A stretch of 64,000 nucleotides of DNA from Fidelibacterota bacterium (GTDB taxonomy: Bacteria > Fidelibacterota > UBA8477 > JABMPR01): NCBI GenBank assembly GCA_016845065.1, contig JAERTG010000082.1, positions 124,001 to 188,000 on the forward strand, in the 5' to 3' direction. Under the pieces are notes generated by a model. It worked only from the letters and a program-made list of their open reading frames with translations. It was not told the DNA's origin and ran no database searches. The position numbers and the translations under genes are program-made. Every line of letters begins with the position of its first letter. Position 1 is the stretch's first letter. Below, piece after piece: positions 1 to 64,000 of this stretch.

Positions 1-2
1 TA

Positions 3-1964
3 AATCGACGCACCAATATGCCTAGCGAGTTGAGTGAGCAGGGACATCACACAAATCCCCTGCAAAACCAGCTTGACATGAATAATGACTACACCCGCAT
101 GCTGGCCTATAGTATGTTCTGGACTATTTTGGACAAATTCGAAATTGCCAGACCCTATCCTGGCATCCTTGCTGGTATTATCACCAATTCGGAAACTGGT
201 ATTCGCGTGAACGGAGCAACCGTAGAAGTGAATGGTGAATCCTACACAACCGATACCTTCGAGTCCCTCTTTCATCAGTTTCCAAATGGAGAAGAGCTCC
301 ACAATGGCTTCTATTTTTTTGAGGATCTGCCTGATACGACACTGGAGGTCATTGTCTCTGCAGATGGATACTTTACTGACACCCTTGAAGTTTCATCCAT
401 GGCTCAAGATTTTGTGACATTTCTGGACATTTTATTAGTTCCCAGTATACCTCCCTTTGTTGTTGAATCAAATCCAGCTGATGGTGACCTTTCCTTCTCA
501 GCCTTTAATAATCCAAGCGTTACATTTTCAAGAGCCATGGATGGCGCTTCTGTTGGTGCAGCCTTCTCAATAGACCCTCCTGTTGCTGGTGTAGTATCTC
601 TTTCAGCAGATCAAAAGCGGATAACATTTCAGGTGCAGGACACACTTGATTTTCTTACTGATTATACCATGACCGTGGCTGGTACGGCAATAGATTTGAT
701 GGGGCGACCTCTCGATGGGAACCAGGATAGTGTTGGTGGGGATGATTGGAGTATCCAATTCACTACAAGCCCACCTGATGTATCACCGCCTTTTGTGAAT
801 GCTTCGACACCTTCCAATGGTTCTGCATCAGTTAATCAAAGACCTATCATTAATCTGGTCTGGAATGAAGAGCTCAATCCAGGGTCTGTCACTTCAGATC
901 TGGTGATTTTTGAACATGTCTCAACTGGGCAGCTCCAACCCTTCACACTGGAACATCATGTGATCAACTCCAGGAGTGTCCTGGTTATCTATTCCACAAA
1001 TGATTTGCTTGATGTGGAAGCCTATCGCATACGACTCCAGCCTGGTTTCGAAGATCTGTACGGAAATGTACGTGCCATGGAAACCGAAATGAATTTTTCA
1101 ACAAGCAACTATGGCTACCAGGTTAACAATATTGATAATTTTGAAACAGATGCTGCTAACTATTGGTGGGAAATAACGGCATCTGGGAGTAATTCTGGTA
1201 TTCTGGCTCCACTTTGCACCAGAAGCTTTGTCACAGATCTAAGCGTCTTTACAGCAACAGATAACACCTCTCTCAAGCTCAACTATGGGTGGGATACGAA
1301 TGCCAACTCATGGCTTATTAGAGAATACTTGAGCGGTGGTCCTGGACGCAATGTTCACTTCAGTGCCAATAAGATCATGCAGGCCTATGTTTTTGGTGAT
1401 GGAAATGGCAATAAATTCAGGTTTTGTGTTGATGATAATATTTTCGGATCTGGTGCACACGAAGTGAGCCCCTGGTATACTGTAGATTGGTATGGTTGGA
1501 AATTGGTTAGTTGGGATATGGCTCTCGATGGCACGGGAACCTGGATAGGGGACGGCAATTTGGATGGAACTCTTGAATTTGATAGTATCCAACTGAGCCA
1601 TACACCTGGACAAAACAATATTGGGTCATATCACGTAGACAACCTACGCGTTGTCACACGAAATTATCTCGGGATCGAAGATAGAGAGCTACAGCAACCT
1701 TCTGAAGTGGCTCTCTTACCTAATTATCCCAATCCATTCAACCCCTGGACTACCATCCCCTTTACTCTGGTGGAAGACGCTCAAGTCAATGTGAAAATCT
1801 ACAACCTGAAGGGTGAAACCATGGCGACCCTTTTGAGTGGGAAGCTCACTCCCGGGTATCATGAAACTCGCTGGAATGCATCAAATGTTTCATCTGGAGT
1901 TTACATGGTCCGCTTGGAGGCCAATGGGGTTTCGAAGACACAAAAGGTGATGGTCCTCAAGTAA
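3..1964 (+). CDS. Secreted N-acetylmuramoyl-L-alanine amidase paralogue, 5'-truncated by window edge, with Ig-like domains and sorting tail
   Basis: The reading frame is open to the window edge (in frame from base 3), so the ATG at 18 is probably internal. The first ~45 residues (NMPSELSEQ onward) align with the end of the Amidase_3 domain of the complete paralogue at 3019-4605 (NMPATISEG onward), including the Glu that is catalytic in that family. So this is the tail of a second zinc amidase. Then follow, numbered from the ATG, a carboxypeptidase-regulatory-like domain (~46-125), two Big_5-type Ig-like domains (~148-252, ~258-365), a beta-sandwich module (~375-555) and a C-terminal sorting module with NYPNPFNP (~570-648). 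The product is probably exported and then handled by type IX secretion. The enzymatic assignment rests on the paralogue, since the zinc ligands lie outside the window. Confidence 0.8.
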   Translation, partial: NRRTNMPSELSEQGHHTNPLQNQLDMNNDYTRMLAYSMFWTILDKFEIARPYPGILAGIITNSETGIRVNGATVEVNGESYTTDTFESLFHQFPNGEELHNGFYFFEDLPDTTLEVIVSADGYFTDTLEVSSMAQDFVTFLDILLVPSIPPFVVESNPADGDLSFSAFNNPSVTFSRAMDGASVGAAFSIDPPVAGVVSLSADQKRITFQVQDTLDFLTDYTMTVAGTAIDLMGRPLDGNQDSVGGDDWSIQFTTSPPDVSPPFVNASTPSNGSASVNQRPIINLVWNEELNPGSVTSDLVIFEHVSTGQLQPFTLEHHVINSRSVLVIYSTNDLLDVEAYRIRLQPGFEDLYGNVRAMETEMNFSTSNYGYQVNNIDNFETDAANYWWEITASGSNSGILAPLCTRSFVTDLSVFTATDNTSLKLNYGWDTNANSWLIREYLSGGPGRNVHFSANKIMQAYVFGDGNGNKFRFCVDDNIFGSGAHEVSPWYTVDWYGWKLVSWDMALDGTGTWIGDGNLDGTLEFDSIQLSHTPGQNNIGSYHVDNLRVVTRNYLGIEDRELQQPSEVALLPNYPNPFNPWTTIPFTLVEDAQVNVKIYNLKGETMATLLSGKLTPGYHETRWNASNVSSGVYMVRLEANGVSKTQKVMVLK

Positions 1965-2090
1965 GTATATGATAGATCACACAACTTGAGACTGTTTGCC
2001 TTTAGTTTTGATGGCTTTAACATGCAATGTGGATTGCAAATAACATAAACTGTTAACTAGGGTGCAGAGAACACAGCCCGGGGAAACCAC

Positions 2091-3011
2091 ATGTTGAAAA
2101 CAAGATATCTAACGGTGATATTGCTTTTGACCACCAGCCTTCTGGCAAAGGACATTATTGTAACGAACACCAAGGTGCTTCTGGGGGATAACAAGGCACC
2201 CTTTTATTTTCCATCATACACAGTGGATGGTAAGTCCATTATGTTGACTCAAAATGCCTATTCAGGTCTTTGGATGCTTGATAGAACCTCGGAAGAACTC
2301 AGGAAGGTCACTGATTCACAAGGCGCTGGTTTTGAACCACGTAGCCTCATAGATGGTACGGTTATTTATCGCCGCGATGAATATCAGAAAGGTCGAAAAT
2401 TCACCTCTTTGTATAAATATACATCAAATGGGGAGCAACTCATCGCAGATCCTGCCCGCCTTGTCTCACCTGCCAATGTGGTCGACGATAGGTTGATCTA
2501 CCTCATCGATGAAGTACCTGTCATCTTGAATGCTTCAAGTGCTCAACGTGAGATCAATCTTGAAGACTATACCACTGTACTAAACGATAAACTGACTCTG
2601 AAATTATTCCAGTCTGGAGAACCATCAGTAATTGCTCCCCAGGGTGAAGGAAACTACATCTGGTCTGAGCTTTCACCCACCTTGGACAAACTCGTCTATA
2701 CCAAGACAGGAGTCGGTACCTTTGTGAGTGACCTAGACGGAAACATCATTTCCGATTTGGGTATTGTACATGCCCCCCATTGGTCACCAGATGGAGAATA
2801 TCTTGTCTACATGAAGGATCTAGACGACGGCGTTCAATATACAGAGTCTGAAATCTGGATCGTTTCATTTGATGGGGAGCACTCCTGGAAAATTACTGAC
2901 ACACCAGAAAGAATTGAAATGTACCCACAATGGGCACCAGATGGAAAGCATGTGATTTATCATTCTCTTCTTGGTGACATTATTGAAACTACATTAGAGA
3001 TCGTTGAGTAG
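2091..3011 (+). CDS. Secreted PD40 / TolB-like beta-propeller protein
   Basis: A 306-residue protein with a signal peptide (hydrophobic residues 7-18, cleavage near LLA-K). Repeats of the PD40 type are visible: SYTVDGKSIM early on, HWSPDGEYLVY, and WAPDGKHVIYHS near the C-terminus. Such propellers are usually periplasmic or cell-surface and bind proteins or peptidoglycan-associated partners; no catalytic motif is visible. It sits between two paralogous amidase genes and is followed by the second after 7 bp, so a role connected with cell-wall turnover is an inference from context. A GGGGA ribosome-binding site lies about 6 bases before the ATG. Confidence 0.75.
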   Translation: MLKTRYLTVILLLTTSLLAKDIIVTNTKVLLGDNKAPFYFPSYTVDGKSIMLTQNAYSGLWMLDRTSEELRKVTDSQGAGFEPRSLIDGTVIYRRDEYQKGRKFTSLYKYTSNGEQLIADPARLVSPANVVDDRLIYLIDEVPVILNASSAQREINLEDYTTVLNDKLTLKLFQSGEPSVIAPQGEGNYIWSELSPTLDKLVYTKTGVGTFVSDLDGNIISDLGIVHAPHWSPDGEYLVYMKDLDDGVQYTESEIWIVSFDGEHSWKITDTPERIEMYPQWAPDGKHVIYHSLLGDIIETTLEIVE

Positions 3012-3018
3012 GTCTGAT

Positions 3019-4605
3019 ATGAAAAACATCATTTTGCTTTTTATATTCGTCGGTAGCCTATTTGCTCAAGATTTAAGCGGCGTTCGAATTTGCATCGATC
3101 CGGGACATTCGGGACATGAAAGTGATGATCGATATATCGCTGCGACAGGATTTTGGGAATCCGAATCAAATCTCACCAAAGGGTTGGAGCTGAGAAATAT
3201 CCTTTTGGGTCTGAATGCTGAAGTTGCCATTACCCGGACAGGAAATAATGACACCTCTGATGATCTGGGATTGTCTGAGCGAGCGGGTGTTGCCAATGCC
3301 TTCAATGCTGACTACTTCAATAGCAATCATAGCAATGGATTCGACGGGGGGACGAATTACGCCATGGTCATTTATAACGGTACCACGAATTCACCTACTT
3401 TTCCATTAGCGAGGACCATGGCTAATATTATGGCACCACTTCTTGATGATGTAAACCACACAACTCACGACGTTTCAATAGGTGACCTAACTTTAAATCC
3501 AACGTGGAATTATGGATATGGGGTTCTGGTACCCGCTAACATGCCTGCGACAATATCTGAGGGCTCTTTTCATGATTATATTCCCGAGTCCTGGCGCTTG
3601 ATGAACCTGGACTATCGTAAACATGAAGCAATGGCTATGGCCAGAGCCTGTCTGGCTTATTTTGGACAACCGGGATTTTCAGTTGGTGCAATCGCAGGAT
3701 TGGTAAGAAATCCTGATGTGACGGTTTCCTACTATTCACTCGCCAGTCTGAATGATAACTGGCAACCAATCAACAATATCGAAGTTTCAATTGAACCTGG
3801 AGGTCACCACTATTCAGGTGGCGATAACAATAATGGCTATTTTAAGGTGGATTCCCTGTCACCGGGAACCTATGAAGTGATTATTACCGCCGAGGGCTTT
3901 TCACCAGACACATCCACTGTGATTGTGACTGCCAATTATACCAGCTATACCACTATACAACTTCTAAACACCACACCTCCAACTATTGTTGAATCGCATC
4001 CTGCGGAAGGTGATACAACGTGGACACCCTGGAGCATCCCCTATTTTGATTTTTCAAAGGGAATGAATAGGAGTTCTGTGGAAGCAGCTTTTACCATTGA
4101 ACCTAATGCAAGCGGATCATTTCATTTTACTACAGATTCGAAACGCATGGCATTCATACTCACTGATTCTCTTGAGTTTTCTACTGATTATACAATTACT
4201 TTTGCTGGTACAGCTACAGACATGGCTGGATTTCCATTGGATGGCAATCAAGATGGTGTCGGTGGCGATGATTGGAGTGTATCGTTTAGCACAATTGCAC
4301 GAGATGTCTTGGCTTTGGATGAACCAGACATCCCAAATCCTTCGGAATACGCTCTCGAACCCAATTATCCCAATCCGTTCAATCCATCAACCCGTATTCC
4401 CTTTATACTCCCAGAAAATGCTGATGTGAGGATTCGCGTATTTGATCTCCATGGCCAGGTAGTAGCACATCTATTGTCTGGTTCCATGCATGCGGGGCAT
4501 TATGTAACACACTGGGATGCTTCCAATATCTCCTCTGGTCTTTATCTGGTAAAAATGGATGCCAATGATATCTCGATCACACGGAAAATTACTGTCCTGA
4601 AGTAA
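3019..4605 (+). CDS. Secreted N-acetylmuramoyl-L-alanine amidase (Amidase_3) with Ig-like domain and sorting tail
   Basis: Cleaves the amide bond between muramic acid and the stem peptide. I use the ATG at 3019, which opens a signal peptide (MKNIILLFIFVGSLFAQ). The frame also extends to a TTG at 3004, but that would overlap the preceding gene. Amidase_3 spans ~20-215: IDPGHSG (zinc His30), WESESN (Glu47 fits the zinc Glu in E-x3-N), SNHSNG (zinc His104) and ISEGSF (catalytic Glu181). Then come a carboxypeptidase-regulatory-like domain (~225-315), a Big_5 Ig-like domain (~320-425) and a sorting tail with NYPNPFNP (~445-528). The architecture matches the truncated gene at the window start, pointing to duplication. 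Surface or extracellular location is inferred from the tail. Confidence 0.88.
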   Translation: MKNIILLFIFVGSLFAQDLSGVRICIDPGHSGHESDDRYIAATGFWESESNLTKGLELRNILLGLNAEVAITRTGNNDTSDDLGLSERAGVANAFNADYFNSNHSNGFDGGTNYAMVIYNGTTNSPTFPLARTMANIMAPLLDDVNHTTHDVSIGDLTLNPTWNYGYGVLVPANMPATISEGSFHDYIPESWRLMNLDYRKHEAMAMARACLAYFGQPGFSVGAIAGLVRNPDVTVSYYSLASLNDNWQPINNIEVSIEPGGHHYSGGDNNNGYFKVDSLSPGTYEVIITAEGFSPDTSTVIVTANYTSYTTIQLLNTTPPTIVESHPAEGDTTWTPWSIPYFDFSKGMNRSSVEAAFTIEPNASGSFHFTTDSKRMAFILTDSLEFSTDYTITFAGTATDMAGFPLDGNQDGVGGDDWSVSFSTIARDVLALDEPDIPNPSEYALEPNYPNPFNPSTRIPFILPENADVRIRVFDLHGQVVAHLLSGSMHAGHYVTHWDASNISSGLYLVKMDANDISITRKITVLK

Positions 4606-4632
4606 CTTGTAGATGTGGATAAGAATTACTAT

Positions 4633-5526
4633 ATGAGATATATGAGAAAGATACTCACTATCCTCCTGCTGCTGGCAGGTCTGTTCGCCTACGCAGATCG
4701 CGACTCGAAACACGGCTCGGCTCCCACCAGCTGGTCCAATCAAGTTGAAAAGGATCTGGTAAATCTCATAGCCAAGAATGAGCAAGCCAGACAGGTGTAT
4801 GGTCGGGTTATTAAACGTCTGCGTCGCAGTGGAGTCCCGGCAGCATATGCATGGCAGGTATTTTCAAATTCCGGGATCAAAATTGAGCCCAACATCTCTG
4901 ATAGATTTTCCAAACCTGCTGAGAGAATGGATTATACCGATTATCGTCGCATCTTTGTGAACGATAAACGTGTAAATGGCGGCGTGAAATTTTACAACGA
5001 ACACTCCGAGCTCCTACATAGTGTGGCCAAGCTTTATGGCGTCGATCCATTTCTGATCCTCAGCTTTGTTGGTGTGGAAACTCAATACGGACTTTATGCT
5101 TCATCCTACCCAGTATTTAATTCCCTTCATACTATCATTCACAATATCCCTCGTCGAGCAAAATGGGCAGAGGATGAAATGGTTGCCTGGTTCATGATTT
5201 GCCGCGTTGATGGACTGGGTCCACATGATGTAAAGGGATCTTATGCAGGTGCCTTCGGCTATGGACAATTCATGCCAACCAGCTTTAAAAGTTATGCCGT
5301 TGATATGGATGGTGATGGGATTAGAGAGCCCTTTGAATGGGCCGATGTGATGGCCAGTATCGCTAACTACCTCTTAAAACGTGGTAACTATGATATTGGC
5401 AGCACTGATTTTTCAGAAAATTCTGCCAACTGGCGGGCGGTTTGGAAATACAATCCTTCTAAAAATTATGTCAAAGTAGTTCTAGAACTTCGCTCTCAAC
5501 TTCAGCTAGCTATAAAAAAGTCTTAA
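4633..5526 (+). CDS. MltB-like lytic murein transglycosylase (SLT_2 domain)
   Basis: Cleaves the MurNAc-GlcNAc bond of peptidoglycan with formation of 1,6-anhydro ends. The SLT_2/MltB fold is shown by FVGVETQYG (catalytic Glu149 in this numbering), the AGAFGYGQFMPTSF motif and the metal-loop-like DMDGDG. A signal peptide (RKILTILLLLAGLFAYA) follows the start. The frame extends to a GTG at 4615, but ATGs at 4633 and 4642 put the signal peptide in the right place; I chose 4633. It begins 27 bp after the amidase and completes a peptidoglycan-hydrolase cluster. At ~297 residues it is a little shorter than E. coli MltB. There is no lipobox, so it is probably soluble in the periplasm. Confidence 0.88.
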   Translation: MRYMRKILTILLLLAGLFAYADRDSKHGSAPTSWSNQVEKDLVNLIAKNEQARQVYGRVIKRLRRSGVPAAYAWQVFSNSGIKIEPNISDRFSKPAERMDYTDYRRIFVNDKRVNGGVKFYNEHSELLHSVAKLYGVDPFLILSFVGVETQYGLYASSYPVFNSLHTIIHNIPRRAKWAEDEMVAWFMICRVDGLGPHDVKGSYAGAFGYGQFMPTSFKSYAVDMDGDGIREPFEWADVMASIANYLLKRGNYDIGSTDFSENSANWRAVWKYNPSKNYVKVVLELRSQLQLAIKKS

Positions 5527-5564
5527 CTCAAGTCTAACTCGCTTCAGGGTTTTCGCCATGGATC

Positions 5565-6128
5565 TTACAAAGTTTCGTGGGATTTATCGTACTTGTTCAT
5601 TCCATCAATCAGGGCAGCACTTACAATGTACAAGAGAGCAAGAAACACCAGCCCAAATTTTGGCAAGGCAACACTTCGAGCCAATTGAGGTAAAAACTCA
5701 CTCTTATATCCTGTGAGTAGTAATATGAGAGCAATATTCTCGACAATATCCAGAATGGCTGCTAAGATGACACCACGAGCCAACCAAACTCCCAGTACAG
5801 ATAATGCATGCAGATTTTTGGGCATTTTATTGGCTAGGATTAAACAACCCAGAGAAATGGTTGTGGCATAAAGGAATAAAAATAGGAAGTCCAATCCTAT
5901 GTTGATACCAGCCCACACCATGGTGGTTCCCTGCCAGGATTCAATGATTCCCTGACTCCCAGTGAGGGTACCAACAAGTTCGAAGGTGATAATTCCGCCC
6001 TGAGCTATCTCAGTTTTTAGGGGAGCTCCTGTAAGTTGCATCCCAAATAATGCCAGGATTGTGAGTGCAAACAAAATCCAAAACAGTCGTTTCGTTTCGG
6101 GTGAGTGGATTTCTCCAGTAAGGATCAT
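5565..6128 (-). CDS. Multi-pass membrane protein of unknown function
   Basis: A 187-residue protein with about four hydrophobic segments (~15-32, ~70-97, ~112-137, ~152-172). I do not recognise a family with certainty; the layout resembles small integral membrane proteins annotated as DUF4386-like. Its ATG overlaps the stop of the upstream MscS-like channel gene by four bases (ATGA), so translation is probably coupled and the two proteins may work together in the membrane. It ends convergently, 38 bp from the transglycosylase gene. Confidence 0.6.
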   Translation of the reverse strand: MILTGEIHSPETKRLFWILFALTILALFGMQLTGAPLKTEIAQGGIITFELVGTLTGSQGIIESWQGTTMVWAGINIGLDFLFLFLYATTISLGCLILANKMPKNLHALSVLGVWLARGVILAAILDIVENIALILLLTGYKSEFLPQLARSVALPKFGLVFLALLYIVSAALIDGMNKYDKSHETL

Positions 6129-6943
6129 TTCTCAACTTGGTGAAGGTGAATATCAGATTGGGGATATGGAATGCTGATACCGGCTTCATCCAGCGCTATT
6201 TTAATTTTTTCAGTAAGATCAAATTTAACATCCCAGTAATCTGGTGTGTTCACCCAGGGGCGTACGAAAAAGTTTACGCTGCTGTCAGCTAGTTCGGAGA
6301 CCACAATCAGGGGTGCTGGATCCTCTAATATCCTCGGATCAGCCTCAAGGATATTTTTAAAAATGGCCTTGGCGGTGAGAATATTGTCCTCATACCCAAT
6401 ACCAAATACGAGATCCAGCCTGCGTGTGGGGTTGGCATTGATGTTTGTAATCACACCAGCTGTAACCTGACCATTTGGCACTATCATGCGCTGATTGTCT
6501 GGTGTGAGAAAAATGGTATTGAATATGCTGATGGCTTCAATCTTGCCGGTAACACCACCGGCACTTACTACATCACCAATTTTAAAGGGTCGAAAAAATA
6601 CCAGCATGACACCACTGGCAAAATTACCAAGTGAATCTTTTAGTGCCAGTCCAACAGCCAGTCCAGCTGCGCCAAATATCGCTAGAAAGGAAGAAGTGTC
6701 TATTCCCAATTCATCAGCTGCTGCCATCAGAACAACAACCATAAGGGCATAATAGGTGATATTGTCAAGAAACCGAATCAGAGTTTCATCAATATTTTGC
6801 TTTTTTAAAAGTTTACCGAGCAAGGATGCCGATTTTCTGGCTAGCCATTTACCAATAATGAAAATGAGAATACTGCCAAGAATATTCCAGGCATAGTTGG
6901 CAATAAATTCTGTTAATTGTGTTAGAATGGCTTGAACATCCAT
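6125..6943 (-). CDS. Small-conductance mechanosensitive ion channel, MscS family
   Basis: Opens under membrane tension to release solutes during hypo-osmotic shock. At 272 residues it is close to E. coli MscS (286). There are three transmembrane segments (~18-38, ~62-82, ~90-125). TM3 carries the Gly/Ala-rich pore helix (GAAGLAVGLALKDSLGN) and runs into the beta domain with PFKIGDVV and DNQRMIVPNG, both hallmark MscS sequences. It is the first gene of a two-gene unit with the overlapping membrane protein downstream. Confidence 0.92.
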   Translation of the reverse strand: MDVQAILTQLTEFIANYAWNILGSILIFIIGKWLARKSASLLGKLLKKQNIDETLIRFLDNITYYALMVVVLMAAADELGIDTSSFLAIFGAAGLAVGLALKDSLGNFASGVMLVFFRPFKIGDVVSAGGVTGKIEAISIFNTIFLTPDNQRMIVPNGQVTAGVITNINANPTRRLDLVFGIGYEDNILTAKAIFKNILEADPRILEDPAPLIVVSELADSSVNFFVRPWVNTPDYWDVKFDLTEKIKIALDEAGISIPYPQSDIHLHQVEK

Positions 6944-6978
6944 AATTACTCCCGCTCTAAAATTTTATTAAAAACACC

Positions 6979-7464
6979 CTACTTGGTAGGTTCTGGACTG
7001 GAGTTCCCCATATCAACGGCAACTTTCCATTGTCCGTCTTCTTCTCTTGTCCAGATATTCAGATACTTACCATAACGCTTCTGTACAACACCATCAGCAT
7101 TGAAACTCAGAACATACTTGCCCCAGGTCCAGCCCATATCCTCGGAACCGGCAACCTCGGCACGCTGTGGCTCCCAGGATAGCTCGTAATCCTCTTGACC
7201 AACCTTCATGTCCTGGTAAATCTGTTCCCGTCCAATCACGGGATGTTGATTATGGGACATCCCCATTGCATCCTCTGTAAGAAAGTGATTGAAAGCTTCA
7301 GCTGCTCCTTTATCGAGAGACATCTGGGCAAATTGCCTGTCTGTATTTAACAATCGTCTTCTCTCAGTATCCAGATCATCGTTAATATTGCAGCTTGAAA
7401 TCATGATGGTAAAAATAACCAGAATTCCCGGGAATGAGCCTAGAGTTTTGCATAAATTGGTCAT
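6979..7464 (-). CDS. Lipoprotein with SnoaL/DUF4440-like (NTF2-fold) domain
   Basis: The N-terminus has a hydrophobic stretch ending in the lipobox ISSC (Cys25), so the protein is probably lipidated. The mature part (DTERRRLLNTDRQFAQMSLDKG, then GREQIYQDMK, ending KYLNIWTREEDGQWKVAVDMG) has the layout of DUF4440/SnoaL-like proteins, small cone-shaped NTF2-fold domains that bind ligands or act as steroid-isomerase-like enzymes. No substrate can be read from the sequence. It lies 3 bp after a cupin gene and is probably co-transcribed with it. Confidence 0.7.
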   Translation of the reverse strand: MTNLCKTLGSFPGILVIFTIMISSCNINDDLDTERRRLLNTDRQFAQMSLDKGAAEAFNHFLTEDAMGMSHNQHPVIGREQIYQDMKVGQEDYELSWEPQRAEVAGSEDMGWTWGKYVLSFNADGVVQKRYGKYLNIWTREEDGQWKVAVDMGNSSPEPTK

Positions 7465-7467
7465 TCT

Positions 7468-7821
7468 CTACTCTTTTACTTCAATAACATCTTCCTGATT
7501 GGGGACCAGACATAGAAACTCAAATGCCTCCGTCCCTGTCGTTTTGTAACTATGAGGCGTGTCGGCAGGGATAAATACTACATCATTCTTCTTGACGACG
7601 AGTGTTTTATCACCGATCACTACTTCTGCTTCACCCGCGATGCAAAACTGCTCATGCTCAACTGAATTCGTATGCAATGGCATAAATCCCCCCGCTTCAA
7701 TCACAAAACACCTCATGGCAAAATTTGGTCCTTCTTCCGAAGAAATTAGAACTTGCTTGGAGGTTTTTTCTCCAGCTGAAACAGGTTCCAGAGGTAAATC
7801 CTTCATATGTTTAACCGACAT
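7468..7821 (-). CDS. Small cupin-domain protein
   Basis: A single-domain cupin of 117 residues. Cupin motif 1 is visible as PLHTNSVEHEQFCIAGEAEV (His, His and Glu in metal-ligand positions) and motif 2 as VFIPADTPHSYKTTG (His). The family is a metal-binding beta barrel used by small isomerases, dioxygenases and sugar-binding proteins; this one has no diagnostic extra domain. A downstream lipoprotein gene follows after 3 bp. Confidence 0.8.
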   Translation of the reverse strand: MSVKHMKDLPLEPVSAGEKTSKQVLISSEEGPNFAMRCFVIEAGGFMPLHTNSVEHEQFCIAGEAEVVIGDKTLVVKKNDVVFIPADTPHSYKTTGTEAFEFLCLVPNQEDVIEVKE

Positions 7822-7856
7822 AATGATTCCTATTTATTTGAATTGATTCGAACCGC

Positions 7857-8486
7857 TCATTTCGATAGATAATAATGCCACAATATCCTGGCTGCAACAG
7901 CGCGATTCGGTCGCCAGGATTCTGCAAGGTGTTGAAATTCATTTCCCCGGGGTCGATGCTCCAGGCCGAGCAGTTTTTGAAGCGCCACTTCCAGGGCCAG
8001 ATCTCCACCTGGCCAGATATCGGGGCGCCCCAGAGCCATAAGCAGGTAAATATTGGCTGTCCAGGGACCGATACCTGTGAGCGACGTCAATTGGGCAAAC
8101 ACCACTTCATCAGAGTGTTTTATTAAGCTCTCCAAATCCAGTGATCCATCCAGAATAGCCCGAGCCAGGATTCTGGAATATCTGGTTTTCTGTCGGCTAA
8201 ACCCAATCTTGAGCAAGGCAGCATCATCCAGAGTCATAAATGTGTCAGGATTTACCTCGTCCAGTGCTGAGTTGAGTTTGTCAAAACATGCCCTGGCTGA
8301 GGCCAGGGAGACTTGTTGTTCCAGAATGATATGTATCAAGGTAGAAAAACCTGGTGCTCTGGCCCATAGAGGGGGCAAACCAAACCGATCAATAACCGAT
8401 TTAAGGTTATCATCCACTTCGCAGAGTTTTTCGACTGCCCTGGACAAACTGTCCTCATTTAGCATGACTATCTTATTCATGTGCAT
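7857..8486 (-). CDS. DNA-3-methyladenine glycosylase II, AlkA-like (HhH-GPD)
   Basis: Removes alkylated bases in base-excision repair. The HhH motif LTGIGPWTANIYLLM (~136-150) is followed by the catalytic Asp162 in WPGGDLAL, the exact HhH-GPD arrangement. At 209 residues it lacks the N-terminal TBP-like domain of E. coli AlkA (282) and resembles the compact bacterial and yeast Mag1 type. There is no FeS-cluster Cys set, which separates it from endonuclease III and MutY. Other repair genes occur at 38-42 kb of the window. Confidence 0.88.
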   Translation of the reverse strand: MHMNKIVMLNEDSLSRAVEKLCEVDDNLKSVIDRFGLPPLWARAPGFSTLIHIILEQQVSLASARACFDKLNSALDEVNPDTFMTLDDAALLKIGFSRQKTRYSRILARAILDGSLDLESLIKHSDEVVFAQLTSLTGIGPWTANIYLLMALGRPDIWPGGDLALEVALQKLLGLEHRPRGNEFQHLAESWRPNRAVAARILWHYYLSK

Positions 8487-8514
8487 ATATAGTATTTCTA
8501 GCGAACACTGGGGT

Positions 8515-8547
8515 AAAAAAAAGATGGCTCCATTATGGAGCCATCTT
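8515..8547 (-). terminator. Rho-independent terminator of the M16 protease gene
   Basis: On the minus strand a perfect 11-bp stem (AAGATGGCTCC / GGAGCCATCTT, loop of five bases) is followed by eight T. It lies 20 bp after the stop of the M16 protease gene and before the AlkA-like gene, separating the two transcripts. Confidence 0.92.
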
Positions 8548-8567
8548 AAAGCTATTTCCGATTTGAA

Positions 8568-11405
8568 CTAATCTTCAGGATTCAAGGTCACCTGAACCAT
8601 TCGATCCATATCAAAATATTTTGCTGCAGCAGCTTGAGCATCTTCAGCTGAAAAACCTTCGATGAGCTCATTGAACTTCATAAAATCTGAAAGTTCACGA
8701 CCTTCACGGTAATACACAGCAAGTGAATTCAACCAATATGAATTCTTCTGGATATTGATCTCACGTTCACGTCGTTGGGATTCTTTCACCTTATCAACGT
8801 TTACTTGATCCGGAGCTTCGCTCATTATTTTTTTAATTTCAACCATTACAGCATCGGTCAATTCCTGAACACGATCTGGAGCACAACCAAAAGTCACGTT
8901 CAGTGTGTATTTTGCAACTGGTTCCTTGGACATACTTGCCCACACACTGACACCGTAGACACCTCCCATATCTTCTCTTAGCACTTCACGTAAACGAATA
9001 CGCAAAACCTGCATCATGGAGTACATGTCATAACGATTCTGCCGGGTATATTCAAATGTACCGGGGAAAACAATGCGCGTGCGGCTTTTTGGCTCCACAC
9101 CTCGTTTAACTTCCTTCTGTACTTTCCCTAGGGGGGCCATAACCCCTTCATCAACCCAAGTTTCGTTTCTGCCAGTAGCCGGAAGTGAACCGAGATACTG
9201 TAGAATCAGCGGTAACATGGTCTCATTTGTGAAATTGCCAACAAAGAGAAAAGTAAAATCACCTGCGTCCTGGAAACGATCATCGTAAAGTTCCTGAGCA
9301 CGGTTAAGATCAACCAGGTCAAGTTTTGCTACTGTCATTGGTTGACGACGGGGGTGATAGCGATTCATCGTTGCATTGAGTGTATCGCTATAGGCAGCCT
9401 CAGGGCTTAGAGTTTTATTTTCAAGTTGTGCGCGAAATTGAGTCATCAGCGCTGCAACTGCTTCTTCATCCTGACGACTTGCTGTAAATTGCAGGTAGAT
9501 CATCTGGAACAGCATTTCGAGATCGTTAGGTGAAACAGATCCACGTAAACCTTCATAGAGGGCATTGATATAAGGAGTGGTAGCAACCTCTTTTCCAGCC
9601 ATCAATTTCTGTAAATCCATGAGACTGAAATTCCCAAGGCCACTATAGTCCATGAGTTTGTCAGCCATTTTGCCAGTGACCAGGTCTTCATCTTTAAAGA
9701 CAGAATATCCACCAGGACTATAGGCCTGGAAAAGGATTTCATCATTCTTAAAGTCAGTAGTTTTTAAGACCACCCTTACACCGTTACTCAGACGCAATTC
9801 ATGGGTATCGATGTCTTCATCATATTTCTTCTCAACAACTTCACCTGCCATAGGAAGCTGGGAGATGAGTGGTTCTGTGGATACCTGATCCACATAGGGG
9901 TCAATATTCAACGTTGCAATACTGGCCATGACTGCAGCAAGGTCAGCTTCATCTGGTACGGTTACTCCCTCTTTCTCTGGTCCTGAAGCCATGACAACAC
10001 GGTTTTCATCTGTGATGAATTTCTGTGCCAGTGCGTTTACCTCATCCAGACCGATACCAGGTATGGTTTCCCGGTAAAGTTGGTACTCATATGCGATACC
10101 AGAAACAGCTTCTTCTTCCAGGAAGCGGCGAATGAGTTCTGAGGCATAACCACGGGACTCTTGCTTATCTCGCTCCTGATAAAGTGCTTCCATTGATCTG
10201 AGAACTGATTTTTTGGCGCGATCTAATTCTGTTGAGGTGAAACCATGACGACGAACTCGTTCACCCTCAATCAGAACAGCTTCCAGTCCTGCAGGAATTC
10301 CTCCATCTACGACACCTGCACCCAGAGCAACCATATCAGCGGTTCGTGCCCAGCCCCATTTGGTGGAGAAAGCGTAAAGGAAGGGTGCATTCGCTTTCTG
10401 GGAGAACTCACTAAACCGTGCATTAAGCATTTCATGGTAGGTCCGCTCTACGATATTGTCACGATATTCACCTGCAGTCCGGTCAATCCTTGAGGGGTGT
10501 TTGAAGAGAATATTTACGCTGGAACGGGTTGCTTCTGGATCAGAAGCAATTGCATATAATACCTCTGCTTGGCCAGGCACATCATATACAGTACGATCTC
10601 TCGTTTCAGTGGCCGTGGGAATAGCTCCAAAAAGTGACTTGATTCTGGCTTCTATATCTGCGGGATCAAAATCTCCAACAGCCACTACGGCCATTAGATC
10701 TGGTCTATACCAATCCTTGTAAAAACGTCTCACACTTTCATGACTGGCATTTTTTATCACATCCATTGATCCGATTGGAAGTCTGTCAGCATAGCGTGAG
10801 CCTTTAAAAAGAATGGGGATCTGCTTGTCAAAAATTCGTTGACCAGCTCCCTGTCCCAGACGCCACTCTTCAACAACAACACCACGTTCCTTGTCGATTT
10901 CTTCCCCTTCGAGACTCACTTTGTGAGCCCAATTCTCTAGGATCTTGAAACCTGTTGCCATCTGATTTACACTATCGGTAGGCACCTGAAGCATATATAC
11001 TGTCTCATCAAAACTGGTATAGGCGTTCAGGTCTGGGCCAAATCGCATTCCAATCCCCTCCAGATAGTTGACCAGATCCTGTTTGGGAAAGTCTTCAGTT
11101 CCATTAAAAGCAAGATGTTCCAGAAGGTGGGCCAGACCGAGCTGATCCTCATCTTCCATTATCGAGCCGGCATTGATAACCAGACGTAATTCAGCACGAT
11201 TCTCAGGCTTGCCATTCTGTTTAATAAAATATTTTAACCCGTTGTCCAACTGCCCTTCAATAAGACTTGGATCAGTAGGCATTTGAGCATTTAAATCAAT
11301 CCCCTTTTCATCTGCATCCTGGCCTGTGAAAACACAAGCAGACATGAGAAGCGTGAGTGCGATCAGGAATGACAGTAATCCTAGATGTGATCGTGAGCGG
11401 TGCAT
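8568..11405 (-). CDS. M16 family zinc metalloprotease (PqqL-like), lipoprotein
   Basis: A ~945-residue insulinase/pitrilysin-type peptidase with the inverted zinc motif HLLEH (His93, Glu96, His97) in the N-terminal half and the usual second, inactive M16 half. The single-chain two-repeat length matches PqqL-type zinc proteases of Gram-negative bacteria. The signal sequence ends in LLMSAC, so it is probably lipid-anchored in the periplasm. I use the ATG at 11405, preceded by AAGGGAG. The frame extends to 11447 but the extra residues precede the signal peptide. A TATAAT box is 41 bases upstream and a strong terminator follows, so it is transcribed alone. Confidence 0.9.
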   Translation of the reverse strand: MHRSRSHLGLLSFLIALTLLMSACVFTGQDADEKGIDLNAQMPTDPSLIEGQLDNGLKYFIKQNGKPENRAELRLVINAGSIMEDEDQLGLAHLLEHLAFNGTEDFPKQDLVNYLEGIGMRFGPDLNAYTSFDETVYMLQVPTDSVNQMATGFKILENWAHKVSLEGEEIDKERGVVVEEWRLGQGAGQRIFDKQIPILFKGSRYADRLPIGSMDVIKNASHESVRRFYKDWYRPDLMAVVAVGDFDPADIEARIKSLFGAIPTATETRDRTVYDVPGQAEVLYAIASDPEATRSSVNILFKHPSRIDRTAGEYRDNIVERTYHEMLNARFSEFSQKANAPFLYAFSTKWGWARTADMVALGAGVVDGGIPAGLEAVLIEGERVRRHGFTSTELDRAKKSVLRSMEALYQERDKQESRGYASELIRRFLEEEAVSGIAYEYQLYRETIPGIGLDEVNALAQKFITDENRVVMASGPEKEGVTVPDEADLAAVMASIATLNIDPYVDQVSTEPLISQLPMAGEVVEKKYDEDIDTHELRLSNGVRVVLKTTDFKNDEILFQAYSPGGYSVFKDEDLVTGKMADKLMDYSGLGNFSLMDLQKLMAGKEVATTPYINALYEGLRGSVSPNDLEMLFQMIYLQFTASRQDEEAVAALMTQFRAQLENKTLSPEAAYSDTLNATMNRYHPRRQPMTVAKLDLVDLNRAQELYDDRFQDAGDFTFLFVGNFTNETMLPLILQYLGSLPATGRNETWVDEGVMAPLGKVQKEVKRGVEPKSRTRIVFPGTFEYTRQNRYDMYSMMQVLRIRLREVLREDMGGVYGVSVWASMSKEPVAKYTLNVTFGCAPDRVQELTDAVMVEIKKIMSEAPDQVNVDKVKESQRREREINIQKNSYWLNSLAVYYREGRELSDFMKFNELIEGFSAEDAQAAAAKYFDMDRMVQVTLNPED

Positions 11406-11445
11406 ATTTATTTCTCCCTTATTCAATATCAAAAAATTGCACGCC

Positions 11446-11451
11446 ATTATA
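11446..11451 (-). promoter_or_regulatory. Candidate -10 box (TATAAT) of the M16 protease gene
   Basis: A perfect TATAAT on the minus strand 41 bases upstream of the chosen ATG. The -35 region is weak (ATAACA at 18-bp spacing). The 230-bp gap between the C26 peptidase gene and this one is otherwise featureless apart from short inverted repeats. Confidence 0.35.
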
Positions 11452-11635
11452 ATCCTAAACCGGTGTGAATGTTATGCATACTTGCTTACAGTAAAATAAC
11501 GCGAGAAACGATAAATCCTTGTCTCCCTCTTCTCGAGAAGTGATTTGACATGGGGAACTCCTGATTCTTGGATGTCCCAGGTACTCGAGCACCGCACTTC
11601 GTACGCGAAGGCTAAACCATCTAACAAAGGGGTGA

Positions 11636-12346
11636 TTATTTTGATGCTCTGGATACCAGCCATTTGAACAGATCAATACCAATGATATCATTGATTTCTG
11701 ATTCAGGATGCCACTGGACTGCCAATAGAGGAATGGATTTGTCTTTGGGCTCAAGTGCTTCTATGAGACCATCATCACTTCGACCTGTGATACGCAAAAG
11801 TTCTGGTATTTCCTTTATAGCTTGATGATGAGCACTGTTTGTTTCTGCGATGAGTTTAGCCGTCAGCTGGTGAAGAAGTGATTTTTGTTCAAGGCTTACA
11901 TCGTGTCGGGCTTCAAACCAGTCACCAATTTTGTGAATAATGGGATTCTTGACTTGAGAAGGAATGTCTTGATATAGAGATCCCCCCAGGAACACATTAA
12001 CCTCCTGCATTCCCAGACAAATGGCTAAGGTGGGTATTTTGTTTTCCCAGACATACTCAAAAATTTCCCGATCATGTTCCCCGCGTCGTAAATGAAATGG
12101 TTTGGGGGTCAAGGGTTCAGCAGACTCCCCATAGTATTTGGGGTGAAGATCATCTCCCCCAGTAAGAATCACCCCATCTAATTTCCTCATTAGTAGTGAA
12201 AGATCTTCTCGCTGGATAATTGGGGGAATTAATACGGGAAGTCCGCCAGCACGTTGTACACTGTCTGTATAGGACTTGCCCAGGATGCTACGATCCATCT
12301 CTTTGTGCTCATAATATGATGGGCTGAGACCAATCAGGGGTTTCAT
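11636..12346 (-). CDS. Gamma-glutamyl-gamma-aminobutyrate hydrolase family protein (peptidase C26)
   Basis: A class I glutamine-amidotransferase-fold hydrolase of the PuuD/C26 family, which hydrolyses gamma-glutamyl amides. The oxyanion region is LTGGDDLHP (~62-69), the nucleophile Cys110 lies in AICLGMQEVNVFLGG, and the His213/Glu215 pair is in QWHPESE. The usual C-R-G-M-Q around the nucleophile is C-L-G-M-Q here. The start overlaps the stop of the amidohydrolase gene by four bases (ATGA), so it is the third gene of a coupled BtpA / amidohydrolase / C26 operon. Substrate unknown. Confidence 0.85.
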   Translation of the reverse strand: MKPLIGLSPSYYEHKEMDRSILGKSYTDSVQRAGGLPVLIPPIIQREDLSLLMRKLDGVILTGGDDLHPKYYGESAEPLTPKPFHLRRGEHDREIFEYVWENKIPTLAICLGMQEVNVFLGGSLYQDIPSQVKNPIIHKIGDWFEARHDVSLEQKSLLHQLTAKLIAETNSAHHQAIKEIPELLRITGRSDDGLIEALEPKDKSIPLLAVQWHPESEINDIIGIDLFKWLVSRASK

Positions 12347-13914
12347 ACTTTATCGCCTGCGATATAAACGGCTCGAATGAATCCAGCAGGAATCTCATCA
12401 ATTGCATCGAGATGTTGAAAGTCAGGATCCAGAATCACGAAATCAGCTAGATGTCCAGGTTTTAATATTCCCAGGTCATTTTCACGAAAACCGGCATAGG
12501 CTGCAAGGCGAGTATGTGCTTCTAGTGAGTCATTCAAGCCAATTGCCTCATCCATATACCATCCTGCTCTATGAACTGCTCCATGGATAGTGGCAATTGG
12601 ATCAGCTGGTGAAACAGGCCAGTCCGATCCAAAGGCCAGGACTGCATCTGCCTGTTTCAAAGACTGAAATGGATAAGCATAGTCACAGCGATCCCCTAAC
12701 AATTTTTCAGCATAGAGCGAATCGTCCACGCAATGCGCGGGTTGAACGGATGCGATAACATCGTGTTCTGCAAATCGGGGTTGATCCTGAGGGTGAATGT
12801 GCTGAGCATGTTCAATTCGGAAACGTCGATCTCTGGGACCATTATCCTGAATGACTTTCTCGAAGATATCCAGGACCTCACGTACGGCTCGGTCACCGAT
12901 GGCATGTATCACACTCTGGTATCCCATTTTATCTGCATCACCAATAGTTCTGTGAATCAGATCCACATCTTTCCATTGACTATCATATATACCAGCTGAT
13001 TCAGGACTATCATCATAAGATTCCAGCATAAGTGCAGTATGTGAACCAAGACTCCCATCACAAAACCCTTTGAGACCCTTGTACTGGAAGAAATCATTTT
13101 CATAAATGCCTTCTTGCAGCAGGACTTTCATTTCCTGCCATTTAAGGATGGGTGTATAAGCTGTTACTCTTACCTTCAGCTTTCCCGCCCTGGCCATCTT
13201 TTGTAGAAAGTGGAAGTGGTTCATATCATGGATCATATCTCCTACTGAGGTTACGCCACGCTCTAGCAAATAGTGTTGAGAAGCCTCAAGGTTGTTCTGG
13301 AGTTCTGATTCAGTCTCCTCGGGTATCTTATTGAATACCATTTCCATAGCTTCTTCACGCAAAATACCTGTGGGCTCTCCCGTTTCATCGCGGTCGATGA
13401 CGCCAGCTTGTGGGTCAGGTGTTTCGCATGTAATCCCAGCTAACTCGAGAGCCGCAGAACTGGCAAGTCCTGAATGTCCATCGTGTCGCGTAAGAATCAT
13501 GGGGTGTCCCGGTGCTGCTTCATCCAGCCAGCTTCGGTGAGGAAAACTACCGTCTGTAAAATGATGTTCATTCCACCCCCCTCCCTTAAGCCAGGATCCT
13601 GGTTGACGACCAGATGCGAGCTTTTTTACGATTTCGATAAATTCCATTTTTGAGGTGGCGTCTTGTGCAGGAATGGTCAAGAGTGTCTCTCCCCCCCACA
13701 AAAAATGCACATGTGCATCGATAAAGCCCGGTACCATGATGGCACCCTTGAGATCGATGGTTTCCGTTGTCGCATCACCGTATTGGGACAGATTATCGCC
13801 CACAGCAAGAATAGACTTCCCTCTTGTAGCCAATTGTGAAGCCTGAGGTTGCTCTTTATCCTGAGTGAGAAGAATACCATTGATAAATAATTTGTCTGCG
13901 ACTGTATAGCTCAT
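12343..13914 (-). CDS. Metal-dependent amidohydrolase, YtcJ-like
   Basis: A 523-residue amidohydrolase-superfamily enzyme. The small beta-sandwich N-terminus leads into VPGFIDAHVHFLWGG, with the metal ligands His68 and His70. RIEHAQH near residue 350 supplies further ligands and GSDWPVSP near the C-terminus the catalytic Asp. This layout is typical of YtcJ/LAF3-like predicted N-acyl amidohydrolases, usually 500-550 residues. Both ends overlap neighbours by four bases: upstream the BtpA-like gene and downstream the C26 peptidase. The three proteins are therefore likely made together, perhaps to degrade a gamma-glutamyl or N-acyl amine; that is inference. Confidence 0.85.
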   Translation of the reverse strand: MSYTVADKLFINGILLTQDKEQPQASQLATRGKSILAVGDNLSQYGDATTETIDLKGAIMVPGFIDAHVHFLWGGETLLTIPAQDATSKMEFIEIVKKLASGRQPGSWLKGGGWNEHHFTDGSFPHRSWLDEAAPGHPMILTRHDGHSGLASSAALELAGITCETPDPQAGVIDRDETGEPTGILREEAMEMVFNKIPEETESELQNNLEASQHYLLERGVTSVGDMIHDMNHFHFLQKMARAGKLKVRVTAYTPILKWQEMKVLLQEGIYENDFFQYKGLKGFCDGSLGSHTALMLESYDDSPESAGIYDSQWKDVDLIHRTIGDADKMGYQSVIHAIGDRAVREVLDIFEKVIQDNGPRDRRFRIEHAQHIHPQDQPRFAEHDVIASVQPAHCVDDSLYAEKLLGDRCDYAYPFQSLKQADAVLAFGSDWPVSPADPIATIHGAVHRAGWYMDEAIGLNDSLEAHTRLAAYAGFRENDLGILKPGHLADFVILDPDFQHLDAIDEIPAGFIRAVYIAGDKV

Positions 13915-14726
13915 TGGACAAGGTCCTGCCGTGCTTGTGCAAGAGCTTCAAGTCGTCGTGGATCCGGCTCATTCATCCAGTTTCCGTCATGCTTAAAATA
14001 ACTGCCCACAATAAATGCATCAGCAAGGTCAATGATTTCATGTAGACCCTCGGGAGTAACACCGCTCCCAACCAGTACAGGCAACTGGGCGTTTTGATAA
14101 ACACGATTTAATTCCTGGGGGTCCACAGGTTTACCAGTATGGGTTCCAGTTACTATTACACCATCACTCAAGAAGAATTCTGCAGCCTCTACGGTGTCTT
14201 CCAGTGAGACATCATCTGTTATCGAATGACTGCTGTGCTTTTTCTTAACGTCAGTATAAATCTGAATCTGATTTGCACCGATTTGCTTTCTGAAACGGAG
14301 AAGTTCACCTGCATCTGATTGTAGCAAACCTTCATCGGCCATATGGCCAAACACAAATCCTTCTGCACGGATGAATTGGAAGTCTGATGCCTGTGCGACT
14401 GAAAGTGCTGCTTGATTCGCACCGGCGAGAATCTGCAGCCCCAGAGGCAGGTCTGTTGTCTGGCGAACATCCGAACATATACGGGTCAAGGCTGCGACAA
14501 TTTCAGGACCGATATCCCTGTTCAAATAGGGTACATCATGCATATTTTCCAGCATGATCGCCTGTATACCATTCGCAGCCAGAATCTTGGCTTCCTTCAC
14601 AGCCTGTTGGGCGATATCTGATACAGATAACTGGTTTAATGGGGTTCCTGGAAGTGCCTGAACATGGATCATACCAATCAGGTTTTTGTCCTGCTTAAAA
14701 ATGCTAGAAAAATGAGTAGTCTGCAT
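13911..14726 (-). CDS. BtpA/SgcQ family TIM-barrel protein
   Basis: The opening LIGMIHVQALPGTP and the stretches IMLENMHDVPY, RAEGFVFGHMADEG, DGVIVTGTHTGKPVD and VLVGSGVTPEG mark the BtpA family. The family is named for a cyanobacterial factor affecting photosystem I stability, but it is widespread in non-photosynthetic bacteria and archaea (SgcQ of E. coli), where its activity is unknown. It is the first gene of a three-gene unit with 4-nt overlaps and is preceded after 55 bp by a GNAT gene. A metabolic role in this non-phototrophic setting is more likely than a photosystem role. Confidence 0.88.
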   Translation of the reverse strand: MQTTHFSSIFKQDKNLIGMIHVQALPGTPLNQLSVSDIAQQAVKEAKILAANGIQAIMLENMHDVPYLNRDIGPEIVAALTRICSDVRQTTDLPLGLQILAGANQAALSVAQASDFQFIRAEGFVFGHMADEGLLQSDAGELLRFRKQIGANQIQIYTDVKKKHSSHSITDDVSLEDTVEAAEFFLSDGVIVTGTHTGKPVDPQELNRVYQNAQLPVLVGSGVTPEGLHEIIDLADAFIVGSYFKHDGNWMNEPDPRRLEALAQARQDLVQ

Positions 14727-14781
14727 ACCGGCCTTTTCGTTAATTTTTTCTTATGGGCATAATGTAGGGTAAGTCGTCAGA

Positions 14782-15282
14782 CTATTCCGTCCCCAACCAT
14801 TTGTACATCACTAGGGCATCAATTAAACCATTTATGGGATGATTAAAAGCCTTTGGAAGTCGACCAACTATTTCAAAACCAAGTTTTGTCCATAGACGAA
14901 TTGCACCCTCATTACTTGAGGCGACAAAATTGAATTGCATGGCTTGGTATCCCAATTTCTTAGCAACTTTTTGGGAATGTTCACACATTGATGAAGCCAG
15001 CCCCTGTCCTCGGGCCGTAGAAGAAACCATATAGCCACAGTTGCAAACATGCTGACCTGGACCCAATTGATTAGATTTGATATAATATGTCCCCAGAACC
15101 TCATTATCCACAGTAACCAGGTACGTTTCTCTCGGGGTCGTTATCCAGACCTCGAATGCATCTATTTTATTGATATTGCGGGGATATGCATAGGTGTCAC
15201 CAGATCTGACTATTTCCTGAAAGAGTGGCCAAATCTGTTCAAAATCTCGGGCCTGTGCCTTCCTAATCACTTGTGAACTCAA
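14782..15282 (-). CDS. GNAT family N-acetyltransferase
   Basis: The acetyl-CoA binding motif A is visible as YMVSSTARGQGLASSMCEHSQ, with the R-G-Q-G-L/A signature. It is followed by FNFVASSNEGAIRLWTKLGFEIVGRLP, the classic motif B of Rim-like GNATs. The substrate amine cannot be read from the sequence. The start is a TTG at 15282 with AAGGAAG about ten bases before it; no ATG lies near the family N-terminus. It begins 17 bp after the methyltransferase gene in the same direction. Confidence 0.85.
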   Translation of the reverse strand: MSSQVIRKAQARDFEQIWPLFQEIVRSGDTYAYPRNINKIDAFEVWITTPRETYLVTVDNEVLGTYYIKSNQLGPGQHVCNCGYMVSSTARGQGLASSMCEHSQKVAKKLGYQAMQFNFVASSNEGAIRLWTKLGFEIVGRLPKAFNHPINGLIDALVMYKWLGTE

Positions 15283-15299
15283 GGTGCAATCGCTTCCTT

Positions 15300-16028
15300 T
15301 TATTTGTGGGTTTTAAGGTGTAGTTGTCGTGGTCTTTTCATGCCAAATTGTCTTAGACTCTCTTTTATCTTTTCAGCCTTTTCATTCAAGGCCTCAAACC
15401 CTGGCTTCGCGCGTTCTCCTTGCACCAGATCATCAATACTGGATTCCATTTCTTGGATTTCAACGCTGTCAATGATAACCTGCTTTTCATTGAAGATGAT
15501 TTGTTTTTTAATGATACTTAAACCTTTATCCATCACGAGATTCACAATCTCATCTGATGAGTAGGTCGTATCATGGAAGGTACCGTTGAGTCGATCAACT
15601 TCAGCTCTCAAGGCATGGAACCTACAGTAGGTTTGCTCAGCTTCTGAAAGATCATTCCTCACCATCTCAGTAATGATGATCTGACCCTCAGAATGAAGCA
15701 GTCTCTTGAGTTCCTTAAACACGCTATCTTTATCTCGAAGATGATGCAGGGTGTTGGAAAGGGTGATAGTTGAGAATTGGTTTGATTCAATGGGCAGCGG
15801 AAGAACGTCCTGGGTAATAAATTTAACCCGGTAGTTAGTCAGGTATTCTTTGGCTTGTTCAACAGCTTTTGGATTGATATCAATGGCGGTTACTGTCGTG
15901 AAAGAGGCGTTCTGATCCAATACAAACTTAAGAAATCCACCCGTGCCGCAGCCAAATTCCAGATAGTTCCCCAGTTTCAATTTTTTTAATTGTGTACCTA
16001 ACGCAGGGTACTCTTCATACATGATCAT
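15300..16028 (-). CDS. Class I SAM-dependent methyltransferase
   Basis: Motif I is YLEFGCGTGGF (~22-32), followed by the ribose-binding acidic loop (TAIDINPKAVEQAKEYL), motif II (FITQDVLPLP) and NTLHHLRDKDSVFKELKRLL, giving a Methyltransf_11/25-type Rossmann core. The extra C-terminal part (~165-242) is helical and charged. The substrate is unknown. The start overlaps the stop of the CoA-binding-protein gene by four bases, so the two are probably translationally coupled. Confidence 0.83.
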   Translation of the reverse strand: MIMYEEYPALGTQLKKLKLGNYLEFGCGTGGFLKFVLDQNASFTTVTAIDINPKAVEQAKEYLTNYRVKFITQDVLPLPIESNQFSTITLSNTLHHLRDKDSVFKELKRLLHSEGQIIITEMVRNDLSEAEQTYCRFHALRAEVDRLNGTFHDTTYSSDEIVNLVMDKGLSIIKKQIIFNEKQVIIDSVEIQEMESSIDDLVQGERAKPGFEALNEKAEKIKESLRQFGMKRPRQLHLKTHK

Positions 16029-16507
16029 TCCAGATTATTATGGTCTCTAGGCAGCTTGCCGAATAGACCCCTTAGCCAATGATGAAACTTGTGCAATCCG
16101 CGGGGTTGTGCAAACATCAGTATGCATTCGCCGTGGATAACATCCATGTTATGTTCCGTGCAATACCTAATAGCATCTGGTGAATCAGATCCTTGCTGCA
16201 TCCAGATTTTCTTGATCCCTGAGGCATTTGCTTCCCGCACCATCATTTCAGTCTGCACTGGGGGTACCACATTTATCAATCCGCTAACTTCTTTTGGTAA
16301 TTCAGCCAGTGACGCATAGCAATCAAAACCATCTATTTTATCTGCGGTTGGGTGAACCAAAAATATTTCATAACCTTTACTGCTCAACTCCTTAAGGACA
16401 ATATTACCGAATTTCTTGGATTTGCTAGACGCCCCAACTATAACCATTGTTTTTTGTGTCAGAAACGACTCAATTAATTTTTGTTTGATCATCATCCCCT
16501 CGTTCAA
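16025..16507 (-). CDS. CoA-binding (Rossmann, YccU-type) protein
   Basis: A single CoA_binding_2-type domain: MVIVGASSKSKKFGNIVLKEL (nucleotide loop), then FLVHPTADKIDGFDCYASLAELP, VVPPVQTEMMVREANASGIKKIWMQ and a C-terminal ECILMFAQPRG. Members bind CoA and are thought to be scaffold or regulatory proteins. The frame starts at a TTG (16507) with GGA six bases before it. An ATG pair at 16495/16492 is the alternative but leaves almost no room for a ribosome-binding site. It lies 11 bp after the DUF188 gene. Confidence 0.8.
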   Translation of the reverse strand: MNEGMMIKQKLIESFLTQKTMVIVGASSKSKKFGNIVLKELSSKGYEIFLVHPTADKIDGFDCYASLAELPKEVSGLINVVPPVQTEMMVREANASGIKKIWMQQGSDSPDAIRYCTEHNMDVIHGECILMFAQPRGLHKFHHWLRGLFGKLPRDHNNLE

Positions 16508-16518
16508 TGGTTTCCAGA

Positions 16519-16968
16519 TTATCTCCGTCTGATTGACTGTATTACAACATCCAATTTCTGGAGAAACTCTGATCGGTCCTTCTGGGTTATTGGTGGTGGT
16601 CCACCGGTTATCTCCCCAGCACCACGCAATTCAGAAAGAAGATCACGGGTTGCCAGAGTCTGACCAATATTGTCATCAGTAAATCGTTTACCCGTAGGAC
16701 TCAGAACTTCAGCCCCACCTGATATACAGCGCCCAGCAAGAGGTATATCAGCTGTAATCACCACATCGCCAATTTCCACATGATCGACTATCCAATCATC
16801 TGCTTCATCAAAGCCATCACCGACTAGTTCCAGCTTGATACGTGGACTGTTGGGTACACGCATTCGTGAGTTTGCTACGATGCTAACCTCCAGCTCGTAT
16901 CGATCTGCTACTCGATATACTTCGCTTTTAACAGGACAAGCATCTGCATCTACATATATATGAAGCAA
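16519..16968 (-). CDS. DUF188 family protein (YaiI/YqxD)
   Basis: The N-terminal IYVDADACPVKSEVYRVA is the signature of the UPF0178/DUF188 family, followed by VVITADIPLAGRCI and GAEVLSPTGKRFTDDNIG. The fold is PIN-like with conserved acidic residues, so a nuclease activity is suspected, but the function is not established. The length (149) is normal. The start codon is a TTG placed directly after the TAA of the beta-lactamase gene, implying coupled translation. Confidence 0.88.
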   Translation of the reverse strand: MLHIYVDADACPVKSEVYRVADRYELEVSIVANSRMRVPNSPRIKLELVGDGFDEADDWIVDHVEIGDVVITADIPLAGRCISGGAEVLSPTGKRFTDDNIGQTLATRDLLSELRGAGEITGGPPPITQKDRSEFLQKLDVVIQSIRRR

Positions 16969-17781
16969 TTAGTTTCGTGCCTCCCAATTTGCAGGTAATA
17001 TTCCGATCATATGCATTGCTTCTCGGGCGATTTCTTTTTGTTTGCCATAAATTTCATTTGAGGGGATCTCTATATTGATGCTAAAGAACCAGACATCGTC
17101 CTTTGTTGTAACATAACCAACCCACCAGGCATGTTCACCATCAGTTCGGATGGCCCAACCTGTTTTGGCCCGTATTGTATAGGCATCTGTCTCCTCAAAA
17201 ACCATGATCTCTTTCAATAAGTCCATATTTTCTTGATTGATCGGTAGATCATTTCTATAAATCTTCTTCAAGAAGGTAATTTGCTCTTCAGGTGTTATCC
17301 GAAGATCTCCCTCCAGCCAAAATATGTCGACATCAGGTCCAGTCTTCTTATTCCCGTAATTAAATTGATGAAAGTAGCTAAGGTATTTGTCGTTCCCAAT
17401 GCGTCGAGCCAGTTCCTGATAATACCAAACACATGAAACAGGAAATGCCGATCTAAGGGAATGATCCTGGTTCCAGGCATCAACAAAACGAACCTTACCA
17501 TCCCACTTAAACATTTCATCAGGACTGGAGATAACCCGTTCTTCCAGGGCGATCAGAGTATTTGGGATTTTAAAGGTTGAAGCTGGTAAAAAAGGAGTCC
17601 TCCCTCTCTCTGGGTAGGCAAAATACTGCTCGCTACCATCCAGATTGGAGATGAGAATTGTTCCTTCGATATCTCTCTCTGTAAATAGGTCTTCCAGGGC
17701 ATGCTGAGTCACCTTCTCGGAACAGGAGAAAATACATATCCCAACAAACATCAAGATCACTCGTCTGTTGATGCTGCGCAT
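16969..17781 (-). CDS. Class D (OXA-type) beta-lactamase, probable lipoprotein
   Basis: All class D active-site boxes are present in order and spacing: STFK (Ser68 nucleophile, Lys71 that is carbamylated in the family), S-C-V (116-118), YGN (142-144), FWLEG (Trp155, the residue that protects the carbamylated Lys) and KTGW (206-209), followed by AWWVGYV. The length (270) is typical. The signal peptide ends in IFSC (Cys20), so this enzyme may be lipid-anchored rather than free in the periplasm. It is embedded without gaps in a run of ordinary chromosomal genes, with no mobile element, integron or regulator nearby. It therefore looks intrinsic. Hydrolytic spectrum cannot be judged; a BlaR-type sensor function is unlikely because there is no transmembrane sensor region. 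Confidence 0.9.
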   Translation of the reverse strand: MRSINRRVILMFVGICIFSCSEKVTQHALEDLFTERDIEGTILISNLDGSEQYFAYPERGRTPFLPASTFKIPNTLIALEERVISSPDEMFKWDGKVRFVDAWNQDHSLRSAFPVSCVWYYQELARRIGNDKYLSYFHQFNYGNKKTGPDVDIFWLEGDLRITPEEQITFLKKIYRNDLPINQENMDLLKEIMVFEETDAYTIRAKTGWAIRTDGEHAWWVGYVTTKDDVWFFSINIEIPSNEIYGKQKEIAREAMHMIGILPANWEARN

Positions 17782-17814
17782 ATTGATCTCCTTCCTCTAG
17801 TTTAGTAAAGGTAG

Positions 17815-18459
17815 CTAGCTCCTTGTATCGAAATTTTTTCCGGCTTCAATCACAGCCTCGACCAATTCGGTATCATTGACCGTCTCCGTTTTCGTCTCAT
17901 TAAAGAGTTTATAAACCTTGATAGCCATTATGGCCAGCTGTGTTGGGTTGCCAGGTATCTCCTCTGGTGGAAGCAGCTTCCTTTTTTGTGTTAAAAATGA
18001 AGCTGCTTGTTTAACTGCCTTTTGTTCATTGATTTCCCCAGCTTCATTCAGGTTGAATTTCCAGCGTTGAACCTGTTGATTAATGAGGACTTTGTCCTTA
18101 CCACTTATCTGAATACCAGTTGCTGGAAATATTCTGCAATCGTAGCTGCGACAGGTTGCTGGGCGGTGTTCATAAATCGAACATGCGCCCTCTCGTAGCA
18201 TGGGACAATGACCCTTTTCATCGTAGCCCATAAGCACATTTCCTTCTGGCAAACCGGGAGCAGGAAATAACAGCTCTTCTGGAATATGATTCAGGGTCTC
18301 CAATTCATTGGGTTTGATATGGATAAAGTAGGAGGATCGACAACAGGCATTGCATTCTCCGCAGGGAACATCTGTCTCAGCATCTTTCTTAAGCGCGCTG
18401 CGGGTGTCGCGAAGCCAGTCTGAGAAATTTCCTGTCGATAACTCCTGGGATTCTACCAT
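17815..18459 (-). CDS. YkgJ-type cysteine-cluster protein
   Basis: A CxxCxxCC cluster (C33, C36, C39, C40) and a second group CPMLREGAC...CRSYDC (C85, C93, C103, C108) define the YkgJ/UPF0153 family, predicted to chelate zinc or an iron-sulfur cluster; its function is not known. The frame extends to a GTG at 18480 that overlaps the upstream gene by 16 bases. The ATG at 18459, five bases after that gene's stop, is the more natural start (214 residues). Confidence 0.82.
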   Translation of the reverse strand: MVESQELSTGNFSDWLRDTRSALKKDAETDVPCGECNACCRSSYFIHIKPNELETLNHIPEELLFPAPGLPEGNVLMGYDEKGHCPMLREGACSIYEHRPATCRSYDCRIFPATGIQISGKDKVLINQQVQRWKFNLNEAGEINEQKAVKQAASFLTQKRKLLPPEEIPGNPTQLAIMAIKVYKLFNETKTETVNDTELVEAVIEAGKNFDTRS

Positions 18460-18464
18460 AAAAT

Positions 18465-18992
18465 CTAGAAAGCACCCCACTTTTGTTTACCAGGGATATA
18501 ATATGATGGCAATAAGAAGCGAAACATCTTGGCAATGCTGTGCGCTCTGTCGGCCTTCTCTTGACTTTCTTCCAACATTTTATCCAGCTCTTCACCAAAA
18601 GCATCATCGAAAAAGCCTTCAGCAGCTTTTGTTCTATCAGCTTCTGTTGTGAATTGGTTTCTGATTTGACCTAGTTCTCCTGCATCCAGCCAGAAGCCCC
18701 CACAATTGCCACATTCATCTACTTCAACATCCCGTTTAATACTCATGAAATGCTTCATCATGGTTACACCATCACATCTTGGGCAAGGCCGCTTCTTAGT
18801 AAAATCAACAGAAACACTTGGATTCTTTTCAAAATGTAAAAGGGCTTCTCCTGAAGCTTCATGCTTCTCATCAACCCGTTTTAGCTCATGGTTATCAAAC
18901 CAGAGGCCTCCACATCCATTTTTACAGACATCAACAGTGATCTCACCAACCTTTGTGACTACAAGTGTATTGGCACATGCCGGACATTTCAT
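18465..18992 (-). CDS. Double zf-TFIIB zinc-ribbon protein
   Basis: Two zf-TFIIB-type zinc ribbons are visible: C3/C6 with C23/C27 followed by GGLWFDNHEL, and C70/C73 with C94/C97 followed by GGFWLDAGEL. The GG-(F/L)-W-(F/L)-D-x-x-E-L tail is the family signature. After ~residue 115 comes a charged helical stretch and then a short aromatic C-terminus. The role is unknown; such proteins are small cytoplasmic factors. It heads the compact minus-strand series that runs through YkgJ, the beta-lactamase and DUF188. Confidence 0.85.
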   Translation of the reverse strand: MKCPACANTLVVTKVGEITVDVCKNGCGGLWFDNHELKRVDEKHEASGEALLHFEKNPSVSVDFTKKRPCPRCDGVTMMKHFMSIKRDVEVDECGNCGGFWLDAGELGQIRNQFTTEADRTKAAEGFFDDAFGEELDKMLEESQEKADRAHSIAKMFRFLLPSYYIPGKQKWGAF

Positions 18993-19089
18993 TTCATACC
19001 CCTATCCTGTGTATTGATTAATAAAAAATTAATAGTTAGATAATTTCCAGTTTAAACCTGCGTATCAAAGCTAAAACTTTCCTCAAGGT

Positions 19090-19455
19090 TCAGCCATCAT
19101 CCCGATGAACACTTGCTGGAGAAAATGCAGGTAAACATACTGCTATGTACTCAGCACCTTCATCCATGGGGGTGCTATAACGTACCCACTCTCCTGGATC
19201 CGTGACAATTGATTGCCCGGCCATTACATCGCAGGTGCCACCCGTGTATTCAACATGCAGTTGTCCCTTCAAAACCAGGGTGATCTCCATAAAATCAGGT
19301 CGCTGACCTGGCTCCACCCACCCACCAGGAGAAACCATTCGGGCTACACTCACTTCACCATTTTTTGAATTGACATGACCAACATATTCTTCGATACGTT
19401 TTGGTTTGTTACCAGCTGATTCAATAATAGTTGGCGAATCAATTATCCTGGGCAT
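19090..19455 (-). CDS. Cupin-domain protein
   Basis: A 121-residue single cupin. The barrel strands are visible as WVEPGQRPDFMEITLVLKGQLHVEYTGGTCDVMAGQSIVTDPGEWVRYSTP. The usual His ligands of motif 1 are largely replaced (PGQRPDFMEIT keeps the Glu), and motif 2 has no clear His either. A metal-free ligand-binding or structural role is therefore possible. Intergenic distances on both sides (97 and 37 bp) give no firm operon link. Confidence 0.7.
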   Translation of the reverse strand: MPRIIDSPTIIESAGNKPKRIEEYVGHVNSKNGEVSVARMVSPGGWVEPGQRPDFMEITLVLKGQLHVEYTGGTCDVMAGQSIVTDPGEWVRYSTPMDEGAEYIAVCLPAFSPASVHRDDG

Positions 19456-19492
19456 GTCTTACCCTCCTTCATGGATTGAACATTTAGTTCAA

Positions 19493-21847
19493 TCATTTTA
19501 AAAGCAACATTTTGTGAGATGATGCAAAGTGACCCTGATGCATTTTCACAAAATAAATTCCAGCAGAAACATTGTCCCCTGACTCATCCAGCCCATTCCA
19601 GGTAGTAGCGTATTCACCTCTGTTTTGGAAGGTTTCCACCAGTTTTTTTACTTCTGTTCCTTTTAAATCAAGAATGGACAGCTCCACAAATCCGCTTTCT
19701 GGAACTTCATAGCCGAGGACGGTTTCAGCATTAAATGGATTGGGGTAATTCGTTAGAGAGAAGTTGTCTGGCAGGGGCTTGGATACATTCATGCCCGAGG
19801 GGTTATTAGAACCTTCAGGGCTGGGATTGTCAAAATGAATCCAATCCAATCCACCATCAGGAGATCGCCCATATGAGACATCTTGTTGCTGAGGGCCAAA
19901 ATTAATGGCATCGATAATGGTTTCCCCATCAATGTCTACCAGGGCTATAAATTCCCCTCCACGGCTCAGCTTAAAATTTGTGTGAAGATCGGGTTGCTCC
20001 TGATCCTCATCGCACCACACTATTAAGTATCCCCCGAACGCCAAGGTCAGACCTCCAGAAGGAAACATCCATTTTGTGAGATTAGCTGGATCATCTGTGA
20101 GATACATACCGCTCAACAGCATATCCTCTGGACCTGTATTATATATTTCCAGCCAATCGTCATATTCTCCTGAGGCATCTTGATTGCTGGCCACATTATC
20201 AGCCAAAAATTCATTTATGCGTAATGGGTTGGTTGAACCGCCTGGGACCTGAATAAACTTGAAGTCACTTCGAGGGTAGATCATACTCTGACTATTCAGA
20301 TCCACTGCACTTACTTGAAACCGGCCATGACCGAATTCGCCCATTGGGGGAATTACCCCCACCCAGCGATCCGATTCCTCAATGGATTGTGGATTTTCAA
20401 TAGGTTCAAAATGCATGGGGTAAGACAGCACCACCCCCAATACTCCAGGATGATAGGCAATGGTTAAGCTATCCAGACCAATATCGCTGTATGCTGCAAC
20501 ACTCACATAAATACTGTCGTTCGGTCCTGGAATGAGTGGCCAGTATTGCAGATCATAAATAATTGGAGGAGCGGTTTCATATACAAGTTGGGTTTCCAAA
20601 GAAGCATGACGCTCATTAATGAATTGCTTCAGCCCTTTTTTAACATGTTGGTTGGAATAGGGATTCGGAGAATATGACTGGTGAAAATCGGGAATACTAA
20701 AACCATAGTCCAAGGTTCTGAAGCTATCAAGTTCCGCCCAGGGAGTGATCATCTCCTTCAGGTCATCGAGTTGGGATTCCCATAGGCTTAGATCAGTGAT
20801 GTTATCCTGATAATACTCCAGAATATGTGTGTATAAATTTCTGTACTGGGTATTGTTCATTATTTCTTCCATGAGAGGTCGGGGTCCGGGCTGATTGCCT
20901 TGAGACTCCTCAATGGTCATAAAACTATATGGGTTCACTTGAGTCCAATCTACATAGAACCAGTCGATACCTAAATTATTGTCATAGTCGTAGGGTATAA
21001 ATCGAATTCGATCCAGGCTGGGATCATGATACAGATAATAATTGTTTCTGAGAAACCAATAATCATCCCAATTTCCCATGAGAACATTCATTGCTGCATA
21101 TTTCAGGACATCGGGAACCACCAGGACTTGCTCCAATGAGTCGGGGAAGAGAGCTGGGGGTGTGTCGTGAAGAATGGTAATCAGTCTGGCTAACTCATTG
21201 TAATCATATTCGTCCTCATTGGTTTTTAACTCGTAGGGACGTGTTTCATCTTGATAGGGGTGATAATCACTTGCATTGGGGCCTCTATAGGTGAGATCTG
21301 CAGGCCAGAGACATTTCCACAGATTCCCTGTATCATCTTCAAAATGGTTTTTCAAGAATTCTTCATCAATATGTTCAATTGAAATGTAAAGACCGTAATA
21401 TTCACCATTGATGTATACGGCACAATGTGCTGCTCTGGTAGTGGCCATATTATTTTTCTGATAGTGATCCCATGATATTTTGCTACGAATAATGGAGGGA
21501 TCATTGTGCTCTCCATTCAGATTCATCTTTTCCACATCATAAAATTTTCGCCCTGGTTCAAACGTATTAAAGGACAACTTGAATGATTTTTTCTGGGCAT
21601 TTCGTGAAGTATTGCCCCTGAGGCGAAATCCGACGTTTTCAATAGTTTCATCAATGAAGGCATTGGTGAAATGTACCGATGCAAGGTGCATAGAGTCACT
21701 ATGTACATGATCATACATCCAAATGAGACCCGCTGGGTCCATATTTACTTCGATGATGGCGACCTGGCTGTCGTCATATAGTAAATCAAGATCAGTGGCA
21801 ATGAGAGCCAGTGGAAGAAGCAGAAGAATTTTAATCGTGAATTTCAT
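19493..21847 (-). CDS. Secreted CotH-kinase-family protein with lamin-tail domain and sorting tail
   Basis: A 784-residue exported protein. After the signal peptide comes a CotH domain (~40-460): GFRLRGNTSR, KKSFKLSF, INGEYYGLYISIEHIDEEFLKNHF and FIPYDYDNNLG, the acidic metal-binding motif of CotH protein kinases. A bacterial Ig-like region (~460-575) follows. A lamin-tail domain (~575-690, INEFLADN... DDWLEIYNTG) comes next, and then the sorting module with NYPNPFNAET (~715-784). CotH proteins phosphorylate extracellular proteins in spores and fungi; the role of the sorting-tail versions is not established. Surface location is inferred. Confidence 0.87.
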   Translation of the reverse strand: MKFTIKILLLLPLALIATDLDLLYDDSQVAIIEVNMDPAGLIWMYDHVHSDSMHLASVHFTNAFIDETIENVGFRLRGNTSRNAQKKSFKLSFNTFEPGRKFYDVEKMNLNGEHNDPSIIRSKISWDHYQKNNMATTRAAHCAVYINGEYYGLYISIEHIDEEFLKNHFEDDTGNLWKCLWPADLTYRGPNASDYHPYQDETRPYELKTNEDEYDYNELARLITILHDTPPALFPDSLEQVLVVPDVLKYAAMNVLMGNWDDYWFLRNNYYLYHDPSLDRIRFIPYDYDNNLGIDWFYVDWTQVNPYSFMTIEESQGNQPGPRPLMEEIMNNTQYRNLYTHILEYYQDNITDLSLWESQLDDLKEMITPWAELDSFRTLDYGFSIPDFHQSYSPNPYSNQHVKKGLKQFINERHASLETQLVYETAPPIIYDLQYWPLIPGPNDSIYVSVAAYSDIGLDSLTIAYHPGVLGVVLSYPMHFEPIENPQSIEESDRWVGVIPPMGEFGHGRFQVSAVDLNSQSMIYPRSDFKFIQVPGGSTNPLRINEFLADNVASNQDASGEYDDWLEIYNTGPEDMLLSGMYLTDDPANLTKWMFPSGGLTLAFGGYLIVWCDEDQEQPDLHTNFKLSRGGEFIALVDIDGETIIDAINFGPQQQDVSYGRSPDGGLDWIHFDNPSPEGSNNPSGMNVSKPLPDNFSLTNYPNPFNAETVLGYEVPESGFVELSILDLKGTEVKKLVETFQNRGEYATTWNGLDESGDNVSAGIYFVKMHQGHFASSHKMLLLK

Positions 21848-21881
21848 GCCAGCAATTTAGGCAGAACTCTGAGTTCAGAAA

Positions 21882-22826
21882 TTATGATTTCAATTCAGTG
21901 AGTTGAACTTTTCGGGCGGCCACTATGCCAATATTCAGTTCAAAACCGATAATGATGGCGAGGGCATAACAAAAAATCATCAACATAATAATAGGCAAGG
22001 TTCCAATAGAGCCATAAAGCGCATTATAGCGACTAAAATGATCGATGTAGAAGCCAAAGCCGGTGGTGATTAAAATGGATAAGGCTGTAGCCAGACTCGC
22101 CCCTGCAGAAATGAATCTGTACTGACTCTTTTTTGAGGGTCCCCAAAAGTAGAGAAATGAGTAGGCAAAATAAAACACACCCAAAATGACGACCCACTTC
22201 CCAATGTTTACCGCATAGTAGAGCCAACCTTGAATCATGAGTTCCTTTAATACTAGAAAATCCATGAGTCTGTGGGTAATAGTCATAAGAGAAACACCTA
22301 TTGTGACCAGTGAGACCAGTGAGACCATAAGAATGAAGGCGATGGCTCTTTGCATCAGCCAACTCCTGCTCTCCTCCACATGAATGGAGAAATTGAAGGC
22401 ATCAATCAAAGCAACGATACCGTTGGTAGAGAAAACCAGGGCAAAGGCAAAACCAAATGATAGCAAGCCACCGTGTTTGATAGTGATGATGTCTTCAATA
22501 ATACGTTGGACCACAGTATATGTACTTACAGGTAAGATGGATTGAATCATCAGAAGTAGATCACTTTGAAAGTCATCTATGGGAATGATTGGGATTAGCG
22601 TGAAGAGAAAAAGGATGGCCGGAAAGACTGCCAATACCAGGTTAAAAGAAACTGCTTCCGCTCTTGAAATCACACGGCCATCTCGAATGCCTCTAAAGAA
22701 AAAAAGCAATACATTGAAAACGGGGACACGATCGAATCCAGGAAACGACACCTGTTTTGCCCGATTGATGAGTGGAATTATCCAGCGAAACTGTTTTCTG
22801 TAGTAAAAGTGGTGCTGGTCATTCAT
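21882..22826 (-). CDS. YihY/BrkB-family inner-membrane protein
   Basis: A 314-residue membrane protein with six hydrophobic segments and the family signature SRAEAVSFNLVLAVFPAILFLFTLIP near residues 55-80. GFAFALVFSTNGIVALIDAFN and, near the C-terminus, YNALYGSIGTLPIIMLMIFCYALAIIIGFELN complete the YihY domain. Once annotated as RNase BN, this is now regarded as a membrane protein of uncertain, possibly transport, function. Confidence 0.87.
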   Translation of the reverse strand: MNDQHHFYYRKQFRWIIPLINRAKQVSFPGFDRVPVFNVLLFFFRGIRDGRVISRAEAVSFNLVLAVFPAILFLFTLIPIIPIDDFQSDLLLMIQSILPVSTYTVVQRIIEDIITIKHGGLLSFGFAFALVFSTNGIVALIDAFNFSIHVEESRSWLMQRAIAFILMVSLVSLVTIGVSLMTITHRLMDFLVLKELMIQGWLYYAVNIGKWVVILGVFYFAYSFLYFWGPSKKSQYRFISAGASLATALSILITTGFGFYIDHFSRYNALYGSIGTLPIIMLMIFCYALAIIIGFELNIGIVAARKVQLTELKS

Positions 22827-22894
22827 AGTTAATCCGAGAACCTACAAAATTAAATTCTGCGAGCAATTTCTTTTCATGATGCGAATGGATTTAT

Positions 22895-23671
22895 CTAGAA
22901 GTTGTATTCCCGATTCAGGACTGCTGAGCGTGCTTCAACGACTGCAGCTTCTGCATTGAGTGTGATGGCTATGTAAATCTTAAGGATTTCAGAATATTCC
23001 TCAATTTTGTTGATAGTTTCCTCTTCCTTTTTTAGTGAATAGGATGAGTCAAGCTCAACAGTCTTTTCTCTGTATCTCTTTATTCTGCTATCAATTCGCC
23101 TCACTACAATTCGGGTGTAATTCTGTCGACGATAGATATCATGGAGTTCTTTTACTATTGGATTATCAAGCATTTGAGGATTCAAAACGAAGAGATCATT
23201 AATCTCATCACGTAGGGGATTGATCTTTGAAGCCTCGCTTGCTGCCTGGGCGTATAGTTTGGTTACTTCATTGATTAGTTTAATAGTGTGATCTGAGGTT
23301 CCGCTAATGCGATAATCTTTCATCTCATCAAACCACTTCAATTCTGAGCTAAGATGATCAATCGTTTGCTGCTCAAAATGAGGGGCAATCCCTCTGATCA
23401 GGGTAACAAGATAGTTCATATTATCTATAAGTTGGGCCCGCAGTCGGCTACGTTTCTGTCTTGTACGCAATACAGATTCAATGATTCTTACGCTTAACCA
23501 CACTCCCAATAATTCTGTTCCAATATTGGGAACAATGGATTCCATGAATATTGCTTCGGAATGCACTCCATCCAGACTATTCATATAATATATCATCAAT
23601 CCTAAGCCGAGACCGAATACGGGGATATCAATAAACGACCAGCGAACGAACCATTTTTTTAAGTAATTCAT
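22895..23671 (-). CDS. Hypothetical protein with two N-terminal membrane helices and long helical domain
   Basis: I recognise no family. From the ATG at 23671 (258 residues) there are two hydrophobic helices (~12-30 and ~48-66), then a highly charged, mostly helical cytoplasmic region. It contains basic segments (RTRQKRSRLRAQ; RRQNYTRIVVRRIDSRIKRYREK) and a likely coiled coil (~190-225, KKEEETINKIEEYSEILKIY). The frame extends to 23731 but that would overlap the esterase gene; the ATG at 23671 is 10 bases after its stop. Co-transcription with the secreted esterase is likely. Confidence 0.6.
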   Translation of the reverse strand: MNYLKKWFVRWSFIDIPVFGLGLGLMIYYMNSLDGVHSEAIFMESIVPNIGTELLGVWLSVRIIESVLRTRQKRSRLRAQLIDNMNYLVTLIRGIAPHFEQQTIDHLSSELKWFDEMKDYRISGTSDHTIKLINEVTKLYAQAASEASKINPLRDEINDLFVLNPQMLDNPIVKELHDIYRRQNYTRIVVRRIDSRIKRYREKTVELDSSYSLKKEEETINKIEEYSEILKIYIAITLNAEAAVVEARSAVLNREYNF

Positions 23672-23681
23672 GTTTAAACCA

Positions 23682-25139
23682 TCATTTAAGGAAGAGCATT
23701 TTGCGAACGTCAGAAAAGTCATCTGTGACAAGTCGATACAAATAAACTCCAGCGGGCAGATTGCCTCCCCTGAATGTTATCTCATAAGAACCTGAATTTT
23801 GATAATTTTGAACCAGCGTAATTATTTCTCTACCAAGGCCATCGTAAATTTTTAGACTTACATTTCCTGGTCGTTTAAGGTCATAACTAATCTTTGTATT
23901 GGGATTAAAGGGATTTGGATAATTCTGACTTAATGTAAATACCTCAGGAGTTAGCTGTTCATTCTCTTCAAACGGGTAGAAATAAGTTAGGATGTCATCG
24001 ACTGTGGCTCTCCAGAACCCCCAGTTATGTCCCTCTGGGTATTCAGCCCAATTAAAGGTATAGCCTTTGTCCAAAAGAATGTCTCTCAATGCCCGTAAAT
24101 CAAGGTGGATGGGATGTTCATAAGTACCCCAAATAGCGTAAAAGTTAATGTCCTTTACTGGACCATCTGCCAGCAGTCTGAAAACATCATACGATGGACG
24201 AAAAGCAGCTGAATTCAGTCCACAGTTACCAAATACATCTGCATACTGATACGCTATGTAGGCACTAATATTGCCCCCATATGATGGTCCAATTACCAAG
24301 CGACCATCGGGGCTCTCAATAGTATTGTACATACTATCTATGTAGGCAGTGAGATGTGTGGCAAAGAATTCTGCATAAGTGTCTTTCTGGCCAACCAGAT
24401 ATTCTAGTCCACGATTATATGGATTTACATAGACTGAAATTACAGGTTCAATCTCCTGATAATACACCAGGTTATTTATGATGTTTTTTGCCTTAGCGCC
24501 ACTTTGACTCAGGTATCCGCTACCATCCTGAAAATAGACAACGGGATAGCCCTCCTCCCTTTGCGAATCATATCCAGGAGGTAAATAAGTATTGACCCGA
24601 TATGATTTATCAATGTCATTCGCAAAATACTCAAGCAGAGCTGTTTCAAGCTCGCCCTCTGGCACGGCTTCGATGTATTCAATTTCCCAGGGGTGTACAT
24701 ATTCGGGCATAGCTAATTCTGAAGCCGCGCTTATATATCCAGTCGCAGGGCGAGGGTTTTCGCGATCTCTGACAAACTCATTATCTATATAAAAAGCATA
24801 GTCAAAGCGGGCGTTTGGTTCAAACACCATTTGATGATACCAAAAATTTGTACTGTCAATATGATGAATGGGCCTTTTAAAGCTCGCAGCCCAATTATTG
24901 AAATCACCCCCAATAGCTACATTGTCTTCATTACTAATGTGGATAAAGGTTACGAGAGAATCATTAATTATTGGTATGGATCCTTGACGAGCCTGGACCA
25001 TGAAATCATCAATAGCGGTTTGCTTTGAAGCCCTGGTGGTCAGCGTGTCAAGGGTTGTTAAAAGGGATTCAAACGGGGTTTGAGAAAACACATTCTGCAT
25101 GCAAAATATCAACAGGACTACTCGCAATAAAAGGTTCAT
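23682..25139 (-). CDS. Secreted esterase (enterochelin-esterase-like alpha/beta hydrolase) with E-set domain and sorting tail
   Basis: After a signal peptide (ending VFSQ) an early-set/CBM48-like domain (~60-125, IGGDFNNWAASFKR) precedes an alpha/beta hydrolase of the D-type esterase (Fes) family: YLPPGYDSQREEGYPVVYFQDG, nucleophile Ser286 in IGPSYGGN, and His371 in PEGHNWGFW. The same order (E-set then esterase) is found in enterochelin esterases and in feruloyl/acetyl-xylan esterases. The C-terminus (~395-485) is a sorting module with NYPNPFNPNT. Export to the surface or medium is expected; the ester substrate is unknown. Confidence 0.87.
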   Translation of the reverse strand: MNLLLRVVLLIFCMQNVFSQTPFESLLTTLDTLTTRASKQTAIDDFMVQARQGSIPIINDSLVTFIHISNEDNVAIGGDFNNWAASFKRPIHHIDSTNFWYHQMVFEPNARFDYAFYIDNEFVRDRENPRPATGYISAASELAMPEYVHPWEIEYIEAVPEGELETALLEYFANDIDKSYRVNTYLPPGYDSQREEGYPVVYFQDGSGYLSQSGAKAKNIINNLVYYQEIEPVISVYVNPYNRGLEYLVGQKDTYAEFFATHLTAYIDSMYNTIESPDGRLVIGPSYGGNISAYIAYQYADVFGNCGLNSAAFRPSYDVFRLLADGPVKDINFYAIWGTYEHPIHLDLRALRDILLDKGYTFNWAEYPEGHNWGFWRATVDDILTYFYPFEENEQLTPEVFTLSQNYPNPFNPNTKISYDLKRPGNVSLKIYDGLGREIITLVQNYQNSGSYEITFRGGNLPAGVYLYRLVTDDFSDVRKMLFLK

Positions 25140-25213
25140 TACTTACCTCTATATTCAAGCCCCCTTTTATGTATGTCTTACAAGCTTAAATTAATTTCAA
25201 GCCTGAGTAAAGG

Positions 25214-26566
25214 CTAATGCACATCGTAGATACTACCACCAATAAACTCTCGAAAATGAGAGGTTTCAGGGATGGGTGATTCATCAGTAACAGGGGTAAT
25301 TGACTCAAGCATTTCCCTGACCCGTTTCGCTCTCAGATAGGCATCTACACGACGTGGATCATCCTTATAGTCTTTTTCCCATTCCTTGAAGTGCTCTAAC
25401 AAACGATTTCGCATCACAGGTAATTCGTAGGGTACAGCTCCATTGATAACATAGTCAGCTGTTGTGATATACGGCAGGATGTTGCGAAGTTCTGCATTTC
25501 GCACATAGTGCCAGTGTGTCAAAGTTTGGCGAGGATCATACGCTCTGTGTTGCTCATCGCGAATCATCCGACGCATAAGCCTAAGATCTGTCCAACGAAT
25601 AAATTTTCCGTTGTCGCCCTTCATTTGAAGTAAGGTCTCAATATATACTTTAAATATTGTGCTCTCATCAATACCATTGAGCATATCACCATATAGTCCA
25701 TGAAGACTATCGATAAGGATGACATCTGTAGACTTGATCTTCATGGGAATCTGATCCAGGGTCCGAGTGCCTGTTTTAAAATCATATGACGGGGTCATTA
25801 CTTCTTCACCAGCCAACAGTTGTTTGATATGCTGGTTTATCAGGGGTAGGTCCAAAGCCTGAGGTGTCTCAAAATCATGATCACCAAACTCATCAACAGG
25901 ATGCATTGCCAGATCAAAAAAGTAGTGGTCAACATTCAACTCAACCAGACCCATTCCCTTTTTCGACAAGTAGTGAGCCAGCTTGCGTGTTGTTGTGGTC
26001 TTTCCAGATGACGATGGACCCGCTACGACAACGATCCGTGTATTTCCATCGCGTTCTGCGATAAGCTCAGCGGCTGCCTGTACATCGTACTCATAAGCTT
26101 CGTCTGATTCCAGACATATCTGAGGAAATTCACCCCTGGCGATACGCTGATTCAATTTTTCCACGGAATTAAGATCGTGGTCCGATGCCCAGACAAGTAC
26201 CTCATAAATTTTTTGATACGGGATATTCCCAGTGTGAAGGGTGCTCTTGCTTAGCTTGGCTTTACGCTTCTCATTCTGGGTCGCACGATATACGATAAAA
26301 TGTTTGGCTACCGTTGCGTGACCCTCTTCAATCAGGACTTTTTCAACAATATCCTGAATCTGCTCCACCATGGGGGGATGATCGACAGAATAATTTTTAC
26401 AAATAATACCCTCAATTATCAAAGAAAGTTCATCTGCTTTGTCCTTGTCACGACCACCAACAGCAACAGCTGCTCTATAGATAGCATTGCTGATCCTTTG
26501 GCGAGAATAAGGGACATAGGTTCCATCTCGCTTGAATACATGGGTAAGATTACATACTTCACTCAT
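25214..26566 (-). CDS. ATP-cone domain fused to uridine-kinase-like nucleoside kinase
   Basis: Residues ~8-96 form an ATP-cone (FKRDGTYVPYSRQRISNAIYRAA ... FIVYRATQNEKR), the nucleotide-sensing domain of ribonucleotide reductases and NrdR. After a linker comes a phosphoribulokinase/uridine-kinase domain with P-loop AGPSSSGKTTTTRKL (~183-197), LNVDHYFFD, TPSYDFKTGTR and ILIDSLHGLY. The enzyme probably phosphorylates a nucleoside or related alcohol under allosteric control by (d)ATP; that control is inferred. The ATG at 26566 is used (GGTGA eight bases upstream) instead of the TTG at 26578. It overlaps the TPM gene by eight bases. Confidence 0.82.
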   Translation of the reverse strand: MSEVCNLTHVFKRDGTYVPYSRQRISNAIYRAAVAVGGRDKDKADELSLIIEGIICKNYSVDHPPMVEQIQDIVEKVLIEEGHATVAKHFIVYRATQNEKRKAKLSKSTLHTGNIPYQKIYEVLVWASDHDLNSVEKLNQRIARGEFPQICLESDEAYEYDVQAAAELIAERDGNTRIVVVAGPSSSGKTTTTRKLAHYLSKKGMGLVELNVDHYFFDLAMHPVDEFGDHDFETPQALDLPLINQHIKQLLAGEEVMTPSYDFKTGTRTLDQIPMKIKSTDVILIDSLHGLYGDMLNGIDESTIFKVYIETLLQMKGDNGKFIRWTDLRLMRRMIRDEQHRAYDPRQTLTHWHYVRNAELRNILPYITTADYVINGAVPYELPVMRNRLLEHFKEWEKDYKDDPRRVDAYLRAKRVREMLESITPVTDESPIPETSHFREFIGGSIYDVH

Positions 26567-27020
26567 CACTGTCACCAAACTTTATATCATCGCTTAATTC
26601 ATTGACATCGTCTTCAGCAACAGGAAAATATTTGGCAAGGTTTTCACCCAGTTTATGTATTCCAGCCAATAGACCTTCACGCATATTACCCTGGGAAAAC
26701 TGCGTCCGCATTTCATCCACGGTTGCTTCCCAGAAATCTGCAGGAACCTTCTCATGGATACCCACATCACCATAAACAGCAAATTTCTGCTCAGAAAGAA
26801 AAAGTACGATTAGCGTCGCATTGCGTTCATTGGTCTGATGCAGTTTGGCCTTTTCAAATATGCGCTTGGCCGTTTTGTAGGGTTGATTGTAGGAGGTCGT
26901 GTTGAAACTAATAACGATTTCACCGCTCGTACGACCTTCAAAGGTGCTGATGGCAGCAGATACATCCTCCAAATCCTGATCACTAAAAATCTCTTTTGCC
27001 AGTTTCTCAGCTTTACTCAT
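26559..27020 (-). CDS. TPM-domain protein, soluble
   Basis: A 153-residue protein consisting of the TPM (TLP18.3/Psb32/MOLO-1) domain: AISTFEGRTSGEIVISFN, NATLIVLFLSEQKFAVYGDVGIHEKVPADFW and an amphipathic C-terminal helix with GNMREGLLAGIHKLGENLAKYFP. It has neither a signal peptide nor a membrane helix, unlike the YgcG-type relatives. A phosphatase activity is reported for the plant member, but here the function is open. It is 20 bp downstream of the RNase E/G gene and overlaps the ATP-cone kinase gene. Confidence 0.82.
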   Translation of the reverse strand: MSKAEKLAKEIFSDQDLEDVSAAISTFEGRTSGEIVISFNTTSYNQPYKTAKRIFEKAKLHQTNERNATLIVLFLSEQKFAVYGDVGIHEKVPADFWEATVDEMRTQFSQGNMREGLLAGIHKLGENLAKYFPVAEDDVNELSDDIKFGDSDE

Positions 27021-27040
27021 AGGATCTCCTCATACCGACA

Positions 27041-28600
27041 TCAATAATCGTCGGTGATGTCTTTACCTTGTTTCTTACTAATCACCCGGAATTCATCCAT
27101 ATTTTTGGATTCATCCTCGATAATTTCAACTTTGATAAAATGCTGCCACTGTATGGAACGAACTACGTTCTTGCGGCCAGATCTCAAAAACTTCCCCAGC
27201 TCTGGGTTGACAACCAGCTGAAGCCTGAATTCACGCTTTTTAGAGTGAAAACGACGGAACCAGCCTTCGATTTGTGTGGTCAGCGCAGCCTTTGACATAA
27301 TACGTCCTCGTCCCTTACAAACTGGACATTCCTCGGTTGCAGAAAGCAACAGGCTGAGACGAATACGCTGGCGGGTCATTTCCAGAAGACCAAAATCAGA
27401 AATATAGCTCACAGCCACTTTGGCTCTGTCTTTACGTAGCTCTCGACGGAGTTCGTAATAAACTTTTTTCTTATTGTCTTCACGGGACATGTCAATGAAG
27501 TCGATAACAATCAAACCACCCAGGTCTCGGAGACGTAATTGCTGGGCAATTGCTCGGGCAGCCTCCAGATTGATCTTAACCGCGTTAGCTTCATGGTCTT
27601 TACGCCCAATAAATTTTCCTGAGTTTACATCGATGGAAACCAAGGCTTCTGTTTGCTCAATCACAATCGAGGCACCACTCTTTAAACCCACTTTTCGAGC
27701 CATTGAAATATCAATCCCCTTCTGGACGTTGTACGCATCAAACAGGGGTAATTTTTTATTGTAATGAACCAAACGATCCAACAACTGGGGGGCAGCACCT
27801 TTGAGGTAACTGCTTATCTGTTTATACATGCCCTTATTGTCTGTCACAACCTTTTGGACATCATTGGTGAATAAATCTCTGATGAGGCTTGAAACCGTCT
27901 CCATATCCTTATAGACAAGAATTGGACCTGGCTTGTTTTTAACCACTTTCTCCATCCGTTTGTAGGAGTCCATGAGATTGTTTAGATCTGCACCAAGGGT
28001 TTCATCATCTTTGCCTTCGGTCACGGTCCTGGCAATCAATCCAAATCCATCAGGTTTCATTTCCTGACAGCTGCGACGGAGACGGCGACGCTCGTAATTA
28101 TTGTAAATCTTACGGGAAATACCGATTGAATTTGAGTTTGGTACGAGAACCAGAAATCGACCAGGGAGGGAAATATTAGTCGTTACTCGAGCGCCCTTAC
28201 CCATATATGGTTCTTTGATAACCTGAACCAAAATCTGCTGGCCTGTTTTCAATTTTGGTGTATTGGGTCTTCTATGGTCGTGACGGTGATTTTGGTTTCT
28301 TGATCGACCACGGTTGCCACGTTGTGGTTTGACATCCTCATCCTCATCCTCGTCTTGATCAAGGAGAAAGGATTCTCCTTCTACTTCTGAGAAAGGCAAA
28401 AAGGCATTTGCACCAATCCCGATATCAACAAAAGCAGCCTGCATTCCGGGCAAAACATTTTCTACAACGCCCTTGTAGATATTACCAACAATCCTGATGT
28501 TCTCAGGTTTTTCTACATAAAGTTCAACCAGGACCTCATCCTCATGGATGGCAATCCGTGTTTCCTTATGCGTTTGGTTTATAAAGATATCCTTCTTCAT
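27041..28600 (-). CDS. rng: Ribonuclease E/G
   Basis: An endoribonuclease of 519 residues, RNase G-sized. The S1 RNA-binding domain (~35-130) is interrupted by a ~40-residue acidic then Arg/His/Asn-rich insert (~80-118). The catalytic DNase-I-like core has the metal-binding Asp324 (VSIDVNSGKF) and Asp367 (IVIDFID), and the zinc-link CPVCKGRGR (C425, C428) is intact, so a tetramer is expected. The long C-terminal degradosome scaffold of E. coli RNase E is absent. It follows a 519-bp hairpin-rich leader and the radical SAM/DUF2344 gene, a neighbourhood seen in many bacteria. Autoregulation through the leader is plausible. Confidence 0.93.
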   Translation of the reverse strand: MKKDIFINQTHKETRIAIHEDEVLVELYVEKPENIRIVGNIYKGVVENVLPGMQAAFVDIGIGANAFLPFSEVEGESFLLDQDEDEDEDVKPQRGNRGRSRNQNHRHDHRRPNTPKLKTGQQILVQVIKEPYMGKGARVTTNISLPGRFLVLVPNSNSIGISRKIYNNYERRRLRRSCQEMKPDGFGLIARTVTEGKDDETLGADLNNLMDSYKRMEKVVKNKPGPILVYKDMETVSSLIRDLFTNDVQKVVTDNKGMYKQISSYLKGAAPQLLDRLVHYNKKLPLFDAYNVQKGIDISMARKVGLKSGASIVIEQTEALVSIDVNSGKFIGRKDHEANAVKINLEAARAIAQQLRLRDLGGLIVIDFIDMSREDNKKKVYYELRRELRKDRAKVAVSYISDFGLLEMTRQRIRLSLLLSATEECPVCKGRGRIMSKAALTTQIEGWFRRFHSKKREFRLQLVVNPELGKFLRSGRKNVVRSIQWQHFIKVEIIEDESKNMDEFRVISKKQGKDITDDY

Positions 28601-29119
28601 TTCAATTCCTTAGCTATGAATTGAACCGGTAAAAGAAGAAGGTTGAGGCATTTGCCCTCAACGGGGAGGCTATTCATTCTCTCTGAATGAGCCTTTCACA
28701 AAATTTTTTCTGCGCTTACTCTGCTTGAGCGGACTCACTTTAGTCCTGTTCTGTAGGATCGTGCGCACTATCGATTCAGAGTTATTTCACGGAATCGATT
28801 AAATTCTTTTACCAATTCTGGTTTTAGCAGTCTTATGAGCTGCTATTAATTCAGGTGCATCTATAGATGTTCACCTGTTTTGCAGTCGTAAAAAGCGTTT
28901 CCCTTGCTTGGATTATTTTTTATGTAAGCGGAAACGTTGTGACCTGACAGTAATCCTTCAATAAACAGATTTTAGAATATCCCACCGATCTAGACCTCAA
29001 TGTTTTTAGGCTGCCGGGGTTGCCTCATAAAGACAAACGTGGATAAACCGCTATACAGACGGGAAGTGTGGATCTGCTCAGATTCTTTTTACAACGGTAC
29101 TCACCGATCGGTTAACCAA
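28601..29119 (-). other. 519-bp non-coding leader region with six stem-loops upstream of rng
   Basis: No plausible gene on either strand. Inverted repeats: 28642-28648/28656-28662 (7 bp; on the minus strand followed by a pyrimidine-rich run, attenuator-like), 28667-28676/28684-28694 (10 bp with one bulge), 28770-28777/28792-28799 (8 bp), 28825-28830/28840-28845 (6 bp), 28852-28861/28866-28877 (6+4 bp around a TATA loop) and 28896-28907/28924-28936 (7+5 bp). The half next to the radical SAM gene holds the 10-bp palindrome ACCGATCGGT and a GC-rich GGCAACCCCGGCAGCC element but no clear terminator. I found no tmRNA, RNase P, SRP or known riboswitch signature. It may be a long rng 5' leader or a separate small RNA. 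Confidence 0.5.
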
Positions 29120-31693
29120 TCACGCTGAGAAATTCATGAAAACAGCTTCTCTTTTAACACTGTGTATTGGTAGACTTTCGATCGGAACTTCAAAAAACGC
29201 GGGGAGAAACTCATTTAATCGAATTCCTTTCCCGTTTTGGACCAGAGTGACAACCTCGAGGTTATTACCCTTTATTTCAATAGACTGGATATATGATTTA
29301 ATATCCAGGGATATTACACGCTGTTTTCGCTCGCGTTTAATATACACATTATTTTTCTGTTCAAAGTTTTGTTTCAATTTCTCAAGTGACATTTCCACAG
29401 GGATATCTTCAAGCATAACTTGTTGCTTTATAGCGGCGATCTGACTTGTAACCGACTCAATACGACCCTTGTGCCACTCAACTTCTAGCACAGATACTCC
29501 ACCTGGTAAATACTTATTCAAATCATCAATTATTGAATCCACCTGATGAAATAGAAGAATATCCATGTACTCCGCATCAGAGGTGTACCCAAGTGGAAGT
29601 GCTGGACCACTGGAGATCTTAGGACGACTATTAAAACCCTGGGAGAAAATTACTGGCAAACCAGCCAGGCTGATTGCTCGCATAAAAGAATTTTGAACAT
29701 CGAGATGCCCCAGATAGCTGGCCATTCCTGCTTTTGAATACTTCAAGCGAGCAGTAAGAACCGGAGTCGTGTTCAACAGTTCAGGTAGTGCTTCTTTTTC
29801 TGGAGCTACATAGGGTTCAGGTTTGACAGTGGATTCTCCCACTGTTCCATCCTTGACAACTCGCATAATTAGTTCATCAAAATCGCAAACTCCACAAGCC
29901 AGACAGCCATCGCGACAATCAATGACAGTGGCTTCCTGGTAGGACTTGCGTTTTTCTCGGCGAAGAAATTTTTTCAAGATACCATTGTCCACCAGATCCC
30001 AGGGTAAAATCTCCTGATCATCACGTGCCTCAAGATATTCCTGATAATTAATTCCAGCAGTTTCAAAGGCTTTCATCCAGCGATCATAGCGGAAGAAATC
30101 ACCCCAACTGTCGAAGCGGGCTCCCTCCTGCCAGGCGGCAAAAATGGCTGCAGAAACCTTCCGATCACCCCTAGACAATACACCCTCAACTTCTGAATAT
30201 TTAGGATCGCGATAGGAAGCACGCACATTTTTGTGTTTCAGGTTATCCATAAGGAAATCAATTTTTTCACGAATGACTTCCTTACTGTCCTGTGCTTCCC
30301 ACTGGAAGGGTGTTTCTGGTTTAGGAATAAAGGTGGATAAGGTTACGTTGATTTTAATTCTACCATAGGGATTCGCCATTTTACGTACTTCATTGATGAG
30401 ATCCACAATGCCCTGTAAATCTGCTTGAGTTTCCGTAGGTAAGCCGAGCATGAAGTAAAACTTGAGTGTTTTCCAGCCACCATCGAGTGCAATTTGCACT
30501 GATGAATATAAATCCTCATCACTAATCAGTTTGTTAATGACTCGACGCATTCGCCAGGTACCAGCCTCAGGGGCAAATGTGAGCCCTGATTTACGTTCCT
30601 CAGAGGCGATTGCGGCAATCTCCTTCGTGAATGAATCGAGACGCATTGATGGGAAAGAAACCGAAACTCTATTTTCCCGGAGGTAAGGTTTCATCCCTTC
30701 GACCACGTCACTGAGACCCGTGTAATCACTTGTAGAAAGCGAAAGCAGGGACATGTTCTTTTGACCGGTATTGGCCAGGGTGGTTTTTGCTGTTTCAATA
30801 AGTTCTTCTGGCTTGCGCTCCCGAATTGGCCGATAAACCATACCAGCGTGACAGAATCGGCAACCCTGAGTACAGCCCCGCATAACTTCAACTGCAAATC
30901 GGTCCTGGGCTGTTTCCACAATGGGTACAACAGGTTTCGTTGGATAGTTAGAGGCTTCCAATACTGGAATTTTAGCACTCTTTACGCGGTCAGGTGCTCT
31001 TTCAAAGTTTTTAGTAATCGCAACTAACTTGCCATCACTATCTGATTCGAAATCATAAAAAGCGGGAACATATACCCCCTCCGGCATGGTTGCCAGATCT
31101 TCTAAAATCTCCCGTCTTGATCGCCCGGCCCGACGACCTTCACCAATGCGGCGAACCAGATCAACCACCTGCTCCTCTGCATCACCGATAAACACTAGAT
31201 CGAAAAAATCTGCCACAGGTTCTGGATTGTAGGCATTTGTTCCACCAGCAATCACAAAGGGATCATCATCACTTCTATCTTTCGTCCAGATCGGTATGTC
31301 AGCCAGATCCAGCATGGTCAGGATGTTGGTATACAGGAGATCATAGGGTAGCGAAAATCCTACTATATCAAAATCCCTTAAATGATGTTTGGATTCTAGA
31401 CTGTGCATGGGCAGACCATGCTCACGCATGAGTGCTTCCATATCAGGCCAGGGGGCATAGACCCTCTCAGCAGCAATATCTGCTTCTCGATTCAAAATGT
31501 GATATAAAATTTGGAAGCCATTATATGGCATCGCAGTATCATATACATCAGGAAAAGCCAGAGCAATGCTAGCCTGGATTGTGTCCCAGTCTTTGGTGAT
31601 TATGTTATGTTCGTTCCCCAGATATCTTCCGGGTTTAGATACTTTTGAGAGTATCCGCGTGTGTAAAATATGTTCTATATCTTTGGGTTGCAC
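29120..31693 (-). CDS. Radical SAM protein (TIGR03960-like) fused to DUF2344
   Basis: An 857-residue protein. The N-terminal ~250 residues form a B12-binding-like Rossmann region without a clear DxHxxG. The radical SAM core has its [4Fe-4S] cysteines in CTQGCRFC (C274, C278, C281; CxxxCxxC). A further cluster CRDGCLACGVC (C593, C597, C600, C603) could hold a second FeS centre. The C-terminal ~210 residues (ARLKYSKAGMASYLGHLD onward) are DUF2344. The two parts are separate genes in many bacteria and are often next to RNase E/G, as here. The reaction is unknown; an RNA-modification role is suggested by the neighbourhood. GTG start, with AAAGGA upstream. Confidence 0.88.
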   Translation of the reverse strand: MQPKDIEHILHTRILSKVSKPGRYLGNEHNIITKDWDTIQASIALAFPDVYDTAMPYNGFQILYHILNREADIAAERVYAPWPDMEALMREHGLPMHSLESKHHLRDFDIVGFSLPYDLLYTNILTMLDLADIPIWTKDRSDDDPFVIAGGTNAYNPEPVADFFDLVFIGDAEEQVVDLVRRIGEGRRAGRSRREILEDLATMPEGVYVPAFYDFESDSDGKLVAITKNFERAPDRVKSAKIPVLEASNYPTKPVVPIVETAQDRFAVEVMRGCTQGCRFCHAGMVYRPIRERKPEELIETAKTTLANTGQKNMSLLSLSTSDYTGLSDVVEGMKPYLRENRVSVSFPSMRLDSFTKEIAAIASEERKSGLTFAPEAGTWRMRRVINKLISDEDLYSSVQIALDGGWKTLKFYFMLGLPTETQADLQGIVDLINEVRKMANPYGRIKINVTLSTFIPKPETPFQWEAQDSKEVIREKIDFLMDNLKHKNVRASYRDPKYSEVEGVLSRGDRKVSAAIFAAWQEGARFDSWGDFFRYDRWMKAFETAGINYQEYLEARDDQEILPWDLVDNGILKKFLRREKRKSYQEATVIDCRDGCLACGVCDFDELIMRVVKDGTVGESTVKPEPYVAPEKEALPELLNTTPVLTARLKYSKAGMASYLGHLDVQNSFMRAISLAGLPVIFSQGFNSRPKISSGPALPLGYTSDAEYMDILLFHQVDSIIDDLNKYLPGGVSVLEVEWHKGRIESVTSQIAAIKQQVMLEDIPVEMSLEKLKQNFEQKNNVYIKRERKQRVISLDIKSYIQSIEIKGNNLEVVTLVQNGKGIRLNEFLPAFFEVPIESLPIHSVKREAVFMNFSA

Positions 31694-31956
31694 CCCAATA
31701 ATCCTTTCATCAGCCCCCAGTACAAGCAGCTTTTATGTCGGAATCGGTGAAGGGTTCCCAGCTTGACCAAGACATTCACCTCATAAAATTTGCTCTTTTA
31801 GCCCACGATTATAAGAGTGTTTTATTAAGAAACCATCTTTTCATGATTCATCGATGTATATACAATTCTCATTTTTACTCTGTGGATACTGGTATTATAA
31901 GGATTTCAGATTTTTTAAAGTTAAGTTTAGACATCAACTATAAGTGGGAGGTATCA

Positions 31957-32211
31957 ATGAACACAAGTGAAGAAAAAGCCTGGGTCAAATTGCGAACTGT
32001 TGAAGGTGATATTACTGCTGAAATGCTCTGTGGTGCCTTGAAAAATGCCGATATCCCCTGTGAAATTAAACGTAGTATGCTGGCCTCCGGGTTGGGGGCT
32101 CATTCTGTTTCCCTGGCAGGAAATCAGGCTACTCTTATGGTCCCAGAAGAGAGTCTCGAAGCCGCTGAGGCTGTTTTAGAAGCCATTGATTTTGAACCTC
32201 AAGGTGAATAG
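31957..32211 (+). CDS. DUF2007 family small protein
   Basis: The frame is open from 31735, but the ATG at 31957 has GGGAGG seven bases before it and starts a protein of 84 residues matching DUF2007 in length and layout. It begins WVKLRTVEGDITAEMLCGALKNADIPCEIKRS and ends TLMVPEESLEAAEAVLEAID. The family is a small ferredoxin-like-fold domain called a putative signal transducer; nothing more is known. Nearby it is divergent from the radical SAM gene, with a 263-bp gap that should contain both promoters (a weak TTTACT-16-TATAAG candidate lies near 31875-31902). Confidence 0.8.
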   Translation: MNTSEEKAWVKLRTVEGDITAEMLCGALKNADIPCEIKRSMLASGLGAHSVSLAGNQATLMVPEESLEAAEAVLEAIDFEPQGE

Positions 32212-32278
32212 AAAAGACTACCCGTTTTAATTATTTTTCACTCCGCATAGAAGGGATTCAGGTCTAGAATTATTATCC

Positions 32279-32299
32279 ATAGAGATGACTCATCTCTAT
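32279..32299. repeat. 21-bp perfect dyad upstream of hisS
   Basis: ATAGAGATGA and TCATCTCTAT are exact reverse complements around a single central C. The site lies 43 bases before the hisS ATG. It could be an operator or, in RNA, an unstable hairpin that would have to open a loop. There is no T-run after it. Confidence 0.55.
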
Positions 32300-32342
32300 A
32301 TTGCACCGACATGAAAACCAAGTAAAAGATGAAAGCCGCATC

Positions 32343-33608
32343 ATGCCTCAAAAAGTTCAACGCGTAAAAGGTGTAAATGATATACTACCTCAGGAAGCAA
32401 AGCAATGGCAGGCTTTGGAGCATGTCGTCAAGCAAGTAATGGATCGCTTTGCCTTTGGTGAGATTCGACCCCCCATTTTTGAAAAGACTGAATTATTTGC
32501 ACGTGGTGTTGGTGAGGACACGGACATCGTCTCAAAGGAGATGTATTCCTTTTCAGATATGAGCAAATCTTCCCTGACATTAAGACCTGAACTGACTGCA
32601 GGAGTCGTTCGCAGCTATATTCAGAATAATCTCCAGCAAATTTCCCCTGTTCAAAAACTTTGGTATGAGGGACCCATGTTTCGCCAGGAGCGGCCACAAA
32701 AAGGACGTTATCGTCAATTCTGGCAATTTGGAGCAGAAGCAATTGGCTCGCCCAACCCAGAGCAGGATGCAGAAATGATAGCACTGTTTTATGCCATCCT
32801 CAAGGAATTGGGTGTTGAAAAATCTGTAACACTAAAAATCAATAGTGTCGGCGATAGTGAAAGTCGAGCAAATTATCGCAGCTCGCTGCAAGAATATTTA
32901 AGACCACAACTCAGTTCGCTTTCAGAGACCAGCCAAAGGCGTTTCGAATCAAATCCACTGCGGATTCTGGATAGTAAGGCACCGAATGACATAGAACTCG
33001 TGCAAGATGCTCCAAAAATTCGTGAGTGTCTCAATGAGGTCTCTGCAACTCATTATGCAGAAGTTCTGAAGATGTTAGAGGTCATGGAAATTCCATATGT
33101 TCAGGACGATTTACTGGTTCGTGGTCTAGATTATTATACCCACACCATTTTTGAATTTACCAGTGATGCATTGGGTGCCCAGGATGCTATTTGCGGCGGG
33201 GGTCGTTATAATGACCTGGTGAAGGATCTGGGAGGACAAGATGTACCTGCCATCGGTTGGGCTTCTGGAATTGAGAGACTTCTTCTGGTTGTAGAAGCAT
33301 TGCAACCATTGATGGCTGAGTCCGGGCTAGACCTTTTCCTAGTCGTCCAAGGAGAGGAATTGAGGGTAAAGGCTCCCAAACTTATTAATGACTGGCGAAA
33401 AGCCGGACTAAACTGTGATATGGATACACTTCGCAGAAGTATGAAGGCCCAAATGCGTGAAGCGAACAGGCAGAAAGCCCGTTATGTGGCCATCTTGGGC
33501 GAGGAGGAGTATGATCAGGGCGTTGTCCAGCTTAAAAATTTTAGTACAGGTGATCAGGAGGTTGTCCTGTTTGAGAAGGTCGTTGATATCATCGATGAAA
33601 AATTGTAG
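32343..33608 (+). CDS. hisS: Histidyl-tRNA synthetase
   Basis: Charges tRNA-His. The class II core is complete: KGVNDILPQEAKQW at the N-terminus, LRPELTAG (motif 2 strand), ERPQKGRYRQFWQFGAEAIG, the histidine-specific LVRGLDYYTHTIFEF, CGGGRYNDLV and motif 3 GWASGIERL, then the ~90-residue anticodon-binding domain. I start at the ATG at 32343, which gives the family N-terminus (421 residues); the frame extends to a TTG at 32301 without support. It is followed 121 bp downstream by an SpoU methylase gene. Confidence 0.94.
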   Translation: MPQKVQRVKGVNDILPQEAKQWQALEHVVKQVMDRFAFGEIRPPIFEKTELFARGVGEDTDIVSKEMYSFSDMSKSSLTLRPELTAGVVRSYIQNNLQQISPVQKLWYEGPMFRQERPQKGRYRQFWQFGAEAIGSPNPEQDAEMIALFYAILKELGVEKSVTLKINSVGDSESRANYRSSLQEYLRPQLSSLSETSQRRFESNPLRILDSKAPNDIELVQDAPKIRECLNEVSATHYAEVLKMLEVMEIPYVQDDLLVRGLDYYTHTIFEFTSDALGAQDAICGGGRYNDLVKDLGGQDVPAIGWASGIERLLLVVEALQPLMAESGLDLFLVVQGEELRVKAPKLINDWRKAGLNCDMDTLRRSMKAQMREANRQKARYVAILGEEEYDQGVVQLKNFSTGDQEVVLFEKVVDIIDEKL

Positions 33609-33729
33609 TCAGTCATTGATAGAAGTGAAACGAAGAAGCAATCTCCGGATCGAGTTCACCTCTTGTATTCAGCTCTCTATTCTGAAATACTCACGAAGAC
33701 CAACTTTCAATTGATGAGCTGATTTTTCC

Positions 33730-34494
33730 ATGCAAAACCTCCCTTCCCCCCTCACAAACGCCCAAACTTCCAGCTATCGAGCGCTTAAACGATCAAAGTT
33801 TCGTAGACAAGAGGGTCTTTTTCTCCTTGAGGGGACACGACTATGTGGGGATGCGTTTAAATCCAATCTTGATATCATTGCTTGCATCACATCAAAAAGT
33901 TTTGATAAGTATGCTATTCCAGTCGACGTGAAGCACTTTGAAGCAACCCCTGTTCAAATTGAGCAAATATCAGACAGCAAAAACCCCCAGGGTATCATCT
34001 GCGTGGCTCGTATTCCCGAAGTCCACAAAAAACTGGATAAAGAAAACATACAAATTCTCATTGTCCTGGATCGTCTTTCTGATCCCGGTAATATGGGCAC
34101 CATCTTCAGGTCTGCGCTTTGGTTTGGTGTTCAGGATATTCTGTTGGGACCAGGTTGTGTAGACCCATACAGCCCAAAAGTCGTTCGTGGAAGCATGGGA
34201 GCCATTGGCACTCTGAATTTGCATGCTTCCACGGATTTATATAAAAGTGCTGAGGATTGGGTGACCAGGGGGGGAGAAGTAGCCGCTTTGCATATGCAGG
34301 GCATCACCTTACATTCCTTCAAGCAATCAAAACCCCTTTTCCTGATTGTGGGTTCCGAGGCACATGGAGTTGATGAGAAATTACTTAAATTATCCACACA
34401 ACTTTCCATCGAGAAACCAGGTGCTGGGGAATCACTTAACGCAGCCATGGCTACGGGTATTGCATTATTTGAGCTGAGCAAACCGTCACAGTAA
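33730..34494 (+). CDS. TrmH/SpoU family RNA 2'-O-methyltransferase
   Basis: A 254-residue SPOUT methylase with an N-terminal substrate-binding domain (RRQEGLFLLEGTRLCGDA) and the three SpoU motifs: DRLSDPGNMGTIFRSA (motif 1, catalytic Arg), GPGCVDPYSPKVVRGSMGA (motif 2) and VGSEAHGVDEKLL with EKPGAGESLNAAMATGIALFEL (motif 3). The knot binds SAM. Similar proteins modify 23S rRNA or tRNA; the exact nucleotide cannot be read from sequence. It probably shares a transcript with hisS, so both act in translation. Confidence 0.9.
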   Translation: MQNLPSPLTNAQTSSYRALKRSKFRRQEGLFLLEGTRLCGDAFKSNLDIIACITSKSFDKYAIPVDVKHFEATPVQIEQISDSKNPQGIICVARIPEVHKKLDKENIQILIVLDRLSDPGNMGTIFRSALWFGVQDILLGPGCVDPYSPKVVRGSMGAIGTLNLHASTDLYKSAEDWVTRGGEVAALHMQGITLHSFKQSKPLFLIVGSEAHGVDEKLLKLSTQLSIEKPGAGESLNAAMATGIALFELSKPSQ

Positions 34495-34516
34495 GCCTAT
34501 CTGAACAGATAAGCTT
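34493..34516 (+). repeat. Inverted repeat overlapping the SpoU stop codon
   Basis: AAGCCTATCTG and CAGATAAGCTT pair over 11 positions with one mismatch and a 2-base centre. It starts in the TAA stop. Without a T-run it is at best a weak terminator. Confidence 0.35.
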
Positions 34517-34713
34517 CCAGGAACATCGTCTTGGTATCAGACTTCAATCCATATATATTGGCTGGCCTTGCCCGAATGGGTGAGGGAAAGTATTGAAATT
34601 TACAGAGATGTAGCCGGCGGGAAACATACACCCACTCAACTAGCTGAACCGGCTCAATTAGATTATAAAATTGACCGTGTTGCCTACACGATTGAATGAA
34701 AAAAGGATCAACA

Positions 34714-37700
34714 ATGGATTTTCTTAAACCTCGTGACATGGTGAAAACTCTCATGGCGCTTTTTGTGCTGGTATTCACCTTTCTGATTTACCTGGACACC
34801 ATGGCGCCGACGGTTTCATTCTGGGATTGTGGTGAATTTATTGCCGTATCACACACACTGAGTGTTCCCCACCCTCCTGGCTCACCACTCTATCTCTTAC
34901 TTGGTCGCGTCATTTCGATGCTTCCTATTACTGGTGGCGCTGCCTTAGATCCTGTATTAAATGAACCTCAGTTTCACAATATCGCATATCGGATCAATCT
35001 TTTGTCACCGCTTGCCACGGCTTTTGCAAATATGTTTCTCTTCCTCATTATCTCACGTCTGGTCGTAGAATGGCGTGGTAAGGTCAAAAATGCTGCCGAC
35101 AAGTGGATCGCCTACGGCGGTGCATTGGTAGGATCACTAAGTATTGCATTTTCAGATAGCCATTGGTTTAATGCTGTGGAAGCTGAAGTCTATTCCATGA
35201 GTATCTTTTTTACTGCGATTGTTGTCTGGCTGATTCTCAAATGGTCTGAAAAAGTTGATGAGGGCGGCGCTGGTTCCCGCTACATTCTGATTATTTCATA
35301 TATGATGGGATTGGCTATTTCTGTTCATATGCTCAACCTGCTTACCATTCCCTTTATAGCACTTATTATGTATATGAAACTTAATCCCAAAGATGATGGT
35401 GTTGAGATGATGGTGCATGTTCTGGCAGTAGTAGGAATAATGGCCGTCGCACTGCTTATTGGTATTGAAATGGCCTTGCCTGATACTTCCCTGGAGTATA
35501 TGCGTCTTTCCTCAAGTGATTTAAGCTCTAAGCTCATGGTTCTCGGAATAATTTTTAGCATTATCACAGGTGGTGGACTCTGGGGACTTTCCCAGGCTTT
35601 TAAGGATGAGCGACGGAGACGTTTCTGGAAACAAGTATTGCTCATGGGCGCTGCAGGTGCATCCTATCTTATTATTTATCTCGGAATTATTAAGGGGATG
35701 CCCAAGCTAGCCAATATCATGGGTGGCATTATGAATACAGACAATGCTGTATCAGCGATTGGAGCCACATTCACTGTCAGCATTCTCATCCTTATGACCC
35801 TGATCTTTTTTGCTCCATCAATCTATCGGTCACGTGCTACCGAGATAAGACTTTCAGTTATGGCTTTGCTCATGGTGTTGGTGGGATTCACATCGTATGA
35901 AACCATCTTCATTCGTTCAGCTCAAAATCCAAACATTGATGAGAATGACCCAGAAACTGTATCCCGTGCTGTCTCCTATCTTGAACGAGAACAGTATGGT
36001 AGCTATCCCATGTTTTATCGCGACCGATGGGGCGAAACCCCCCTTAATAGGAATACAGCCACACCAGGACGTGTGGTCAAGGTCAACAGCACTGGTAAAA
36101 TTGGTGAGGTGATCTCGGTAAATGGAGACCAGGTTGTTGTGGGTCTGGGAGGCCGTGATATCAACCAGCGCATGAACAATTTGAGCGTCATTACCAATGG
36201 ATATCGATCAAACTCTGAATTTTTCTGGCGTTACCAGATAAACCATATGTATATCCGTTATTTTAAATGGCAATTCTGGGGTCGTGAAGGAGACAACTCA
36301 GACATAACTCAACTCTGGGCCATTCCCTTCCTGTTAGGTCTGGCTGGTCTCGGGCATCATTTTTCCAAAGATTCACGTCGAGCGTTTGCAGTCCTCGCTC
36401 TTTTCATGTTGACGGGGTTTGCCATTCTTCTTTACCTCAATCAGGATGACCCCCAGCCTCGAGAACGAGACTATTCCTATGTGGGGTCTTTTTACGCCTT
36501 CGCTATCTGGATTGGCATCGGAGCTGCTGCAGTACTTGAGAAACTGAAAGATTGGCGGAAGGACTCGCCAGTGTTCTTTGGTTCTGCCCTAGCTATTATG
36601 CTACTGGCAGCACCTGCAAACATGCTCAGAGCAAACTATCATACTCATGATCGCACTGGTAACTATGTGGCCTGGGAGTATTCATACAATTTGCTTAACA
36701 CCTGCGAACCCAACGCCATCATTTTTACAAATGGTGATAACGATACCTTCCCACTCTGGTACTTACAGGAAGTTGAGGGTATTCGAAAAGATGTACGTGT
36801 GGTCAACTTGAGTCTTTTAAACACACCTTGGTACATCAAACAGCTGAAACACATGGAACCTAAGGTTTCCATCAGTCTGAGTGATGAGGAAATTGAGAAT
36901 CAGGGTCTCTGGAGATGGGAAGAACGGGAAATGACATTGCCTGGTCCAACAAGCTTTGGAGACAATCCGGAGTCTGGATCTCTTGAGAAAGGGTCTGCAG
37001 GAATTACATGGAACTTGCAGCCGACAATCTCGCGACAGAGAAATCAACAAACAGGCAAACTCATGGGTGGACTCAGAGTACAGGACATTATGATTTTTGA
37101 CATCATGCGCATGAATAAATGGGAGAAACCCATTTACTTTGCTGTTACAGTTTCCCCCAGTAATCAAATTGGTCTGGGCGATTTTTTACGCATGGATGGA
37201 CAAGCATATCAAGTGATGCCCTATAAAGTTGGATTAGGGATTGACGTAGATGTTATGTATGATAAGATCATTGATACTTATCGTTATACTAATCTGGATG
37301 ATCCAGAGGTCTATTATCCACCAAATGTTCAACGTCTCCTGCAGAATTATCGCAAAGGTTTTCTCCAACTCGTATACGAATATGGCCTGGAGGGGGAAGA
37401 GAACCGTGAAAAAGCGTTACATGTCCTCCACAAAATGGATGAACTGGTTCCCGATGAAACCATTCCTGTAACCTATATGGATCTCTATCTCCAGATTGCC
37501 CAGATGTATTACCAACTTGAAGATGACTCCAGTGCCTATCGCTACATGGAAAATGCTTTTGACAATGGTAGAGACGATGTGCCCCTCATGGATCGTATTA
37601 AAGTTGCCTCGATCTGGAATGATCTCTTTGATGAGACAGCGCAGAGTCTGGATATCCTGCTTCCGCTCAGCATGCAAGAGCCTAATAATGCACAGCTAAT

Positions 37701-37854
37701 CTATGAAATAGCACGTGCTTATGTGAAGGATGGCAATGCTGCTGATGGTGAAGAATGGGTAACTCGTCTGGCTGCCCTAGCACCAATGGCTAGAGAGACG
37801 AAAACACTTCAGGACAAGATTGCTCAGTTGAAGGCAGATTCGACTGATTCATAA
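34714..37854 (+). CDS. DUF2723 (GT117-like) membrane glycosyltransferase with TPR-like C-terminus
   Basis: A ~1046-residue protein with a multi-pass N-terminal half. The DUF2723 signature is TMAPTVSFWDCGEFIAVSHTLSVPHPPGSPLYLLLG right after the first helix; the D-C/S-G-E-F acidic loop is where GT-C enzymes hold the lipid-phosphate sugar. The family includes human TMEM260, a protein O-mannosyltransferase, and is common in Bacteroidota, where it is thought to glycosylate exported proteins. The last ~200 residues are helical repeats (TPR-like). AAAGGA precedes the ATG at 34714, which I prefer to 34696. The cargo may include the sorting-tail proteins; that is inference. Confidence 0.88.
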   Translation: MDFLKPRDMVKTLMALFVLVFTFLIYLDTMAPTVSFWDCGEFIAVSHTLSVPHPPGSPLYLLLGRVISMLPITGGAALDPVLNEPQFHNIAYRINLLSPLATAFANMFLFLIISRLVVEWRGKVKNAADKWIAYGGALVGSLSIAFSDSHWFNAVEAEVYSMSIFFTAIVVWLILKWSEKVDEGGAGSRYILIISYMMGLAISVHMLNLLTIPFIALIMYMKLNPKDDGVEMMVHVLAVVGIMAVALLIGIEMALPDTSLEYMRLSSSDLSSKLMVLGIIFSIITGGGLWGLSQAFKDERRRRFWKQVLLMGAAGASYLIIYLGIIKGMPKLANIMGGIMNTDNAVSAIGATFTVSILILMTLIFFAPSIYRSRATEIRLSVMALLMVLVGFTSYETIFIRSAQNPNIDENDPETVSRAVSYLEREQYGSYPMFYRDRWGETPLNRNTATPGRVVKVNSTGKIGEVISVNGDQVVVGLGGRDINQRMNNLSVITNGYRSNSEFFWRYQINHMYIRYFKWQFWGREGDNSDITQLWAIPFLLGLAGLGHHFSKDSRRAFAVLALFMLTGFAILLYLNQDDPQPRERDYSYVGSFYAFAIWIGIGAAAVLEKLKDWRKDSPVFFGSALAIMLLAAPANMLRANYHTHDRTGNYVAWEYSYNLLNTCEPNAIIFTNGDNDTFPLWYLQEVEGIRKDVRVVNLSLLNTPWYIKQLKHMEPKVSISLSDEEIENQGLWRWEEREMTLPGPTSFGDNPESGSLEKGSAGITWNLQPTISRQRNQQTGKLMGGLRVQDIMIFDIMRMNKWEKPIYFAVTVSPSNQIGLGDFLRMDGQAYQVMPYKVGLGIDVDVMYDKIIDTYRYTNLDDPEVYYPPNVQRLLQNYRKGFLQLVYEYGLEGEENREKALHVLHKMDELVPDETIPVTYMDLYLQIAQMYYQLEDDSSAYRYMENAFDNGRDDVPLMDRIKVASIWNDLFDETAQSLDILLPLSMQEPNNAQLIYEIARAYVKDGNAADGEEWVTRLAALAPMARETKTLQDKIAQLKADSTDS

Positions 37855-37881
37855 ATTTTAGACAAGCACTGAAATGAACTC

Positions 37882-37912
37882 AAAGCCCCGGATTGTTTCG
37901 GGGCTTTTTTTT
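37882..37912 (+). terminator. Rho-independent terminator after the DUF2723 gene
   Basis: A 9-bp stem AAAGCCCCG / CGGGGCTTT with an 8-base loop, followed directly by a T-run, lies 28 bases after the stop codon. Confidence 0.92.
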
Positions 37913-37991
37913 ATTTAAGCGTAATCTGAGATATTCATGGTTATTTCTCAGGAATCTTCTTTAGATTAAGCACCAACCCCTGGAGACGCCC

Positions 37992-38354
37992 TTGAATAGA
38001 AAAAGTCCGAGCTGTAGTTCCCAAAAAACTGGTCGTCCTTTGATGGAATATGACTCAAAGGCTGAGGCTAATTCTGCTGCAAAACATGCCAATCTGAATT
38101 ATGCCGGGAATCACATGGTTCCCTATAAGTGTAATAAATGCGGGTTCTGGCACCTATCGCCTGAAGACAGACAGACACCAAGTCAGACTTGCACAACTTG
38201 TCGTGGTGCTGATGGAGAATTAAAAGCTTCGTATACTAATGAACGTGATGCTCTGAGGAGAGCAGGCCATCTCCGAAAAGAGCAGGGTGTTAAATTAAAG
38301 GTGTATGAATGCGAACACGGAAATGGTTGGCATTTATCCAAAAATCAGGGTTAG
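37992..38354 (+). CDS. Small Cys/His protein built from two WHLS-type repeats
   Basis: No recognised family name. The 120-residue protein has two copies of a ~50-residue unit. Each starts with a Cys-containing turn (CSSQKTGRPLMEY / CTTCRGADGELKASY), has an Ala-rich helix (SKAEANSAAKHA / NERDALRRAGH) and ends in Y-x-C plus WHLS (YKCNKCGFWHLS / YECEHGNGWHLS). The Cys and His positions suggest zinc binding. The TTG start at 37992 has GGAG eight bases before it and is needed to include the first Cys turn; the ATG at 38043 would delete it. It sits behind a terminator, so it has its own promoter. Confidence 0.65.
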   Translation: MNRKSPSCSSQKTGRPLMEYDSKAEANSAAKHANLNYAGNHMVPYKCNKCGFWHLSPEDRQTPSQTCTTCRGADGELKASYTNERDALRRAGHLRKEQGVKLKVYECEHGNGWHLSKNQG

Positions 38355-38680
38355 CCTGCAAGCGGATCAATGGTTGGCTGCCATTGATAGTGCCTTAAAG
38401 GTATTACTCCAGCTGCGGTAAAAACCACGCCTTCACTCTCCAATAGTTTTCGCTGTACTGCACCACCCATCTCAATATTTAGACTGATTTTTCCCTGGGC
38501 ATTAATCACTCTATGCCAGGGAATATCATCAGATGGAACCGCATGTAGGGCATACCCTACTTGACGAGCTTGTCGATAATACCCTGCCAGAGTGGCAATC
38601 TGCCCATAGGTAGCTACTTTGCCTTCAGGAATCTGCCTCACGACTGAATAAATTGTTTCCCATTTACCTTGCTTTGTCAT
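38351..38680 (-). CDS. Alkyltransferase-like protein (ATL), MGMT family without the catalytic cysteine
   Basis: The domain is the DNA-binding half of O6-methylguanine-DNA methyltransferase: TIYSVVRQIPEGKVATYGQIA, then ARQVGYALHAVP (Arg finger) and IPWHRVIN. In MGMT the last motif is PCHRV; here the alkyl-accepting Cys is replaced by Trp55, the hallmark of ATLs, which bind O6-alkylguanine and hand it to nucleotide excision repair. The ATG at 38680 gives a 109-residue protein of the usual ATL size; the open frame to 38755 adds unsupported residues. Its stop overlaps that of the convergent Cys/His protein. Confidence 0.87.
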   Translation of the reverse strand: MTKQGKWETIYSVVRQIPEGKVATYGQIATLAGYYRQARQVGYALHAVPSDDIPWHRVINAQGKISLNIEMGGAVQRKLLESEGVVFTAAGVIPLRHYQWQPTIDPLAG

Positions 38681-38816
38681 ACACACCTGATTTTTGAACT
38701 TTGAGCCTACCAGTCTAGTCTTAGTCTGAAAAGCGTAGACCGGTCGAAATGTCACTTATCTCTTGATCCATTAGTTTCGAAACCCTCATTATCGGGACAG
38801 GATTGAATTGTCGAAT

Positions 38817-39254
38817 TTACTCAACTCTTTTTAGGGTGAGTATTGTTTTCAATTTGAGGTAACCTTCATCACGGGTACCATCATGAGCAACATTATCAAT
38901 GATTTGTAAGCTCACCTCATCATCGTTTAATTCACACCGATAAATTGCCTTTCCCCCAACAAAAGCTGGCGTTTTTGCTACTTCGACATTGGTGGTTAAT
39001 TCTGATCCAGAAAGTTGATAGCGACCTGTATTGGTAACTATAGAATTATAGCTCTGAACTTTTTCTGTGTCATTGGGATGCCACTTATCAGCGTAGGCTT
39101 CCTGTTGATCCTGCAGGGGCATCCAGGTCATACTATAGTGTTTCTCTGTAAATATGAATAGCCCTGGAAGTGCTGGATCAATTGTTGTGAGCTCGGAACC
39201 AGATACATATTCAACAGTTTGTAACCTCCAGACACCTAGAATTGAATTCCCCAT
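38817..39254 (-). CDS. Lipocalin-like domain protein
   Basis: A 145-residue protein with the lipocalin_5-like layout: ILGVWRLQTVEYVSG at the start (the G-x-W of lipocalins), LFIFTEKHYSMTWMP, NTGRYQLSGSELTTNVEVAKTP and a C-terminal run of beta strands (LTLKRVE). It has no signal peptide. The ligand is unknown. It starts four bases after the Nudix gene's stop and is probably co-transcribed with it. Confidence 0.75.
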   Translation of the reverse strand: MGNSILGVWRLQTVEYVSGSELTTIDPALPGLFIFTEKHYSMTWMPLQDQQEAYADKWHPNDTEKVQSYNSIVTNTGRYQLSGSELTTNVEVAKTPAFVGGKAIYRCELNDDEVSLQIIDNVAHDGTRDEGYLKLKTILTLKRVE

Positions 39255-39258
39255 GCTT

Positions 39259-39711
39259 CTAGTTTTTCTTCTTCTTGGATTTACGTTTATTCTTTTTGAT
39301 CATGTGTCTATTCTCATGAAAAAAACTGGCCATAATTTTAGATACTGCAGCAGGGACCACCTTTTTTATAGCCTGCTTAGGAGTTAATAATTTTCGCTTT
39401 CGGAAATGTTTTTCATCCCACTTATCCTTAAGCTTGCTTACCTCCATGTAGTAGAGCCGCACCTTGTAACTGCCACCCATTTTCTCATATGTATAGGTCC
39501 CAATTTCATCCGGGAGAACCTCCCCCTTGAGGCCAGCCTCTTCCAGGGCTTCCTTGGCTGCAGATTCTTGAGCTGATAGTTCCCAATCAATAGAACCCTT
39601 TGGAATAATCCAGCGCTTGCTCCCCCGGGCGGTAATGACAACCACCTTCCCTTTGTAAACTGGGATCACACCGGATTGCTTAAAGTATTTCTGTTTAATT
39701 TTTGACGACAT
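39259..39711 (-). CDS. Nudix hydrolase, diphosphoinositol-polyphosphate-phosphohydrolase-like
   Basis: Nudix box WIIPKGSIDWELSAQESAAKEALEEAG: the Glu cluster EALEEAG is intact, while the first Glu of the box is Leu and the Arg is Lys. This pattern occurs in the DIPP-like bacterial subgroup with PKG at the start. The C-terminus is very basic (KKNKRKSKKKKN). Members hydrolyse nucleoside diphosphate-linked compounds, dinucleoside polyphosphates or inositol pyrophosphates; the substrate here is open. It lies with the lipocalin-like gene in the repair-rich stretch 38-42 kb. Confidence 0.83.
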   Translation of the reverse strand: MSSKIKQKYFKQSGVIPVYKGKVVVITARGSKRWIIPKGSIDWELSAQESAAKEALEEAGLKGEVLPDEIGTYTYEKMGGSYKVRLYYMEVSKLKDKWDEKHFRKRKLLTPKQAIKKVVPAAVSKIMASFFHENRHMIKKNKRKSKKKKN

Positions 39712-39731
39712 TTACTATACCAGGGAAATCT

Positions 39732-40334
39732 TTATGGTTTCCGCAATTCAGAGATTCGCCTGATTAGACTTCCATCTTCCAGATAGCGATAGATATCCTT
39801 ACCTGGACATAAGGTCTCAGTATAGTCTTTGTGACTCTTTATCAGGTCATTGGTGACCCCATATTGGTCTGCAAGAGTTGCTGTTAGAAGTGCGAGTTGT
39901 TCAAATTGGGTTTCACTGAGTTTCTGGTTTTCGTAATTGCCCATTACACAAATGAGAGCATGACCCCGTACATCATAATCCGTATTTGTATCGCCTGGAT
40001 AATCAATAGGGCGTGCCTCATAAATTTTCCCTCGTAAATCAATCATGTAATGATAGGGATTATCAATCCAATCTTTATCCGAACGACTCCAGGATTGCAA
40101 ACCAATTAAGTATTTGATGACATCCTTGTCCTCTGGAAAGTCTTCGCCTCCATGATGGATGGTGATGTATTTGATCTCATGGGTGGGAATAGTATCCGTC
40201 AGGGGGACCCATCCCCAATCGGCCCGAGTTACCATCTCTAGCTGAGCCTCCTCTTGTGGCGATGTGCTTTTGCTGGTGGCACATGAACTCATAAATAACA
40301 CCACAAATCCAAGGAAAATCAATTGCAGCTTCAT
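39732..40334 (-). CDS. PGRP/Amidase_2-type N-acetylmuramoyl-L-alanine amidase, lipoprotein
   Basis: The signal peptide ends in FMSSC (Cys18), a lipobox. The Amidase_2/PGRP domain has the zinc ligands His in IHHGG (60/61), His168 (KSHKDYTETLCPG) and Cys176, plus NPYHYMIDLRGKIYEARP and RGHALICVMGNYEN. This HHC zinc site is that of catalytic PGRPs and T7 lysozyme-like amidases. It probably trims peptidoglycan from the outer or inner membrane. It is unrelated in fold to the Amidase_3 enzymes at the window start. It is divergent from the exonuclease III gene. Confidence 0.88.
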   Translation of the reverse strand: MKLQLIFLGFVVLFMSSCATSKSTSPQEEAQLEMVTRADWGWVPLTDTIPTHEIKYITIHHGGEDFPEDKDVIKYLIGLQSWSRSDKDWIDNPYHYMIDLRGKIYEARPIDYPGDTNTDYDVRGHALICVMGNYENQKLSETQFEQLALLTATLADQYGVTNDLIKSHKDYTETLCPGKDIYRYLEDGSLIRRISELRKP

Positions 40335-40525
40335 TTCTCTCTCCTATAAAAAATTAATATAACCGCTAGCTCCTGTGGTTCAAATTGTGGAGTAGTGATG
40401 TTAAGAAATTTATCTCCAGGAATGATCAATGCCCACCTGATAAATCAATTTGCGACCTCTTCCCTCATATTTCAATTCCCCCTGAGCAGATTCAGAGTAT
40501 TTTTATCGCAATAAAGGAGTCATTC

Positions 40526-41290
40526 ATGCGGATAGTTTCATGGAATGTTAACGGCATTCGTGCCGTGGTCAAAAAGGGGTTTTGGGATTGGTTTAATCTG
40601 GATACACCAGACATCATGTGCTTTCAAGAAACCAAGGCACAACCGGATCAACTTGATGAATCACTGACCAAACCTCTGGGATATCACGCCTATTATCATT
40701 CAGCTGAGCGAAAGGGTTACAGTAGTGTAGCAACATGGTGCAAAACAGAACCCTTGTCTGTGGAAACAGCGATTTTGGATGATGCGTTTAACCGTGAAGG
40801 TCGAATTGTTCTAACTGAACACGAAAAATTCTTTTTGTACAATGTCTATTTCCCCAATGGTCAAAAGGATCAAGATCGTCTCGATTATAAATTGCGATTT
40901 TATGGTGCCCTGCAAGAGCATATAAGGGAAAGAGATAAAATTAAACCTGTGATCATCGTTGGAGATTTTAATACTGCTCATACTGATATTGATCTCGCCC
41001 GACCCAAACCCAACGAAAAGACTTCTGGATTTCTCCCTGAGGAACGTGTCTGGATCGATCGCTATCTGGATACTGGTTTTGTGGATACCTTTCGTCAGGA
41101 GCACCCCGGCGCAAAAGGATACTATTCCTGGTGGAGTTTTCGATCCAACGCACGCGTCAATAATGTTGGCTGGAGAATAGACTACTTTCTCGTGAGCGAA
41201 AAAATCGCTGGAGAAGTTGACGCCTCCAGAATTCACCCCAATGTGACAGGGTCTGATCACTGCCCCATCAGTCTCACACTCAAGGCATAG
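40526..41290 (+). CDS. xth: Exodeoxyribonuclease III (AP endonuclease)
   Basis: Cleaves DNA 5' to abasic sites. The ATG at 40526 has AAAGGAG upstream and opens the family N-terminus MRIVSWNVNGIRAVVKKGF; the frame extends upstream to 40385 without support. Further motifs are CFQETKAQ (metal Glu), VIIVGDFNTAHTDIDLARP (catalytic Asp-x-Asn), WWSFRSNARVNNVGWRIDYFLVSE and GSDHCPISL (catalytic Asp-His). The length is 254 residues, as usual. Fpg follows after 17 bp, so glycosylase/lyase and AP endonuclease are produced together for base-excision repair. Confidence 0.93.
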   Translation: MRIVSWNVNGIRAVVKKGFWDWFNLDTPDIMCFQETKAQPDQLDESLTKPLGYHAYYHSAERKGYSSVATWCKTEPLSVETAILDDAFNREGRIVLTEHEKFFLYNVYFPNGQKDQDRLDYKLRFYGALQEHIRERDKIKPVIIVGDFNTAHTDIDLARPKPNEKTSGFLPEERVWIDRYLDTGFVDTFRQEHPGAKGYYSWWSFRSNARVNNVGWRIDYFLVSEKIAGEVDASRIHPNVTGSDHCPISLTLKA

Positions 41291-41307
41291 TCAGAAACGT
41301 CTGAGAG

Positions 41308-42105
41308 ATGCCCGAACTTCCTGAAGTAGAAACCGTTGTTAGAGGTCTCCAGAGCACTATTGTTGGTGAATCCATAGCGGATCTGGAAGTCCCCTGGGAG
41401 AAGTCCTTGGTCGCTAATGATCCTTATGAATCTATCGTTGGCAAATTAATCACGTATGTACATCGCAGAGCAAAATACATAGTCATCCAATTTGATATTG
41501 GAGCTTTGGTCGTTCATCTTCGCATGACTGGAAAGCTCACACCCGTTTTTCCGGAAAAGCATGTAACAGTCATCCTCCATTTTGAGAGCGGAAGAACTCT
41601 TTATTTTCAGGATACTCGAAAATTTGGTCGGATGGAATATACGGACAACCCTGAAGAGTTATTGGAACATATCGGGCCAGAACCCCTCAGTGATCAATTC
41701 ACCACCCAAGTGTTTTACAAAATGCTGACGGGGAAAAACCGTCTTATCAAGCCCCTTCTCCTGGATCAATCTTTTCTGGCAGGTCTAGGCAATATTTATG
41801 TCGATGAAGCCCTCTTTCAAGCCGGAATTCAACCCTTGAGTATCGCTTCTTCCATACCCAAAGAGAGATCAATTCGGCTCCACTCTGCCATCCAATCCAT
41901 TCTTGCAGAGAGTATTAAGGCTCAGGGGACAACGGTTCTAAATTATAGTCATGGTGACAACCAGAGTGGTACCTATCAAGCAGCCTTGCAGGTTTATGGA
42001 AGGAAGGATCAGCCTTGTCTAGTTTGTGATACGCCCATTATCAAGATTAAGATGGGACAAAGGGGTACTCATTATTGCGCTCAATGTCAAAAGTTATACA
42101 AATAA
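41308..42105 (+). CDS. mutM: Formamidopyrimidine-DNA glycosylase
   Basis: Excises 8-oxoguanine and formamidopyrimidines. The N-terminus MPELPEVETVVRGL supplies the catalytic Pro2 and Glu3. LRMTGKL, QDTRKFGRMEY (catalytic Lys/Arg loop), GLGNIYVDEALF (H2TH) and the four-Cys zinc finger CLVC...YCAQC at the end are all intact in 265 residues. It is co-transcribed with xth. Its stop is five bases from the stop of the convergent CarH-like gene, so the transcripts may interfere. Confidence 0.95.
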   Translation: MPELPEVETVVRGLQSTIVGESIADLEVPWEKSLVANDPYESIVGKLITYVHRRAKYIVIQFDIGALVVHLRMTGKLTPVFPEKHVTVILHFESGRTLYFQDTRKFGRMEYTDNPEELLEHIGPEPLSDQFTTQVFYKMLTGKNRLIKPLLLDQSFLAGLGNIYVDEALFQAGIQPLSIASSIPKERSIRLHSAIQSILAESIKAQGTTVLNYSHGDNQSGTYQAALQVYGRKDQPCLVCDTPIIKIKMGQRGTHYCAQCQKLYK

Positions 42106-42110
42106 ATCCC

Positions 42111-42992
42111 TCAGGATTGCATTACATCTTTAAAGGTCAATAGACGGTGCGCAGGTTTACCTTCTGTTATTTTCAACTGGTTAATCCCAGAACCTCCAAC
42201 GAATAACTCTGCATTGTGGGATGTACACAAGCGCTGGAGCTCGTTGAACTCAATTTGAGTCTGCTGAACATCTTCAACAAAAACTGATGACAAATACACA
42301 CGTTCTGGACGGAATGAATCAAAGAGGCCTGAGGTATCTCCAACAGGAGTCCGCTGACCAGTAAAAAGTACCTGAAATCCTCGGGATTCCAGAATATGCT
42401 GCACCATTTTCGCCGGAATATCATGGAGTTCTCCGCTGAAAGTGAGAACAAAAGCCCGGCCAGTACCATTGGCGGGTTTCACAACGATTTCTTGCATTTT
42501 AACAATGGCGTCTCTAATAGCTTGAGATGCCAGATGTTCATCAGAAATGCTGACATCGCCTCGCTCCCACTTGCTTCCAATTTCATGTAAAACTGGTGTG
42601 ACAAGGTTATCATATATAAGAACCAGATCATGATGAACCATATACAGACTGTTAAGAATGTTTTGGATGAGGGTGGCATCACAAAGGAGGGATTTCTCCA
42701 GGAAGAATGGAATCAGCTCCTTGAAATCACCTCTGAGCAATTCAGCGTTCAAATCAAGATTAAGCTCACTGCGAAAATGAATCAATGGGAGGTGCTGAGC
42801 ATATTTCTGATTGTCAATGGCAAAAGCAGCAAGATGTCGCATGAGGAATTTTCTATGCCCTCCTGCTGTTTTAACACAATCCAGTTTGCCAGCTTCAGTC
42901 CAACGCTTCACGGTTGCCACATTTACATCCAAGATCCTGGCAACATCTACACTGCTCAAATATGGACTGTTCTGTTCTGAGGAATTCATCAT
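42111..42992 (-). CDS. CarH/LitR-like MerR-type regulator with cobalamin-binding domain
   Basis: A MerR-type winged helix (YLSSVDVARILDVNVATVKRWTEAGKLDCVKTAGGHRKF, ~11-50) is followed by a four-helix-bundle B12 cap with the motif W-x9-EH (Trp142 ... Glu152-His153) and a Rossmann B12-binding domain with E-L-H190. W-x9-EH and the His ligand, 48 residues after the Trp, match the adenosylcobalamin photoreceptors CarH/LitR, which repress genes in the dark and release DNA in light. Pro193 stands where the ExHxxG motif has Gly. Light sensing is inferred from these residues. It lies 41 bp behind a TonB receptor gene and may share its transcript. Confidence 0.83.
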   Translation of the reverse strand: MMNSSEQNSPYLSSVDVARILDVNVATVKRWTEAGKLDCVKTAGGHRKFLMRHLAAFAIDNQKYAQHLPLIHFRSELNLDLNAELLRGDFKELIPFFLEKSLLCDATLIQNILNSLYMVHHDLVLIYDNLVTPVLHEIGSKWERGDVSISDEHLASQAIRDAIVKMQEIVVKPANGTGRAFVLTFSGELHDIPAKMVQHILESRGFQVLFTGQRTPVGDTSGLFDSFRPERVYLSSVFVEDVQQTQIEFNELQRLCTSHNAELFVGGSGINQLKITEGKPAHRLLTFKDVMQS

Positions 42993-43005
42993 AAAATTCG
43001 CTTTA

Positions 43006-43025
43006 TGCGCGATTTTAAGATAATT
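43006..43025 (+). repeat. TGCGCG(A)TTTTAA element before the CarH-like gene
   Basis: This 20-bp stretch closely resembles 45402-45420 upstream of the TonB receptor gene (shared TGCGCG then TTTTAA). Two sites at the 5' ends of the two co-directional genes could be operators of the regulator encoded here; nothing else supports this yet. Confidence 0.3.
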
Positions 43026-43033
43026 GGTATTTG

Positions 43034-45307
43034 CTAAATTTCAGCACTTATTCCAATAGTAGGCAAGATTCCAAAACCTTGATTATCAGAAACCTCGCCT
43101 GTGTTCGGGTCAAAGATGGGTGCTGACGATGACTTACGATTGAAAACATTCTGAACATCAATATAAGTAATCAAACCCCAACCATTATTGGTCCAGCGTC
43201 TATCCAGGCGTACATCGAGGTTATGATTGGCATCCAGACGAAGGCTGTTATACGCTTCTGTGATTTGAGCTCCAGAATCATTTAGAGGTGTATAAGGTCG
43301 ACCAGAAGCATAGCGGCACTTGGTACTAAATTCCCATCTTTCATTAAATACGTATCCACCCCCCAGATTCAGTATCCAGGTTTGATCAAAACTTCCTGGT
43401 CTTTCGATACCATCCATAGCTTTAAACATGGATTGGTTATAGCTCATGCTCATAGTGCCATAACAGGGAATTTCAGACATCTTTTTCTGAATAAAAAATT
43501 CAATGCCGTGAGCCCAGCCAGTCCCTTCACTACTTAATGGATCGACTCCAAATGAAGCAAAACCTTCTGTTGAGCCACCAAAGCCAGCACCAGTATTCAC
43601 CATGACTAGATAATCTCGGGTTAGACTAACCGGATATTTGCTATATTGCTTTGTATATGTTTCCAGCATGACTTTTGTGTCAGAACGCCATAGATATTCC
43701 AAACCTAGTACAAGCTGATCAGCCTGAATAGGATCAAGATTGCGATTCCTTTCATTTGAAACCAGCCAGATAGTGCTTGGGTATTGATTGTATCTTCCTG
43801 CACTTGCTGAAAGAGAAATATCACCAGTTAACTTGTAGCTCAAGGAGAAGCGAGGTGAAAGTACTGGGGCTGCATCTATAAAACTTGAATGGTCTACACG
43901 CAAACCAGCAGAATAATTGAACCGGAAGAAGCGCTGTGAGAATTGTCCATACACTCCAGACTTGTAGCCAACCTGGGCATATTCCTCTTCTATGTTTAAA
44001 CTACCAATATCAGGGATATTATTTTGGTTGAGAACCAGATTCGAATAATAATTAACTCGGTTCAATTTTCCGCCTGTGCTAAAGCGCAATGATTTGGTCA
44101 ATTTAAGCGTCAGATCTGACTTTAGAGAAGTTTGTCGATCATAACTGGTGTTCTTGAAAATTGGTGTCAGGTCAGCATTTCTCTGAAGAAAATCATAGTC
44201 AACATTCACCTGGCTCAAACTGGCAGTAAAAATGCCTGAACTCATTAAGTGTCTGTAATTCATTCCTGCGACAAACTGCTGCTGGTCACTCCCTAGAATC
44301 TGACTATTCGCAGTGCGCTGTTCATTCGTTTCATTAAACCACTTCACATTGTTTAAAGCACCAATTCCTAGAAAGGAGATTTGATCAGTCTGATTCAGAT
44401 CAAAGGTGGCTTTAGTAAGGAAGTCCCAGTACTCCGGCACAAAGCCAAAACCCGCTGCTTTAAATAGAAAGTCTAGATAGCTACGACGTGCTGAAAATAC
44501 AAAGTTCCCATTGTGTGGTAAGGGACCTTCCAAATTAAAGCCAAACTGACTGGCAGAGATGGTAGTCTTTGAAGTTAGCTGATCACTGAGACCTTCACGC
44601 AACGAAATATCCAGAACAGAGCTAAGACGATCTCCATATTTTGCAGTGAAACCACCTGTAGAGAAGGAGGTCTCTTCCACAAAATCAAGATTCACATAGC
44701 TTTGAGGTCCACCACTGGCCCCCTGTGTTCCAAAGTGATTGATGTTTGGAACTTCTATGTTGTCAATGATATACAGATTTTCGCTTGGTGCTCCACCACG
44801 AACAATTAGATCGTTTCTACCACCATCAGCCTGGGCTACACCAGGTAGTATTGAAATTGCCCGTACAACATCTTCAAACCCACCGGGTAATCTTCTTATC
44901 TCCTCACTAGACTGCACCTGTGTGCTCAAGGGCGAATCTGGATTTTTTTTGAAGTATTCTGCAACCACAATGGCTGCATCAAGTTCGAGGATAGTTTCCT
45001 GTATCTCAATATTGACTACAGCAGGTCTATTAGATTTTACTACCACGTCACTAATGATTCTTGAAGTATAGCCAATAAAATCAACTCTTATGCGATAGGT
45101 ACCAACAGGCACAGACTGAATATAAAAATTGCCATCAACATCGGTTGCAGAGCCAAGATTCTCGTCTTCAACAACAATATTTGCACCAATTACTGGCTGC
45201 TGAGTGGTTTCATCTATGACCATGCCCTGGATGGTACTTCTCCCCTGGCCCATGAGGCCGGTTGTGCTTAACATCAGGATACTCATTGCTATGTATTTCA
45301 TTTTCAA
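43034..45307 (-). CDS. TonB-dependent outer-membrane receptor (substrate unknown)
   Basis: A 757-residue receptor: signal peptide, carboxypeptidase-regulatory-like domain (~25-105, GANIVVEDENLGSATDVDGNFYIQSVPVGTY), plug domain (~125-240, LPGGFEDVVRAISILPGVAQADGGRNDLIVRGGAPSENLYIIDNIEVP) and a 22-strand-type barrel ending in a strand and VLPTIGISAEI-like C-terminus. It has no CxxxM/HxM copper motif. The downstream CarH-like B12-binding regulator hints at a cobalamin-related substrate, but this is only context. The 165-bp upstream region holds AT-rich sequence and the element at 45402-45420. Confidence 0.87.
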   Translation of the reverse strand: MKMKYIAMSILMLSTTGLMGQGRSTIQGMVIDETTQQPVIGANIVVEDENLGSATDVDGNFYIQSVPVGTYRIRVDFIGYTSRIISDVVVKSNRPAVVNIEIQETILELDAAIVVAEYFKKNPDSPLSTQVQSSEEIRRLPGGFEDVVRAISILPGVAQADGGRNDLIVRGGAPSENLYIIDNIEVPNINHFGTQGASGGPQSYVNLDFVEETSFSTGGFTAKYGDRLSSVLDISLREGLSDQLTSKTTISASQFGFNLEGPLPHNGNFVFSARRSYLDFLFKAAGFGFVPEYWDFLTKATFDLNQTDQISFLGIGALNNVKWFNETNEQRTANSQILGSDQQQFVAGMNYRHLMSSGIFTASLSQVNVDYDFLQRNADLTPIFKNTSYDRQTSLKSDLTLKLTKSLRFSTGGKLNRVNYYSNLVLNQNNIPDIGSLNIEEEYAQVGYKSGVYGQFSQRFFRFNYSAGLRVDHSSFIDAAPVLSPRFSLSYKLTGDISLSASAGRYNQYPSTIWLVSNERNRNLDPIQADQLVLGLEYLWRSDTKVMLETYTKQYSKYPVSLTRDYLVMVNTGAGFGGSTEGFASFGVDPLSSEGTGWAHGIEFFIQKKMSEIPCYGTMSMSYNQSMFKAMDGIERPGSFDQTWILNLGGGYVFNERWEFSTKCRYASGRPYTPLNDSGAQITEAYNSLRLDANHNLDVRLDRRWTNNGWGLITYIDVQNVFNRKSSSAPIFDPNTGEVSDNQGFGILPTIGISAEI

Positions 45308-45401
45308 ACCTCAGGATTAATTGTCAATTCTGCCAATTGCTCTCTTCATTCATGACAAATATAGGTATGAATCATGTCAAAACAAGAAAAAATGAGCGTT
45401 T

Positions 45402-45420
45402 TGCGCGTTTTAAAAATTAA
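45402..45420 (+). repeat. TGCGCGTTTTAA element before the TonB receptor gene
   Basis: Counterpart of the element at 43006-43025; it sits about 95 bases upstream of the TonB receptor ATG, inside an A/T-rich stretch with repeated GCGTTTT. Confidence 0.3.
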
Positions 45421-45472
45421 CACAAAACTTTACCCATTCACAGAATATGTCAGGATTTATTAGTTATAGGGG

Positions 45473-46714
45473 TTAAGTACTTGCTGGCGCTTTAACCTTG
45501 TAAACAAAAACAAACAGTCCGAGAAGCACGAATCCTAGACTTAAAGAATAGAGGAAGGTTGTTCCCAGGGTTTCCACAATCAGGCCGGCTATGGAAATAT
45601 ATACAATGATAAATGGTGCTATGGCTGTATCAAGGGCTGCGTAGTAGAACTTTCGATCCCCTCTTTCCCCGGCGAATTCATAGACAAACACCATAAACGA
45701 GGACTGGCCGGCTCCAAAGCCCATACCGATAAAAATAAACACCAGATAAGCCATCCAGGGTTCAGAAGCCGCAATAGCAGTTACTGCAGCCAGAAAATGA
45801 CCAACGAAAAACCCGCTGATTGCAATTTTTCGACCAAACAGGTCTCCTAAATACCCAAACACTATATTGAAAATAGCTTGACCTACTACCAAAAAGAAAG
45901 TGAAGGTTCCTGCTGAGCTCAAGGGCAGATTAAAACGATCCTGAAGATCAACTCCGTAGAAAGCCAGAGGCATCATTGTGGCTGCGGCCAGGGATCTACT
46001 ATAGATATAATACCGGAAATTCTTATCATCCAAATAAATTGCTTTTAACCGACGCCACCATCTCTCAACTTTTTCTGTGGACACGGTAGGGAGGTGAATA
46101 ACTCGCATAAAAATAAAGAAGACATTTCCCACCAGAATAGCCGCTGTCATAATCAAAAAGGCAGTGCCAAAATTTTGGGGAAAGCTTAAGGTATCAATTG
46201 CCAATACTTCTTTAAGAACGTAGCCACCCAGCATTCCACATATGGCATTAACTGTAAAGGTAATTCCAAAGAATCGCCCGCGGCGTCCTGCAACGGTAAC
46301 CGAAGCCAGAAAATCAGCCCAAACAGGTACCAGAAAGCCTACCCCCAGCGACCAAATCACCCAAAGTATCAAATAAACCATTATTCCAGTTTGACCTACA
46401 AACTCAAACTGGTAGAAAGCCAAACCAATCAGGAAGGCGATGGGTGCCATCCCAAAATGGAGCCCAACATTCAATTTTTTTATATGAGGAGAATTACGAA
46501 ATAGCGTAGCGGAGAGTATTTGGGGGACAGCAACCAGCAAAATGAACCCTCCTGGAATCAGGCCTATCACAAATGCAGAAGCCCCAAGTTGAGCCAAAAA
46601 CATGGGGATGACGGAATTCATATTGTGAAAAGCCATGGCAAAACCCCACAAACCTTCACCAGCTGCATTAAGAATAGTATTGCGTGTATGGATTTTTTGT
46701 GAATTTGAACTCAT
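45473..46714 (-). CDS. Major facilitator superfamily transporter
   Basis: A 12-helix carrier of 413 residues from the ATG at 46714. The open frame to 46813 would run into the divergent transaldolase region and lacks a ribosome-binding site. MFS features: GASAFVIGLIPGGF in TM2, DFLASVTVAGRRGRFFGI (the loop 2-3 motif), and a second half with LGDLFGRKIAISGFFVGHF (loop 8-9). The substrate cannot be read. The gene is divergent from the transaldolase gene, with 120 bp between the starts. Confidence 0.83.
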   Translation of the reverse strand: MSSNSQKIHTRNTILNAAGEGLWGFAMAFHNMNSVIPMFLAQLGASAFVIGLIPGGFILLVAVPQILSATLFRNSPHIKKLNVGLHFGMAPIAFLIGLAFYQFEFVGQTGIMVYLILWVIWSLGVGFLVPVWADFLASVTVAGRRGRFFGITFTVNAICGMLGGYVLKEVLAIDTLSFPQNFGTAFLIMTAAILVGNVFFIFMRVIHLPTVSTEKVERWWRRLKAIYLDDKNFRYYIYSRSLAAATMMPLAFYGVDLQDRFNLPLSSAGTFTFFLVVGQAIFNIVFGYLGDLFGRKIAISGFFVGHFLAAVTAIAASEPWMAYLVFIFIGMGFGAGQSSFMVFVYEFAGERGDRKFYYAALDTAIAPFIIVYISIAGLIVETLGTTFLYSLSLGFVLLGLFVFVYKVKAPAST

Positions 46715-46834
46715 AACGCCTGGAATGTAATCCGTGACTGGCATCAAATAATATTTTGATTTGGCATCGTGATGGGAAAGATTGGGACACAACCAGGAGC
46801 AGAAGCAAAGCATAAAGAGGTAGATATAGGGTTT

Positions 46835-47476
46835 ATGTCAATTTTCATCGATTCAGCAAACATTAATGAGGCAAAAACAGCCCTAGGTCTAGGATGGGTT
46901 CAGGGCATAACAACCAACCCATTGCTTTTGGCCCAAGCTGATATGGAGCCTTCAGCTTTCTTCACAGAACTTCGAAAGTTTTGTGATGGACCCATCTTTT
47001 ATCAATTGACCTCAAACACCTTCGAATCATCCATAGCTGAAGCCCACAGAGTACTCGAACTACTTGAGAAACAACTGGTTGTTAAATTACCTCCTACTGA
47101 ATTGGGATTCAAGTTGTGCTCAGAATTATCCTCTCGGATACCTTGTTGCCCCACAGCCATTTACTCACCGGCTCAAGCACTTGTTGCCAGAGAATCTGGT
47201 GCACAATATCTGGCAGTTTATGTGAATAGAGCCACTCGACTCATGGGCGATGGATTAAAACTGGTTGAAGATATTGCAGCAGTCCTGGAAGAGAGTCAAA
47301 CCCAGTTGTTAGCTGCCAGCCTGAAATCAACAGATGAAGCTACGCTGGCTTTTTCTGCAGGTGCGCATCACCTTACTTTGCCATACTCCACAGTCAAGGA
47401 AATGTCAAATCATCCCCTAAGTGATGAGGCAATCAAACAATTTAACGAATCGGGAAGAGGGTTAGACCAAACCTAA
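46835..47476 (+). CDS. Transaldolase / fructose-6-phosphate aldolase-like enzyme
   Basis: From the ATG at 46835 (213 residues, the size of FSA/TalC-type enzymes): MSIFIDSANINEAKTAL, GITTNPLLLAQ, then the Schiff-base Lys in VVKLPPTELGFKLCSEL and ASLKSTDEA. The family N-terminus begins at this ATG; the frame upstream to 46769 is unsupported. It cleaves or transfers a dihydroxyacetone unit in the pentose-phosphate branch, or acts as a related aldolase. The C-terminal end overlaps the convergent phosphate acyltransferase gene by 15 bp. Confidence 0.85.
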   Translation: MSIFIDSANINEAKTALGLGWVQGITTNPLLLAQADMEPSAFFTELRKFCDGPIFYQLTSNTFESSIAEAHRVLELLEKQLVVKLPPTELGFKLCSELSSRIPCCPTAIYSPAQALVARESGAQYLAVYVNRATRLMGDGLKLVEDIAAVLEESQTQLLAASLKSTDEATLAFSAGAHHLTLPYSTVKEMSNHPLSDEAIKQFNESGRGLDQT

Positions 47477-48322
47477 CAGTATTGATCGATATTTGGTTTC
47501 TGCATCATCTGAACGACTTAATAGGATAACCGGCACACGAGCTCCGACGATTACTCCACCAACCTTACAGCCACCAAGAGCAGAGAGACCCTTCACGAGA
47601 TGATTTGCCGAGGTTGTACTGGGCATGAGAAAAACATCCACTTCACCTGCTATTTGCGAATCTAGCCCCTTTTTAATTGCAGCTTCTTTGGATAGCGCGA
47701 CATCAGGAGCAATTGGACCTTCAATCGAAACCGTTTTTGATAGTGCTTCAACTACCTGTTGGGCTATGACTGTCTCAGGTATTTTTTCACTCACTGTTTC
47801 AACCAGGGTCATCATGCCAAAATGGGGGTGCTCCATACCCAGCAACTCGAGATATTGCTTGATGTTCACCACCATTTGTTGATAAACATTTTCATCGAGA
47901 TGAAGATTAATTCCCCCGTCACTTATGAAGAGCAATTTGTGATAATGTGGTGACTCAACGACTGCGATATGGTTTAACAGTTCACCTTGTCGAAGACCAG
48001 TATCACGATCCAGAATCGCACGAAGTAATTCTCCTGTCTGGATTTTTCCCTTCATCAGCAAGTCAGCTTTATCAGCATGGATATGCTTTATCGCATCGAC
48101 TGCTGGGTTATGGCTATCCACGATTTCAAAGTTGGAGCGACCAGAAGGAATAAGAGACTCAATTTTACCAGCATTCCCGAATAGGACGAAATGGGCTAGT
48201 CCTTCTTCCTGAGCTCTGTCGGCTGCATTGATGAGAACAGGATCTTCAGCAGCAACCAGGGCTACTCGTTTAGGTTTAGCATTGCTTACGAATTGATGCA
48301 GCTCTTTAAAACTAGATATCAT
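47462..48322 (-). CDS. Phosphate acetyl/butyryltransferase family enzyme
   Basis: A 286-residue PTA_PTB-type acyltransferase that moves an acyl group between CoA and phosphate. Visible are VALVAAEDPVLINAADRA at the N-terminus, KADLLMKGKIQTGELLRAILD, HIAVVESPHYHKLLFISDGGINLHLD, GPIAPDVALSKEAAIKKGLDSQIAGEVDVFLMP and the C-terminal GVIVGARVPVILLSRSDDAETKYRSI. The length and the sequence SDGGIN are closer to butyryl- than to acetyl-transferases. No kinase partner (buk/ack) is adjacent. It lies behind a terminator. Confidence 0.87.
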   Translation of the reverse strand: MISSFKELHQFVSNAKPKRVALVAAEDPVLINAADRAQEEGLAHFVLFGNAGKIESLIPSGRSNFEIVDSHNPAVDAIKHIHADKADLLMKGKIQTGELLRAILDRDTGLRQGELLNHIAVVESPHYHKLLFISDGGINLHLDENVYQQMVVNIKQYLELLGMEHPHFGMMTLVETVSEKIPETVIAQQVVEALSKTVSIEGPIAPDVALSKEAAIKKGLDSQIAGEVDVFLMPSTTSANHLVKGLSALGGCKVGGVIVGARVPVILLSRSDDAETKYRSILLGLV

Positions 48323-48341
48323 TTCTCATCCTGAAAATTAA

Positions 48342-48383
48342 CAAAAAGAGCCGAAGACTTCGGTAAATTTAGTCATCGGCTCT
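48342..48383 (-). terminator. Rho-independent terminator after the outer-membrane barrel gene
   Basis: On the minus strand AGAGCCGA (48383-48376) pairs with TCGGCTCT (48354-48347) over 8 bp around a 21-base loop and is followed by five T. It ends the CPBP-crcB-DUF190-barrel transcript. Confidence 0.8.
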
Positions 48384-48424
48384 CTTCTGGACGCTGAACG
48401 TTGTAAAACGTCGATTAACTATTT

Positions 48425-49018
48425 CTAATCACTAAGAAATGATCTGATTCCAAATTTAACCAATAACTCCTGAGTATCGATATCATCAACATCAGTACCC
48501 TTTTCAAAGTTGTACTCAGCTTCTACAGTAAGACCAACATTCTTTGCCAGATTTAAAAGAAGACCTGCACTGGCAACTAGACCCAGCTCAGATTCATCTC
48601 TATACACTTCATCATCATTGTATAGGGTTTTATTTACGAGATAGTTAGCTCCACCTTTGACAAAGGGAGTTAACTCACTTTTCTTGCCACCAAAAAAGAA
48701 ATAGACCCTCGGGCCCAATGACATTGTAACGCCTTCCATAACATCTGGATCATCTTCGTCACCACTCTCTTGCATGGATTTTACGTACCCCAGATCAATA
48801 CCAGCAGCAAACTGCGGGAACAGGAATAGTGCAAGGTCTGTATTTATGCCCCATACAGAGGCGCGCAAATCCTGACTCAGGTCAGTCTGGTAGGTTCCAG
48901 ATCCGGAAATCATAATGGTGCCAGATGCCCTTGATGTGGAGTAGGAGCTCTGCCCATAGGCAAGATTGAGCATCCCGAAGATTCCCAAAGCAACAAGTAG
49001 TGTCATTAATTTTTTCAT
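48425..49018 (-). CDS. Small outer-membrane beta-barrel protein
   Basis: From the ATG at 49018 (CTAAAGGAG just before it) a 197-residue protein with signal peptide ending NLAYGQ. The mature part is a series of amphipathic strands (GTIMISGSGTYQTDL, FAAGIDLGYVKSM, VTMSLGPRVYFFFGG, LTPFVKGGANYLV, LGLVASAGLLLNL, VGLTVEAEYNFEKG, LLVKFGIRSFLSD). This is the OmpW/OMP_b-brl type of about eight strands with a C-terminal strand ending in an aromatic. It is the last gene of the CPBP-crcB-DUF190 run; a shared function is not evident. Confidence 0.8.
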   Translation of the reverse strand: MKKLMTLLVALGIFGMLNLAYGQSSYSTSRASGTIMISGSGTYQTDLSQDLRASVWGINTDLALFLFPQFAAGIDLGYVKSMQESGDEDDPDVMEGVTMSLGPRVYFFFGGKKSELTPFVKGGANYLVNKTLYNDDEVYRDESELGLVASAGLLLNLAKNVGLTVEAEYNFEKGTDVDDIDTQELLVKFGIRSFLSD

Positions 49019-49038
49019 GTTTATCTCCTTTAGATTAA

Positions 49039-50229
49039 TCACTTTTTAAAAAGCGATGAAAAATAGTTCTTTATTTCATCGTCACTGTGATTCTTGTCAT
49101 CTTCATCAGTTTTGATTGGATCTTCTTCGTCGACTGACTTTTTATAATTCTTCAGAGGGTTATCATCCTGCCCATTGTCGCCACCATCTTTTTCATCCGT
49201 GCTTGCTTTTTTAAGAACCTCATCAAAGCTATTAGCAAACTCTTCGTTGTCCAGATCGTTAAGCGCTTCTTCTATATCCTCTGGTTGGGGTTTGGAAAAC
49301 TCACTATCCTCCAATGTCTCTGCCTGGAACTGATCTTGAGTATCACCAAAATTGTCATCCGGGATAGCATGATCATCGTCCTGTGTTGCACTCAGATCTG
49401 CAAGTTGTAATACTGGCTTCTCCTCTTCGCCATCTTCATCTTCCTCGTCAATAAATGAGTCAGCCACTGGCTCAGGGCTATCACCCTCATCACCATCCAA
49501 AGTTTGTTCATCATCACTAAAATGAAAATCTGGACCCGCTGTCTCGTCATTCGTTTGCTGGTAATCAGGGGTCTCAGTGGTTACATCCTCAGGGTTTTCG
49601 TGTGGCGCAGCTTCCAATGGTTCTGAAGTGTCTGCTTCATCAAAGGAGGGGATTTCAACCTGAGGTTCTGCTGCTTTAACAATTACCTCCTCTATCCTTT
49701 CACCCTCGTCTGGCATTTTGAAGGCTTCATCCTGAGCTTCTGCGTCGGATGTAGCGGCGTCGCTTTCATCCTCATCCAAGGTAAATGCCTGGTTTTGTGG
49801 TTGAGAGTCAGGGGTGGCTGTCTTCTCAATATCTTCTTCAAATATTTGTGACTGATCCTCGTTCCCCTCGTCCTTAATTTCATCAGAGGTCTCTTCAGGA
49901 GAGTTGAATTTAGTAATTCGGACGTCTGTTCTGGTGAGAAGACCTTCCTTAATCATGGGCTGGATTCGTTCGATATATCTCTCAATTCGATTTACCCGAC
50001 CCTGAAACTCTAATACCACGGGGAGATTTTCAGAGGATCGCAGGATCTTTAGCTTGGTTGATTCATCTTGAGCTCCAAAGAAGCCTTTATCACCTATTGT
50101 GACAGTTCCCCCTGATAACCGACTATTGAAGGCAATCTCCAGAAGTAGCTCATATAGGACTATCCCTTCATACTTATCATTTTTACTGATAAAGATGCAG
50201 AGTTTTTGACCTAAGTAATCGTCTTGCAT
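49039..50229 (-). CDS. DUF190 protein with a ~290-residue acidic low-complexity tail
   Basis: Residues 1-105 match DUF190 (LGQKLCIFISKNDKYEGIVLYELLLEIAFNSRLSGGTVTIG, then LPVVLEFQGRVNRIERYIERIQPMIKEGLLTRTDVRI), a PII-like ferredoxin fold. DUF190 genes commonly accompany crcB fluoride channels, and crcB lies 18 bp upstream here. Unlike the ~110-residue norm, the protein continues to 396 residues with an Asp/Glu-rich, probably disordered tail. It ends in a short basic-aromatic motif (IKNYFSSLFKK). Function of the tail is unknown; a regulatory link to fluoride export is inferred from context. Confidence 0.85.
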   Translation of the reverse strand: MQDDYLGQKLCIFISKNDKYEGIVLYELLLEIAFNSRLSGGTVTIGDKGFFGAQDESTKLKILRSSENLPVVLEFQGRVNRIERYIERIQPMIKEGLLTRTDVRITKFNSPEETSDEIKDEGNEDQSQIFEEDIEKTATPDSQPQNQAFTLDEDESDAATSDAEAQDEAFKMPDEGERIEEVIVKAAEPQVEIPSFDEADTSEPLEAAPHENPEDVTTETPDYQQTNDETAGPDFHFSDDEQTLDGDEGDSPEPVADSFIDEEDEDGEEEKPVLQLADLSATQDDDHAIPDDNFGDTQDQFQAETLEDSEFSKPQPEDIEEALNDLDNEEFANSFDEVLKKASTDEKDGGDNGQDDNPLKNYKKSVDEEDPIKTDEDDKNHSDDEIKNYFSSLFKK

Positions 50230-50247
50230 AAAATCATCCAGTTTTGA

Positions 50248-50628
50248 TCACCACAATTTAGCCATGCTAACCCCAGCCCAAACAGCAATAAGTGTCCCCA
50301 TAACATTAGTTAGAATATTTAATCCAGCAAACATCCATTCCCCATCTCGAGCAAGATGAAGTGTCTCAAGCGAAAAGGTTGAATAGGTAGTAAATGCCCC
50401 CAGTATGCCAACAAACAAAAACATCCTCATTTCCTGACTTACAATCATCTTTTCTATAAAAAGGGTGGCTAACAGACCCAAAATAAAACTTCCCAAAATG
50501 TTTACTGATAGAGTCCCAAAAGGAAATCGATCACCCAGGCGTTGAGCAAGTCCACTGAGCCATAATCGTCCAATGGCTCCTATGAACCCCCCTGACCCAA
50601 CAGCCAGAATTTTACTAATGTCTAACAT
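50248..50628 (-). CDS. crcB: Fluoride ion channel CrcB/Fluc
   Basis: A dual-topology fluoride exporter of ~126 residues with four helices. Signature sequences: GGFIGAIGRLWLSG, FPFGTLSVNILGSFILGLL (the pore Asn) and GILGAFTTYSTFSLET (the Phe box and Ser/Thr track). The ATG at 50628 is used, which is two bases before the CPBP stop in the coupled arrangement; an in-frame ATG at 50646 is the alternative. DUF190 follows. I see no fluoride riboswitch in the upstream sequence. Confidence 0.9.
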   Translation of the reverse strand: MLDISKILAVGSGGFIGAIGRLWLSGLAQRLGDRFPFGTLSVNILGSFILGLLATLFIEKMIVSQEMRMFLFVGILGAFTTYSTFSLETLHLARDGEWMFAGLNILTNVMGTLIAVWAGVSMAKLW

Positions 50629-50629
50629 T

Positions 50630-51436
50630 CTATTGGTCCACTTCATGAGGCTGCGGAATCAAGTAAACTCCATCGCATACCGCAGTTTTCATACTTCTAA
50701 AATATATCCAGCCCACAATAAATAGGACGGTGGAAACTATGATCCAGATCCATCCCAGATCAGCCAGTGTAGATGTCCCTTCATCCATGCTCATAAATAA
50801 TCCTGAGAAAGCTGAAAAATTAAACAGTGCATGGGTAAGCATGGGAATGAGAATATTACCAGTCTTAGTCATCAACCATGCCAGTAGGAGTCCCAGAGCA
50901 ATAAGTTCCACCATTGCTGGGAAGTAGAAAAGATAGCCCACATGGAAGAGGGCAAATATTATAGTTGGGATAACCATGGCAGGTACCACTGATCCATAAT
51001 GATAAAACAAACTTTGTTGAAGGAGGCCTCGAAATAAAAATTCTTCGACAAATGGAGCTACTATGACAGCTGCAGAAATCAGGATCACATTGGCTAGAAG
51101 ACCACCATCAAAAAGCGTTTCATCCATTTGCTGGAGAAACTCAGGTAGGGGGAAATAAGGTAAAATGATCACCTCGAAAACGGAAACCAAACCAATCACA
51201 CCAGCAACGAGCAAAACCGACATGGCCACGGTGACAAGTGAGACCTTTTGGAGGGGTAGTACATCAATAAGGGCGACTTTACGCTGACTTAAAATGAAAA
51301 GTGGGGGAACAAGTATTGCCACTTCACCGAGAAACATGATGATGCGATCTAAGAGGGCTGTGTTTTCCATTCCAGATATCATACTCTGGAGGCTGAGCCC
51401 TACAAACAAACCAATAAACATGCTTGAGGCCACCAT
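50630..51436 (-). CDS. CPBP (CAAX-like) intramembrane metalloprotease
   Basis: Motif 1 is APFVEEFLFRGLLQQ (EExxxR, with Glu-Glu) and motif 2 FALFHVG, followed by MLTHALFNFSAF (motif 3 HxxxN). All are catalytic in the family, embedded in eight hydrophobic helices. Possible roles are protein maturation or immunity-like functions. The frame extends to a TTG at 51526 that falls inside the T-run of the rplI terminator, so I use the ATG at 51436. The gene heads a four-gene set with crcB and DUF190; the link is positional only. Confidence 0.82.
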   Translation of the reverse strand: MVASSMFIGLFVGLSLQSMISGMENTALLDRIIMFLGEVAILVPPLFILSQRKVALIDVLPLQKVSLVTVAMSVLLVAGVIGLVSVFEVIILPYFPLPEFLQQMDETLFDGGLLANVILISAAVIVAPFVEEFLFRGLLQQSLFYHYGSVVPAMVIPTIIFALFHVGYLFYFPAMVELIALGLLLAWLMTKTGNILIPMLTHALFNFSAFSGLFMSMDEGTSTLADLGWIWIIVSTVLFIVGWIYFRSMKTAVCDGVYLIPQPHEVDQ

Positions 51437-51520
51437 GAGATAAACTTCTCGGGTACTAAATATATGAAAGGAGAATCGTTTCAATTGATTTCGTCTTTTA
51501 TTTCGATTCCTGGATTCTAC

Positions 51521-51574
51521 AAACAAGAACGGGGCGAAAATGAGAGTTGGTACACAACAATCACTTTCACCCCG
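51521..51574 (-). terminator. Terminator at the end of the rpsF-rpsR-rplI operon
   Basis: Fourteen-base arms (51561-51574 and 51530-51543) pair with two mismatches around a 17-base loop. On the minus strand they are followed by TTCTTGTTT. It lies 24 bases after the rplI stop. Confidence 0.75.
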
Positions 51575-51597
51575 TCAAATACAGTCAGGGAGTCAGC

Positions 51598-52041
51598 TTA
51601 TTCTTTGATAACCCAGACTTTGACTTCGGCTTTGATATCTGTAGCAACCTTTATTGGCACATTGTAGATGCCCAATGCCTTGAGGGGTTCCTCAAGCAGG
51701 ATGTCGCGTTTGTCAATTTCATAACCTTTGCCTGCTAGAAGTTCTGCGATGTCTGCAGCAGTAACAGCACCAAAAACCTTATCTTCCTCACCCACCTTCA
51801 CTGAAGTTTCCAGAGAAAGGTTACCAAGCTTGGCAGCCAGCTGCTCAGCTTGTGCAGTAGCACGAGCATTGCGATTATCCTTCAGTTTCTTCTCCTCTTC
51901 GAATACACGAGAGAAACTTCGGGTAGCTGGATAAGCCAGTTTTTGTGGAATCAGATAATTACGGGCAAAACCATCTTTTACGTTGACGGTTTCGCCGGCA
52001 AGACCTAAGGAATCGATATCTTCTCGTAGAATAATTTTCAT
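51598..52041 (-). CDS. rplI: 50S ribosomal protein L9
   Basis: Binds 23S rRNA near the L1 stalk. The N-terminal L9 domain is canonical (MKIILREDIDSLGLAGETVNVKDGFARNYLIPQKLAYPAT), followed by the long connecting helix (FEEEKKLKDNRNARATAQAEQLAAKL) and the C-terminal domain (FGAVTAADIAELL ... IKVATDIKAEVKVWVIKE). At 147 residues it is the standard length. It is last in the rpsF-rpsR-rplI group and is followed by a terminator. Confidence 0.96.
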   Translation of the reverse strand: MKIILREDIDSLGLAGETVNVKDGFARNYLIPQKLAYPATRSFSRVFEEEKKLKDNRNARATAQAEQLAAKLGNLSLETSVKVGEEDKVFGAVTAADIAELLAGKGYEIDKRDILLEEPLKALGIYNVPIKVATDIKAEVKVWVIKE

Positions 52042-52057
52042 GATCAGATCCTCTCTC

Positions 52058-52291
52058 TTAGGCGTTCTTTACGTCATTGGTATATGGCAATAAAGCAATA
52101 TTCCGCGCACGCTTGATAGCAGTTACCAATCCTCTCTGATGCAGTGAGCAAGTACCTGTAATACGACGAGGTAAAATTTTGCCTTGCTCTGTCACAAAGC
52201 GACGTAGCATAGAGGGGTTCTTATAATCAATTTCCATTTTCTTGTTTTCACAGAATTTGCAAATCTTTTTTCTATAGGTGAACATTTTCAT
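52058..52291 (-). CDS. rpsR: 30S ribosomal protein S18
   Basis: A 77-residue basic protein: [64 protein letters not shown], the complete S18 signature. The CxxC of the N-terminus plus the Cys of TGTCSLHQ make it a Cys-containing S18, which can bind zinc. It lies 16 bp before rplI. An in-frame ATG at 52285 is an equally good start. Confidence 0.95.
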
Positions 52292-52322
52292 ATAGAATAC
52301 TCTCTTTCTCTAATCCGGCCGA

Positions 52323-52988
52323 TTACTCTGCGTCAGCAGGCTTTTCAGCTTCTTCTTCAGGTGTTTCGTCAGCGGATTCTTCAACCTCTGCTTCAGGAGC
52401 TGCTGGCTCTTCAACCACTTCAACTTCCTCTGCAACTGCTTCAGCTTTTTCCTCTGCGACTTCAACCGGTGTCTCTTCAGTCACTTCGGCTGTCTCAGCT
52501 TTTTCCTCAGTTGCATCGGCTGCAACTTCAGCTGCTTCCTCTACTACTTCCTCAGAAGTTTCATCTGCTGGTGCCGGTGCAGTTTCTTCCTGGTTTTCAT
52601 AGCGTCTTGGTCGGTTTCCGTCTCTTGAATCTCTACCACCAGGACGTCTTCCACGTTCGGCTTCAAAAGCCTGTGGAACAGCCAGCGTTTCAAAATCAGG
52701 GAACTCATCTAAACGAATGGTCATATAGTGTAGTACACCTGATTCAATTTCAAACTCACGAGCCAGCTCAGAGATATCTGGGTTTTCGCCCTGGAAATGC
52801 ATCAAAATGTAGTTTCCATAACGTTCTTTATCGATAGCGTAAGCCAGTTTGCGTTTACCCCAATGTTGGGTATTTGCAAGCTCGCCACCTACGTTCTTTA
52901 GGACCTCTTCCACTCTTCCAACAACTGCGGAGATTCCTTCACTATCAAAGTTGATATTTACAATATAAAGGCACTCATACTTTTTCAA
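52323..52988 (-). CDS. rpsF: 30S ribosomal protein S6 with a long acidic C-terminal extension
   Basis: Residues 1-95 are a normal S6 ([49 protein letters not shown]). Then follows an Arg/Gly-rich stretch (~108-128) and a ~90-residue tail made almost entirely of Glu, Ala, Val, Pro and Thr. The usual S6 is 95-135 residues, so this one is nearly doubled. E. coli S6 is glutamylated at its end, so an encoded acidic tail is a notable alternative. The next gene is rpsR; ssb, which normally separates them, is absent. Confidence 0.93.
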
Positions 52989-53000
52989 GAGCGAACCTCC

Positions 53001-55160
53001 TTATAGACCTATGGTTGCGATCAGTGGCGCAATTACCAGTGATACAACCGACATTAATTTTATCAAAATATTCAGTGATGGTCCTGAGGTATCCTTGAAG
53101 GGATCACCTACGGTATCACCGACAACGGCAGCTTTATGAACTTCGGAACCTTTACCAAATTTGGCTCCATTAATTTCAACTCCGTCCTCTACCATTTTCT
53201 TTGCATTATCCCAGGCACCACCAGCGTTCGACTGGAAAATGGCCATGAGAACACCTGTTACTGTCACACCGGCCAACAAACCACCCAGAGCTTCAGCTCC
53301 AAATATGTATCCAACAATGACAGGTGTGAGAATGGCTAACAAACCTGGCATCATCATTTCTTTAATAGCAGCTTCAGTGGAAATAGTTACACATTTTCCG
53401 TATTCTGCTTTCCCATCGGCAGAGTCAAAAGTCTTCTGATCTTCTGCAGACATTTCCTGACCTTCTTCATACTTGTTCATCACAACCAGAGCTGCAGCAA
53501 GTTCAGGAATTGATTTAAACTGACGGCGTACTTCTTCGATCATAGCCATTGCAGCACGACCAACAGCACCCATGGCCATTGATGAAAAGACAAATGGCAA
53601 CATGCCACCTACAAACAGTCCAGCCATGACGCTGGCATCAGTAATATTTATACTCAGAGTTTCACCACGAATAGACTCAATTGTAGTACGGAAGGCTGCA
53701 AAAAGAGCCAGAGCTGTCAGAGCAGCAGATCCGATTGCGAAACCTTTACCAACAGCCGCTGTTGTATTACCTACAGCATCAAGTTTGTCAGTACGTTTTC
53801 GTACTTCTGCTGGTAATTGTGCCATCTCAGCAATACCACCTGCATTGTCAGAGATCGGACCATAGGCATCAATGGCTAATTGCATTCCAGTGTTGGCCAG
53901 CATTCCCAAAGCAGCCATGGCAATACCATAGAGACCTGCAAATTCAAAAGCTGCCATGATACTGGCTGCGATGATTAGGACAGGGACTGCAGTTGATTGC
54001 ATTCCAACACCCAGACCGGCAATTAGATTCGTGGCAGGGCCAGTGGCTGATTGACTCACAATAGAATTTACTGGACCTGTGTTGGTACCAGTATAATGCT
54101 CAGTGATGAATCCAATACCCAGACCGGCAGCCAAACCAATGGTGCTCGCCCAGAATACTCCCATGCTGGTATATTCGGCACCCCCAAGGGTAAAAGTTTC
54201 TGGAAGCATCATGGTGATCATGAAAAACATGACAACAACCATAATGCCCGATGACCCAAACTCACCAATATTGAGACCCTTCTGTGGATCGCCACCCTCT
54301 TTCACTGACACCATAAAAGTACCAATAATTGAGATTATGATTCCAGCAGCAGCAATAAGCAGAGGTAGGAAAACAAACTCGGGTGCTAGTGCACCACTTA
54401 CCATAATGGTGGCTCCCAATACCATGGAACCAACAATTGATCCCACATAGGATTCAAAAAGATCAGCACCCATACCAGCTACATCACCAACGTTGTCACC
54501 AACGTTATCTGCGATTGTAGCAGGATTGAGCGGATGATCCTCGGGAATACCAGCTTCAACTTTTCCTACGAGATCAGCACCAACATCAGCGGCCTTGGTA
54601 TAAATACCGCCACCAACACGGGCAAACAGGGCAATGGAGCTTGCTCCTAATGAAAAACCAGAAAGCACTGACATCACCATGCTCATATCTGTAAAGATTT
54701 CTCTATAGACCAGGAATAAGCCACCGAGACCAATAACGCCTAGTCCCACAACACTCAGACCCATAACGGAACCACCGGCAAAGGCAACTCCAAGAGCTTT
54801 AGCCAGACCAGTTCGGGCTGCCTGTGATGTACGATAATTGGCTTTTGTTGCAACGCGCATTCCCAGAAAACCAGCCAAACCTGAGGCCAGGGCTCCTACA
54901 ATAAATGATGCTGCAACGAGGGGGCTTTTTCCTTCCCCACTATTGGCTACACCCAATAGAATGGCAACGGCAACAATAAAAATTGCCAGAATGCGATATT
55001 CAGCTTTCAGAAAGGCCATGGCACCATCGGCAATATGCTTCCCGATCAGTTTCATTTTATCAGAACCTTCATCCTGCTTATTGATCCAGCCTGTTTTCCA
55101 AAACGCAAAGGCCAAGGCAACAAATCCCGAAACGGGAACCCAGATCATCATTTCACTCAT
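53001..55160 (-). CDS. hppA: Membrane-bound ion-translocating pyrophosphatase, K+-dependent type
   Basis: Hydrolyses pyrophosphate while pumping H+ or Na+. Of ~16 helices over 719 residues, the substrate site is visible as [19 protein letters not shown] (DX7KXE) and [15 protein letters not shown], with a second acidic site in [16 protein letters not shown] near the middle and [17 protein letters not shown] near the end. [10 protein letters not shown] has Ala where K+-independent enzymes have Lys, so it is probably K+-dependent. Whether it pumps H+ or Na+ cannot be decided by eye. It follows pth directly (one base between the genes) and precedes rpsF. Confidence 0.93.
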
Positions 55161-55161
55161 A

Positions 55162-55761
55162 TTATTTTTCCTCCTCTACATCCTCAGCCTGAGCCTTACG
55201 GGGATTGATATTGAAACGATTCATTGTATTATCAATATCATCAGTCAGCCAAAACTCAAGTGCATCAGCTGCTTTTCCCACCTGCTCGGGGAGAACATTT
55301 AAATCAACTTTAGAATAGTTTTCCAATACAAAATCTTCAGAAAGTCGTCGCCCCTGATCTCCACCTATCCCCATGCGAGTGCGTGGGAAGTTGGTGTCAT
55401 TCAAGTGCTGGATAACTGATTGCATACCCCTGTGTGTTCCAGCACCACCCTGCTTGCGCAATCGCAATTCAGGGAAGAGAATATCTAGATCATCAAAAAC
55501 GATCATACAATCTTCTACTTCGATTTTGAAATAATCTGTCAAATGACGTACTGCCTGACCACTATTATTCATATAGGTGGTTGGTTTCATCAGGATTGCT
55601 TCCCGCTGTGCACTTCTGGCGAATACATAATTGCCCTTGCCTGGCTTAAAGCTGACCTGCCAACGGTGGGCAAGTTCATCAATAACCATGAAACCAGCGT
55701 TGTGTCGGGTATTAGCATACCGATCCCCCGGGTTTCCAAGACCAATGATGGCTCGTAGCAC
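55162..55761 (-). CDS. pth: Peptidyl-tRNA hydrolase
   Basis: Recycles peptidyl-tRNA. A GTG start opens the family N-terminus ([20 protein letters not shown]), with Asn10 and the catalytic His20. [14 protein letters not shown] and [31 protein letters not shown] follow, with the conserved Asp-Asp and Gly-Gly-x-x-G-H/T-x-G patch. The length (199) is usual, with a short charged C-terminus. It belongs to the ispE-tRNA-prs-rplY-pth order typical of many bacteria. Confidence 0.94.
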
Positions 55762-55782
55762 AATACGTCTTCTTGATACCGA

Positions 55783-56460
55783 TTATTTTTCTTCGCTATC
55801 TGCTTCAGCTTCTTTATTCTCGCCGTCTTCTGATTCTGATCCTTCTTCATCCTCGAATTCCAGATCGTCTTCATCAACCTCAACAACTGGTTCTTCCATT
55901 TTCTGTGGAATAACGACAGATATGATCGTGATATCTTCGGCGAGGAGCACTTCATAGACATCACTCTTGATGTCACTGGCGTGGATACCGTCACCAATAT
56001 TTAGTTCAGAAACATCGACTTCAATTGAGTCAGGTACATCTTCACCCTTACAGCGAACCACGACTTCGTGGATGGGCTGCTGAAGGACACCACCTTCCTG
56101 AACACCAATAGCAAGACCATTAGCAATGACAGCTACAGGAATTTCAATGATGTCACGAAGACGGACACCGAAGAAATCCATATGCAGGATTTTGTCAGTT
56201 ACAGGATGCCACTGGACATCTTTCACCATGGCTCGACGTTGTTCGCCGTCAATAGTGATGTTAAAAATTTGTTCTCCTGAATGCATAGCTTCGCGCAGAT
56301 GTGTTTCGGTCATAACATATGACTGAGCCTCTTCGCCACCGGAATAGAAATTCACGGGGACAAGACCCTGTCTACGGAGATTTTTTGCTGCTCTCCGACC
56401 AAATTCATTTCTCTGCTCAATCTGCAATTCGAAACGTTCTTTTGTTTTTGCTTGAGCCAT
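55783..56460 (-). CDS. rplY: 50S ribosomal protein L25 (TL5/CTC type) with acidic tail
   Basis: Binds 5S rRNA. The N-terminal L25 domain (~1-95: RNEFGRRAAKNLRRQGLVPVNFYSGG ... DVQWHPVTDKILHMDFFGV) is followed by the TL5 C-terminal domain (~96-180: VPVAVIANGLAIGVQEGGVLQQPIHEVVVRC, then PDSIEVDVSELNIGDGIHASDI). The last ~40 residues are strongly acidic (EDDLEFEDEEGSESEDGENKE...). The two-domain CTC form of ~220 residues is usual for this phylum range. It lies 21 bp before pth. Confidence 0.94.
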   Translation of the reverse strand: MAQAKTKERFELQIEQRNEFGRRAAKNLRRQGLVPVNFYSGGEEAQSYVMTETHLREAMHSGEQIFNITIDGEQRRAMVKDVQWHPVTDKILHMDFFGVRLRDIIEIPVAVIANGLAIGVQEGGVLQQPIHEVVVRCKGEDVPDSIEVDVSELNIGDGIHASDIKSDVYEVLLAEDITIISVVIPQKMEEPVVEVDEDDLEFEDEEGSESEDGENKEAEADSEEK

Positions 56461-56484
56461 TTTTACTTCCTTTATCTCTTTATA

Positions 56485-57417
56485 CTAAACATCAAATAAA
56501 ACACTGATTGATTCTTCGTTATGAATCCGTTGTATCGCCTCACCAAAAACTGGAGCCACACTTACAGCTATGAGTTTATCCATACGCTTTTTAGGCTCGA
56601 TATCAATGGTATCAGTTATCAGAATGCGGTCTATCGGTGCTTTCTTTAACCGCCTGATTGCAGGACCTGATAGCACTCCGTGGGTTACTGCAGCATTAAC
56701 TGAAAGTGCTCCCATTGCGCGAGCCTTTTTTGCAGCCGCAACCATAGTACCTGCAGTATCAACCATATCATCCATGATGAGCACATTTTTAGCTCCAACC
56801 TTACCAATCAAGTGCATGACTTCAGTCTTGTTGTGCTCAGGTCGACGTTTGTCAATTATTGCCAAGCTGGCGTCGAGTAATTTTGCATAGGAACGCGACA
56901 TGGGAACCGACCCAATATCAGGTGCCAATACTACCATATTATCCAAACCAAGATCCTTAATTGCACCGACCAACACCTTCTTTGAATAGAGGTGATCAAA
57001 GGGGATGTTGAAATAGCCCTGGATTTGACTACTGTGCAAATCCATTGAGACCACACGATCTGCTCCAGCAGTTTGAATGAGATCAGCAAACAATTTGGCA
57101 CTAATGGGAACACGAGGCTGATCTTTACGATCCTGTCTCGCATAACCATAGTAGGGAATCACCGCAGTGACGCGTCTGGCAGATGCTCGTTTGGCTGCAT
57201 CCATCATGAGCAACAACTCAATCATATTGGTATCTGGTGGATTGGTGCTCTGAATAATAAAGACATCTTCACCGCGAATATTCTCATCAAAGCGAATCCA
57301 CAACTCACCGTCACTAAATGGCTTAATCGTCATTTTCCCTAATTCAATATCCAGATACTTGGCGACGGCCTGTCCAAACGCTGGGTTGGACCGGCCACAA
57401 AAAAATTTTGGTTTCAT
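56485..57417 (-). CDS. prs: Ribose-phosphate pyrophosphokinase
   Basis: Makes PRPP from ribose-5-phosphate and ATP. The family signature is complete in 310 residues: FCGRSNPAFGQAVAKYL, RGEDVFIIQSTNPPDTNMIELLLMMDAAKRASA, IPYYGYARQDRKDQPRVPISAKL (ATP loop), DLHSSQIQGYFNIPFDHLY (metal and PRPP) and ILIMDDMVDTAGT-type PRPP motif (IMDDMVDTAGTMVAAAKKA). Nucleotide and amino-acid synthesis depend on it. It is followed downstream by rplY after 24 bp. Confidence 0.96.
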   Translation of the reverse strand: MKPKFFCGRSNPAFGQAVAKYLDIELGKMTIKPFSDGELWIRFDENIRGEDVFIIQSTNPPDTNMIELLLMMDAAKRASARRVTAVIPYYGYARQDRKDQPRVPISAKLFADLIQTAGADRVVSMDLHSSQIQGYFNIPFDHLYSKKVLVGAIKDLGLDNMVVLAPDIGSVPMSRSYAKLLDASLAIIDKRRPEHNKTEVMHLIGKVGAKNVLIMDDMVDTAGTMVAAAKKARAMGALSVNAAVTHGVLSGPAIRRLKKAPIDRILITDTIDIEPKKRMDKLIAVSVAPVFGEAIQRIHNEESISVLFDV

Positions 57418-57526
57418 TCGCTCGATTTCCGTTTGTTGGTTTGCGTTTTTGGTTGGTAACTAATCAAGTCGTCCCAGTTCTGACTTTTGCCAGAAACCAG
57501 GTACATGTTGACTTGAAATAGAAATG

Positions 57527-57597
57527 TTCCGGGAGGAGGATTCGAACCCCCATGACCAGCTCCAAAAGCTGGGGTCCTACCATTGAACGATCCCGGA
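57527..57597 (-). tRNA. tRNA-Gln (anticodon TTG)
   Basis: On the minus strand all arms fold: 7-bp acceptor (TCCGGGA / TCCCGGA), D arm GTTC...GGAC, anticodon arm CCAGC-TTTTGGA-GCTGG with anticodon TTG in the normal place after U33, a 4-base variable region and T arm GGGGG-TTCGAAT-CCTCC (one G-T pair). The discriminator is A and CCA is not encoded. A tRNA-Gln between ispE and prs is a known arrangement in many bacteria. Confidence 0.95.
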
Positions 57598-57606
57598 AGG
57601 CAATAT

Positions 57607-58452
57607 TTAGATGACGGGGAGGGTGATCTGGGTATGGTAACGGTTTATAAAAAACGATTGAGCAACCTTAGCTTGATCAAGGCTGTCAAAGATGCCATAC
57701 ACAGTCGAGCCACTACCCGACAAACTGGCAAAATAAGCTCCCTGATTAAGGAGCTCGCTTTTAAGCACGCCAATTTCTGGATGTATATGAAAAACTACAG
57801 ATTCAAATTCGTTATCAAAAAACCGTACCAGTGTCGCCTTCTTTAAAAGGCGGCCAAAAGTAAACGGAGCCTTAGGGGGTGTCAATGGTATTTTTAGTGC
57901 TTCAAATGCCTGTTTTGTCGAGACATGAATAGGTGGTATAACGAGCAAGACGTAGCCTTCAAAGCCCAACTTCAGCTTCTCCAGTTTTTCACCAACACCT
58001 CGACCATGTTGCAATCCTCCTTCAATAAAGAAAGGTACATCAGCGCCTAGCTCCAGGGCCAGGTCCAGCAAGGCTTGTTGTGAAAGTGGCACATCAGCAA
58101 TACGGTTCAAGCCCTTGAGGACTGCAGCACCATCAGCACTACCACCGCCAATGCCAGAACCAGGTGGTACTTTTTTGTCTAGAGAAATTTTCACGGGGAA
58201 GTCCTCACCGGTTGCTTCTCTGAAGAGTTGCTCGGCGTGTCGACAAATGTTGTTTCCCCCGTCGTCAAAACTCAACCCTGTCATGTTGAAACTAAATTCA
58301 CTGGAGGGCTCAAAATGGACGATATCACCCCAATCCAATTCCTGAAAGACTGTATCCAGATCATGATAACCATCTGTTCTTCTCTGAATGATACGAAGAG
58401 CAAGATTCACTTTAGTGTGAGCCGGAATACTGAAGGGGTTAAAAGACTTCAT
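57607..58452 (-). CDS. ispE: 4-diphosphocytidyl-2-C-methyl-D-erythritol kinase
   Basis: Fourth step of the MEP isoprenoid pathway. A GHMP kinase of 281 residues: PAHTKVNLALRIIQRRTDGYHDLDTVF (family-specific start) and the glycine-rich loop PPGSGIGGGSADGAAVLKGLN (~92-112), ELGADVPFFIEGG and LSGSGSTVYGIF near the end. The organism therefore probably makes isoprenoids by the MEP route. It is the first gene of the ispE-tRNA-prs-rplY-pth block and is divergent from the copper-receptor gene, with 188 bp between. Confidence 0.94.
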   Translation of the reverse strand: MKSFNPFSIPAHTKVNLALRIIQRRTDGYHDLDTVFQELDWGDIVHFEPSSEFSFNMTGLSFDDGGNNICRHAEQLFREATGEDFPVKISLDKKVPPGSGIGGGSADGAAVLKGLNRIADVPLSQQALLDLALELGADVPFFIEGGLQHGRGVGEKLEKLKLGFEGYVLLVIPPIHVSTKQAFEALKIPLTPPKAPFTFGRLLKKATLVRFFDNEFESVVFHIHPEIGVLKSELLNQGAYFASLSGSGSTVYGIFDSLDQAKVAQSFFINRYHTQITLPVI

Positions 58453-58546
58453 CTGTCAATCAATTTAGACTAGAACTCTTGTTACACCAACTTTAGCAGT
58501 CGGAATTTTGAGCAAAGATTAAGGGATTACTCGTTTTTCACAGTAC

Positions 58547-58575
58547 TTGCCCTTGCGCATTTAATATTTTATACT
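58547..58575 (+). promoter_or_regulatory. Candidate sigma70-type promoter of the first copper receptor
   Basis: TTGCCC (58547-58552, 4 of 6 to TTGACA) and TATACT (58570-58575, 5 of 6 to TATAAT) are separated by 17 bases and would start transcription near 58582, inside the dyad that follows. Confidence 0.45.
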
Positions 58576-58580
58576 GACGG

Positions 58581-58598
58581 CCCATGATTTATCATGGG
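58581..58598. promoter_or_regulatory. 18-bp dyad CCCATGAT-TT-ATCATGGG, candidate operator
   Basis: A perfect 8-bp inverted repeat with a 2-base centre lies directly downstream of the candidate -10 box and over the expected start site. A repressor bound here would block transcription of the receptor gene, so metal-responsive control is plausible. The protein is not encoded next to it in this window. Confidence 0.5.
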
Positions 58599-58640
58599 AT
58601 CAAATTTTTAAGATAACCAGATCTGGAAGCGGGGAGCCAC

Positions 58641-60947
58641 ATGTCATTCTTTAGATCATTATTCATACTATTTGTATGCACCAACCCGATTATTGCCCAG
58701 ACATATGGTGATATTCAGGGAAGTATCGTCCACGATCAGACTGGCGAACCCATCAGTTTTGCCCAGATCGTTCTGATTGAAGCAAACAAGGGTACCGCTG
58801 CAGATGTGGCTGGCATTTTTAATCTGGATGGTGTTGAACCGGGAAATTATACCCTCATGGTTTCACATATAGGATTTCTACCCCATAAAACTGTTATTCA
58901 GATTGCAGCAGATCAGGTTCAAACTCTGGAACTCAAGCTAAAAGAACAGCCCATTCATCTTGATAAGATACTGGTTTCCGCCTCCATTCCCGCAGCAATG
59001 CGATCTGAGATCCATTCACAAGCCTTAGGCGAAAAAGCACCCCGTGATGTCGGCGATTTTTTTAAATCTATCGCAGGAGGTGCAGCTGTCAAGAAAGGCG
59101 GCTACGCCCAAGATCCCAGCTTGCGAGGTTTTCAGCGTGACCAGCTCAATATTCAGTTTGATGGTGGTATAAAAATTTGGGGTGGTTGTCCCAATCGCAT
59201 GGACCCTCCAACCTCACACATACAGGCCGAGGATTTGGATCAGATCGAGGTCATAAAGGGTCCCTTTAGTGTCAGGTGGGGACAAACCTTGGGCGGGATT
59301 ATTAACCTGGTAATGAAACGTCCCACTTTCAATGATGCGTTTACAATCCGGGGAGATGCCAATCTTGGGTATGAGACCAATGGAGATAATCTCAGATATC
59401 GCGTCAGTCTAAACGGTGGTACAAAAAGGTGGGATTTCTATGCCGGCGGTGGCGTGAAGCAGTTTCATGATTATTCCACAGGGGTCGATTCAGTGATCAT
59501 TCCTTCAGCCTATAAGATCAAAGATTATTCAACCAAGCTGGCCTATAATTTTTCAGAAGATAGTCGGATGCAGCTAAATATTCGACAGGCCAGGGTGAGT
59601 GATGTTGATTTTCCAGCCCTCCCCATGGATGCCCGGGAGGATGCCTCAGATATCTATAGCATTGGGTATACTCATAGGAATATCAGCCCTCTCCTCTCAT
59701 CGATTCATACCAAGGTCTATCTCTCAGATGTCAAACATATCATGGACAATTTCAACCGTAGTAATTCTGCCATGGTTGAAGCTGTCACGGATGCAACGAC
59801 AAGAACTGTTGGTGGCAGATTGGAATTTGGACTCCATCCTGTGTTAGGACAAAACCTCTATCTGGGTGTTGATTATTATGATCACAATAAGCAGGGCTAT
59901 CGGGAACGATTTGTTAAAATCAACCCCTGTAATACTTCAATGCATCCAAATATGACCTTCGTTGATTCCGTCTGGCAGAATGCCTCAATTGTTGACATGG
60001 GGTCTTTTGCCGAACTTCAGCATCGCATTACCTCGAGGATTAGCTATAGTCTGGGTATGCGTGTAGACAATGTGACCGCTAGACTTGGTGATCCGGCCAA
60101 AAAATTTATTCAGGCTTATGGCCAGGATAAACGGTGGGAAGAGACAAACTATAGTGGTATGGCTGTTATAAAGTACAGTCCCAATGAAGCGCTGGGAGTG
60201 ACAATGGCTGCAGGTCGTGGAAATCGAAGTGCTGATATCACAGAACGATTCATTAATCACCTGCCAGTAGGCGCTTCACCACATGAACACTTTGGTAATC
60301 CGAATCTTAATGCTGAGATCAATAACCAGTTTGAATTGGGAGTTTCAAGCATTGAGAATGATCATCAAATCCGTGGGAGTATTTTTGTATCTCAATTAGA
60401 GAACTACATCTTTGCCAGGGTTGACTCCAGCATGGATCGTGTCTTTTTACCCTGCAATGAACCAAAGGTATCAAAGGTATTTCAGAACCTGGACAAGGCC
60501 CAGCAACTTGGGTTTGAGATCACTGCTCAGGGTAATATTGTGCCAGGATTAAAATATAATTTAGCCATGGCCTATACACATGGTGTGAACTTGGATACGG
60601 AGACACCCCTTCCTGAAGTGCCCCCTTTCGAGACAGTTCTGAGGATGAGATACACATTACCCAATCTTCCCCTTTGGCTGCAGTCTGAGGCTCGTTTTGT
60701 GAAAAATCAAGACAGGGTGTCAGTTGAATTCGGCGAGAATGAGACAGACGGATTTCAGATATTCAATATCCAATCAGGTTTCAATATAGAGAACAGGATT
60801 TCCTTGCGATTGACCGTAAACAATTTGATGGACACCGCTTATCACGAGCATCTCAGTCGAAATTTTGCAAAGAATACTGCCGAGAGTGGATTACCAATTT
60901 ATGAGCCTGGTCGCAATGTGATTTTGAATGTGAGTTACTCACTTTAA
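58641..60947 (+). CDS. TonB-dependent copper receptor, OprC/NosA-like
   Basis: A 768-residue outer-membrane receptor. A signal peptide (to IIAQ), a carboxypeptidase-regulatory-like domain (~24-100), then plug (~125-228) and barrel. In the plug, GGCPNRMDPPTSH contains C183-x3-M187; in the barrel, KHIMDN contains H366-x-M368. In Pseudomonas OprC these same CxxxM and HxM residues bind copper. The stretch CPNRMDPPTSH is itself typical of the TonB copper-receptor family. Copper import is therefore likely, though not proven for this phylum. It converges with a second such receptor, overlapping it by four bases at the stops. Confidence 0.88.
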   Translation: MSFFRSLFILFVCTNPIIAQTYGDIQGSIVHDQTGEPISFAQIVLIEANKGTAADVAGIFNLDGVEPGNYTLMVSHIGFLPHKTVIQIAADQVQTLELKLKEQPIHLDKILVSASIPAAMRSEIHSQALGEKAPRDVGDFFKSIAGGAAVKKGGYAQDPSLRGFQRDQLNIQFDGGIKIWGGCPNRMDPPTSHIQAEDLDQIEVIKGPFSVRWGQTLGGIINLVMKRPTFNDAFTIRGDANLGYETNGDNLRYRVSLNGGTKRWDFYAGGGVKQFHDYSTGVDSVIIPSAYKIKDYSTKLAYNFSEDSRMQLNIRQARVSDVDFPALPMDAREDASDIYSIGYTHRNISPLLSSIHTKVYLSDVKHIMDNFNRSNSAMVEAVTDATTRTVGGRLEFGLHPVLGQNLYLGVDYYDHNKQGYRERFVKINPCNTSMHPNMTFVDSVWQNASIVDMGSFAELQHRITSRISYSLGMRVDNVTARLGDPAKKFIQAYGQDKRWEETNYSGMAVIKYSPNEALGVTMAAGRGNRSADITERFINHLPVGASPHEHFGNPNLNAEINNQFELGVSSIENDHQIRGSIFVSQLENYIFARVDSSMDRVFLPCNEPKVSKVFQNLDKAQQLGFEITAQGNIVPGLKYNLAMAYTHGVNLDTETPLPEVPPFETVLRMRYTLPNLPLWLQSEARFVKNQDRVSVEFGENETDGFQIFNIQSGFNIENRISLRLTVNNLMDTAYHEHLSRNFAKNTAESGLPIYEPGRNVILNVSYSL

Positions 60948-63184
60948 AAGTCTTCAAAAACTTCCTGGGTGAGAGTGAGGGAAAGAAAACCACTCCTCCC
61001 TGGACGGTAAACATCTCCCCAATCGAGATGTTCGTGGTACAATTGATTGGTCAAATTGGTCATCCCAAGATTCATTTTTAACCCCGGCAAAAGATCAAGC
61101 TCTCCCTTGAGGTCAATGACTAGAAATGCAGATGATGAATTCTCACCACTCACCAGTGAATTATGCGTCTGGGCTGCGGCACCACGCGTGTCTATTTGCA
61201 CCCAAAAACCGCTACGCGCAAAGGTTAATGAGCTATGAACTTCTAAAGGAGGAATATGGGGAAGGAAATCCTGGTAATTGAGTAGCCTACTCTCTTCATA
61301 ATTCATACCTCCCTGGAATATTAAATGAGGAGAAAACCTGTGTAAAATGGACCACTCTATTCCTGAAATCTGTGCCGCTCCACCATCCACATATTTTTTC
61401 CAGCCATTCGCATAGCTGAAGGCATCTTCACTCATTACTTGTCCAAAGATGTAGTGGTTAAATTTGTAATAGTACAAGTTTAGACTCATACGACCGTGAG
61501 AGGTTGTCTGGCTGTTCTGCCACTCAACCTGTTGACTGGTTTCAACCGGCAAGTCGGGATTTCCCAGATACAAATATCCATCAACTGGATTGTATAGATA
61601 ATAGCCATAGGCCTCAGAAACTGTGGGTACACGTTGGCCTGATGCAAAGGACAGTAATGAGTTCCAATTATCTGTCACATTATAGGTGAGATGTGTATTG
61701 GCACTTAGTAAATGGTCAATTCTTTCCAGGTCATTTTCCGGGTAAAAGATACGTAGTGCATCCTGCCCCATCTCGTTGGTTGCTTTGGATTGAAACAAAT
61801 CGTATCTCATGGACAAATTGATATTAAAAGCAGGTCCCAACCGAGACTGATACTCAAGAAACTGACCCATATTCCAGCGTTCTACACCTGGCCAGGTCAC
61901 CATTTCCATGGGTATGGAACCCTCTGGGTACATGACCATGTCTGCGTAGCTGGAATTCCAATAAAAGTCACTTCTCAACTTGAATAGACTTTGGGCACTT
62001 TTCCCCAGGACCAGATCAACATAGGAGCCTGCTGTTCGCGTAAACCCCGGCATATCCATGTGCATATCCATAAAAAGTATTTCGCGTTCACTGTCATCCA
62101 TCCAGTGATCTATGGCATTTCCATAAACCTTCCACTCTGCATTTATTATATGAGAGGTTATTCCGCTGGTTTTGAGGGACAAGCCTGCCATTCTCATTCG
62201 TGCATACCCCACATCCATGGGTAAGGCAGAATAACCTACATCATAGGCGTCATCACTCACTACCTCCAGGAGGAGTTGGCTCTTTTGATTCAGACGTCTC
62301 TTGTAGCCAAAATTCAAATTCATTTTCTCAAACCCGGTAAATGGGATGATCTGCTTATTCGCGGCAGCGTAATTTTGTGCTTTCCTATAAGCACCACTTA
62401 ATGACACCCCACTTCCAGGGGTATTCCTGTTCCAGGTAAACGAGATTTTCTTCTCCTGAGATCCTTGGTCCAAGCCACCTTTTATGTTCCATTCAGTTGA
62501 TTTCTGTGATGCGTATTTTGGTTGATTCATCGTCAAATTCAGAGATCCACCGACGGTAGATCCATTTTGGATAGAAAAGGCACCTTTGCCAATTTCAATC
62601 GAATTGAGGGCATCCGCCTCAACGTAGGAGGTGATTGGATCCATGCGATCAGTACAGGCCCCAAAACTTTTCATGCCATTGATGGTAACATTCATGCGCC
62701 CACCAGACATACCTCGAATGCTCGGTTCTTGTGCGTAACTACCTCGGGCTATTAGACCAACTCCCTCAATCATTGAAATCAGATTCTCAGTAGTAGATAG
62801 ATTGGTTTGTTGAAGGTGTCCCAACATATGCCCTGTGGTCTTTTCCCCCTGGACCGTAATGAAATGTTTGGATTCAATGGTAATCGGTACTAATTCAATT
62901 GTGAGATCATCGAAGTGACCTGATACAACTGAGAGAGAATGGGTAAGTGGCGCATATCCAATCATTGAACAGATAAGGAGTGCACTCCCTTCGGGAAGTA
63001 TGATGGAAAAGCGACCATCCAAATCCGAAGCTGTTCCCAGATTCGAGTCCTGAATCATTATGTTTACACCGATGAGCGGTAGGCCGTTGGATTGATCAAC
63101 GATTTGTCCCTTAACCATCCCGCTCTGGGCGACAAGATTGCCGCCCATGATCAGGATAACGAGAAGTTTAGAAATTGACATCAT
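60944..63184 (-). CDS. Second TonB-dependent copper receptor, OprC/NosA-like
   Basis: Numbered from the ATG at 63184 (746 residues): signal peptide, carboxypeptidase-regulatory-like domain (~20-105), plug and barrel. FGACTDRMDPITSYV gives C177-x3-M181 and IDHWMDD gives H360-x-M362, the same four metal-ligand positions as in the neighbour and OprC. The barrel also carries FMDMHMDMPGF soon after the HxM, a Met/His cluster absent from the other receptor. Overall identity to the neighbour looks low, so they are old paralogues, not a recent duplication. The start overlaps the lipoprotein gene by 17 bases; the TTG at 63232 is rejected. Confidence 0.86.
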   Translation of the reverse strand: MMSISKLLVILIMGGNLVAQSGMVKGQIVDQSNGLPLIGVNIMIQDSNLGTASDLDGRFSIILPEGSALLICSMIGYAPLTHSLSVVSGHFDDLTIELVPITIESKHFITVQGEKTTGHMLGHLQQTNLSTTENLISMIEGVGLIARGSYAQEPSIRGMSGGRMNVTINGMKSFGACTDRMDPITSYVEADALNSIEIGKGAFSIQNGSTVGGSLNLTMNQPKYASQKSTEWNIKGGLDQGSQEKKISFTWNRNTPGSGVSLSGAYRKAQNYAAANKQIIPFTGFEKMNLNFGYKRRLNQKSQLLLEVVSDDAYDVGYSALPMDVGYARMRMAGLSLKTSGITSHIINAEWKVYGNAIDHWMDDSEREILFMDMHMDMPGFTRTAGSYVDLVLGKSAQSLFKLRSDFYWNSSYADMVMYPEGSIPMEMVTWPGVERWNMGQFLEYQSRLGPAFNINLSMRYDLFQSKATNEMGQDALRIFYPENDLERIDHLLSANTHLTYNVTDNWNSLLSFASGQRVPTVSEAYGYYLYNPVDGYLYLGNPDLPVETSQQVEWQNSQTTSHGRMSLNLYYYKFNHYIFGQVMSEDAFSYANGWKKYVDGGAAQISGIEWSILHRFSPHLIFQGGMNYEESRLLNYQDFLPHIPPLEVHSSLTFARSGFWVQIDTRGAAAQTHNSLVSGENSSSAFLVIDLKGELDLLPGLKMNLGMTNLTNQLYHEHLDWGDVYRPGRSGFLSLTLTQEVFEDF

Positions 63185-63974
63185 ACTGAACCGTGCCCAG
63201 CTCCTCACTCCCCCTGGAAAAGGTGAAATCAATAGTCCAATATCCAGTCATACTAAAGGCAACACCCCCCTCATATTTTCCATTTTCAGAGTATACTGGA
63301 TCAACATTTCCTTCTGAACCATGTCCCATATCAGGCATTTGAGGATCAATTGATACGGTTAAATCGGATACTTCTGGGAAACTCATCATGGTTTGCTTTT
63401 TATGAACAGTTAGAATCAGATCATTCAATCCAACTTTTGGGTCTGCTAGCCCATTTAGAGTAACGATATAAATCACCTGGACTGAATCTGCATCCTCAAA
63501 GACCAGGTTTTTCTTCATATTGGTTTCCTCTACAGTCAGGTTTTCAAAAACAATAGTATGGGAACTATTAGCCTCCTGATTCTCAACAAAAACGGTATCG
63601 TCCCAGGTACCCATCATCCCACTAGCCATAATGAAAACGACTTCACTTTCAAACAATCCATCAGAATTGGATGTACTTTCTGGTCCAGCTACTGGACAAG
63701 AGTGTTTCATCGTTTCCATATGCATGATGGGTTTCTGTGTGATTTGAGCATCAGTAACAGGTCCTTCTGATGCATCCGTCAATTCAAAATATAGGTTATT
63801 CAGTCCGACCTTGAGAGCCTCATCAGCATATAGATCGACAGTTAATCCATTATCTACGCCACTACTAATGAGGACCAGATCCTCTGTAGCGTCAGTATCA
63901 TTTTCGCTATCTTCACACCCCAGGATCAAAAATAATGATCCCACCAGCGCGAAAAGCAATATACGCAGCTTCAT
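63168..63974 (-). CDS. Met/His-rich lipoprotein with two YtkA-like repeats, probable copper binder
   Basis: A strong ribosome-binding site (AGGAGGTAAA) precedes the ATG. The signal ends in LILGC (Cys20), a lipobox. Two homologous halves each contain KVGLN(N/D)L followed by a Met/His cluster: P-I-M-H-M-E-T-M-K-H-S-C-P (M84 to C93) and Q-M-P-D-M-G-H-G (M213, M216, H218). This is the layout of YtkA/FixH-like domains. Such clusters bind Cu(I) or Cu(II) in periplasmic copper proteins. The gene overlaps the downstream receptor gene, so both are translated together. Copper binding is inferred. Confidence 0.72.
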   Translation of the reverse strand: MKLRILLFALVGSLFLILGCEDSENDTDATEDLVLISSGVDNGLTVDLYADEALKVGLNNLYFELTDASEGPVTDAQITQKPIMHMETMKHSCPVAGPESTSNSDGLFESEVVFIMASGMMGTWDDTVFVENQEANSSHTIVFENLTVEETNMKKNLVFEDADSVQVIYIVTLNGLADPKVGLNDLILTVHKKQTMMSFPEVSDLTVSIDPQMPDMGHGSEGNVDPVYSENGKYEGGVAFSMTGYWTIDFTFSRGSEELGTVQYDVNF

Positions 63975-64000
63975 TTTACCTCCTGCTTCATGTGTTAGTG

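Follow-up and report, generated by a model that had tools for sequence, protein, structure and literature searches.

Two OprC-type TonB-dependent receptors and a tandem-YtkA lipoprotein next to the nos genes of a Fidelibacterota bacterium

Genes and features of the locus

The analyzed DNA, referred to as the window, is a stretch of 64,000 nucleotides from a marine Fidelibacterota bacterium (genome G000, contig C82, positions 124001-188000). In its final 5.3 kb, genes for two TonB-dependent receptors (R1 and R2) and for a lipoprotein (YtkA2) were identified, and a gene for a small cysteine-containing protein (p127) was found just past the right edge. The features are as follows, in window positions.

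58581..58598, no strand: palindrome CCCATGAT-TT-ATCATGGG, 42 bases upstream of R1; a possible operator, unproven
58641..60947, plus strand: R1, OprC-type TonB-dependent receptor of 768 aa with Pfam, TIGR01778 and OprC matches; lineage-specific here
59187..59201, plus strand: R1 plug motif CPNRM (C183, M187), aligned with CPNRM of OprC
59736..59744, plus strand: R1 barrel motif HIM (H366, M368), aligned with HIM of OprC
60944..63184, minus strand: R2, OprC-type TonB-dependent receptor of 746 aa with Pfam, TIGR01778 and OprC matches; start set by conservation
62051..62071, minus strand: R2 methionine run MDMHMDM (M372, M374, M376, M378), at the place of the OprC methionine track
62099..62107, minus strand: R2 barrel motif HWM (H360, M362), aligned with HIM of OprC; invariant in 9/9 orthologues
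62642..62656, minus strand: R2 plug motif CTDRM (C177, M181), aligned with CPNRM of OprC; invariant in 9/9 orthologues
63168..63974, minus strand: YtkA2, tandem-YtkA lipoprotein of 268 aa with two PF13115 domains; overlaps R2 by 17 bases
63168..63184, minus strand: overlap of YtkA2 and R2, the same in 9/9 genomes including G000
past the right edge, L003 8032-8415 (window position = L003 position + 55999), minus strand: p127, 127 aa, with a CNGKC motif

R1 and R2 are convergent, and their ends overlap by 4 bases (60944-60947). For R2, the conserved ATG at 63184 was preferred as the start over a TTG at 63232 that the open frame also permits, and an ATG was present at the corresponding place in all nine orthologues, with protein identity down to 52%. 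An earlier note on this DNA, made from the letters alone, had described the two receptors and the lipoprotein as one copper-handling locus. All three genes are real, but R2 starts at 63184, and the set on its strand begins outside the window with p127.

YtkA2 has a lipobox-like LILGC at its N-terminus, recognized by eye. Both of its PF13115 matches were over the gathering score (56 bits in all, cut-off 25.9), and they were the only YtkA matches in the genome. The methionine, histidine and cysteine residues of both clusters were mostly invariant in the nine orthologues, including Met84, Met86, His91, Cys93 and Met116 in the first half and Met196, Met197, Met213, Met216, His218 and Met242 in the second half. 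The double-YtkA lipoprotein with two Met/His clusters described in the earlier note was thus borne out, as was its coupling to one of the receptors: the conserved ATG and the 17-base overlap, kept down to 52% identity, speak for probable translational coupling of YtkA2 and R2. Against solved structures YtkA2 gave one weak match (9ll2, 'Copper resistance protein', E 0.036), which was not used. A plasmid search with YtkA2 gave no match.

The anchored lipoprotein might act as a copper buffer or sensor at the cell surface rather than as a chaperone for a client enzyme. A lipid anchor with two tandem Met/His clusters would suit such a role, and transfer of copper by YtkA2 is itself something we infer. 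However, no signaling domain was found in the Pfam and NCBIfam search, and in the available text of PMC13344008 the Bacillus protein YtkA (CtaK) is implicated in CuA assembly, so that we regard the buffer or sensor function as unlikely. No Pfam or NCBIfam family was over its cut-off for p127. A plasmid search with p127 returned one record, a Spirosoma plasmid, where a protein of 28.8% identity is encoded two genes before a SCO-family gene.

R1 was found between R2 and ispE in G000 only, and it was absent from this interval in 7/7 other R2 carriers with a readable interval (the interval of G083 was unreadable). No R1 orthologue was found in the other searched genomes of the window's genus. The nearest relative was a receptor with 40% identity in genome G093, preceded by a relative of p127, and beyond G000 and G093 no R1-type receptor was detected in 149 genomes (best 7 candidates per genome) or in 245 genomes (best 4 candidates per genome). 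The trio of both receptors and the lipoprotein, which the earlier note had suggested looking for in related genomes, was therefore recovered in part: the lipoprotein and R2 recur as a pair in nine of the 149 genomes, whereas for the trio with R1 only the 40% identical receptor of G093 was found.

With a G+C content of 0.444 and a GC3 of 0.426, R1 is similar to its neighbors, so composition gives no support to a recent foreign origin. In a plasmid search, R1 matched six records at about 25% identity; one of them, a Thioclava region, contains heme/iron genes. The palindrome upstream of R1 is the sole exact copy in the genome, with two other sites carrying two mismatches. A shared operator was rejected because no second exact copy exists anywhere in the genome.

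Copper ligands of the two receptors

Both receptors showed the same Pfam architecture, with a CarboxypepD_reg-like N-terminal domain followed by the plug and the barrel. The best solved structure was OprC of Pseudomonas for R1 (E 7.8e-38) and OprC for R2 (E 4.3e-16, or E 1.8e-26 with a profile of the nine R2 orthologues alone). TIGR01778 was the best NCBIfam model for both, with 275.1 bits for R1 and 124.9 bits for R2, below the equivalog cut-off of 472.45. R1 and R2 share about 24% identity, in agreement with the strongly differing barrels reported earlier.

In OprC, the copper ligands are Cys143, Met147, His323 and Met325, and the cysteine is required for Cu(II) binding, as given in the available text of PMC8610252. 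HMMER alignments placed all four ligands in both R1 and R2, which confirmed the assignment of two OprC-type receptors carrying CxxxM and HxM. The four ligands were complete in 11/11 OprC-type receptors compared from the phylum and persisted in R2 orthologues down to 52% identity. They were present in 0/6 of the next most similar receptors of the phylum, which are the remaining matches of the 149-genome receptor search and not a random sample. Judged by homology alone, the four residues would converge on one site in each receptor. From the family and the ligands, copper is likely the substrate.

A substrate other than ionic copper, such as zinc, heme or a metal chelate, with the cysteine, methionine and histidine residues being inherited or structural, was considered very improbable. 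R1 and R2 are both below the copper-receptor cut-off, which also counts against a copper module, and heme-receptor models score them at 169 and 108 bits, respectively, again below the cut-off (317). However, the copper model outscored all others for both receptors, and the NCBIfam model for the zinc receptor ZnuD gave only 38 bits for R1 and 17.4 bits for R2 against a cut-off of 950. Retention of all four ligands down to 52% identity and the membership of the partner lipoprotein in the YtkA family also argue for copper.

The two receptors differ in the segment that follows HxM. In OprC, a methionine track soon after HxM (Met339, Met341, Met343 and Met348) binds Ag(I), a proxy for Cu(I) (PMC8610252, available text). 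In R2, the MDMHMDM run lies 12-18 residues past the histidine of HxM, and its four methionines were invariant in 9/9 orthologues. In R1, HxM is followed by one methionine and then VEAVTDATT, with no methionine run. R1 contains 19 methionines in 768 residues versus 34 in 746 for R2. Since R2 has the run and R1 is without it, these segments suggest that R2 may handle Cu(I) besides Cu(II), and that R1 may take mostly Cu(II) or a different form. The suggestion in the earlier note that two receptors point to different copper forms thus received indirect support from this segment.

Position beside the nos genes and co-occurrence with nosZ

A nos cluster with a Sec-dependent NosZ is located just past the right edge of the window, on the strand of R2. 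Outward from YtkA2, the gene order is p127, fasciclin lipoprotein-like, Rrf2 regulator, NosY-like, NosF-like, NosD, NosL, a 194-aa protein, NosZ and cytochrome c. NosZ scored 950.8 bits against the Sec-dependent model TIGR04246 (cut-off 625), NosD 431.8 bits (cut-off 300), and NosL 43.9 bits against PF05573 (cut-off 24). By these matches, the cluster is of the Sec-dependent, clade II type.

The p127-YtkA2-R2 module was present between nos and ispE on one contig in five genomes (G000, G041, G053, G029 and G091). In G069 and G084 the arrangement is probably identical, but a break inside nosD divides it between two contigs. The named relatives with the locus were Candidatus Neomarinimicrobiota metagenome-assembled genomes (six loci), and loci L004-L009, being contigs of G053, G029, G069, G084, G009 and G041, respectively, were counted once. 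In G080 and G057, the fasciclin gene is followed by ispE and the module is missing, leaving an empty site. The module of G009 adjoins ispE, with no fasciclin gene in about 400 bases before p127, and its NosZ, which is divergent (42%), is encoded on another contig. In G083, which belongs to another family, YtkA2-R2 was found on a contig of 5.4 kb that has no nos genes, and the gene before the pair encodes a different small Cys-rich protein.

A long hairpin, predicted to be stable, follows the fasciclin stop codon in 7/7 carriers with a readable interval and in 3/4 non-carriers, and it is kept although the sequences differ among genomes. These results are folds of single sequences, since the intergenic and hairpin alignments were too ragged for pair counts. 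The hairpin has no clear T run and was not listed by a consensus terminator scan, so termination at this place is unproven. It may nevertheless mark the end of the nos unit, in which case the module would probably be a separate transcription unit with its own promoter. Given the hairpin, a single transcription unit of the module and the nos genes was unsupported. Promoter-like matches were not above chance (7 found versus a mean of 9.8 in shuffles), and an Rfam search over the 20-kb locus returned tRNA only.

R2-type receptors were found in 9/149 genomes, and the lipoprotein in the same nine, when the best 7 receptor candidates per genome were scored. The R2 search gave 10 genomes at E <= 1e-20, one of which, G093, was counted as R1-type because its receptor is 40% identical to R1 versus 25% to R2. 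p127 was also found in 9/149 genomes, namely in eight of the carriers of R2 and the lipoprotein and in G093. Scoring the best 4 candidates per genome, we found OprC-type receptors in 10/245 genomes of the phylum, all among the 22 with a nosZ over the cut-off. This search gave 13 genomes at E <= 1e-30, three of which (G026, G038 and G046) were excluded since the ligands are missing from their receptors. In 12/22 nosZ genomes, no OprC-type receptor was found among the best 4 candidates. With so few candidates scored per genome, distant OprC-type receptors may be missed, and the genomes in these counts are partly incomplete.

Because genomes of the same genus are not independent, the association was counted by genus. 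All three carrier genera were among the 7 nosZ genera out of 84 (P 3.7e-4, a rough value). Within the window's own genus, nosZ or a nosZ fragment was present in 15 of 19 genomes, and these included all 8 carriers, which is a weak association (P 0.085). The contig-end nosZ fragment of G088 is included in these 15 and is outside the 22.

NosZ is not the only protein with a CuA site in G000. Besides NosZ, a COX2 protein of the CuA type, containing CAEYCGLNHAQM, is encoded in the genome, and NosZ as the sole CuA client there was therefore ruled out. A Sco-like protein is encoded about 3.3 kb from COX2 on the same contig. PCuAC was searched for in G000 and not found. In G009 and G093, NosZ itself was the only COX2/CuA-type match.

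These results bear on whether the module would supply copper to all periplasmic copper enzymes, the CuA oxidase included, its place beside nos being historical or due to shared regulation at low oxygen. The CuA oxidase and the Sco-like protein in the same genome, the hairpin between the nos genes and the module, and the modules of G009 and G083 away from a nos cluster fit such general uptake, and according to the available text of PMC8610252 non-denitrifiers also have OprC. In contrast, nosZ was present in 10/10 carriers, and G009 and G093 are without a COX2 protein other than NosZ. We consider general uptake less likely than not.

We somewhat favor a NosA-like outer-membrane copper-uptake module serving N2O reductase, beside a Sec-dependent nos cluster. 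The CxxxM-HxM site of R2 would catch ionic copper, aided by the methionine run in the loop above, and TonB would drive its passage through the receptor. On the periplasmic side, p127 and the lipidated tandem-YtkA protein could pick up the copper and hand it onward, mainly to NosZ and perhaps to its CuA site, while CuZ would be served by NosL with NosDFY; NosL is reported to serve CuZ of NosZ (PMC7558416, available text). R1, an OprC-type receptor specific to this lineage, would be the second of the two, perhaps suited to Cu(II) or a different form of copper. The chances that NosZ is the main client of the module are about even: place and co-occurrence speak for it, and the probably separate transcription unit, the CuA oxidase and the 12 nosZ genomes without the module speak against it.

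A narrower proposal is a dedicated copper line from the outer membrane to NosZ, made of R2, p127 and a two-site YtkA relay, in marine N2O consumers under sulfide-driven copper scarcity, with the second receptor added here for another copper state. This proposal is tentative, and its chances fall short of even.

Relation to known copper receptors and N2O reducers

There is disagreement on how copper crosses the outer membrane on its way to N2O reductase. A requirement of N2O reductase for NosA has been described (PMC8610252 and PMC7558416, available text), and nosA mutants had opposite outcomes in two P. stutzeri strains (PMC8610252). In one study cited there, NosZ was unchanged after knockout of nosA in P. 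stutzeri, an observation that counts against service to NosZ.

The locus represents a variation on OprC/NosA that has an apparently new partner. As in OprC of P. aeruginosa and NosA of P. stutzeri (TIGR01778), whose features are taken from the available descriptions, the receptors are TonB-dependent and combine a plug CxxxM with a barrel HxM; the methionine run of R2 may correspond to the OprC track. Unlike OprC/NosA, R1 and R2 fall below the threshold of the family model (275 and 125 bits, cut-off 472), carry the extra CarboxypepD_reg-like domain at the N-terminus, and have a small Cys protein and a tandem-YtkA lipoprotein as partners.

The OprC motif has previously been published from beyond Proteobacteria, since the receptor of Bizionia argentinensis (Bacteroidota) is of the OprC type with CxxxM-HxM (PMC11213822, available text). 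The locus tags of this receptor are near those of CcoG and NosL. Unlike in the present case, a YtkA lipoprotein and a link to NosZ are not mentioned in the available text of that paper. YtkA2 resembles YtkA/CtaK of Bacillus subtilis in having a lipid-anchored YtkA domain, but differs from the protein described in the available text of PMC13344008 in having two domains, in its diderm host and in the coupling of its gene to a TonB receptor gene beside nosZ. No paper naming both YtkA and TonB-dependent receptors was retrieved in a limited literature search.

Carriage of nosZ, nosL and nosD by members of this phylum has been described for Marinimicrobia, with nosZ transcripts in low-oxygen to anoxic-sulfidic waters, and N2O reduction by the phylum was proposed as a potential global sink (PMC5688066, available text). 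In the main text of that paper, 'TonB' is absent and 'copper' occurs once, in another sense. Copper supply may limit N2O reduction in anoxic-sulfidic waters. N2O is a greenhouse gas, and the copper module adjoins the genes of the enzyme that destroys it. The receptor-lipoprotein pair stands beside nosZ, and the close relatives G080 and G057, without the module at the same site, provide a natural comparison.

Palindrome upstream of the first receptor gene

Window 58581-58598: perfect palindrome, CCCATGAT-TT-ATCATGGG

This palindrome lies 42 bases upstream of R1, the OprC-type TonB-dependent receptor gene. When the genome was searched, it was found as a single exact copy genome-wide. The palindrome is a possible operator.

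The small cysteine protein p127

L003:8032-8415: p127, a small Cys protein with CNGKC
L097:1677-2237: Cys-rich ORF of 186 aa in genome G083, before the lipoprotein gene

L003 is the locus that extends past the right end of the window. The protein p127 was assigned to no family, and it preceded the OprC-type receptor sets in nine genomes. In G083, its position before the lipoprotein was taken by the different Cys-rich ORF of 186 aa. An SCO gene was located near a Spirosoma relative of p127.

The adjoining nos unit

L003:8503-8538 (64502-64537 in window numbering, beyond the window's right end): long predicted hairpin 3' of the fasciclin gene
L003:12769-13353: 194-aa protein between NosZ and NosL

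The long hairpin was also predicted in relatives, despite their differing sequence, and the nos unit perhaps ends there. The 194-aa protein had no match in either Pfam or NCBIfam, and its position was conserved in relatives having the same nos cluster type. A divergent NosZ was found in four genomes (G045, G094, G093 and G009; loci L093, L094, L095 and L096), with 41-42% identity to the NosZ of G000, the genome of the window, and it exceeded the same family cut-off as the latter.
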